From contig CM046303.1 of the NCBI GenBank assembly GCA_025267735.1, forward strand, positions 29,612,380 to 29,676,379: a stretch of DNA of 64,000 nucleotides, written 5' to 3'. Of this stretch, positions 1-64,000 are shown piece after piece (within the stretch, counting starts at the first letter, position 1; every line of letters begins with the position of its first letter). A program made the position numbers and the translations under genes. A model generated the notes under the pieces. The model saw only the letters and a list, made by a program, of their open reading frames with translations, had not been told where the DNA came from and did no database searches. Source of the stretch: Mactra quadrangularis (lineage: Eukaryota > Mollusca > Bivalvia > Venerida > Mactridae).

Positions 1-202
1 CTGAAAATATAAAAAAAATGGTTTGTTTAAAGCATGTGCATTAAAATATATTTAATTACATACATTTATTTAAATTCCCATTTAACTAAAGCAACTATCT
101 ATTTCTCACATTAAGAGCCATAGCCTGTAGTTTGGCTATAAGAGAACCTATGACCATATTTCAGTGAAAGATAACAGTAAATCATTGCAGTCAGTGACCT
201 AA

Positions 203-3200
203 ACTATTCAGCTACAGAGGCAGTGCTACCAACCATTCAGCTACAGAGGCAGTGCTACCAACCATTCAGCTACAGAGGCAGTGCTACCAACTATTTAGCT
301 ACAGAGGCAGTGCTACCAACCATTCAGCTACAGAGGCATTGCTACCAACCATTCAACTAAAAAGGCCGTGCTACCAACCATTCAGCTACAGAGGCCTTGC
401 TACCAACCATTCAACTAAAAAGGCCGTGCTACCAACCATTCAGCTTAAGAGGCAGTGCTACCAACCATTCAGCTACAGAGGCAGTGCTACCAACCATTCA
501 GCTACAGAGGCATTGCTACCAACCATTCAGCTACAGAGGTGGTGCTATTAACCATTCAGCTACAGAGGCAGTGCTACCAACCATTCAGCTACAGAGGCGG
601 AGCTACCAACCATTCAGCTACAGAGGCGGTGCTAGCAACCATTCAGCTACAGAGGCAGTGCTACCAACCATTCAGCTACAGAGGTGGTGCTACCGACCAT
701 TCAGCCACAGAGGCGGTGCTACCAACCATTCAGCTACAGAGGCAGTGCTACCAACCATTCAGCTACAGAGGCAGTACTACCAACCATTCAGCTACAGAGG
801 CAGTGCTACCAACCATTCAGCTACAGAGGCAGTGCTACCAACCATTCAGCTACAGAGGCAGTGCTACCAACCATTCAGCTACAGAGGCAGTGCTACCAAC
901 CATTCAGCTACAGAGGCGGTGCTACCAACCATTCAGCTACAGAGGCGGTGCTACCAACCATTCAGCTACAGAGGCAGTGCTACCAACCATTCTGCTACAG
1001 AGGCAGTGCTACCAACCATTCAGCTACAGAGGCGGTGCTACCAACTATTTAGCTACAGAGGCAGTGCTACCAACCACTCAACTACAGAGGCAGTGCTACC
1101 AACCATTCCGCTACAGAGGCAGTGCTACCAACCATTCAGCTACAGAGGCAGTGCTACCAACCATTCCGCTACAGAGGCAGTGCTACCAACCATTCAGCTA
1201 CAGAGGCAGTGCTACCAACCATTCCGCTACAGAGGCAGTGCTTCCAACCATTCAGCTACAGAGGCAGTGCTACCAACCATTCAGCTACAGAGGCAGTGCT
1301 ACCAACTATTTAGCTACAGAGGCAGTGCTACCAACCACTCAACTACAGAGGCAGTGCTACCAACCATTCAGCTACAGAGGCAGTGCTACCAACCATTCAG
1401 CTACAGAGGCAGTGCTACCAACTATTCCGCTACAGAGGCAGTGCTACCAACCATTCAGCTACAGAGGCAGTGCTACCAACCATTCAGCCACAGAGGCGGT
1501 GCTACCAACCATTCAGCTACAGAGGCAGTGCTAACAACCATTCAGCTACAGAGGCGGTGCTACCAACCATTTGGCTACAGAGGCAGTGCTACCAACCATT
1601 CAGCTACAGAGGCAGTGCTACCAACCATTCAGCTACAGAGGCAGTGCTACCAACCATTCAGCTACAGAGGCAGTGCTACCGACCATTCAGCTACAGAGGC
1701 AGTGCTACCGACCATTCAGCTACAGAGGCAGTGCTACCAACCATTCAGCTACAGAGGCAGTGCTACCGACCATTCAGCTACAGAGGCAGTGCTACCGACC
1801 ATTCAGCTACAGAGGCAGTGCTACCGACCATTCAGCTACAGAGGCAGTGCTACCGACCATTCCGCTACAGAGGCAGTGCTACCAACCATTCCGCTACAGA
1901 GGCAATGCTACCAACCATTCAGCTACAGAGGTGGTGCTACCAACCATTCAGCTACAGAGGCAGTGCTACCAACCATTCAGCTACAGAGGCGGTGCTACCA
2001 ACCATTCGGCTACAGAGGCGGTGCTACCAACCATTCAGCTACAGAGGCAGTGCTACCAACCATTCAGCTACAGAGGCAGTGCTACCAACTATTTAGCTAC
2101 AGAGGCAGTGCTACCAACCATTTGGCTACAGAGGTAGTGCTACCAACCATTCAGCTACAGAGGCAGTGCTACCAACCATTCAGCTACAGAGGCAGTGCTA
2201 CCAACCATTCAGCTACAGAGGCAGTGCTACCAACCATTCAGCTACAGAGGCAGTGCTACCAACCATTCAGCTACAGAGGCAGTGCTACCAACCATTCAGC
2301 TACAGAGGCAGTGCTACCAACCATTCCGCTACAGAGGCAGTGCTACCAACCATTCCGCTACAGAGGCAGTGCTACCAACCATTCCACTACAGAGGCAGTG
2401 CTACCAACCATTCCGCTACAGAGGCAGTGCTACCAACCATTCCACTACAGAGGCAGTGCTACAGAGGTGGTGCTACCAACTATTTAGCTACAGAGGCAGT
2501 GCTACCAACAATTCAGCTACAGAGGCAGTGCTACCAACCATTCAGCTACAGAGGCAGTGCTACGAACCATTTAGCTACAGAGGTGGCGCTACCAACCATT
2601 CAGCTACAGAGGTGGTGCTACCAACCATTCTGCTAAAGAGGCTGTGCTACCAACCATTCTGCTACAGAGGCTGTGCTACCAACAATTCCACTACAGAGGC
2701 GGTGCTACCAACCATTCCACTACAGAGGCAGTGCTACCAACCATTCCGCTACAGAGACATTGCTACCAACCACTTAATTACAGAGGTGGTGCTACTAACC
2801 ATTCAACTACAGAGGCGGTGCTACCAACCATTCTGCAACAGAGGCAGTGCTAACAACCATTCAGCTACAGAGGCAGTGCTACCAACCATTCAGCTACAGA
2901 GGCGGTGCTACCAACTATTTAGCTACAGAGTCAGTGCTACCAACTATTTAGCTACAGAGGCAGTGCTACCAACCATTCAGCTACAGAGGCAGTGCTACCA
3001 ACCATTCAGCTACAGAGGCGGTGCTACCAACTATTTAGCTACAAAGGCAGTGCTACCAACCATTCAGCTACAGAGGTGGTGCTACCAACCATTCAGCTAC
3101 AGAGGCGGTGCTACCAACTATTTAGCTACAGAGGGGGTGCTACCAACTATTTAGCTACAGAGGCAGTGCTACCAACCATTCAGCTACAGAGGCAGTGCTA

Positions 3201-4536
3201 CCAACCATTCCGCTACAGAGGCAGTGCTACCAACCATTCAGCTACAGAGGCAGTGCTACCAACCATTCAGTTACAGAGGCAGTGCTACCAACCATTCAGC
3301 TACAGAGGCCGTGCTACCAACCATTCAGCTACAGAGGCGGTGCTACCAACCATTCAGCTACAGAGGCAGTGCTACCAACCATTCAGCTACAGAGGCAGTG
3401 CTACCAACCATTCAGCTACAGAGGCAGTGCTACCAACCATTCAGCTACAGAGGCAGTGCTACCAACCATTCAGCTACAGAGGCAGTGCTACCAACCATTC
3501 AGCTACAGAGGCAGTGCTACCAACTATTCCGCTACAGAGGCAGTGCTACCAACCATTCAGCTACAGAGGCAGTGCTACCAACCATTCAGCTACAGAGGCA
3601 GTGCTACCAACCATTCAGCTACAGAGGCAGTGCTACCAACCATTCAGCTACAGAGGCAGTGCTACCAACCATTCAGCTACAGAGGCAGTGCTACCAACCA
3701 TTCCGCTACAGAGGCAGTGCTAGCAACCATTCCGCTACAGAGGCAGTGCTAGCAACCATTCAGCTCAAGAGGCAGTGCTACCAACCATTCAGCTACAGAG
3801 GCAGTGCTACCAACTATTTAGCTACAGAGGCAGTGCTACCAACCATTCAGCTACAGAGGCAGTGCTACCAACCATTCAGCTACAGAGGCAGTGCTACCAA
3901 CCATTCAGCTACAGAGGCAGTGCTACCAACCATTCCGCTACAGAGGCAGTGCTACCAACTATTTAGCTACAGAGGCCGTGCTACCAACCATTCAGCCACA
4001 GAGGCATTGCTACCAACCATTCAGCTACAGAGGCAGTGCTACCAACTATTCCGCTACAGAGGCAGTGCTACCAACCATTCAGCTACAGAGGCAGTGCTAC
4101 CAACCATTCAGCTACAGAGGCAGTGCTACCAACCATTCAGCTACAGAGGCGGTGCAACCAACCATTTAGCTACAGAGGCAGTGCTACCAACCATTCAGCT
4201 ACAGAGGCAGTGCTACCAACCATTCAGCTACAGAGGCAGTGCAACCAACCATTCAGCTACAGAAGCAGTGCTACCAACCATTCAGCTACAGAGGCAGTGC
4301 TACCAACCATTCAGCTACAGAGGCAGTGCTAGCAACCATTCAGCTACAGAGGCAGTGCTACCAACCATTCAGCTACAGAGGCAGTGCTACCAACCATTCA
4401 GCTACAGAGGCAGTGCTACCAACCATTCAGCTACAGAGGCAGTGCTAGCAACCATTCAGCTACAGAGGCATTGCTACCAACCATTCAGCCACAGAGGTGG
4501 TACTACCAACCATTCAGCTACAGAGGTGGTGCTACC
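203..4536. repeat. 29-bp minisatellite array, about 149 copies
   Basis: A near-uninterrupted head-to-tail array of a 29-bp unit built around CCAACCATTCAGCTACAGAG followed by a short GCAGTG-containing tail. Copies differ by single substitutions (CAGTG/CGGTG/CATTG, TCAGC/TCCGC, CTATTTAGC) and a few short units. The consensus has no stop codon in any plus-strand frame, and 29 is not a multiple of 3, so three units (87 bp) read as a 29-residue repeat in every frame. This produces long spurious ORFs. It lies in the last visible KDM1A intron, antisense to the gene. Confidence 0.97.
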
Positions 4537-4660
4537 TAAAATGAACCGTTATTGTAACTGTTAAAGTGCATTAAATAGGAAGATGAGAAAACAGGACAAT
4601 ATTTTATATCTGCACTTTATGCAATAGATATATTTGACATTATTATGTTAACAATTTTAC

Positions 4661-19626
<14,966 letters not shown>

Positions 19627-19800
19627 CTTGTAAAGTATGTTAAATTGTGTTTTATGTCCAATACAAAGTTCGTTTACAAAAACAGAAAGAACAAAAAACC
19701 AACGCCGGGCACTTGGAGGGCTAGCATTAATTCTCAAACGACTACGGTCGTCACACATCTACGGTAGGTTTCTTAGCCCCGCCTTAAAATATGATGTACT
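19627..19800 (-). promoter_or_regulatory. Probable KDM1A 5' UTR / promoter region
   Basis: Sequence immediately upstream of the KDM1A start codon. No TATA box is evident. A GC-box-like GGGCGTGG lies at about 19805 on the plus strand. Assignment rests only on position. Confidence 0.35.
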
Positions 19801-20220
19801 TGTGTGGGCGTGGTAAATATTGTTCATTAGAAGGTAAAGGCCACCTGCCCATAACACATTTACAATTATTGTAACAAGTGGATTCTAAATTAAATTTTGA
19901 ACAGTTTGTGATTAAAAATGTGTGTGGGGGGAGGGGGGGGGGGGGTCCCGGGATCACTTATAAAATGGGAACAAGTCATTTCTCCACTAAGTCAATCTCT
20001 CCTGGTCATTTTTCCACTGTATACCCTGGTCATGGCTCCACCTTTTTATATGTGAGGTATACATGCATGTATATAATCACATATGTAGATAATGTAATTT
20101 AATCATTCTGCCAACAGACCTAACAAAAAGATTAATCCTTCTGTCTGCCGTAATCCAATCTTTCTGCAAACAGACCCAGCAGAAAGATTGATTCTTCTGC
20201 TGTAATTTTATCTTTCTGCC

Positions 20221-20262
20221 AGCAGACACAACAGAAGGATCGATCCTTCTGTTGTGTCTGCT
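20221..20262. repeat. 42-bp perfect palindrome
   Basis: 21-bp arms meet without a loop (left arm starts AGCAGACACAACAGAAGGAT). It closes a set of diverged copies of the same CAGCAGAAAGATT-like motif from about 20105, so an inverted duplication of a short motif is likely. Confidence 0.95.
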
Positions 20263-20589
20263 GAGTCTGCCAACTTTATGTTCATTTGCATACCTGGGAG
20301 AGCGAAAGTGCAATTCGTGCTATTTTCAACATTGAAATATATAGTAGCATTTCATTCGCTGAAAGTATGCTTTCATGTATTGTTATTGTGTACAAACTTA
20401 ATTATAAGTTTCAATGATAAAAGATGCGACCAGTAAAAGTTACTTTTTTAGATTTGTTTTATTGTTTACATATTTATATGTATAGTGCAGTGATTTTTAT
20501 TAATACAACATTCATAACTGATAGCTCAATTCTATCCTCCTTATCTCCTATCATGTACTTACTCTTCCTATTAATCACATCACTCTCCC

Positions 20590-20725
20590 TGTCTACTGTA
20601 CAATATTTAAGTTTTTCTTTATTGCTCAAGGAAATTAGCAGTGCCTCTGGTGGGGTTCATACCCGGGACCTCTCAGCCCGCGTCCTACTACTGGGCTCTA
20701 GTAGCTGCATGGACACTATATAAGA
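20590..20725 (-). mobile_element. tRNA-derived SINE, reverse orientation
   Basis: On the minus strand the sequence reads as a tRNA-like unit with a B-box-like stretch (reverse of GGTTCATACCCGGGACC) and an A-box-like stretch. Its family is unclear. Confidence 0.4.
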
Positions 20726-20989
20726 CAAACGTACTACTGTGCAGGGGAGTACACGCACAGTGCCTACCACTGTGTGAACTCACACAAGTTGACCATTTAT
20801 GAATGTACAAAAAAATGCTGGTTGAAAAAACCAGATAATGTGTTATGTTATACCCTGTGTGCATGGATTATGTTACTCTATACTGCGATTCTCCATTTGA
20901 GTTATACATGTTTGTAATTTTTAATTTGTACGTTTGTTATATGTGAAAGACTACATCTTTTAGCTTCTATGTCGCGAGATTTACAGTTT

Positions 20990-21960
20990 CATGAACGATA
21001 ACTATGTCTCTGCTCCATAATAACATTGTCATGGACAATAGCTATGTCTCTGCTCCATAATAACATTGTCATGGACAATAGCTATGTCTCTGCTCCATAA
21101 TAACATTGTCATGGACAATAGCTATGTCTCTGCTCCATAATAACATTGTCATAGACAATAACTATGTCTCTGCTCCATAATAACATTGTCATGGACAATA
21201 GCTATGCCTCTGCTCCATAATAACATTGTCATGGACAATAGCTATGTCTCTGCTCCATAATAACATTGTCATAGACAATAACTATGGCTCTGCTCCATAA
21301 TAACATTGTCATGGACAATAGCTATGTCTCTGCTCCATAATAACGTTGTCATGGCCGATAACTCCGTTTCTGATCCATGTCAACATTGTCCTGGGCGATA
21401 ATTATGTCTCTGCTCCATAATAACATTGTCATGGCCGATAACTCCGTTTCTGATCCATGTCAACATTGTCATGGACGATAACTATGTCTCTGCTCCATAA
21501 TCACATTGTCATGGACAATAACTATGCCTCTGCTCCATAATAACATTGTCATGGCCGATAACTACGTTTCTGATCCATGTCAACATTGTCATGGGCGATA
21601 ATTATGCCTTTGCTCCATGTCAACATTGTCATGGACGATAACTATGTCTCGGCTCCATAATGACATTGTCATGGACGATAACTCCATAATAACATTGTCA
21701 TGAACGATAACTTTGTATCTGCTCCATAAAAACATTGCCATGGACAATAACTATGTCTCTGCCCAATAATAACATTGTCAAGCACGATAACTATGTCTCT
21801 GCTCCATAATGACGTTGTCATGGACGATAACTCCATAATAACATTGTCATGGACGATAACTATGTATCTGTTCCATAATAACATTGTCATGGACGATAAC
21901 TATGTCTCTGTTTCATAAAAACATTGTCATTGACGATAACTATGTGTCTGCGTCATATCA
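20990..21960. repeat. 40-bp tandem repeat array, about 24 copies
   Basis: Units of 40 bp containing CATAATAACATTGTCATGGA and CTATGTCTCTGCTC. The first 8 or so copies are almost identical. Later ones diverge (ATCCATGTCAACATTG variants) and some are shortened to 20-30 bp. Confidence 0.95.
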
Positions 21961-22644
21961 ACACTGCAAAGCCAGGTATTAATGGCCCAGTCACCTATAT
22001 TTTTTTTTACGAGTTTTTTATGTACATGTACTATTAGTACATGTACTTGATTTGAATTCCGATCGCGCGGACAGTTATTATTCCATTAGATAATTATAAC
22101 CGAGACTTCATAAATTATATATATAAGCCTATGTTAAAGCATATCGTTCGATGAAATGATGCTTCGATGTCACAGTAAAAGCATGACTTTTCTTGATCTG
22201 AAGCGCACCGGAATTTCAACGGAAGTGCACGGGTGGGGGAAATCCCGAGACCCGTGATTTCCCCTACCCGGGTACTTCCTTTAAATCGTAATACCTCGGA
22301 TGATGCGTTGTGGATAAAACCGAATTTGACCGTATTATATCGTATTACGAACTTAGTTTTTAGCATAGCCTCATAGACATAGATCTATAACATGGTATCT
22401 ATGTCTCTGATTGTCATAAGATGCAATTTTAACCAGGTTGCCATTAAATTCGTGTGCAGATTTTAAAACAATAGACAAATACGTACAGAGACAAGGAAAA
22501 GAGGAACAAAGACACTTAAAGATATGTTTACATAAACTATAGCCATTGTATATAATGCATAAATGCATCAAATGATAGTAAAATAGAAGCTAAAGTCACT
22601 TTAAATTGCGTGTAAATTTAAATGAACGTTTTACTTGACAATAA

Positions 22645-22712
22645 TTTCTGCGCGATATGGCCTTTCTGTGTTGATGCACCGTTAAACCAAACCAACCAAC
22701 CAACTTTACAAT
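22645..22712 (+). mobile_element. SINE 3' tail
   Basis: GATATGGCCTTTCTGTGTTG followed by GCACCGTTAAACC and a CCAA-type simple tail, the usual 3' end of molluscan tRNA SINEs. The head is missing. Confidence 0.45.
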
Positions 22713-23269
22713 AATTTAGTCTAACAAGTGTCTTAGTGCTTATATTCCCTACTTGTGTGACTGTCCGTGGTTTATGATATCTGCTCATGAATGTTTGCAT
22801 ACACATCATTTTTCATATATTGACGCTATTTAGCTGATGAATATTTTTTTATCATTTTACATATTAAAGTTTCCTTTAATATTAAACATAAGATTTAAGT
22901 GCTATTGTGTTTTGTCTGCTGATGTTGAATACCACGTGCACAATTGTAGACGATAGTCATCTACGCAATTTGAACTTTGCAATGTAAAATTATGATGAAT
23001 TATGTTTTAAACCATATTTTCATAATTACATTTTTAAAAGTGTCTTAATTTGTGCGTTTTTTTTCTCTCTCTGTGCTCGTAAATGATAATATATGATATT
23101 ATACTATAGTCTGTACATTTTCATTTATGCTTAGACAAGGATCCACCTCTGGGTACGAGCATGACAAGGATCAAGGGATTGACATATCATTTAACTCAAA
23201 TGACCATGCGTGTATAGAAAAATATTCCATCGACTATGTAAACAACTTAAACTCATTATAACAATGAGT

Positions 23270-23572
23270 GCACGTGACTACTTGAAACAAATAGTCATTG
23301 GTTCGATTCCCGGGCTATGAATAGTTTCGTGGAGCTTTGTCATGAAATAATTTCTACGGCCATTCTCCCTGCTTCCACTGATTCTAAACCAAGTAGGACA
23401 GTTGTCAGTCACCGATAAAAGTACATATACTCGTATGCGCTTAATAACTGGTTAAAAGCTAAATCCAGATATTTAGCCTTTCCAGGAATGATGAGTAGGT
23501 TGACTGACCGCCGTTATATATCCTATACAAATTATGTTGCTACGGCGTTAACCCTACAAAAATAAGATGATT
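23270..23572 (+). mobile_element. SINE, family A
   Basis: B-box-like GGTTCGATTCCCGGG, then TTTCGTGGAGCTT, a GTAGGACAGTTGTCAGTCAC core and the 3' domain GGTTGACTGACCGCCGTTAT ending at GGCGTTAACCC. The same order is seen at 58175-58470 and, with a deletion, at 30765-30965. Confidence 0.8.
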
Positions 23573-23583
23573 GAAATAAAACA

Positions 23584-24752
23584 CTAATTTTAACATTAGT
23601 GACTAGTAGATCTAGTCGTTTTATTTATTAGAACCAAGTTTTACTCTAATTCATAATTTCTAATTTATATTAACAAACAAGATAATGGTAAATGCTATCA
23701 GTACAGAGCTGTTGCATCTATAATCTATTACAACAATATTTTCTTTTTACTCGATTTGTGAGCAATAATTGTTAAATAGAGAACTTCATGTCACTGTATT
23801 CATTGTTTTATAATTTAATATCAGCCTAAAAGTTTATTCTATGAAATGAGAGTTTGTTCAAGTTCTACAATATCAATAATGTCGGGTTCTTTTTCCTTTA
23901 GCAGCTTTGGGTCTTAGTCTTCTATCTCTTGTATTAAATGTTGAAGTTGTTACAACACATGAACCAACTCTGTGAACTGTACTATTGTATAATTGATTTA
24001 CAGCATTTGGTTGTATCTCACCAACATCTTCTGGTAACTTAGTTATGCATTTTGGTGACTCAGAACGGTTTTTTGGTAATCCATGGAAAATACCATTATT
24101 TTCATCGCTGAAGATGGCGAGCCTCTGACGAGACTGCAAATGAGCAGGAATATTTTTACTTCTAGTGCAGATTGGCTCTGCTTCATGTCGACTCCAATTG
24201 GTAATATTTCCACAACTGTAAGATGATTTTTGCTGTGGTTGCATTGCGTACTTTTTTGATGATGGTACTTGACACAAGTTGTAAAACATCTCATCAATGT
24301 CGTCTTTTTTAGGTAAAGGTAATGGTTTGGTAGGTATCCATCCTTGTAGCCAATATGTTACATCTCTGTCAAAGAACATGTAGGAAGCTCTTTCATAATC
24401 TAATCCTGGACATTTATGCATTTCAAACATTCGTGAAAATCTATATAAAAACATATACTGCCTTAAATCTAGAATCACGTTGCCCTCTGGTTTTACTATT
24501 TCGAATTCGTCAAAATCTTTCTGTGGTATAATAAAATGTAGAATTTCTGTTTTTCTATCAAATATAACTTCATCAAAATCAAGTGGTTCTTTTCTATTTG
24601 AAGAAACACAACAACCGAACAATCTTTTTACTGTAGAAGTCATTTCTATGCAGTGATGTAAATCATACGTGTATTGACGATATGCTGTTTGTCACTGATG
24701 ACGTCGTATCCTAGTATAATTGTGACGTCACTGACGTCGCAACAAATAACAT
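23584..24752 (-). repeat. Left arm of a 1.2-kb inverted duplication
   Basis: Reverse-complement match to 24915-26108. The match covers a whole coding region, its 3' flank and its promoter side. The coding part is clearly more alike than the flanks. Confidence 0.92.
23873..24643 (-). CDS. Uncharacterised 256-residue protein, copy 1
   Basis: Single-exon gene of unknown function, opening MTSTVKRLFGCCVSSNRKEP. I recognise no family. Visible: a CC pair near the N-terminus that could be palmitoylated, a hydrophobic/acidic segment (DRKTEILHFIIPQKDFDEFE), an aromatic-rich stretch (QYMFLYRFSRMFEMHKC and YMFFDRDVTYWLQGW), and a Ser/Asn-rich C-terminal half ending in a basic tail (RRLRPKAAKGKRTRHY). 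No signal peptide or clear membrane span. It is transcribed away from its twin at 25026-25796. The two proteins differ at about 8 of 256 positions. Lack of introns suggests a retrocopy or a transposon-borne gene, but the conserved frame argues that it works. Confidence 0.75.
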   Translation of the reverse strand: MTSTVKRLFGCCVSSNRKEPLDFDEVIFDRKTEILHFIIPQKDFDEFEIVKPEGNVILDLRQYMFLYRFSRMFEMHKCPGLDYERASYMFFDRDVTYWLQGWIPTKPLPLPKKDDIDEMFYNLCQVPSSKKYAMQPQQKSSYSCGNITNWSRHEAEPICTRSKNIPAHLQSRQRLAIFSDENNGIFHGLPKNRSESPKCITKLPEDVGEIQPNAVNQLYNSTVHRVGSCVVTTSTFNTRDRRLRPKAAKGKRTRHY

Positions 24753-25025
24753 GACTCGAGACTTGAGCATAAATATACATGATTTTTATACTTTTCAAAA
24801 TAAATACTAATTTCCTCATAGAACGTCTGAAAACGGGAAGAAAAAAAAATTTTACTTCAGAAGAGAAATTGTCTAATTTGCATATTAAACGTTTTAAAAG
24901 CACAGTCTCGCGCGATGTTATTAAGCTCGACGTCTGTGACGTCACAATTATACTAGGATACGACGTCATTAGTGACAAACGTAGCATAAAGAAAACACGC
25001 GTGTGATTTACATTACTGCATAGAA
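24644..25025. promoter_or_regulatory. Shared divergent promoter region with CRE palindromes
   Basis: The 382-bp gap between the two divergent start codons. Both halves mirror each other and each holds a perfect TGACGTCA (24723-24730 and 24937-24944) plus a TGACGTCG-type half (24698-24705 and 24961-24968). About 160 bp in the centre (24753-24914) is not duplicated. CREB/ATF control is inferred from the motifs only. Confidence 0.55.
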
Positions 25026-26108
25026 ATGACTTCTACAGTAAAAAATTTGTTCGGTTGTTGTGTTTCTTCAAACAGAAAAGAACTACTTGATTTTGATGAA
25101 GTTATATTTGATAGAAAAACAGAAATTCTACATTTTATTATACCACAGAAAGATTTTGACGAATTCGAAATAGTAAAACCAGAGGGCAACGTGATTCTAG
25201 ATTTAAGGCAGTATATGTTTTTATATAGATTTTCACGAATGTTTGAAATGCATAAATGTCCAGGATTAGATTATGAAAGAGCTTCCTACATGTTCTTTGA
25301 CAGAGATGTAACATATTGGCTACAAGGATGGATACCTACCAAACCATTACCTTTACCTAAAACAGACGACATTGATGAGATGTTTTACAACTTGTGTCAA
25401 GTACCATCATCAAAAAAGAACGCAATGCAACCACATCAAAAATCATCTTACAGTAGTGGAAATATTACCAATTGGAGTCGACATGAAGCAGAGCCAATTT
25501 GCACTAGAAGTAAAAATATTCCTGCTCATTTGCAGTCTCGTCAGAGACTCGCCATCTTCAGCGATGAAAATAATGGTATTTTCCACGGATTACCAAAAAA
25601 CCGTTCTGAGTCACCAAAATGCATAACTAAGTTACCAGAAGATGTTGGTGAGATACAACCAAATGCTGTAAATCAATTATACAATTGTACAGTTCACAGA
25701 GTTGGTTCATGTGTTGTAACAACTTCAACATTTAATACAAGAGATAGAAGACTAAGGCCCAAAGCTGCTAAAGGACAAAGAACCCGACATTATTGATATT
25801 GTAGGACTTGAACAAACTCTCATTTCATAGAATAAACTGTTCGGCTGATATTAAATTATTAAACAATGAATACAGTGACACGAAGTTCTCTATTTAATGA
25901 ACCGCAGCTCACAAATCGAGTAAAGAAGAAAATAATTATTGTAACAACACATTATAGATGCAGCAGCTCTGTATTGATAATATTAAACATACTGTTGTAA
26001 GTTAATACATGACTTTAATGAATAATGACTTATTCCAAAATTTGGTTTTAATAAACAAATAAAAATGACTAGATCTACTGGTCACAAAAATGTTAAAATC
26101 AAAGTTTT
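24915..26108 (+). repeat. Right arm of the 1.2-kb inverted duplication
   Basis: Mirror of 23584-24752. The match ends around CTAGATCTACTGGTCAC near 26070-26108. Confidence 0.92.
25026..25796 (+). CDS. Uncharacterised 256-residue protein, copy 2
   Basis: Twin of the 23873-24643 gene in opposite orientation, same length, same start and stop. Differences from copy 1 by eye: R7N, P-to-L in the KEPLDF motif, K-to-T in PKKDD, Y-to-N in KKYAM, Q-to-H, C-to-S in SCGN, S-to-C in YNST, K-to-Q in KGKR. The downstream flank is more diverged than the coding part, which fits purifying selection or gene conversion. Function unknown. Confidence 0.75.
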   Translation: MTSTVKNLFGCCVSSNRKELLDFDEVIFDRKTEILHFIIPQKDFDEFEIVKPEGNVILDLRQYMFLYRFSRMFEMHKCPGLDYERASYMFFDRDVTYWLQGWIPTKPLPLPKTDDIDEMFYNLCQVPSSKKNAMQPHQKSSYSSGNITNWSRHEAEPICTRSKNIPAHLQSRQRLAIFSDENNGIFHGLPKNRSESPKCITKLPEDVGEIQPNAVNQLYNCTVHRVGSCVVTTSTFNTRDRRLRPKAAKGQRTRHY

Positions 26109-26203
26109 ACTTTTCTTTCATCTTCATCATCATCTTCCTGGTAAGAGACAGAAATCCAATCAGGATTGTACTGAGTTCCGCGAGATTCAAGTGGACATGT
26201 GTG
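26099..26203 (-). CDS. Candidate terminal exon of a small gene
   Basis: After an AATAAG acceptor-like site the minus strand reads HTCPLESRGTQYNPDWISVS then YQEDDDEDERKVKL and a stop, a protein-like composition with an acidic tail. It is in phase with the candidate first exon at 26849-26962. It overlaps the end of the inverted duplication by about 10 bp. Not recognised. Confidence 0.3.
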   Translation of the reverse strand, partial: HTCPLESRGTQYNPDWISVSYQEDDDEDERKVKL

Positions 26204-26334
26204 CTTATTGTTAATTAAAGTCAAATTTATTTATGTTGTCAACAGTAGATTCTCTGTAAACATGATAATAATATCATATCAATTTCTAGATCCTTGTCTA
26301 ATCTTGTCGTCTAGCTGTTACAGTGGGTGAGCTT

Positions 26335-26522
26335 CGAGTTGTACTAAATATTTGGAGAGAGTTTCCTAAGCATACCGCTAGCTAGCGTTTTGCCCCTTGG
26401 TACCTTTAATTTGATATCTCAGAACTATTCCTTTTTGTGCAAGAAGGGTACCAGGGCACAAAGAGCTAGTCATCGATATGCTTAGGAAACTACATGTACT
26501 CTCCCAGTATTAGTACAACTCG
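26335..26522. mobile_element. MITE, AGTTTCCTA family, copy 2
   Basis: Long imperfect terminal inverted repeats: CGAGTTGTACTAAATA and AGAGAGTTTCCTAAGCATA on the left, TATGCTTAGGAAACT and AGTACAACTCG on the right. Core shared with 17462-17597. Confidence 0.75.
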
Positions 26523-26848
26523 ACCCGTCGGCCGGTACAAACAGTCGCGAGTTCAACACCGCTTACTAAATTTTGTGTTTACGCCATTCGCCTGTAGACA
26601 CCAATCTCTGTAGTTCTCGCGTGAGACTTCAAATTGTATACAAATTTACACACTAAACTCAACAGCCATCTCTTGAATGGTCATTTTCGTGGGAAAATGA
26701 AATTTAGATTCAGTCTTTCATGGGGAATTCGTGCTGGTTCACAAAAAAACAAATTCTGAACTCAATCTTTATATTTGTTGTACCTGTATTTACAAACCAT
26801 ACCATAGTTTCTACGTAGAGATTGTTTGCTACCACAGATATAATTTAC

Positions 26849-26962
26849 CGCCGGCCTGAAGGCCGGTGGTATATTAGAGTCGTCAGAATCTGATGACCGT
26901 GGCAGGAGCAGTTCATGGTTTCTTTTACTTGCGTCCTTCTTTTTATTTGCAAATGTTGACAT
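26849..26962 (-). CDS. Candidate first exon of a small gene
   Basis: ATG at 26960-26962, 38 codons opening MSTFANKKKDASKRNHELLL and ending SNIPPAFRPA, then a GTAAAT donor in phase 0. Joined to 26099-26203 it would give a 72-residue hydrophilic protein. The frame also stays open for 28 more codons without splicing. No family recognised. Confidence 0.3.
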
Positions 26963-26999
26963 TGTATTAATTTTTAGTTTTATAGTACTGCAATAAAAT

Positions 27000-28300
27000 G
27001 TCGTGCTTTATTTGGGGGGGGGGGGGCATTTTAAAGAACATTTTATCTCAATTTATATTTTAAGATATTGTAAAATATCTGCTCCCCTAAATTGAGGTTC
27101 AGGCTAACAAAACACGTATTGTACATATTTCACGCACGTCTCCGTGAACAGATTTGCTAAAGACTCGTGGTAAATAAGCAAGTACGCGAGCTGAGAAATT
27201 TAGATCGGGTTTATCTTATACGAAGCGCTAAATGCATGATGTAAAATCTGGCGTGTTTTCGTGTACATAATTTTCATTTATTCTTTTAAACATTTATAAA
27301 TCATATTTAAAAGGAGTTTCTCCAAGAAGTCGCTAATTATCTTCTCTTCTAAACACTGGTTTAGACTAAAATACGTAGACATGTGAGTACATTTTAATAA
27401 ACATAAATTTATTGCTGTAATTAGTGGCCAATAAGCCGTATTTTTTAAGTTTGTTAACAGGAATAATGTATTAATAATTAAATAATGTAGTAAATATATA
27501 GATTTATACACTGGGCCATTTAATCATGGAACACTTTATATGTTCTGTATTATACCCCAGAATACAGAATTTTGTACTCTTTTTGCCGCATATATCTTTG
27601 TTTTCTCTTTTGATTTATGTACACATAATATTATCACTATCCGGTGGTATTTAATGCTTTGCATTAATCTTTTCTTGTACAGATATGTCTTTGTATCCTA
27701 CATTTTACATACTGACTCTAAATTCAATAAAATTCGTAAAACCACGAGGCGAAACAGTAAACATATCGGCTTCAATAATTAAATATTGCTTCATAGAAAG
27801 AAAAACGATTCCTATTTATTGACAAATACGTTTCATAAGCTTATCGTTGACTAAGATGTGCAGGCATCCGGTATCACAGGGATATCAAACGAGTCAACTC
27901 ATGCAATTTTGAAGAATCATTTGATAGGTAGGCGAATAACTGCCAGAACTGTTGTCCAAATTTCTGTTTCAAGAGACCGTTCTGTCACATCCAAGATGTA
28001 ATGTTAAAAAATGAAAAGCACTTCAAAAAGTCGTCCTTTAATTGGTATGAAATGCCTGTATTTCCTGCATAAACAAAAACGCTAAATTGCATACAAAGAA
28101 GCTAAGTACTGTGGTTGATTTTTTTTTTAAACAGAAAAACCATTACTGTCTTTAAAAATTTCCTCCGTAACATTCAGTCTTGGTACCTTGTGACTTTTTT
28201 CCTGGCCTAGACTGAAAATAACATTTTGCTGGCCATTGCTAAAAGATGGTTGAAATGAACTTGGGTAGGACATGTTTTGGTTATTAACAGGTATATATGT
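27000..28300. other. No gene recognised
   Basis: AT-rich sequence with a poly-G tract at 27014-27027 and only short ORFs. I see no splice-supported exon or bounded repeat. Confidence 0.5.
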
Positions 28301-28305
28301 ACAAA

Positions 28306-28388
28306 TATATATACTTAACAAAACTTCTAAGTACCCCGATTTCAATATTATAGGAAATGTTTATTTTTCTACATTTATGTTCGATCGA
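28306..28388. repeat. Dispersed repeat fragment, copy 1
   Basis: Shares ATATATATACTTAACAAAAC, the CTAAGTACCCCGAT block and ACATTTATGTTCGATCG with 33443-33525. Family unknown. Confidence 0.55.
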
Positions 28389-28428
28389 TGATGACTACAG
28401 AATAGTACACTTCGTGACTACAGAATAG

Positions 28429-29177
28429 TACACTTCGCTGGATTGACTCATATCTTCGCCCACGTGCATGTCGAGTCAACGTCAATACTAGTTCATCATC
28501 TGTACGTACATTAGATTGCAGTGTTCCACAAGGTAGTTGTTTGGGTCCGTGGTTATATCTTACTTATGCAGGAACCTTATTCGATGTCATTCCATCTGAT
28601 ATATCAGTGCATGGTTTTGCTGACGACCACACTGCTAATAAAAGATTCTGTCCTAACAATCAGAATGAAGAAGCAAATGCCATTTCTGATCTTGAAGATT
28701 GTGCCCTAACAATAAATTCATGGATGAATGAAAATAAATTGAAAATGAACAACTCAAAGACTGAGTTTATCATGTTTGGAAGCAGAGCACAGTTGAAAAA
28801 ATGTTTAACCCAGTCAATTAATATTGCTGGTGAAACTATAAAATCTGTGAAGACCATTCGCTATTTAGGGGCCTTTCTTGATGAAAACTTAAGCTTTAAA
28901 GATCACATCAAAACAAAAAGTAGAACTGCCATGTACAATTATTTACGTATCAAAAGTATAAGAAAATATCTGGATAAAGATGCAACGGAAACACTAGTCC
29001 TATCTTTGGTCATGTCCCACATCGATTACTGCAATCTGATCTTGTATGGAATTTCAAAATGTGATCTTAGCAAATTTCAGCGAATTCAAAACATGTGTGC
29101 AAAACTGGTATTAAGGCTAAAAAAATCTGACAGTTCAAAAGATGCTTTGTATTCACTGCACTGGTTACCACGTGTGT
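28429..29177 (+). pseudogene. Truncated non-LTR retrotransposon reverse transcriptase
   Basis: The open frame (ATG-started part 28541-29179) extends upstream in frame through WIDSYLRPRACRVNV and SVPQGSCLGPW, the usual RT motif before the catalytic block. The YxDD box appears as FADD in HGFADDHTANK. Then come YLGAFLDENLSFKDHI and LHWLP, typical of CR1/Jockey/RTE-type RT thumbs. The N-terminal endonuclease and the first RT motifs are missing, and the frame ends abruptly at LHWLPRV where the sequence changes to a CG-rich hairpin. It is a 5'- and 3'-truncated fossil of a LINE. Confidence 0.85.
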
Positions 29178-29187
29178 GAAGTTAGCC

Positions 29188-29226
29188 GTAACAGCCGCAC
29201 CAACCGTAATACGGCTGTTACGACTG
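29188..29226. repeat. Hairpin at the LINE junction
   Basis: GCCGTAACAGCCG is mirrored by CGGCTGTTACG across a short loop, at the point where LINE similarity stops. Confidence 0.6.
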
Positions 29227-29439
29227 GCCGTAATATAGTATTGTGGCCGCAAATCACAGAAACGGTAAAAGTGAAGTGAATACAAAGATGGATATGACTT
29301 TAGATGTTGGTTATTTATAAAACGTTCGTTTATATCAGAAAATTTGGTGACAGATCAAATGAAAAAAAAAACAAATGTAGATTTGAACCTCTTTTTCTGA
29401 CACGGGCGTAGTCACATAAAGATAGATTCACATAAAAGG

Positions 29440-30480
29440 TGTTATAATTATTCCTTTTCCGACAACATGGATCGTCATTCTTCGAAAACTCGTTTCTAAG
29501 AGAAAAAACATCAAAATATGCCTATATATCTATCAAATAGACTCGAACCTCTGTTTCGACTGGCTGTTACCCGGCCAAGGGCGTGGACCTAAGAAGGCAA
29601 GTTCACGAATGTGCAATTATAAATATTCCCTTTCTGACAACATATGTCGTTATTCTGGAAAAACTTATTTTTAAGAGAATTATTCATCCAAATATGCCAA
29701 TATTTCTATCAAATTGACTCGAACATCTGTTTCGACTGGCTGTTACCCGGTCCAAGGGCGTAGACATAAAAAGGCAAGTTCACGAATGTGTATCTATAGT
29801 TATTCCCTTTCTGGCAAAATGGGTCGTCATTCTGGGAAAACTCGTTTTCAGGGAAATATTCATCCAAATATGCCAACATTTCTATCAAATAGATTCGAAC
29901 CTCTATTTCGGCTGGCTGTTTCACGTCATAAAGGCGTAGACCTATGAAGCTAAGTTCACGAATGTGATGCTTTAGTTACATTTGTATTTCTTTCAGGCAA
30001 CATAGGTCGTCATTCTGGGAAAACTCGTTTTCAAGAGAAATATTCGTCAAAATAAGCCAATATTTCTATCAAATAGACTCGAACCTCTCTTTCGGCTAAC
30101 TGTTACCCGGCCTAAGGGCGTAGACCCAAGAAGCGAAGTTTACAAATTTGTATCTATAGTTATATCCTTTCATGCAACATGGGTCGTTATTCTGAGAAAA
30201 CTCGTTTTCAAAAGAAATATTCATCAAAATATGCCAACATTTCTATCAAATAGCCTCAAACTTCTGTGCCGACTGGCTGTTTCCCGGCCCAAGGACGTAG
30301 ACCTAAGAAGCGAAGTTCACGAATGAGTACCTATAGTTATTCCTTTATTGGCAACATGGGTCGTTATTATGAGAAAACTCGTTTTCAAAAGAAATATTCA
30401 TCCAAATATGCCAACATTTCTATCAAATAGACTCGAACCTCAGTTTCGGCTGGCTGTTACCCGGCCCAAGGGCTAGTCAG
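29440..30480. repeat. ~180-bp tandem repeat, six copies
   Basis: Units start at about 29522, 29700, 29879, 30060, 30239 and 30418 with TTTCTATCAAATAGACTCGA, then a GGCTGTTACCCGG block, AAGTTCACGAATGTG and TCGTCATTCTGGGAAAACTC. About 85-90% alike. No continuous ORF. Confidence 0.92.
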
Positions 30481-30764
30481 AAAAAACAACTGGTGGTACA
30501 AATGTAAATTCCGTAAAAAAAACTCTCTATTTTTCCCGTATGCCATCTAACCTATTCACCAATTGATACATGTAACAAAACAAGATCATTAACAGCTATC
30601 TTTAACATATGTCGATATTATTTCTAGCATTCCATCAAGATTGTACATAAATGTGAGTACAGTCATGTATATCTTTCTGTTGCTTGACACTATCTAGGAA
30701 ACCTATCGGAATTTTGTTTGGTATTATTTTTCCTTTTTTGACATTTGCACTAAGTTGTTACTAA

Positions 30765-30965
30765 GGTAGCCGACCGACTAGCTCAGTTAGTAGCACGGAA
30801 GTCTACTGATCGAGGGGTCACTGACGAAAGTATGCGCTTAGTACTAGTAGTTGGTTAACAGCTGAATCCAGAGATTTATCCTTTCCAGGAGAAGTGAGTA
30901 GGTTGACTGACCGCCGTTATATGACCTATACAATGTGTTGCTACGGCATTAAACCCATTTATAAG
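30765..30965 (+). mobile_element. SINE, family A, internally deleted
   Basis: tRNA-like head GACTAGCTCAGTTAGTAGCA and TCTACTGATCGAGGGGTC run straight into ACTGACGAAAG and the GACTGACCGCCGTTATATG 3' domain, so the middle of the element is missing. Confidence 0.75.
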
Positions 30966-31099
30966 TTACTAAGAGTTACTAAGATATATTGTATCACAGA
31001 TTTACAAGTAATTGAAAAATACCAGCTCAACATGCCGCTACTAAATAAAGTTTCTTACGCTATTTATATATCTAAAGCCACAGTAATGTGATAATATGT

Positions 31100-31295
31100 T
31101 CATCATATGAATCATGGATTCGCTCGCACCTTAATTTTGTCGTTTTTTCTTAACAAATAGTTTTATTTCTTCGCTCGCTCATAACAATTTGGTCAAACCG
31201 CTATATAAAACAACTGAATAAAGATTTTTCTTCGCTCGCTTGCCCATTTTTCCAGAAAATCGATAGAACACATGATCAACTTGTTGTGGCCTAAA
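31100..31295. mobile_element. MITE, GGCCACAACAAGTTGATCAT family
   Basis: Right end GATCAACTTGTTGTGGCC. Core with CTTCGCTCGCT motifs shared (inverted) with 45274-45484. The left end is degraded. Confidence 0.65.
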
Positions 31296-32235
31296 AGCGA
31301 ACAAAAATTCTTATATTTCATTACATGCAGTATTTAACTAATCTGGAAGTATGCCTTACCTATTTTGTAGTCACAATGCAATCGCTTTTGAGGGAATTCC
31401 GACAAGTGAAAATAGAAAGAATTTTACCAGATATTAGATATTACAAGAAAGTGACTGAATTCCAAATGCTATTCCGTAGGAGACAATTCCTAATGCAAAC
31501 CTGAATAAACGTTTTCATAGAATAGAAAAAATGTTAGTGTAGTAAAATATTTTAAGCTAAACATAAATCAGATTTAAGTATATATTTTGATTTCATTGCA
31601 AGTAAACATTATGATATAGATTAATGCGATGTAAGCACAACAAAAAGCGACACTGTTAATAAACGAAGACGCAACAAAAACTAAAATATATGATAAGTAA
31701 AATCTACGGAAAGAATTTGTTAATCGTGCGCTTATCCTATTTGGTGTGTTTGAAATCAATTAAGATAATACGTTTAAACAGAAGACTAATAATAATTACC
31801 AGTTAATTGCTAACAGGAGAGAGGTTCGACGTAGTTTTGGGGTTCTGAATAAGTCAATAATCGAATACTTTTTGTCGTCTGTGTCAGTCGAAGGCTGTGA
31901 GGCCATAAACTCTGCCAAATCACTTGTTTCCCTTTTATTGTATCTAGCTACCGTTTTGATTATATTCTTTGCTTGTTCCAGTTAATCATGGGCAATATAC
32001 CATCAAAAACTTTCTGGAATTATGCTCCGCACCACAAGGACACCTGAGAGATATACTTGGATGTAATTGCAAATGATTACAATCAACACATCAAAGAAAA
32101 GTACTGCATATTTAGTAGACGCATGCATATCTAAATGGATAACACATATGTTTTAACAAGTAAAAAGTATGCTAGTAGCGTTGTTAGTTTTTGGGTGTGT
32201 GCACATCCAGGAATACATGTAATTACATAAATAAA

Positions 32236-32500
32236 TCAACTGTTGCGAGTATGCAAATATTCAGGGCAAGGCATGACCAGCCGATTGACCAAGTCGGGCC
32301 TACTTGGACACCCGTCTACCCGAATCAGAGGCCAAAGCAGTGTGTTGGGAAGACTGGAGATCCCTGGGTCTCCCTCAACTACCAGGATCCTCCTTTCCCG
32401 GTTACGGGACGCTGCCCACGGCAAACGGGAAGTTTTGTTGTTAGCCATATGCCCATCATGCAGGTCCAAATAGCACCTACATAATGGGCACATGTTTCTC
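32236..32500 (-). other. GC-richer island, possible retroelement gag fragment
   Basis: The minus strand has an open frame beginning MCPLCRCYLDLHDGHMA. The CxxC...DxH spacing recalls zinc-knuckle-like gag segments of DIRS/Ngaro elements, but the similarity is short. The base composition stands out against the AT-rich surroundings. Plus-strand ORFs overlap it. Confidence 0.25.
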
Positions 32501-32674
32501 CGCCTCGCCGCGTAGAGGTCACCAAAAAGACAAATATACGAAACGGTCTTATTATAGAGACCCTTTTGTTCACAAATTAAGCATTTGGGTCTTAATAATT
32601 GTTAAAATTGCATGATTTTGAAATAAAAAAGTGGTCTTTATAGCGGAATTTCACTGTATTACATTATATTGATA

Positions 32675-32770
32675 TATGATTATCGAGCGGTTATAGCGTT
32701 GAACTGGTAATTATTAGATAGCCAGCTCCGCGTTGATTCGAATCCCATTATAACCTACATAGTTGTTAGC
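32675..32770 (+). mobile_element. tRNA-like SINE head (family C)
   Basis: GAGCGGTTATAGCGTTGAAC resembles an A box and GTTGATTCGAATCCC a B box. A reverse relative lies at 50530-50600. Confidence 0.45.
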
Positions 32771-33166
32771 TTATTGCTGGGGGTCAGGAAGCAGATTTGA
32801 AAGTGATTAATCCAAGTTGTAAGAACTTGTTTCACAATTGAGCTAAAATGAATTGATATAAAACTAGTTAGTGTGGTAGGGTACATGTATATAACTATTG
32901 TTTGAATATGATATACTGCAATACTTTTGGTTCATGAGGACAAAATACATGTATATTGAAGATGAATACCATTTTGTTATTATCTGTTCACCCTATTCAA
33001 ATATTCGTAAAGTGTATACATTTAAACGTCACTTGTAATAAAAAATAGGCACAACACAAAATATGTACCATAAACGTGGGAGAAGACATTTACAGAAAAT
33101 GTGTTTCACATAATCGCCGAAGATAATAAATTAAGACAACACTTCGATGACCATTGATTATGTATT

Positions 33167-33261
33167 AGTTAGATTATGTTTTCATTTTACTATAAGGTTT
33201 AGTGCGAGGGGCGGAGCCCCGAGCACTGAACCTTATAGTAAAATGAAAACATAATCTAACT
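33167..33261. repeat. 95-bp palindrome, about 44-bp arms
   Basis: The left arm (AGTTAGATTATGTTTTCATT and on) and the right arm mirror each other with only 2-3 mismatches around a GGGCGGAGCCCC centre. It would form a very stable hairpin. Confidence 0.93.
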
Positions 33262-33263
33262 GA

Positions 33264-33380
33264 CTTAGCACAGCATTTTCCCCAAGTTCAACACGCTTCT
33301 ATACTATATAATATAGTACATGTCTACTATCAACAATCCTTGACAGCTGATTGGACGAGGGGAAAATGCTATGTGCTAAG
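33264..33380. mobile_element. Small MITE next to the palindrome
   Basis: Left end CTTAGCACAGCATTTTCCCC and right end GGGGAAAATGCTATGTGCTA are inverted repeats of about 20 bp with one small indel. Confidence 0.8.
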
Positions 33381-33442
33381 GTAATTTATGATATAGGTTG
33401 TTTAGGATAGGTTTAGACAAAACACGAGGATTTCATTATCAT

Positions 33443-33525
33443 ATATATACTTAACGAAACTATTAAGTACACCGATATCAATGTTGTCATAAATTTTCAT
33501 TTTTCAACATTTATGTCCGATCGTT
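33443..33525. repeat. Dispersed repeat fragment, copy 2
   Basis: About 80% match to 28306-28388, same orientation. Confidence 0.55.
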
Positions 33526-34589
33526 AATGCAAATGTGTACAGGACTATACTGTTGTCTGCTCGCATGGTTTTCATGCTTTTTAATTGATGCAAAATTGGT
33601 TTTGTTGTGCATGTGCAGAAAAGCGGAAATGCGCACGTTCTTATCGTGCAAAAATCACACGTTGTCAGTTTTAGTAAAAATCATTAGTGCGTTGATATGC
33701 ACAACGAAAAATCAAATAATGGCTTGAATGTCGCTTCAAGAACGAGAAATTGCTATAGGTCTTTTGCCAGACGGTGCGTCATCTGCAGAATATGTCTTCT
33801 AATTGATAATTTGCTGTTCACTCAAAACAATTAAAAAATATTCCCATATCAACCCATGCGCGACAAAAATGGTTTTGCATTGATAGAGTAGCATGAAAAC
33901 CATGAAAGCAAAGGTCAGTCATATCCAACTATTTGTCCTTTCGTAACTTATTGATTTGACTACTCGATAAAATCGATAATTAATCAGACCCTCCGTTGTT
34001 GCGCTCGGTATTGTTCGGAAATTTCCTATATAACACCCTGCTGTGATCATAAATTGATAAAAATGATCAACCCCATCAATGTATCACGTGATAGACTCTA
34101 CATGACGTCTATTACCAACATTTGATATCTTATATTTTTATGTAAGCTTATATATAACAAATCACACAATGCGCGGTAAGAATGAAAATATATTCCTTAG
34201 AGTTTTATTTACGTTTCCTTTTATGAACAGAATTAAAATTTATAATTTTTGAGTCATACATATAATTTTCATTACACCTTGTATGGTTTTTAATTTGCAA
34301 CAGCGTAAGTAAATGTACATATTAATACATGTACTTAAAATAAATATAAATTTCAATGATAATTAAAAACATCAATCAATATGCATAAAAAATTTACACT
34401 TAATAGACGCTATAACTCTGGAAGGCAAATATGAACGCATTCTGGTTCCCAGAGTCTAGTAGGATTATCAATACCAGATTGTTATGAACAGAACAACTCA
34501 TCAACCATATCAAGCTGGTGAACGTAAAACTATTGACCTCTGTAGTAGAAGAATCCTCCCATTGAATTTCATGTCCATTTGTTGATATT

Positions 34590-34815
34590 TGTTGTCCATA
34601 TACACGTGTCCTGCTGAAATGGAACAAGTCGTCTCGGACTTTTTGTCCCTGAGATGTTTGTTGTCCATATTCACGTGTCCTGCTGAAATTGACAAGTCGC
34701 CTCGGATTTTTTGTCCTTGAGATGTTTGTTGTCCATATACGCGTGTACTGCTGAAATTAAACAAGTTGTCTCGGACTTTTTGTCCTTTAGATGTTTGTTG
34801 TTCAATGAAATTCAA
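34590..34815 (-). repeat. 69-bp repeat, left arm
   Basis: About three units on the minus strand (ACAACAAACATCTC...AAGTCCGAG type), diverged and partly out of register. They mirror the right arm. Confidence 0.85.
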
Positions 34816-34904
34816 TAAATTGTGTTGTTGTTTTATTTTTCAAAAAGAAAATATAAACAAAGGATTGTCCCAACAATTTCGTACCAATTAAATTAACTTT
34901 TACG

Positions 34905-37900
34905 AAAATATTGAGGACTTGCCATTGTTTGCATTTTGATTTGTCCCCACACCATTTCGACCCAAACTTTTTCTACGAAAATATTGGGGAACGAATCTTT
35001 GTTTACATCTTGATTTGTCCCGTGAACTTATTTGACCAAAACTTTCTTGGGTACGAAAATATTTTGGGACGAATCTTTTTTTACATTTTGATACTTTCCC
35101 ATACCATTTGACCCCAACTTTTTGGGTACGAAAATATTGAGAAACGAATCTTTACATTTTGATTCGTCCCCAAAGCAATTCCACCCCAATTTTTTTGAGT
35201 ACGAAAATATTTGGGGACAAATTTTTGTTTACATTTTGATTCGTCCCCAAAGCATTTCGACCCCAATTTTTTGAGTACGAAAACATTTGGGGACGAATCT
35301 TGTTTACATTTTGATTCGTCCCCGAAGTCATTCGACCCCAACTTTTTTGAGTACGAAAATATTTGGGGACGAATCTTGTTTACATTTTAATTCGTCCCCG
35401 AACTCATTCGACCTCAACTTTATTGGGGACGAAAATATTTGGGGCGAATCTTGTTTACATTTTAATTCGTCCCCGAAGTCATTCGACCCAAACTTTTTTG
35501 AGTACGAAAATATTTGGGGAAAATTTTTTGTTTACATTTTGATTCGTCCCCAAAGCATTTCGACCCCAATTTTTTTGGGAACGAAAATATTTGGGGACGA
35601 ATCTTGTTTACATTTTAATTCGTCCCCGAACTCATTCGACCGCAACTTTATTCGGTACGAAAACATTTGGGAACGAATCTTGTTTACATTATATTTCGTC
35701 CCCGAAGTCATTCGACCCCAACTTTTTTGAGTACGAAAATATTTGGGGACGAATCTTGTTTACATTTTAATTCGTCCCCGAAGTCATTCGACTCCAACTT
35801 TTTTGGGTACGAAAATATTTGGGGACAAATCTTTGTTTACATTTTAATTCCTCCCCGAACTCATTCGACCTCAACTTTTTTGAGTACGAAAATAAATGGG
35901 GACGAATCTTGTTTACATTTTAATTCGTCCCCGAAGTCATTCGACCCCAACTTTTTTGAGTACGGAACTATTTGGGGACGAATCTTGTTTACATTTTAAT
36001 TCGTCCCCGAAGTCATTCGACCCCAACTTTTTTGAGTACGAAAATATTTGGGGACGAATCTTGTTTAGATTTTAATTCGTCCCCGAAGTCATTCGACCCC
36101 AACTTTTTTGGGGACGAAAATATTTGGGGACAAATCTTTGTTTACATTTTAATTCGTCCCCAAACTCATTCGACCTCAACTTTTTTTAGTACGAAAATAT
36201 TTGGGGACGAATCTTGTTTACATTTTAATTCGTCCCCGAAGTCATTCGACCCCAACTTTTTTGAGTACGAAAATATTTGGGGACGAATCTTGTTTACAAT
36301 TTAATTCCTCCCCGAACCATTTCGACCCTACTTTTTTGAATACGAAAATATTTGGGGACGAATCTTGTTTACATTTTAATTCGTCCCCGAAGTCATTCGA
36401 CCCCAACTTTTTTGAGTACGAAAATATTTGGGGACGAATCTTGTTTACAATTTAATTAGGCCCCGAACTCATTCGACCTCAACTTTTTTGAGTACGAAAA
36501 TATTTGGGGACGAATCTTGTTTACATATTAATTCGTCCCCGAAGTCATTCGACCCCAACTTTTTTGAGTACGAAAATATTTGGGGACGAATCTTGTTTAG
36601 ATTTAAATTCATCCCCGAAGTCATTCGACCCCAACTTTTTTGGGTACGAAAATATTTGGGGACAAATCTTTGTTTACATTTTAATTCGTCCCCGAAGTCA
36701 TTCGACCTCAACTTTTTTGGGTACGAAAATATTTGGGTACAAATCTTTGTTTACATTTTAATTCGTCCCCGAACTCATTTGACCTCAACTTTTTTGAGTA
36801 CGAAAATATTTGGGGACGAATCTTGTTTACAATTTAATTCGTCCCCGAACCATTTCGACCCCACTTTTTTGTGTACGAAAATATTTTGGGACGAATCTTG
36901 CTTACATTTTAATTCGTCCCCGAAGTCATTCGACCCCAACTTTTTTGAGTACGAAAATATTTGGGGACGAATCTTGTTTAGATTTTAATTCGTCCCCGAA
37001 GTCATTCGACCCAAATTTTTTGGGTACGAAAATATTTGGGGACAAATCTTTGTTTACATTTTAATTCGTCCCCGAACTCATTCGACCTCAACTTTATTGG
37101 GTACGAAAATATTTGGGGACGAATCTTGTTTACATTTTAATTCGTCCCCGAACTCATTCGAACCCAACTTATTTGGGTACGAAAATATTTGGGGACGAAT
37201 CTTTGTTTACATTCTGATTCGTTCCCAAACTCATTCGAACCCAACTTTTTTGAGTACGAAAATATTTGTGGACAAATCTTGTTTACATTTTAATTTATCC
37301 CTGAAGTCATTCGACCCCAACTTTTTTGAGTACGAAAATATTTAGGGACGAATCTTGTTTACAATATGATTCGTCCCCGAACTCATTCGACCCTAACTTT
37401 TTTTAATTCGAAAATATTTGGGGACGAATCTTGTTTACATTTTAATTCGTCCCCGAAGTCATTCGACCCCAACTTTTTTGAGTACGAAAATATTTGGGGA
37501 CAAATCTTTGTTTACATTTTAATTCGTCCCCGAAGTCATTCGACCCCAACATTTTTGGGTACGAAAATATTTGGGGACAAATCTTTGTTTACATTTTAAT
37601 TCGTCCCCAAACTCATTCGACCTCAACTTTTTTGAGTACGAAAATATTTGGGGACGAATCTTGTTTACAATATGATTCGTCCCCGAACTCATTCGACCCA
37701 AACTTTTTTTAATTCGAAAATATTTGGTGACGAATCTTTGTTTACATTTTAATTCGTCCCCGAACTTATTCGAACCCAACTTATTTGGGTACGAAAATAT
37801 TTGGGGACGAATCTTTGTTTACATTCTGATTCGTTCCCAAACTCATTCGAACCCAACTTTTTTAGTACGAAAATATTTGGGGACGAATCTTTGTTTACAT

Positions 37901-38650
37901 TTTGATTCGTTCCCAAACTCATTCGACCCCAACTTTTTTTAGTACGAAAATATTTGGGGACGAATCTTGTTTACAATTTAATTAGGCCCGAACCATTTCG
38001 ACCCCAACTTTTTTGAGTACGAAAATATTTGGGGACGAATCTTGTTTACAATTTAATTCGTCCCCGAAGTCATTCGACCCCAACTTTTTTGAGTACGAAA
38101 ATATTTGGGGACGAATCTTGTTTACATTTTAATTCGTCCCCGAAGTCATTCGACCTCAACTTTTTTGAGTACGAAAATATTTGGGGACCAATCTTGTTTA
38201 CATTTTAATTCGTCCCCGAACCATATCGACCCCAACTTTTTTTAGTACGAAAATATTTGGGGACGAATCTTGTTTACAATTTGATTCGTCTCCGAACCAT
38301 TTCGACCGCAACTTTTTTGGGTACGAAAATATTTGGGACGAATCTTGTATACAATTTGATTCGTCTCCGAACCATTTCGACCCCAACTTTTTGGGTACAA
38401 AAATATTTGGGGACGAATTTTGTTTACATTTTAATTCGTCCCCGAACTCATTCGATCCAATCATTTTTGGGTATGAAAATAGTTGGCGACGAATCTTTGT
38501 TTACATTTTGATTTGTCCCCAAACTCATTCGACCCAAACTTTTTTGAGTACGAAAATATTGAGGGACGTAAAATGTTGGATTCGAAATGACTCAGGGACG
38601 ATTCATGTGGTAAACAAAGATTTGTCAATAATATTTTCGTAACGGGAAAA
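34905..38650. repeat. 76-bp tandem array, about 49 copies, hairpin in every unit
   Basis: Unit of 76-77 bp. In each, GGGGACGAAT and ATTCGTCCCC flank a 13-15-nt AT-rich loop, a perfect 10-bp stem, and TACGAAAATATTTGG and CATTCGACC blocks are shared. Three units are 228 bp with few stops, which explains the many overlapping ORFs (147, 186 and 153 codons and others). These are not genes. Confidence 0.95.
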
Positions 38651-38738
38651 ATGTTGAGTTCGAAATTGTTATGGACCAAATCCTGTTTGATTTATTTTTT
38701 TAATAATAAAACAACAACACAATTTAATAAATTTACTT

Positions 38739-39083
38739 GGACAACAAACATCTCAAGGACAAACCGTCCGAGATGACTTGTTTAATTTCAGCAGGACTCG
38801 CGTACATGGACAACAAACATCTCAAGGACAAAAAGTCCGAGACGACTTGTTTAATTTCAGCAGGACTCGCGTACATGGACAACAAACATCTCAAGGACAA
38901 AAAGTCCGAGATGACTTGTTAAATTTCAGCGGGACACGCGTACATGGACAACAAACATCTCAAGGACAAAAAGTCCGAGATGACTTGTTAAATTTCAGCG
39001 GGACACGCGTAAAGGGACAACAAGCATCTCAAGGACAAAAAGTCCGAGACGACTTGTTCGAAAAAAAATTGGACAGAATGTAC
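38739..39083 (+). repeat. 69-bp repeat, right arm, five copies
   Basis: Units start at 38739, 38808, 38877, 38946 and 39015 (GGACAACAAACATCTCAAGG). 69 bp is 23 codons, so a frame stays open through the array into the flank (38778-39146). Confidence 0.95.
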
Positions 39084-39757
39084 ATAAAACTCATTGGGTG
39101 GATTCTTCTACTGCAGAGATCAATAGTTGTACATTCATCATCTTGACATGCTTGATAAGAACTTCTGTTTATAACAATCTGAAAAAAACGAACAAGAAAC
39201 ATTAACTGAATTGTGATATTTTGACGGACTATACTAAATATTTTTATTTTTTTTAAGCACAGATTACTGTATCAAAACATTATACACATTTTCTTTACAA
39301 CCAACGTTGATTTTGTTTAGTCCAATGTATAAAAGCATATTCAACACATCAACCAAAGAAAGTGTTTTAACTACCCCTTGTAATTATTACAAGTAAGTTC
39401 AAAGAGAAAAGTATAACCACTCTTCTCAACTTAGCTGAGTATGGTAACTAACTACAAAATGTTCTGATTTATTTATAATTATATCATGCTTAAACAGATA
39501 TAATGTATTAAACTTGCAATCCTCAGTGAACATTCAACTTCTTTTCTTTGAACTAAACATATTCAATGCAGATGTTGGAATTTAAACTAGGCCTATGATT
39601 TTGATACAACACCTTCTGTGAATTCAAATGACAAAGTCTAAATCTTAATAAATGCCACACATGTATGAGTAACTAGATTTAATCTTGAAAAAAGTTATGC
39701 ATAATAAATACTAAGCATATTAGAATTGTAACTTATCATTTCATTTTTTTATTGCAT

Positions 39758-40170
39758 GTATGTGAAATCAGCAGTAATGTCAGCAGTACAGTATAGCAGT
39801 AAACCTTTACTGCTACAATTCCATGCATTTTATTTCTCCTTATCTTCTGTCATTCAAATGTAGATATGCTCTTGATTTTCATGTATAACATAAAAGCTGA
39901 CAGTAACATTCAAAACAGTACCTTAAATTTACATTATGATTATATCGTTTCTTCGAATTTGATTTATATGACAAATGTATTCAATATTTCAACTTGACTA
40001 TCATCATCGCCGTCATAACCATAAAAAGTTGATGCAATATGTAACTATCATTTTTAAAATTTTTAAAGCTGTACTGTTGAAATTTTTAGCAGAAAAGTTT
40101 TACTGCTGAACTACAAACTTTGTAGCAGTAAAGTTACTGAAGTTACTGCTGTACTGCTGACTTCACATAC
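39758..40170. mobile_element. Inverted-repeat element rich in CAGCAGTA motifs
   Basis: Left GTATGTGAAATCAGCAGTAA and right TACTGCTGACTTCACATAC mirror each other. AGCAGTA/TACTGCT motifs recur inside. About 410 bp, no ORF. Confidence 0.7.
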
Positions 40171-40434
40171 TCTTCTACTATTCATCTTTATTACAATACA
40201 CAATGTACATCTATACTATTAAATTTGCGAGTTTCCTGGTTTGTGGAAGAAACTGAGCAGCTTTGAATAAATCTTTTGTTTGTCGCTGGAGCACCTATAT
40301 ACTGGCATATCAAGTTGACAATTCTTTTTTGACAAAGCCTCTTGATATTTGCGAAAACTGCCAAAAATCAACAAAAATGGTGGGTTTTATTGTGTCTAAA
40401 AATAGTTCTAGATAAAACTAAAAATAGACCTAAC

Positions 40435-40467
40435 TCCCCGCAGCGGTTATTTCCCTTTATTAAATCA
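40435..40467. repeat. Dispersed repeat fragment shared with 41802-41832
   Basis: AACTCCCCGCAGCGGTTATT and the following CCCTTTATTAAATC recur at 41802-41832 in the same orientation. Probably part of an unrecognised element. Confidence 0.6.
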
Positions 40468-40622
40468 ATAACCATGCCTGTTTCGAGGAACAGTTTCAAG
40501 AACTGTCATTACCTAAAGCCCGTGCTTGCACGGGCTACCATCTAGTGTATAGTTAATTATAGAGAAGAAATTAGCCACAAATTGCACTTGGGTACAAAAA
40601 CTAGTATTATAATTTATGTGTA

Positions 40623-40941
40623 CAGTTCCAACCAAAAGTTTGGAGACAAATGAAATTTACAACTAAAATTCTTTGATTTCATTTTGTAGAAACATTATTT
40701 TTTAACAATATTTTGTATGATTGTTGATGAAATGAATTTTTTTTATAAATGCATCACATTCAAATGAATCAGCATCTGACATTACAAAGCATCCAAAACT
40801 TAGTAATGTTTTTCCTATAAACAAAGTTTTATATCACCATAACCATAACAAAACATTTTAAAATAAACAATTTTCAAATTTTCAATAAAAGCTATATAGA
40901 GCCTTCAGAATTAAATGTCTCCAAACATTTGGTTGCCACTA
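40623..40941. mobile_element. Tc1/mariner-type MITE
   Basis: Inverted ends CAGTTCCAACCAAAAGTTTG and the mirror of CAAACATTTGGTTGCCACTA, flanked by TA. 319 bp, non-coding. Same superfamily as 53194-53550. Confidence 0.8.
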
Positions 40942-41640
40942 TATATACACTGTATAACATATACTGTCTTTGACTTCAAACTATTTAGGTCCCAATTGTA
41001 CAATACTAGATCAGGATAACTCAACACAAAGCAACTTAAGACAACTCATGCCACCCGTAGGAACAACTCAACCTGAAGACAATTCAACCCCAGAACAACT
41101 ACACCATGTACATGTATCTTATATGATTAGTATTTGATTTAAAAAATGATAATTTTAAATTAAAAATGATAATTTAAATGCTAATCTCATATTTTTATAA
41201 CTATATAGATATGAAATAATCATTCGTTTTATTTCTCAATATCTTTCATACACGATAAATCTAAAAATAATATATCATATAGGATGAGTTGTCCACATGT
41301 TATAAAGCAGTCTCTATTGTTCATTTTTTCTCAACTGTCAAACAATGAATAATTTTTTAGGTGAATGCATTCGTTAAAATTATTGTCGTAATACACCCAT
41401 GAGTTTCCGAAAGTGTGTATTATGATTGAGTAAAGCTTCTTATACCGTATGATATGTTTTAGTCAAGATATTTTTAATAACAATTAGGCCGCCAGTACAA
41501 AAACAATGCATTCAGTCACCGTGAAATTATTCAAGCTTTGACAGCTGAGAAAAAACAGACAATACTTCGGGTTGAGTTTTCCATGGGTGGAGACCTTGAC
41601 ATAACACATATACCATATAATTTAAATCAAGGAATAAAAG
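40942..41640. other. No gene recognised
   Basis: AT-rich. Contains CAACTCAACCTGA-type short direct repeats at 41020-41110 and nothing else I can name. Confidence 0.5.
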
Positions 41641-41646
41641 TACCTG

Positions 41647-41753
41647 CTCTGTATTGTTGAAAGTTCTGGTGATGGAGGTCTGTAGAGTAGAGATCCTTAG
41701 TTTCATTGACATCATGACCATTCTTAACATACCTAAATACATTCTAGTTCTGA
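41647..41753 (-). ncRNA. Possible exon of a non-coding transcript
   Basis: Good splice signals on the minus strand (CTTATTTCAG acceptor, CAGGTACTT donor), but two of three frames are closed. Similar splice-bounded, mostly closed segments occur at about 53014-53123 and near 50257. An unspliced repeat could also explain them. Confidence 0.15.
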
Positions 41754-42200
41754 AATAAGAAAGGTAACCATTCATAACTTAACTAAATACATTCCAAACT
41801 CCCCGCAGCGGTTATTTCCCTTTATTAAATCTAACTTAATATAAATACATTGTAGAATGTTATCTAAAATTAGATTTTAACATATATTTACTTTTATAAA
41901 AATATTCTACAATGCATCTATAATGTTTTTCTAATTGATAAATTTCCAAAAGAGTAAAAATTAAACATTAAATTTACAATTATCATAAAATGGTTATTTA
42001 ACTTCATCTTAATATAAAACAATACATTTTCAATCTGCAAAAACTAAAATATCTTTGACACATTTATATGCAATCATTATATTTCAAATCTTTCCATTTT
42101 TAAATCTTTTTTATTATATATTCTAAATTGCTCATTATCATTTTTTTTTATTTTATAAATATTTTCACAACATGATAAATTTACACTTTTAGAATATATT

Positions 42201-42620
42201 AGGGCTCGAATTTAAGCGAATTTAATTCGAAAATTGCGATTATTTTTATTTTAACTTGCAAATTTTCGCGAGTTTAAATCACCGCAAAATAATAATGTCT
42301 TATTATAATTATATATTATAATGTCTTAACTAATGAGGCTCAAATCAGCATTTGAATGACCAGATAGATCGATGATATAATATAATTAAAGATTCACAGT
42401 AAAAACATGTTTGATAACCTTGTCTATCTCACTAGAACGCACTTGTTCTATCTTTAGTAAGTATAATACCAAGTTGCTTTTATATTGCATATACAAATAG
42501 TTACTTTGTATGCTACTAAAATCTAAAAAAAAATGCAAGTCATTTTTTCAATTTGCGAGTTGAAATAAAAGCAACTCGCAAAAATTTGCAAGTCCAAGTT
42601 TTTGTTAAATTCATGCCCTG
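42201..42620. mobile_element. hAT MITE, AGGGCTCGAATTT family, copy 1
   Basis: Ends AGGGCTCGAATTTAAGC and the mirrored CATGCCCTG, flanked by a perfect 8-bp duplication AATATATT (42193-42200 and 42621-42628). 8-bp duplications and CAGGG-like ends mark hAT elements. Confidence 0.88.
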
Positions 42621-42833
42621 AATATATTGAAAACTATAAGATGATTGTAATAACTTAATTTACTAATAAAATATTGTAACAGAGTAAAAATCTATTCAAT
42701 AGTTTTGTTTTAGAAGGGAGATCATTCTAATTGTCTTGTTTAAGTTAGTTTTTGATACATATTACTACATTGTCTCCCTTGTTATAAATTATTTAATAAT
42801 TAATAATTAATTATGCTTTTTTAAAACGCTTAA

Positions 42834-43381
42834 GGTACCTGAACACTTTCCTCCCCAAAAAATGAAAGTTGACCGATTTGAATGAAACTTTGTGTACTTG
42901 ACGTTCGAAGACTGTAATTAAGTATTCCGTCATTGTAACGACGTCATGACGTCATTCTTCTTGGTTTAGGGGCCGTATGTGTAACATGTGCATTTTGCCG
43001 TTATTTATACGTTGATAATTATCATATATGATTAAACATTTAGGTCAGCAATGCTTTGCCCAAGCGACTGAAGTAAAAATATAAGAAAAACGTCCAGTAG
43101 TTACCTTGTCTCACTTATTTTCTATCAGAAACCGTCAAAATTGACAAGTCAAAAACATTAGAGAAAACGTCGTATTTTCCCGTTTAGCTTGAAAACGAGT
43201 TCGGTGAGGGTATCATTTTATTTCATTTTTCGATATAAAATTACAAAAGAAATGATTTAATGAAAAAAAATCGATATGTTTAACGGTCGGAGAACGTCGA
43301 AAAAAAACTTCTAAAGTTTTCTTTTTTTTTGTAGTTTTTTGCTGTCGAAATTTGACGTCCATGTACATGAAAGCAACGTAA
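42834..43381 (+). repeat. Left terminal inverted repeat
   Basis: About 548 bp mirrored at 49440-50001 with few differences. Contains the overlapping CRE palindrome GACGTCATGACGTCAT at about 42940-42955. Confidence 0.93.
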
Positions 43382-43822
43382 TAGACATGGTAGATATGCT
43401 ACACGCGTCGAAACTGCATTTTATACTTAAATACTAAAAAATAGCTGCTATATCATCAACCAGAATAAAAGTTTAAAATGATTTAGGTAAATATTAGATA
43501 CGAAGTAATATTATAGGTATTATACAGCAGAGTTATATGCCGTGCGTAATAATTTGTACATTTTCTCCATATTCAATAAATATTTGATAGTCTAAATTTA
43601 TTTGAAAATATGTTTAATTTGCGCATTGAAAATGGCGCAATTTTGTCCGTGAACGTCCGTGACGTCAATTCAAAACAAATCTACAATCGGTCAAAACAAC
43701 AACAATTGGTAAGATGCGGAACCGGAAAGGCTGTTTCATGTCAAAAGAAAAGACTGAAAGGTCTAATCAAATCAAGGATTTGAATTTACGGGAAGACGAG
43801 TAATGGCAAGTCTTGGTGCGTA

Positions 43823-44061
43823 GGAAGAAGAATTATAGTTTGGTGTTATTTTAGAACATTTGAAATCGTGCAAGACATGCGGTCAAACACTCTTTATACA
43901 TTGTATAGAACAAGAGACAATTTTTGGATTGGGTTCAATGTTGCACGTCTGATGTGAACATTGTACAGCTATAAATTTGATTCCAACTGGAAAAAGACAC
44001 CAGACAAAACTAGAGAGTGGGGAACAGCGTTGTTTCGATGTTAATACAAAGTTAGCGGCAG
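43823..44061 (+). pseudogene. Transposase exon 1 remnant (zinc-ribbon-like region)
   Basis: Starts with GRRII, breaks frame near 43838, then reads EHLKSCKTCGQTL, GLGSMLHV, stop, CEHCTAIN and ends FDVNTKLAA. The two CxxC pairs suggest a zinc ribbon. The expected donor GT reads AT. A short upstream ORF from 43714 (MRNRKGCFMSKEK) may be the original N-terminus. Confidence 0.65.
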
Positions 44062-44621
44062 ATTAGTACAATATATTAAAGTACATAATTAAACATGTAT
44101 ACAATGCCCTACTTTGTACTATATTCCTTCTTTGCAAACAGGCACTGCTCTTACAAAACTTTCGTTATTTGATTAATGTACTAGCTAAATTATTACAGTG
44201 TCAACGTGACTAATTCAAGGAATGATAAATTTTTCAATTTTCGACCTCTATTTCACTGATCCGAAATGAGCTTATGAGTTTATGAGCTATTTGAGTAAGA
44301 ATAAACATGTATAAATCAAAGCCTGTACATGAAGATATAATCATCATCAGTAGGCTTGAGTTTTAGATTTTAATTATTTAATCTGGAGCTGTTGTTTTTT
44401 TATGAAAATACTTCATATTCAACAATTGCGAACAAAACTATTTCGGTTTTGATCTACTTACACTTTGCAATGCAATGAATTAAATAAATTTATCAACGCA
44501 ATATTAAGTTACAAAATATTGTTCATTATATAGGTGTTTGAAATAGATAAATGTCGATAGATTTTTGTTGTCCAAAACAGTTGTATTTTTGATAATGGGG
44601 CTTTAATCTAATTAATTTCAG

Positions 44622-44811
44622 CAATGATCAATGCCGGTGTTGGAGAAACACAGATAAGTGTTATACTTGCCGGAATAAATTTACCTGGCATAAGCAAAAC
44701 TGCATTAAAAACCCGTGAAAGGGAAATAGGATGCTCAATTGAAACTGTGGCTGAATTATCATGTAAAAATGCACTGGAAGAGGAGAAACAATACATGGAA
44801 GAAGTGAACAT
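44622..44811 (+). pseudogene. Transposase exon 2
   Basis: Reads MINAGVGETQISVILAGINL, then KTALKTREREIGCSIETVAE and a helical end (EEEKQYMEEVNM). Acceptor TTTCAG, donor GTGAGT. Intact. Confidence 0.8.
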
Positions 44812-45273
44812 GTGAGTAGATAGTAATATAACACTGTTATTCTTCACTAAAAGTCGTTGTCAGGTTGATAATTTACAAGTATAAATTAAATTGTATTTAG
44901 ACAAACATCATTGTGACAGAACCGTCTTTTATTACGTATAATATTTCAAGTTTTAAAACGATGTTGCGATACTCATGCAGTCGCCGCAGTTATAGTTTAA
45001 GGTCTTAATCTACAGTTTCAATTTTGAAAAGTTGAAACTATAGGATTAAGACTCTTAAACCCTATGTTTAAGTCTGTTAAACTATTGGATTAACAGTTAA
45101 ACCTATAGTTTAAGTAATTATTGTGCAAACGGCATGCCATAGTAATGTCTTAAAAACCGTTAATCAATGTATCTATATTTTATGTAAGTGGCTAAGTGTC
45201 CGAGTGGTGTTAACATTTATTGCATTTTGTGAGATAATGATAATTAAATCATAATGACCCATATTTGAGTAAG

Positions 45274-45484
45274 GCCACAACAAGTTGATCATATCTTCTA
45301 TGGATTTCTCTAGAAAAAAATGGGGCGAGCGAGCGAAGAAAAAAGTCTTTATTCACTTGTTTTATATTGCAGTTTGACCAATTTTTTTATGAGCAAGCGA
45401 GGAAATAAAAATATTTTTTTCGTAAAAACTGTCAAAATTGCGAGCGAATCCATAGAACATATGATCAATTTGTTTTGGCCTAAT
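45274..45484. mobile_element. MITE, GGCCACAACAAGTTGATCAT family, inside the transposon
   Basis: Left TAAGGCCACAACAAGTTGAT and right GATCAATTTGTTTTGGCCTA mirror each other. It lies in the intron between transposase exons 2 and 3, so it came after the large element. Confidence 0.8.
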
Positions 45485-45538
45485 TGTTGTGATATGTACT
45501 TTCGATGAAAGGTTACTATTGAAAGTTCATGTTTGTAG

Positions 45539-45618
45539 GAACCCAGGTGGTGACAATGCTTGAGTGAATGTATCTACTGATGGGGGATGGCAGAAACGAG
45601 GTTCGAACAGTTTATCGG
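45539..45618 (+). pseudogene. Transposase exon 3 with in-frame TGA
   Basis: Reads NPGGDNA, stop, VNVSTDGGWQKRGSNSLSG. The STDGGWQKRG motif is strongly conserved in this transposase family. The stop lies just before it. Confidence 0.75.
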
Positions 45619-45976
45619 GTAAGACATAATATAAAGTTTTCAATTTATGTTATATTTATGACATTTAATGTCAGATCTTTATAAAACATCATACATTGAT
45701 TACACACCATATGATGAAAAGAAATAGAAAGTAACTGAATGGCTTAACTATGGATTATTTCCATTTGTAATTTTTAATCCGGTTTTGATAAGGTTTCAAC
45801 GTTTCATTTCTTGTTCACTTATTTAAAACAAACTCTAGAATATACAAATTTCTATACAAACCCCATTTCACTTTTAACATGAAAATCCAAGCAAAAGTTG
45901 TCACGTGTTTATTTGGTTAACATATTCGTGTTTTTGCTTAAGGAAAACGTGCTGGAAAATTAATTTACAATTTTAG

Positions 45977-46571
45977 GGCATGTTACAGCGGTTAGCCAGC
46001 AGTCAGGGAAGTGCATGTCTTATTCGATTGCCAAGAAATCATGCAGGATTTGTAAAGTTGCAAAACGAGCAAAAGAAACGACTAAAAGGCATGACTGTCG
46101 AAAAAACTGGACAGGATCGTCAAAGGCAATGGAGCCATTTTTGACTGCAACTTGTTTGCAAAAAATTAAGAAACATGGTCTAAATGTGGACAGACTTATC
46201 ATGGATGGCGATACCACCACTTTTTCAAGGGTGAAACGATCTTTATTTCCAGCTATATCGAAATCAAACGACAAAAATCACATAGTAAAAAATTTTGGGA
46301 ATGAGTTATATAAGTTAAAGTCCGTGCATAAAAATATTACTACTGAAGTTATCGCCCACATTCAGAAATGTTTTTCATATGCAATAGCGCAAAACAAAGG
46401 CAATAAGGACTCATTGAAAGCAGCATTAGAGGCTCTTGTACCTCACATGTTTAATGATCATGATAGATGTAACTTGAGATGGTGCAAAACACTTACAGAT
46501 AAAAAGTACACACAAACTGTTGTGCTGACTGGAAAAGATCTTAAGTGCGCCCTACAAAAGTTATTAGACAG
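45977..46571 (+). pseudogene. Transposase exon 4, main catalytic part
   Basis: 198 open codons: CRICKVAKRAKETTKRHDC, KNWTGSSKAMEP, then MDGDTTTFSRVKRSLF with acidic residues that could be catalytic, SNDKNHIVKNFGNELYKLK, and a Cys/His cluster (HDRCNLRWC). Acceptor TTTTAG, donor GTACAT. Intact. Confidence 0.85.
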
Positions 46572-46679
46572 GTACATATTTTTTCTACCGTGTTTTAAAT
46601 ACAGTTTAACTTAGCAAACTTGGTTTTATTAGTATATTTAACAGCTAGTGATATTGATTTTTACTGGTTTTTTTTTTCA

Positions 46680-46850
46680 CCGTGTCAACACATTTTATGT
46701 AATTTTACAGCGTTCAGCGCACCTTAACTAGCTCCCCTGGAAGGGTATAACTTCTCCGTTGGGATTCAAACCCGTACACCCTTCCAAATACGAGATTCAA
46801 AATCCTGGCGCGCTACCAACATCGCTATCGATGACCCAGGTTCATGGTAT
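46680..46850 (-). mobile_element. SINE, family B, in a transposase intron
   Basis: GTGTCAACACATTTTATG, GGAAGGGTATAACTTCTCCG, then a reverse tRNA-like head (GGCGCGCTACC). Matches 14715-15000. Confidence 0.6.
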
Positions 46851-46944
46851 TATGTGAATGACAATCAACTTGTATGCCATTGTTACAAGTGGGACCTAAT
46901 TTTGATTCTAACACTATTACTAATACACAGTACATGTATTCCAG

Positions 46945-47131
46945 GTATATTATCACAGCAATGTTAGATAACCTTATAAACGTAGACAGTACCAACAGAA
47001 ATGAAAATTTGAACCATCTGATCTCCAGAAAAGCACCGAAAGCCATTACTTATTCTGAATCCGAAAGTCTTGATTTTCAAGTATCAGCTGCCGTCCCTCA
47101 AAAGAATGAAGGACATACATATTTAATGCAG
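46945..47131 (+). pseudogene. Transposase exon 5
   Basis: Reads STNRNENLNHLISRKAPKAI then SESLDFQVSAAVPQKNEGHT, the conserved C-terminal block of the transposase domain. Intact, phase 0 at the end. Confidence 0.85.
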
Positions 47132-47394
47132 GTAGTGTTTGTATCTTGAAATATACATGTATTTATAACTAATTTGACTCGCAATCTGAGATGCTTATAA
47201 TGAAATATAATACACGTGTGTGTATTTTAACGCCATGTCCATCAATTTTGCTGATATGTCTATCAAATTGCTATCGTGCACAAGTCGTACATACAAACCA
47301 ATTATGATATTTTCTAACTAAAGCTTCGTAAATAATGTGCAATTAACTGTAAGTTATGTGTTCTATTATAACTTTTTGAATTATGTTTTACTAG

Positions 47395-47526
47395 GTTAAC
47401 GAATTACACGGGTTGTCTCCTGGTCATTATACAAGTAAAAAAATGACGACGCTTGACAAACTACGGGACGATCTCGCAAAGAAACAGAAATCTAGCAAAC
47501 AGAAGAAACGTCGCAATATATTAAAA
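47395..47526 (+). pseudogene. Linker exon between transposase and exonuclease
   Basis: 44 codons: NELHGLSPGHYTSKKMTTLD and a very basic end (KKQKSSKQKKRRNILK) that may act as a nuclear-localisation or DNA-binding segment. Phase 0 at both ends. Confidence 0.75.
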
Positions 47527-47852
47527 GTAAGTTAGTGGTCATAGTCATAAATTTCAAATATTTCATTAATATTTCATAGTTCTTTTATAGTTAGAGTTAA
47601 ATAAAATATTCTATTAAGTATGAATAGTGATTTTTATTTCAGTGTCAAATGGAAATTTGAAAAAATGTCGATAGTATAGTTTCGACAATCTTCGCTAGTA
47701 AGCCGTTTGCTAAGTTATAACGATGCGCGAATATTGTATTACTAACGGTACCCCGTATATCATTTTTGTGCCTTATCATACGAGATAGATAGCATAAAGC
47801 GAAAATTTGAATCATTTTTTAGTTTTGACTGTTATTGTCAATTCCTTTTTAG

Positions 47853-48042
47853 TCTGAAAAATTGTCCAACAACTTGAGAAGCGAAGTTTATGAAGGAAAA
47901 ACATACGAAACTGGGATAGATCACACAGAGACAAATGATGATGACATCATGAATATCCAATGTAATTCTTTAGATCAGACAAATTCACCAACATTTTCAC
48001 CGGAAGACGTAGTTGTTTTTGATCTTGAGGCTACTGGATTAG
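47853..48042 (+). pseudogene. Exonuclease exon 1 (DxE motif)
   Basis: Acidic linker, then DVVVFDLEATGL, the first catalytic motif (D and E) of the DnaQ/DEDD exonuclease fold. Ends phase 1. Confidence 0.85.
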
Positions 48043-48427
48043 GTAACACAATCTATTAAGGCTTTTCAGCTTTAATTGAAAAGTTAAAAAAATACATTTA
48101 GTGTTGAATTTAATTGCACAATAACAACAATTTAAACTTACTCTAAAACTGAGCGTTTAACCTTGTTTCAAGTTAAGGTTTTTAACAACTGCATCAAATT
48201 TCTAACAGGTAGCGTACAATATATTTGATACAGTTGAAAACGATATTTAACTATTACCAGTTGATGAAATAAAAGGAAAATGCAACATATTTTAACAGTT
48301 ACGGTCATTTGTCTTTCACTTTGAAGCCAAATAGAATAACTTATAAGTATCAGTAACAAACACTATATGTTAATTAATTTCTAAAGTGACACATTAACAT
48401 TGTTAAACGAGTACATGTACTTTGCAG

Positions 48428-49224
48428 GTTCAACTAGTAGCATTATACAGATAGCCGCTGTAGGATTGACTACACAAGCAAATTTTAATATATTTGTCTA
48501 ACCAAGTTGTGGTTTTATTCCAACAACAGCAGCAAATATAACAGGTTTGGAATATCGTGCCGGAGTAATGTATAAAGATTGCGAAAAAGTCGACAGCCAA
48601 GATGCCAAAGAAGCCCTCCGTGAATTTATTTGTTGGATTGAATCCTTTAATAGGCCGATTTTGCTCGTTGCACACAATGCAATGTTTGATGCTCGGCTTC
48701 TTTTATCAAACTTAATTAAGGAAAGTATTCATATACCACACGACAAGTTTTGGTTTACAGACAGTTTGAAATATTTTAAGCAACTATACCCTGGTAAAAC
48801 AAGTTATAAACTTGGATACCTTGTAAAGGAAATAATAAACGTAGATTTCAAAGCACATGATGCTTTGGAAGATTGCCAGGCATTATCAGGCTTGTTAAAT
48901 CTAAATTTACTATCTGAATTCCAACATTTAGCTAGCCAAACATTCAGTGTTGTGTCAGTTCAAAACAAATTACGGGAGCTTAGAGACGAGAAATTATATA
49001 AACAGTCATATTCATATTTTGTTGAAAACAAACTCATTTCCAGAGCACAAATAACCAGGCTGGCTAGAAGCGGGCTTTCTCTTGACCATCTTAGGACTGT
49101 CTATTCTAGATCTGGGTTAGATGGTCTTGAGATTATCATAAAAGATAGAGGAGAGAAAAAAGGATATGCTAAATTAGCATCAATACTTCAACTACAATTT
49201 GACGAACAACAAAAAGATGAATAA
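48428..49224 (+). pseudogene. Exonuclease exon 2 and C-terminus
   Basis: Reads SSIIQIAAVGL, a stop TAA at 48499-48501, then ITGLEYRAGVMYKDCEKVDS, LLVAHNAMFDARLLLSNL (second motif D) and AHDALEDCQALSGLL (His and final Asp of DEDDh). About 100 further residues of helical C-terminus follow, to a stop at 49222-49224. All five catalytic residues are present. Confidence 0.85.
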
Positions 49225-49439
49225 GAAAGTATACTGTTTTATAGTTTATCACCCATTTCAAATTTACAACGGTTTTGTTGTTTATCGTATATTCATGATA
49301 TCATTTGTACTTTATATATATAGTAATATAACAAATAAGCTATTTCAAGATGAAATAATTATTATATTATTATCAAGTTTTTACTCTTTATTACATAATT
49401 ATTTTTAACAATCAAGGTGTCAAAATATTATATAATGTG

Positions 49440-50001
49440 TTTGACGTTGCTTTCATGGACATAGACGTCGAATTCCGGACGTCGAATTTCAACGGCAAAA
49501 AACTACAAAAAAATAAAACTATAGAAGTTTTTTTTCGACGTTTTCCGACCGTTAAACATATTGATTTTTTTTCATTAAATCATTTCTTTTGTAATTTTAT
49601 ATCGAAAAATGAAATAAAATGATACCCTCACCGAACTCGTTTTCAACCTAAACGGGAAAATACGACGTTTTCTCTAGTGTTTTTGACTAGTCAATTTTGA
49701 CGGTTTCTGATAGAAAACAAGTGAGACAATGTAACTACTGGACGTTTTTCTTATATTTTTACTTCAGTCGCTTGGGCAAAGCATTGCTGACCTAAATGTT
49801 TAATCATATATGATAATTATCAACGTATAAATAACGGCAAAATGCACATGTTACACATACGGCCCCTAAACCAAGAAGAATGACGTCATGACGTCGTTAC
49901 AATGACGGAATACTTAATTACAGTCTTCGAACGTCAAGTACACAAAGTTTCATTCAAATCGGTCAACTTTCATTTTTTGGGGAGGAAAGTGTTCAGGTAC
50001 C
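49440..50001 (-). repeat. Right terminal inverted repeat
   Basis: Mirror of 42834-43381, about 560 bp, with a ~14-bp extra segment near its inner end. Confidence 0.93.
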
Positions 50002-50480
50002 TTAAGGTATTGACCCTCCAAATTTTGTCCCTACTTCAAGGTGAGTTGAGCACGAGTTGAGTTGTACCAGAACAGCTGAGAATCTAATGTTTCATGATCA
50101 ATCAGTTAAAAAAACAACAATAACCAAAATATACCTTTACATATCTTTCTATCTTGTCACCAAATGACACACATATGATCTAGAATTTTTCGGTCTCAAG
50201 TTTGATCATGGTCTAAGCTCGGTGATATCCTATACACAGTAGACCTCCAAGGATGATCCTGTGAAAAAGACAAACTAATAGGTAAAAAACTTCATTGATT
50301 CACTTTCTTGTCTAACATATTTGCACCAATAGTTAAATCTTAATTTAACACACTAACCCTGCTAATTTACACAGGCATGGATAACTATTTTATCAATCGT
50401 AAGTACAGAAGTACTGTAGTGGGTTTATAAATACAAGGGGTTATTGTTAGCGCCAGTGACAGTTGAATAAGCTTTAACTA

Positions 50481-50600
50481 CAGTACCCACCAAAAATTTG
50501 AAAAATTTGGAGTCATGAGAAATTTACTACAATTCTTGAGCTGGCTATCCAATGATTACCAGTCAAACGTTGTAACCACTTGGCAATGCCAGCTCCTGTA
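50481..50600. mobile_element. Tc1-end fragment plus reverse SINE head (family C)
   Basis: ACAGTACCCACCAAAAATTTG matches the MITE end at 53194, followed by GCTGGCTATCCAATGATTAC, the reverse of the tRNA-like head at 32675. A mosaic of two fragments. Confidence 0.45.
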
Positions 50601-50763
50601 AAAAAGATAGTTGTTATGGTATGCACTATTTAATGTCATACAATTATTTGTCTGTAAAGAAAAATTAAAGAAAAACTTATTTTTGTTGACCTCGTTATTT
50701 ATTGTAGATCACATGACTACAGGACCTTAAGCTAGGATACATTTGACTATATAGTACCGTGTC

Positions 50764-51037
50764 ATGGTATGGTGGCTGATTTATGCCATGTCATATTTTC
50801 GTTTTTTCGCCGCGAAGAAACAAAAAGACGAAGATACGACAGATGTAAGGCGAAAACATGACACATTTTATCTGTTGTATTGTTGTATTTATTTTGTCGT
50901 GTGTTTGTTTCTTCGTGGCGAAGAAACGAAAAGACCAAGATATGACAAACTATGGATTTGTCATGTCTTCGTGTTTTCGTTTCTTCGCGGCGAAGAAACA
51001 AAAATACAACATGGCATAAATCAGCCACCATAGTCAT
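50764..51037. mobile_element. MITE with nested TTCGC-rich palindromes
   Basis: TATGGTGGCTGATTTATGCC on the left mirrors GGCATAAATCAGCCACCATA on the right. The interior repeats TTTCTTCGCGGCGAAGAAAC-like palindromes three times. Confidence 0.88.
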
Positions 51038-51117
51038 GGTCAAAACACCACAAACTCTTTATAATAATGTACATATATGTTCAGACAAATTTCATCATTT
51101 TTACAAGGTCTATTGTC

Positions 51118-51852
51118 TAGGGCTGCAGCGATTCACAGAAAAGTTGATTTGATACAATTTGATTTATTAAATAGTATAGTTTATTCCAAATGCGCATCAA
51201 ATCATTCATTGAGCTTAAAGCTAACTAATGTTTTAAAATTGTTATTTAAATTTTCAACATTTATTTGAAAGCAAATATAATTTCATACTGATTGATGCAT
51301 CAGTAGTTCATCTGTGTAACTTAAGAGTGTTAAATCCTTATAGACAAGTTTAAAGGTTGGTATTGAATAAAAAAACACTGTGCCCGAAATCGAAATCAAA
51401 TCTGTTCCCTCTATGTATCGATGTATCGAATCCAATCTCCGTAAACAGATATCCTGTAGAGCGTTGTCGTACAGGATCTCTACTTTCTCCGTGGAAGGTC
51501 ACATCAAGATGAACTTTGTTTCGACCAATCAAAGTGTAGCTTTCATCTAGACAAAAACACTATTAATCACATTTTGATTTCGTAATTTCTATTTTTAGAC
51601 CAAGTTTTGCATGCTAATTTAACAGCAGTATTATTCATAGTCTGCGATTGGGCGGCTCATGTCAAATTGCGTGACGTAGATGATGTAAACAAGTTACGTA
51701 TCATAACAATTTTGTCATGAATATTATGATGAGAAAAGGTCGCCTGAACGTGACCTTCGTTTGAAAAAGGCCATAAATTAGCGAATATGCGAGCGGAAAA
51801 TTTTAGATGGGGTTTTAATCAGATTGTATCGAATCGAAATGCTGCAGCCCTA
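51118..51852. mobile_element. hAT-type element, TAGGGCTGCAGC ends
   Basis: Starts TAGGGCTGCAGCGATTC and ends with a mirrored GCTGCAGCCCTA. Flanks CTATTGTC and CTTTAGTC agree at 6 of 8 positions, an aged 8-bp duplication. 735 bp, no long ORF. Confidence 0.75.
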
Positions 51853-51935
51853 CTTTAGTCAGGTGTTCTATAACAGTTAATGATAAAGTAAATAAGCACA
51901 TGCTATACACTGATTTCTCACACTACTCCAATAAT

Positions 51936-52301
51936 TAGGGACTTTAGTCAGTTATCTTTCCCTGATTAAATCTGAAGCAATCCGATTGGTAAGTAGGTCC
52001 TTACAGTTGGAATCCTTGGATTTTATCATTGAAGTCATGTGTAAGGATAACAAAATATATCATCTAATATCTTTCTTGTTAATGAAGATACTAACAGAAG
52101 TGGTGAAATTTAAAATGTTTTTTACCCTAAAAATACTTAGCTTGAATTTCAAGCAAATTAAATGATTTACAAAAAAAGTTATTTAAGATTAATTTTGGCA
52201 AATTGACATTGAAAAGTAAGGGTAAAATCCGAGTAATCCAACTAATTGGACCTACCTGTTTGAAGAGTGTACAAGGGGAAATAACTGACTAAAGTCCCTT
52301 A
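51936..52301. mobile_element. MITE, AGGGACTTTAGTCAGTTAT family, copy 1
   Basis: Left AGGGACTTTAGTCAGTTATC and right GAAATAACTGACTAAAGTCC mirror each other. Interior matches 54926-55289 in opposite orientation. Confidence 0.85.
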
Positions 52302-53190
52302 TTGAATGACATGATGTAGTGTATAAAAAAAACCCATCTTTCTTTAGCCTAAAATTCTCAATTGGTTCTTTCAATATTGATCGTTTTTTTAATTTCAAAA
52401 TGATCATTGCCCGTAATAGTGATTCTTTGGCACAAAAATTGAGTCTAAAGGTAATCTAGGAGATCTGCAAAAAATATTTGGGCAGAGGATTCAAATAAAC
52501 AATTACAATTTGCAGTAAAAGGGGAGATTTTCAGGCAATGAAATTCTATGCACAAGTTATCTTATGCACTATTTAATTATTTCTATGTTTTGGCTACTGC
52601 AAGATTTTGACAAAAACCAACAGCTGTTTACATTCTGAAGATCAATTGACTACATATACATATAATCATATTTTTTTAATGTTTGAAATTTTCTACTATC
52701 AACAATCAAACATGGGTGGATCCAGCGTGGTGGTGGGAGGTTCAGGGGATCAATAGAAATTTAAAGTGATGACTGAAATAGACCTAATTCTGAACTCGAA
52801 TTGTTGGGTTTTTCCACCGTGCACAGGTAAATAAGTTTATAACACATTATTGCTGAAAAGCACAGAATATGGATTAAATTCGCTTGTTCTTTGTACACAT
52901 GTTTTCATTGTGACGGTGAAAGTTTGTTTGTACTGCATGGGAAAACCCAAATATTTGATTTCCTGATATAGTCTATGGAGAGAGACTTCATAAATAAATG
53001 TCCACCTACCATGATGTATCTGAGTTACAGTACTGTCTACTAGTCATTCACTACCGTCATATCATATAATGATTACAATATTATCTTCACCAACAACCAT
53101 TAGAATCACTGGTAAAATTTCCTGAAAAGTTCAAATAAAACATAATAGTAAATGACACAATGCATATAATTATCTCCTTAAACAGATATA
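52302..53190. other. No gene recognised
   Basis: AT-rich. A GGGTGGATCCAGCG fragment at 52714 resembles a hAT end. A splice-bounded but closed segment lies at 53014-53123 on the minus strand. Confidence 0.5.
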
Positions 53191-53193
53191 ATA

Positions 53194-53550
53194 CAGTACC
53201 CACCAAAAGTTTGGAGACATTTTCATTTTGTAAGCTTACTACATAGGTTTTATAAAAACTTTGAATACCATTTATTTGAAACGCTTTTTAGTTTTACTAA
53301 TTTTTTGTGATGGTACTTTTTGTAGTTGAGACAAAATTTATGTTATAGAAAAGAAATACATTGAATTGGTTTTATAGGCTTTTGGATATCAGATGCTGAA
53401 TCCTATAAATGTGATGCATTCAAGAAATTTATTTTCATTTAATCATCAACTATTTTAAATATAGTTAAAATAATGTTTCTACTGAAACCAATTGATAAAA
53501 TTCATTTTTGTATTGAATTTCTTTTGTCTCTAAACTTTTGGTGGGTACTG
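53194..53550. mobile_element. Tc1/mariner-type MITE with TA duplication
   Basis: Ends CAGTACCCACCAAAAGTTTG and the mirrored CTTTTGGTGGGTACTG, with TA at 53192-53193 and 53551-53552. 357 bp, no ORF. Confidence 0.9.
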
Positions 53551-53590
53551 TACATGCAGACCCCTATCATAGGATCTCTAAAGAGTACAC

Positions 53591-54219
53591 ATGTTATTAT
53601 TGAATGTTGACATGAAAATTACAGTTGCCGAACCTAATAACCTGGTTGTATTCCTACTACGTCTGATTTCCGAGGTATATCTTCGCAGATGATCACCGAG
53701 GCTGATCCGAATGACTCCAAAGTTGACAAATATCTTGTATATTTTAGCATAACCTGCTCTTTGTCGTTGTTCTCCATCCAATAGGATTAAAACACTATCT
53801 GAAACTTTCTTCTTGCATAACTTATTTATTTTAATTCTGACAAGCTCACAGTCTAGGTCTAGATTAGCTGGCCCTTGCTGTATTATAATATTTGTTGATT
53901 GGTCAGCACAATGGTCATTTGAAATAATACAGCAAGGGCCAGCTAATCTAGACCTAGACTGTGAGCTTGTCAGAATTAAAATAAATAAGTTATGCAAGAA
54001 GAAAGTTTCAGATAGTGTTTTAATCCTATTGGATGGAGAACAACGACAAAGAGCAGGTTATGCTAAAATATACAAGATATTTGTCAACTTTGGAGTCATT
54101 CGGATCAGCCTCGGTGATCATCTGCGAAGATATACCTCGGAAATCAGACGTAGTAGGAATACAACCAGGTTATTAGGTTCGGCAACTGTAATTTTCATGT
54201 CAACATTCAATAATAACAT
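53591..54219. repeat. 629-bp near-perfect palindrome (296-bp arms, 37-bp spacer)
   Basis: 53591-53886 and 53924-54219 are reverse complements with essentially no difference seen by eye. The translated arms are identical. Two mirror-image ORFs (139 and 168 codons) run across the centre and are by-products of the symmetry. Confidence 0.95.
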
Positions 54220-54339
54220 TGTTACACGCTCTATCACATCATTTCGTCAGTACAATGTTTCACATGTTGTATTTCTGTGTAGTTCGGACTATATTACCAC
54301 AGAATCCAAATTCCTTTAGATCTACTTTTTCAGCTTATG

Positions 54340-54735
54340 ATATCTGAGGTTTATCTGTGTAGAAGATCGCCGAGGTAGTTCCGGATGCTTTGGAGTAAGA
54401 TCAATTTTTATTGCACCGAGGAAGCTCAGAAAACATATTTTTCACAAGTACATGTAGCATAGCCACAAATGAACTCAGTTCCTGAGTTAACAAGTTGAAA
54501 AAAAAATCTTACTCCAGAGTTGATGAATGTTCTGTTTCATTCTTTGCTAAGTTTTGTGTTTTGTTAGAGGTATTTTACACTGATTAGAATGTGACATCAT
54601 TTCTTCTCCATGATGGCATCATTTATCTTTTAAAATGGTGTCATTGTCGATGAAATATAAAATTCATACTTTCATTAAATATTTTCATCAAATAATACCA
54701 CATTTTACCATAAAGCATGAAAGTAAAATGATCTT
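54340..54735. mobile_element. MITE mosaic related to 6140-6610
   Basis: Same blocks in reverse order (GATGGCATCATTTATC, ATATTTTCATCAAATAATAC, TTTACCATAAAGCATGAAAG). The left part, with GATCGCCGAGGTAGTTCCGG, resembles the arms of the adjacent palindrome. Confidence 0.6.
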
Positions 54736-54925
54736 TTAATACACTACCTTTGGGAAATTCTTTTGGCATATTTATTGCAGATAGTCACCCTACATCACAA
54801 TTCCTGGAGAGGCTTAGATCTCTTGACCCAAGTATTTAACCAGTATTGTATTTAGAACATATCTTGGTCTTGGTAGCTAACACTTCCGTTCTAAACAAAA
54901 TTGATACCGACTTAAAAGAGACAAT

Positions 54926-55289
54926 TAGGGACTTAAGTCAGTTATTTCCCCTTTTATACTCTTCAAATAGGTAGGTCTAATTAGTTGGATTACTTGGATT
55001 TTACCCTTACTTTTCAGTGTCAATTTGCCAAAATTAATCTTAAATGTTTTTGTAAATCATTTAATTTGTTTAAAATTCAAGCTAGGTATTTTTAGGGAAA
55101 AGAACTATATCTAAATTTTATCATTTCTGTTAATATCTTCATTAACAAGAAAGATATTTGATGAAATATTTTGTTATCCTTACATAGGAATTTCAATGAT
55201 AAAATCCGAGGATTCCAACTGTAAGGACCTACTTACCAATTGGATTGCTTCAGATTTTATCAGGGAAAGATAACTGACTAAGGTACCTA
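54926..55289. mobile_element. MITE, AGGGACTTTAGTCAGTTAT family, copy 2 (inverted)
   Basis: TAGGGACTTAAGTCAGTTAT at the left and GATAACTGACTAAGGTACCT at the right. Aligns along its length to 51936-52301 in opposite orientation. Confidence 0.85.
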
Positions 55290-55537
55290 ATTAAAAATCA
55301 CATTTAATTGAACTTACTAAAGATATGTAGACCTGACAGAGAAGACTATATAATCATATAGGAGATGAAATTATGTCATGTAATGATGTTATTGTACGAT
55401 TATATTGAACTGTCCGATTGCATAAATTAAAATGTCACATTACACAGTTTATTTTAATACTCAGATAATTTCGGTAGTTTACGTAAAACATATTGTCAGC
55501 TCATAACACTTATGTATATCTTATCTTCCATACATAT

Positions 55538-55996
55538 TAGGGGTGTAACAATACGGTAAAAACCGTATTGCAATATATTGCAATACACGAAACCCGTATT
55601 GCAATATATTGCAATATATTTTGATACATATTATTCTTTGCGCATAAATGCATAGCATGAATTAATGCACGTGCATTGTCTTAACTTGATCAACGTTGTG
55701 CATAGATATTTGTATTTTCAAATGATATACATGTATTATGCAAATGTTTGAATAAGTTAGAAAAAAGGTTTTGAATGGACTTTCAAAGATTATTATTCAC
55801 TAATTTACCAAAAATATTTCAAGTTTCCGAACACATTTTAAACATTTATTCAAGCACTTAAATTTCAGACTCTGATATAAACAATCAGTATGGAACATAA
55901 CTAGAAAACCGGTTCAGAGAAAAACGAACCGGTTAAAAACCGTCAGAAGTCGTATTGCAATATAAACCGGTATATCGGTTAACCGTTACACCCCTA
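55538..55996. mobile_element. hAT MITE with perfect 8-bp duplication
   Basis: Starts TAGGGGTGTAAC, ends GTTACACCCCTA, flanked by ATACATAT on both sides (55530-55537 and 55997-56004). Interior has repeated CCGTATTGCAATATATTGCA blocks. Confidence 0.95.
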
Positions 55997-56019
55997 ATAC
56001 ATATCGTAGTTTGTGTGGC

Positions 56020-56090
56020 TGAGTGGGGAGACAGTCATACTACAAATCTTTTTATTGTGGGTTCGAATCCTGATAGAAACTTATTTTTAT
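56020..56090 (+). tRNA. tRNA-like sequence, probably pseudogene or SINE head
   Basis: GTGTGGCTGAGTGGGGAG resembles an A box and GGGTTCGAATCCTG a B box at the right distance, but the acceptor stem does not pair well. Not a confident functional tRNA. Confidence 0.3.
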
Positions 56091-56589
56091 CTCTTTTTTT
56101 TCATTTAAATCATGGGCAGATTTTGAAAACACATTGTACCCCTTGCATAATGAACTTGTAGAGAATCCTTTGTTATAAATTTGGTGGCATCTCTTTAAGT
56201 GATGATGACAGTAGCACGTCCGACACTGTCAGTAAAATTGAGTGATTCTTACATCGCTTGATTTGAAGTGTTTTATTTCTATGTTCAAAAATAACTGAAT
56301 AAAATAGATGTAAAACATCAACAAAAATACAAAACGAAGAACAAAGAAATTAAAAAATGACATATTTAGCTTCAGAGGGGCACTTCTTTTAAAAATGGTA
56401 TCATTGCACTTAAACCGTACAACCATTCAGCCAGATGAGATATCGACACTAAAATTAACCTACACATTGTAATTTTTACTGCAAATTTCTATATATAGAA
56501 TGCGGAAAATAATACATACAGTGTGCGATAACCGTGCAAATATCCAAGCGGACAGTTCAATATAATCGTACAATATAATTTGTGTAAAA

Positions 56590-56790
56590 TATGTCCAACA
56601 ATACACAGATCTAATCATGAAAGAAACAGAATATTTAGTCAACTTTGGTGTAAAATCTTTTTAATTTCAATTCATCAACTCAGAATGCAGTATTTTCACA
56701 TGCTGCTATGTAACTAGTAAAAATATGCTTTTTGGAGCTCTCTCCGTGAAATAAAAGTTGATCTTACACCATAGTTAACAAATAGGCTTT
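56590..56790. mobile_element. MITE related to 6440-6610
   Basis: CATGAAAGAAACAGAATATT, CAACTTTGGTGTAAAATC and the mirrored GATCTTACACCATAGTTAAC match the inverted pair in the KDM1A intron element. Confidence 0.65.
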
Positions 56791-57288
56791 ATGTTGTGTT
56801 TTGTCTCAAGTTATTTTTTGCAACCTATATGGTTATGCATGCTAAGTGTAAGCACTGACATTTTGCAGACAAAAAATGAAGATACTGGCAGGTCAAATGG
56901 TACAGACTAAGACTGTCACAATCAGGGCTCGAATTTTACAAAAACTTGGACTTGTAAATTTGCGAGTTGATTTTATTTTAACTCACAAAATGAAAACATC
57001 ACTCGCCTATTTCAATAAATTTTAGTAGCATACATAGAGACTATTCGTATACGCAATGTAAAAACAACCTAGTGTTGTACTTAACTACAGATAGACAATT
57101 GCATTATTGTGGGATAGGCAAAGAATATTAAACATGTTTTACAGTGCATATTTAATTTTATTATACCTCACTGGAATTTCCCTATGCTAAAGCCCTATAC
57201 CGGAGCGGGTGATATTTTGTTCGATCACATGGTAATATTACCCGCTATCTAAGGGAGACCACTTATTAACGATTAGTAGCCGTAAATA

Positions 57289-57364
57289 GCCGCGACCGTG
57301 GCGTAGTGGTTAGCATGTCTGACTTCAAATTCGGAGATCGCGGGTTCGAATCCCGGTCGCGGCA
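57289..57364 (+). tRNA. tRNA-like gene with intact A and B boxes, anticodon unclear
   Basis: Acceptor arms GCCGCGA and TCGCGGC pair perfectly with a following A. The B box GGTTCGAATCC is exact and the A-box region TGGCGTAGTGG is good. The anticodon stem TCTGA/TCGGA encloses CTTCAAAT, which is 8 nt, so the anticodon could be TTC or TCA. The D arm pairs poorly and is about three bases long for a standard tRNA. It is likely a tRNA-derived mobile part and not a working tRNA. Confidence 0.5.
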
Positions 57365-57481
57365 GGGTATATTAGTGATATAATTCAGTTTTTTTTATTG
57401 TACTGATTGTTTTCTTTACTGTGTTTTATTTGTTGTTCAAGAAATATTTACATGTAACAGTTTTGTTCGGTATATTAAAAC

Positions 57482-57621
57482 AAATAACACATGGCAGTGA
57501 GGGTGACAGTACAGATTATCAACCCTTGAAAATTAATATCAACCTCGGCTAGCGCCTCGGTTGATATTATTTTCCTCGGGTTGATAATCTGTACTGTCAC
57601 CCTCACTGCCATGTGTTATTT
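57482..57621. repeat. 140-bp hairpin with 44-bp perfect arms
   Basis: The left arm starts AAATAACACATGGCAGTGAG and the right arm is its exact complement. A second, inner inverted pair (AATATCAACC and GGTTGATATT) lies in the loop. Confidence 0.95.
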
Positions 57622-58174
57622 ATATAGTATTATACCATCGACCTATCTGGTTGTTTCAATGCTGATTTTAGCCTCATTAGTTTATCCAGTTATATTTTGC
57701 AGTGATTTCAACTCGCGAAAATTTGTGAGTTAAAATAAAAGTCACTCGCAATTTTAAAAATCCACTCGCATTTTGCCAGTATGTGAGCTTAAATTCGAGC
57801 CCTGGTCTCAACAGTTCAAACTGCACACATTTGTTCTTAGGCTCTTTTATTTTCACAAAGATTCTTTAGAAGATTTTTGTAAGTGTTTCACTAACAAGAC
57901 ATGATTCACCTAGGTATACATTAATGTGTGCCAATAGAGAATCTGTTTATATCTTCTTATTATTTGATCAAATCAATAATGCAGATCTTAATCAATTTTT
58001 TTTTAGTTAGAATTTACCTAAATTATCTAATTCTAAAATAAAAAATATTTTAGTTTTATATAGTTGTACTTGTAAGCAACTTAGAAAACATGAAGAATTA
58101 ACAATCACTACTTTTCGGTTGGGCAATTATAAGTAAGGATACAAAGATCAACTACAATGTATTTTGTATCAAAT

Positions 58175-58470
58175 TACAAACATTTGGTAGAAGGCAAGTC
58201 TACTGATCGAGGGGTTCAAGGTTCAATTCCCAGGCGGGGCATACTTTCGTGGAGCTTGGTCATGAAATTATATCTATGGCCATTCTCCCACCTACCAATG
58301 ATTTTTAATTATGTAGGACAGTTGTCAGTCACTGAAGAAAGTATGTGCTTAGTAGTTAGAGATTTAGCCTTTTCAGGAGGAGTGAGTAGGTTGACTGACC
58401 GCCATTATATGGCCTATACAATGTGTTGCTACAGCATAAAACTGACCAAAAACAAAACAAACAAACAAAC
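58175..58470 (+). mobile_element. SINE, family A, most complete copy
   Basis: tRNA-like TCTACTGATCGAGGGGTT with B box GGTTCAATTCCC, core GTAGGACAGTTGTCAGTCAC, 3' domain GACTGACCGCCATTATATGG and an ACAAA-type tail. Confidence 0.82.
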
Positions 58471-58717
58471 ATTTATTCTTAAAATGTCTCTGTTTGAATG
58501 CATGAACAATAAATTCTATATTTGAGTTCATGTGATTTAACCAGTGAGTTATAGACATATACGTACCTTTAAGTGGCACAGTTTAGCAAAATAACTCTCT
58601 AAGTTTAAACAATAAATTGTTAGATAAAATCTTTAAAACACTTGAGATATCTCAGACCGAATTGAGTCACTAACAATGGTTCTATTATTTTTTTCTTTCA
58701 TCAAACATAGTAACAAA

Positions 58718-59145
58718 TAGGGCTGCTGCGAGTATCCAAGTACTAGGATATTTGCGATCCCAACTAGAAAACTAAGTACAAATATTCGGCACTTCCAAAA
58801 TAGTCAATTGCAATATATTGTTATAAAAAATGAAAAAAACTTTTCAGCTAAATTACCATTGAAAATGAGATACGCTATGTATGAAAACAAATGTGTTTTG
58901 AGCACTGTGCGGGAAACCCCTCCTTTGAATCTCTATCATGACGCTGCAGACAGTTATGTTAAAAATGCAATAAAAGCTTATGTAATTCTTCACTTATTTT
59001 TGTTATATTAATTCATATTTTTATTCATACATATAAGTGTTGTATATATGGATTCTTGTATGCTTTTTCATTAACCTGCATTTTGTGGTTCGATTCGTAA
59101 ATTGTTCTACATGAATCGTCATATGCTCCATGATCCGCCGCCCTA
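58718..59145. mobile_element. hAT MITE, TAGGGCTGCTGCG ends
   Basis: Starts TAGGGCTGCTGCGAGTATC, ends CCGCCGCCCTA. Flanked by GTAACAAA and GTAACGAA (7 of 8). Confidence 0.85.
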
Positions 59146-59544
59146 GTAACGAATGCAGCAGCCATGTTGTTTTGTTATTATTTACAAGTCCTTTTTAGCT
59201 TAAGAATAACTAAGGTCTTCGCACTTAAATGGGCAAACATCTATAACTCACAGATAAATCCACATAAACTCCAAAAGAATTATTTGTTGGTCATGCATCC
59301 AAATGACCAAACCACAAAGAAAATGTGTAAAAATACATTTTTATGAAGTAATACAAATGATTGATAATCATTCACTTACTTATGGTTTGCCAACTGAAAG
59401 TTAATCTGATTACAGAACAGATTTGAAGATATTTCAAGTCAACACATAGGCTCAAAGATTTAATGAAATTGATAATTGTACTGCCATGCGGAATTCCTTA
59501 CTCTTTATTTCACATGTTTGACTGTGTAAACTGTGACAAAACAA

Positions 59545-61905
59545 AACAAGAGCTCCGCTGGGCGGGGCATTATACGCCCGTGTGCAGTCCATGCTGTGTT
59601 CTATCTCATATGAAGTCCCTGTGACCTCGACCAATGACCCCAGGATCTCAGAATAGGTCCCACTCTTAACTGGAGGGCTATCCAAAGCAAAGATTTTGAG
59701 AACCTAGGTACAGCCATGGTTGAGTTATCACCGGCACAAAGTTTTCCCCATACAAACTTCCAGTGACCTTGACCCTGGGGCCTCAGAACCAAAAGTTCTC
59801 ACCCTTGACCCAAAGAGTAAAAGAGTATTGATACATAAAATTGGTGATCTTAGATCTTAGATCAAAGTTGGTGGTTGGACAAGGTTTTTCCTCATGATTT
59901 CCTTGTGACTTTGACCTTTAACCAAGGGGCCTAAAACCAAAGGGGCATAATTATGCTAGACATTTAGGCTACCCTTAAATAAAATTTGGTAAACCTAGGT
60001 ACAATCATTATTGAGTTATTGTCCGGAAAATGTTTCAATTTAAATTAAGTCCCAGTGACTTTGACTTTTGACCCTGGGGTCTCCAAATCAAAAGGGAACA
60101 TCCTCTACCAAAGAGCTATCAACACATTACATCCTGACAAAAAGGCTGATCCACATAAATATTTGGTTAACCTAGGTACAATCATTGTTTAGTTATTGTC
60201 CGGACAAGGTTTTTCCATATGATGCCTCTGTGACCTTGACCTTTGACCTAGTTTTGACCCAAAACCAATACGGAACATCCTTGACACATGGGCTACCCTC
60301 ACATAAAATTTGGTGAACTAAATTCATGTTACTTATTAAATATAGCATTTTTTCCTGTGTTTGCCATTTTGACTTTATTAACATATAGATTGAACATTTG
60401 AAGTCACTGCTTTGTTATTTGATATCTTCTGGATGATGGTTTAAACTGAACCCAGGGGCCCCAATACCAATAGGGAACATCCTTGACACATGGGCTACTC
60501 TCACATGAAATTAGGTGAACCTAGGTGCAGTCATTGTTGAGTTATTACCCGGACAATGTTTTTCAATATGATGCCCCTGTGACCTTGACCTTTGACCCTT
60601 GGGCCCCAAAACCAATAGGGCATATTCTTGATACATGGGCCACTCTCACATAAAATTTGATGAACCTAGGTACAATTGTTGTTGAGTTATTGTCCGGACA
60701 AGGTTTTTCAATATGATGCCTCTGTGACCTTGACCTTTGACCCAGGGGCCCCAAAACCAGTAGGGCATATTCTTGACACATGGGCTACTCTCACATAAAA
60801 TTTAATCAACCTAGGTACATTGGTGGTTCAGTTATTGTCTAGACAAGTTTTTCATTGTTTGCCATTTTGACTTTATTAACATATTGAATGAACATTTGAA
60901 GTCACTGCTTGTTAATTTGATATCTTCTGGTTGAAGGTTTAAACTTGACCCTGTTTCCCCAAAACTGATAAGGCACATCCTTGACACATGGGCTACCCTC
61001 ACATGAAATTTGGTGAACCTAGGTACAGTCGTTGTTGAGTTATCACCTGGACAATGTTTTTCAATAAGATGCCCCTGTGACCTTGACCTTTGACCCAGGG
61101 GTCCCAAAATCGATAGGGTATTTCCTTGACACATGGGCTACTCTCACATAACATTTGGTGAACCTAGGTACATTGGTGGTTCAGTTATTGTCCGGACAAG
61201 GTTTTTCGAAATGATGCCACTGTGACCTTGACCTTTGAACCTGGGGCCCAAAAACCTGTAGGGCACATCCTTGACGCATGGGCTACCTTCACATAAAATT
61301 TGGTGAACCTAGGTACAGTTGTTGTTGAGTTATCGTCCGGACAAGGTTTTTCAATATGATGCCCCTGTGACCTTGACCTTTGACCCAGGGGCCCCAAAAC
61401 CAATGGGGAACATCCTTGACACATGGGCTACTCTCACATCAAATTTGGTGAACCTAGGTAGATTGGTTGTTCAGTTATTGTCAGGACAAGTTTTTTTCCC
61501 ATATGATGCCACTGTGACCTTGACCTTTGACCCAGGGGCCCCAAAACCAGTAGGTAACATCTTTGATACATGGCCTACTCTTACATAAAATTTGGTGAAC
61601 CTAGGTACATTGGTGGTTCAGATATTGTCCGGACAAGTTTTACCTATTTTAAGTCCCAGTGACCTTGACCTTTGACCCTGGGGTCTCAAAATCAATAGGG
61701 AACCTCCTCCACCCAAGGACTATCCACACATAAAATTTGAGGAACCTAGGTGCATCCCTTCTTGAGTTATCATCCGGACAAGCAATTGTCCACGGACAGA
61801 CGGACAGACAGACAGACGGACGGACTGACAGACGGACGGACGGACGGACAGACGGACAACAGCATAACATAATACGACCGTTTTTTCAAAACGGGCGTAT
61901 AAAAA
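59545..61905. repeat. 2.3-kb block of ~150-bp tandem repeats with GTGACCTTGACCTTTGACC
   Basis: About 12 units with GTGACCTTGACCTTTGACCC, CCAAAACCAATAGGG, GACACATGGGCTAC, AAATTTGGTGAACCTAGGTA and GTTATTGTCCGGACAAG. Two longer units (near 60361 and 60858) share an inserted GCCATTTTGACTTTATTAAC block. The whole block is bounded by GCATTATACGCCCG at the left and CGGGCGTATAA at the right, so it looks like one element. All ORFs in it are by-products. Confidence 0.92.
61789..61860. repeat. GACA/GACG microsatellite
   Basis: Tract of CGGACAGACGGACAGACAGA-type tetramers at the right end of the block. Confidence 0.95.
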
Positions 61906-62920
61906 ATGTTCTGTTTTGTTCAGTTATCAACTTATTCCTTTATTCTTTATGATCATACAGTTTCGTTTTTAAGGGGCTTACCAAGACTACTGTATAGAAC
62001 ATACATTTTTCATTTCAAAATCAGATGATTTATGAATATTGTTACAAGTTTGCACAATTGACACTATAAAGAGTTAATTTAAGTATCTAATGTTAAACTC
62101 ATAGAAATCAAAAATTTTAATTATGATAAATTTACTTAAGACATACCTTTATAAAAAAAGCCTGCATGATTAAAACACAAAATAATGGTTAATACCTTAA
62201 TGTACATGACTTGTGTAGAGATTTCAACAATTAAATTGTCCACAACATAAACCAGAAGCACATCAATAAAGGTATGTTCCATTGTAACCATACTATACAG
62301 GAGGTCATATCAACCATTTATGCTGGTATAATAAATTTGGTAAAAACTTGCTGTGTGTTTCACTGTAGTACCTAAAATACAATGATGTACATGTATATTA
62401 AACATTTATAGAAGTGATAAAAGCCTTATGCCTCAGTACCATAAAATCGTGGCTTGTTGCATACCCGTACCTGCAGACAGAGTATTAAAGTGGCGGTACG
62501 CACATGGCACAAAACAACGCATCCCTATGGAGCCACAGCTGGAAGGTATGCAAGTTTAATTCATACTCAGCCACTATTGTGTTCATGATTTGACTATGAA
62601 ACCAATAAGTGTATCCATGGCTCATCTCACGGACCTTGTTAAACGTAACAGTCTGTACGGGTACGCGAGAGTTCGTACGGGTCCTTGAAGAGCTTGATTG
62701 CACAGCGCCCGTACCGTGCCCTCATGGCTATTTTTATGTTTATGGGACTGTAGCATTTGTCATCACATTATCTGTGATTTTAAATCACAGTAAGCCAAGA
62801 AACCACTTTTATATGAACAAACACAGAGTATATAAACACATCATCCACTATTTGAATCTTTCTAATTATTTGGCAGCTGAGAAAAAACAAAATTCTTTTT
62901 ACAATCTGAGGATAACATGA
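61906..62920. other. No gene recognised
   Basis: AT-rich, with a GC-richer patch at 62460-62720 (GTACGGGTACGCGAGAGTTC) that has a 103-codon plus-strand ORF without a recognisable motif. Confidence 0.45.
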
Positions 62921-62924
62921 CTAC

Positions 62925-63341
62925 CAGGGCTCGAATTTAACAAAAATTGCACAAGCAAATTTATGCAAATTGATGTTTTTCAACTCGCAAGATTAAAAAA
63001 GCACTCACTTTTTTTGCTAAGTTTTTTACTCCATAAACAATGTCAGATTTTAAATTCTCTTAACTCATTTAGTAATAAAAAACTTGCAATCTTTTAACCT
63101 CGGCGAATAGTATTTTTCCGACGCTCATTGTGAAATAAAGCTACACAGGTAAGTAGAGCAGAAGATTGCACTATCTTTTTTTCTGGCAGTTCCAATGCTG
63201 ATTTTATCCAAAATAGTTTAGACAGTAATATTTCTGCCGAGATTTAAACTCGCCAAAATTTGCGAGTTAAGATAAAAGTTACTCGCAATTTTCAAAATCC
63301 ACTAGTATTTAGTGAGTATGGGAGCTAAAATTCAAGCCCTG
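62925..63341. mobile_element. hAT MITE, CAGGGCTCGAATTT family, copy 3
   Basis: Starts CAGGGCTCGAATTTAAC, ends AATTCAAGCCCTG. Inner AAATTTGCGAGTTAAGATAA block shared with the other copies. The target duplication is no longer visible. Confidence 0.85.
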
Positions 63342-63427
63342 TATATACCCTGTAAAAGCCATACAGTCAAAAAGACAATGTGCAAAATTTGAAATGCCTG
63401 CATTTTCAATTGGGTGTCCGCAAAACA

Positions 63428-63501
63428 GAGGGCTGAACAAAACACTATTGTAACTCCATTTGAAAATAAAGGGAGTTACAGTAGTGTTTTGTTCAGCCCT
63501 C
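63428..63501. repeat. 74-nt hairpin with 30-bp arms
   Basis: GAGGGCTGAACAAAACACTA on the left is mirrored on the right with one mismatch in 30 bp and a 14-nt loop. No coding context. Confidence 0.93.
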
Positions 63502-64000
63502 AATACAAAACACTGTCATAATTAGGACTGCCATGATAAACCTTTAGATGATATGTAGAAATTCAGTAGTCAAGAGTGTTCATAGCTGAATGACTATTTT
63601 AACTATGAAAATTAAATTCCATTTAATAATGCCAGAACAAATCATTGTACAGATGATACATGTACATATCAGATGACATTGAGAGGTTATAGTGAAAGAC
63701 AACTGGTATTGTTGGACACAACACACATCTTAATTTTTAGTCACTATGTATCACTGGTACCAGAGTCCTCACACTTGTTAAATTCGCTCACATATAATAT
63801 TTGTCAACAAACGAAATTAAAAATCAGTCCCATATACATTATCATGAACGAGTTATATAACTATACTTTCATTATAATATTCACATGGTATTAAACCATT
63901 TTTACAGTAGGTATGGTCTGACAGATTATTTTTACCTTTCGGTATATATTTGGTTGCAAATATCGGTCTCAATTTGTAGATTAAACATTTCTTTATAAAA
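63502..64000. other. No gene recognised
   Basis: AT-rich end of the window with only short ORFs and no bounded repeat seen. Confidence 0.5.

Follow-up and report, generated by a model that had tools for sequence, protein, structure and literature searches.

Structure of the element and its gene

A transposon of 7168 bp lies at positions 42834-50001 of the window (the whole 64-kb stretch of Mactra quadrangularis DNA that was analyzed) and is bordered by TTAA on each side. Its inverted ends are about 560 bp long and 97% identical. Their alignment, which includes five bases of flank, has 542 identical positions of 558 plus one 14-base gap and one 2-base gap, and within ~270 bp of its tips the two ends do not differ at all. 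The bounds given by an earlier sequence-only reading were exact to the base, and its ~550-bp mirrored ends and TTAA on both sides are confirmed. No further copies were found within the window by blastn (E 1e-3). The element has the following features.

42830..42833, no strand: left TTAA target-site duplication (from sequence)
42834..43388, plus strand: left terminal inverted repeat, begins 5'-GG (end-to-end alignment)
43803..44065 (approximate), plus strand: eroded upstream coding stretch (Pfam Mutator positions 10-77, E 1e-6)
44622..44811, plus strand: exon, N-terminal part of Mutator-type transposase (GT-AG and frame; Pfam Mutator E 5.9e-12)
45539..45618, plus strand: exon, STDGGWQKRG including the first catalytic D; one stop codon (gene model)
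45977..46571, plus strand: exon, CCHC zinc finger, GSSKAMEP, second D (MDGD), DxxH, and HDRC..WC (ORF, Pfam Mutator E 1.2e-42)
46945..47131, plus strand: exon, presumed third catalytic E (NRNENLN) and QKNEGHTYL (gene model, motif positions)
47395..47526, plus strand: exon, basic transposase tail (gene model)
47853..48042, plus strand: exon, end of transposase tail (EGKTYETGI), linker, and exonuclease motif I (FDLEATGL) (gene model, profiles)
48428..49225, plus strand: exon, remaining DEDDh exonuclease (HNAMFD, HDALED) and PML_C; one stop codon (gene model, profiles)
49435..50001, minus strand: right terminal inverted repeat, ends CC-3' (end-to-end alignment)
50002..50005, no strand: right TTAA target-site duplication (from sequence)

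The fused gene is predicted to be spliced, with six introns, all GT-AG, and a frame kept from transposase into exonuclease. The junctions proposed earlier (47131/47395/47526/47853) agree with this model, being GT-AG and frame-preserving in the sequence. The joined frame is 722 aa long, is interrupted by stop codons at two places, and finishes at the gene's own stop codon in exon 48428..49225. The gene starts upstream of the exons first proposed; the Mutator profile extends into the more eroded stretch at ~43803-44065, which carries three stop codons, one of them within the Mutator-matched part. The window copy is broken by these stop codons and is itself inactive.

The joined protein matches Pfam Mutator (DDE transposase, E 4e-65) and RNase_T (DEDDh exonuclease, E 1e-13) in one frame, which bears out the profile check suggested for it, and the transposase and DnaQ motifs quoted for it are present. 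A third, C-terminal domain matches Pfam PML_C (PF25244; E 4e-10; 40.1 bits against a curated cut-off of 27.1). This domain had been overlooked in the sequence-only reading. The HDRC..WC motif in exon 45977..46571 is called a second finger here as our own label.

Assignment to KolobokD

Transposons of this kind, with a transposase and an exonuclease, were named KolobokD by Kojima and Bao (2022; PMC9587614), and the window copy has every feature tested against the published description. The target duplication is the 4-bp TTAA of Kolobok, and the GG...CC termini fit the Kolobok pattern 5'-RR ... YY-3' (PMC9587614). The window protein carries the DxxH motif as DKNH (residue 188), and among covered relatives the D of this motif is conserved in 43/44 and the H in 43/44. 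A CCHC finger, CRICKVAKRAKETTKRHDC, begins at residue 112, downstream of the first D; PMC9587614 reports a finger in this position for a few lineages, KolobokD included. The DEDDh exonuclease is encoded within the element. KolobokD as described there thus shares with the window copy a Kolobok DDE transposase, the CCHC finger, DxxH, the DEDDh exonuclease, TTAA, and mollusc hosts, whereas the window element is a separate decayed copy whose protein is 57% identical to a Mya arenaria protein (P0004). It adds one more KolobokD copy with clear bounds.

Other assignments fit less well. TTAA would suit piggyBac, but the GG...CC ends are not of piggyBac type (a contrast drawn in PMC9587614). Nor was a piggyBac-type transposase domain matched; at E values up to 0.1, Mutator PF20700 is the sole family of transposases hit. 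MuDR/MULE elements have target duplications of ~8-10 bp, longer than the 4-bp TTAA. A host exonuclease gene of PML or Plex9 type does not fit an exonuclease that lies within the terminal inverted repeats and is fused to a transposase.

A TTAA-flanked, Kolobok-type DDE transposon with an in-frame DEDDh exonuclease inside its terminal repeats was therefore correctly recognized, but the proposal of an undescribed system falls to the 2022 naming of KolobokD (PMC9587614). The premise that cut-and-paste transposases normally have no exonuclease was too strong, since the same paper lists KolobokE with a lambda-exonuclease-like nuclease. KolobokE and KolobokP resemble KolobokD in being Kolobok elements with accessory nucleases, which are lambda-exonuclease-like in KolobokE and of the His-Me finger type in KolobokP but DEDDh in KolobokD (PMC9587614). 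KolobokD was already known as a kind of element; the PML_C domain, the closeness to Plex9, and the co-inheritance of the two enzymes are what this analysis adds.

Co-inheritance and possible role of the two enzymes

Fused transposase-exonuclease gene models occur in the molluscs Mya, Argopecten, and Mytilus and also in corals and a beetle. As predicted genes, these relatives argue against the suggestion that the exonuclease might always be absent from intact relatives. The exonuclease has its five catalytic residues intact in 57/61 listed relatives annotated with a transposase domain, and these residues hold conservation ranks 2, 3, 4, 7, and 16 of 304 columns. Tree distances of transposase and exonuclease are correlated (r 0.94). 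Because the catalytic residues of the exonuclease are so often intact and the distances so closely correlated, the pair is taken to be old and co-inherited, although the nearest neighbors in the two trees match in only 5/7 of the sequences listed. In most relatives both predicted catalytic sets are shown to be complete. Conservation of the predicted residues shows that the nuclease matters. Its substrate may be either DNA or RNA, and may be the donor ends or some different nucleic acid.

The window element is very probably a decayed autonomous KolobokD, in which one spliced gene would encode a two-enzyme protein, a DDE transposase joined to a Plex9/TREX-type DEDDh 3'-5' exonuclease with PML_C. 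The transposase would excise the element and join it to new TTAA sites, and a basic flexible linker would separate it from the exonuclease. Because it is tethered to the transposase, the exonuclease would most likely act on free 3' ends left at the donor site by excision, or on failed intermediates. The element's own 3' ends are assumed to be shielded inside the transposition complex, as a free 3'-5' exonuclease could destroy them. Trimming of 3' ends may shift donor-site repair toward template copying, and we give this slightly less than an even chance of being the main role. Single-stranded nucleic acid is probably held with the help of the C-terminal, SAM-like PML_C part, by analogy with PML-I and Exu, for which such a grip is reported.

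The best listed solved relatives of the exonuclease, Plex9.1 and the TREX enzymes, would also suit a TREX1-like enzyme of defense or stealth, which would degrade stray DNA (cDNA of rival retroelements or the element's own excised DNA) outside the cut-and-paste complex and so lower host sensing or rivals; TREX is reported to degrade L1 intermediates (PMC9587614). The tether to the transposase and the co-inheritance suit a role in cis better, and a benefit in trans would go to every element in the cell, so we regard this as rather unlikely. It is also improbable that the EXO+SAM part works chiefly by binding nucleic acid, so as to guide the transposase or assemble it, and that catalysis is of minor importance. 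The same two-part layout is found in PML-I PXL and in Exu, both described as binding pseudonucleases (PMC12934764), but the transposase-bearing relatives, unlike PML-I and Exu, keep the catalytic residues intact and highly ranked in conservation. Stop codons in the window copy might suggest accidental read-through or an annotation artifact, with a host exonuclease gene beside or inserted in the transposon. That explanation is extremely unlikely, as the exonuclease is in phase within the terminal repeats and the fusion recurs in mollusc, coral, and beetle gene models. Action of the tethered exonuclease at excision ends is the reading we prefer.

Relationship to Plex9, PML, Exuperantia, and TREX

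There are hints that the KolobokD exonuclease and the Plex9/PML-type domains derive one from the other. We tentatively suggest, with more doubt than confidence, that the EXO plus SAM-like module of PML-I, of Plex9 exonucleases, and perhaps of Exuperantia came from a KolobokD nuclease, captured by hosts perhaps more than once, and that it stayed active in Plex9 and became a binding pseudonuclease in PML-I and Exu. Host capture has also been argued for the KolX protein and P2X7 (PMC9587614). A hemichordate "protein PML-like" (P0005) still has a transposase tail ahead of the module and would be a relic of the capture step if this reading is true; a "PML-like" protein of Littorina (P0021) has no transposase tail (0.9 bits).

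Two maximum likelihood trees place Plex9 inside KolobokD. Support at the placing node is 17 in a tree of 45 module representatives and 5 outgroup rows, and 27 in a tree of 34 rows, from which P0009 (a long branch earlier) and 16/26 modules of the coral-type clade were dropped and to which a third Plex9-type row was added. A KolobokD clade without Plex9 was not rejected in the 34-row tree (p-AU 0.394), and with these values the position of Plex9 is not taken as proof of transfer from transposon to host. The TREX rows lie outside the modules in the 45-module tree and inside them, beside the coral-type clade (support 62), in the 34-row tree, where they are partial segments without motif I. A scan of viral contigs gave two loci at 27% identity, one of which (L001) had no ORF of at least 80 aa spanning the match on its strand, and this lead was abandoned. 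"PML" does not occur in the main text of PMC9587614 by term search, so that neither the PML_C domain nor the likeness to Plex9 is treated in that paper, and our literature search found no paper connecting KolobokD with PML or Plex9.

Among the PDB matches listed for the exonuclease, four chains of Plex9 type rank first (E 9e-55 to 3e-40). Plex9.1 of zebrafish (PDB 9MRC/9MRD; 9MRC, PMC12934764) was solved as a chain without transposase, and chains 9L8B and 9L85 appear by their sequence to be Plex9-type. TREX2 (E 1.8e-10), Exuperantia (E 2e-9), and TREX1 (E 3.2e-8) are weaker matches; TREX1 and TREX2 are farther in sequence from the KolobokD exonuclease than Plex9 and also have no transposase. 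Fold scores discriminate little: the Z values of Exu, TREX1, and TREX2 differ by no more than ~1, and a DnaQ domain of bacteria reaches 21.0. The PML structure 10TH was not among the PDB or fold matches listed.

In PML-I PXL, as in KolobokD, a SAM-like domain comes after a fold of exonuclease type, a likeness drawn from Pfam PML_C and the description of PML-I. PML_C matches 46/47 proteins that were hand-picked among hits to a profile already including this domain, and the Pfam model may be partly built on such invertebrate proteins. In the same picked set SAM_Exu matches 1/47. With the window exonuclease part alone, its end was aligned to the SAM part of Exu (residues 238-324, E 0.011), with no stretch passing alone. 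A sequence link to the Exu SAM domain was not retained, as a 13-row SAM profile gave five weak hits in the PDB, to unrelated chains (best 0.033), and none to Exu.

PML-I keeps only 1/4 of the DEDD residues and is reported to have shown no activity as a nuclease (PMC12934764), and this 2026 PXL preprint reports a similar arrangement, among structural homologues of PXL, in Exu only. Exuperantia EXO+SAM (PDB 5L80) is a pseudonuclease, unlike the catalytically complete KolobokD exonuclease. If it is true that transposons supplied the module, then PML, a protein of antiviral defense and genome stability, would owe a core part to an enzyme captured from a mobile element, and KolobokD copies of fish, sharks, and hemichordates would allow a test of where PML exon 9 came from. 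In the KolobokD lineage the EXO+SAM layout has a catalytically complete enzyme, which is dead in PML-I and Exu.

Structure of the element and its gene

The element boundaries proposed in the sequence-only reading are exact. The inverted-repeat ends are about 560 bp long (542 of 558 aligned positions identical, two gaps), and their outermost ~270 bp match at 100%. No further copies of the element or its ends were found in the window by blastn. The transposon gene, as predicted from sequence, has seven exons and six GT-AG introns, and the frame is preserved throughout.

Features of the element (window positions; domains by residue of the joined protein, Pfam)
42830-42833: TTAA, left
42834-50001: element, 7168 bp
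44622-44811, plus strand: exon 1
45539-45618, plus strand: exon 2
45977-46571, plus strand: exon 3
46945-47131, plus strand: exon 4
47395-47526, plus strand: exon 5
47853-48042, plus strand: exon 6
48428-49225, plus strand: exon 7
50002-50005: TTAA, right
Residues 1-259: Mutator-like transposase (E 3.7e-65)
Residues 448-610: RNase_T exonuclease (E 1.2e-13)
Residues 650-696: PML_C (E 4.3e-10)

The joined chain has 722 residues and two internal stop codons. The transposase profile extends toward the start into an eroded stretch at ~43803-44065 (E 1e-6) with three stops, one within the profile-matched part; the window copy is decayed. Pfam places Mutator and RNase_T in one chain, in line with the same-phase fusion of the sequence-only reading. 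The exonuclease thus shares the transposase's reading frame and is enclosed by the terminal repeats. Pfam also gave a weak match to the Exuperantia RNase H-like domain (0.016), below its cut-off.

Two introns carry other repeats. At 45272-45481 lies a ~210-bp sequence that has 35-bp arms in inverted orientation (91%); it is probably a small non-autonomous element, and related stretches occur at 31099-31292 (82%) and 4797-4982 (66%). In another intron, 46738-46815 is 77% related to 14893-14970 and, judged by eye, resembles a minus-strand SINE of tRNA origin; ARAGORN reported no tRNA genes in the window.

Relatives and conservation

Three protein searches (E <=1e-3) returned 9, 8 and 298 proteins; the third scored only the 7996 candidates sharing most words, and the best 120 of its 298 were listed. 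The clam Mya arenaria supplied the closest relatives among the matches. The combination of Mutator, RNase_T and PML_C is found in proteins of Mya arenaria (P0010, 717 aa), Argopecten irradians and Mytilus galloprovincialis. Further fusions among the listed matches of the third search are from the corals Montipora, Paramuricea and Oculina and the beetle Hypothenemus hampei, whose fusion protein had no PML_C match. These fused relatives are gene models. Two Paramuricea clavata proteins (P0039, P0065) are named "exonuclease R569" in the database, and P0039 bears a Mutator transposase domain; transposon proteins are thus filed under nuclease names.

A Mutator domain was annotated in 61 of the 134 proteins obtained, and 57 of these keep all five DEDDh residues (motif I is gapped in two, and two have one substitution). 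Full-length alignment covered 49 of the 61. DEDDh is complete in all 49, and the transposase residues are present wherever a row covers the site (D1 27/27, D2 43/43, E 48/48). Among 138 modules (the 134 proteins, the window and three typed segments of solved chains), 112 have the five residues intact; 17 are gapped at at least one catalytic site (three also substituted) and nine are substituted without a gap. The catalytic columns rank 2, 3, 4, 7 and 16 in conservation among 304. By these residues, the nuclease is conserved as a nuclease.

Separate transposase and exonuclease trees were built from the window and 48 of the 49 aligned proteins (P0042 was too short on one side). Path distances correlate at 0.94 (maximum of 2000 permutations, 0.33), and the nearest neighbour is identical for five of seven printed sequences, differing for the relatives P0025 and P0108. 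The two parts have mostly been inherited as a pair.

Exonuclease role and origin

The sequences show the fusion, active sites complete in most relatives, and TTAA duplication. We tentatively favor a mechanism, somewhat short of an even chance, in which the transposase part would cut and join at TTAA and the tethered exonuclease would trim any 3' ends left accessible at the donor break or in intermediates that fail. A TREX-like role in trans is unlikely, and use of the exonuclease part mainly for binding slightly more so.

Invertebrate "protein PML-like" entries from Ptychodera flava (P0005, 371 aa) and Littorina (P0021) consist of exonuclease plus PML_C with intact catalytic residues. P0005 opens with a stretch resembling the transposase tail (profile match at E 2.5e-12, 39.7 bits); residues 1-95 score 42.8 bits versus 7.2 for the best of 1000 shuffles. 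Past the tail are an exonuclease with five of five catalytic residues and PML_C (5.9e-17). P0005 may be a KolobokD remnant, captured gene or partial gene model; a relic is possible. No transposase tail was found in P0021 (0.9 bits on the tail profile).

The PML/Plex9 module, perhaps also that of Exu, may descend from the KolobokD nuclease. The link to PML is based on the Pfam model, on names given in the database and on what a preprint describes for the PML-I PXL domain (PMC12934764). The reverse direction, in which the transposon took up an exonuclease of its host, is equally possible. Against descent from the transposon, the position of Plex9 among KolobokD modules in both exonuclease trees lacks support, the alternative of a KolobokD clade without Plex9 is not rejected (p-AU 0.394), TREX rows lie inside the modules in one of the two trees, and a profile of the module's SAM part did not find the Exu SAM domain.

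Comparison with Kolobok elements

The suggestion of an undescribed system was not borne out, as KolobokD with a DEDDh exonuclease was already described by Kojima and Bao 2022 (PMC9587614). They liken the nuclease to exuperantia, TREX and ERI1, suggest that it digests DNA intermediates from the 3' end, and record the KolobokD lineage from molluscs, arthropods and cnidarians. No use of the name KolobokD was found outside that paper in the literature searched. According to the same paper, Kolobok elements have TTAA duplication, 5'-RR/YY-3' ends, a DDD/E transposase with C/DxxH, and accessory-protein lineages, and a CCHC finger is a trait of a few lineages including KolobokD (PMC9587614). The GG...CC ends of the window element fit 5'-RR/YY-3', its C/DxxH motif reads DKNH and follows D2, and it carries the CCHC finger CRICKVAKRAKETTKRHDC. 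By these features, the window element is of a known kind, KolobokD.
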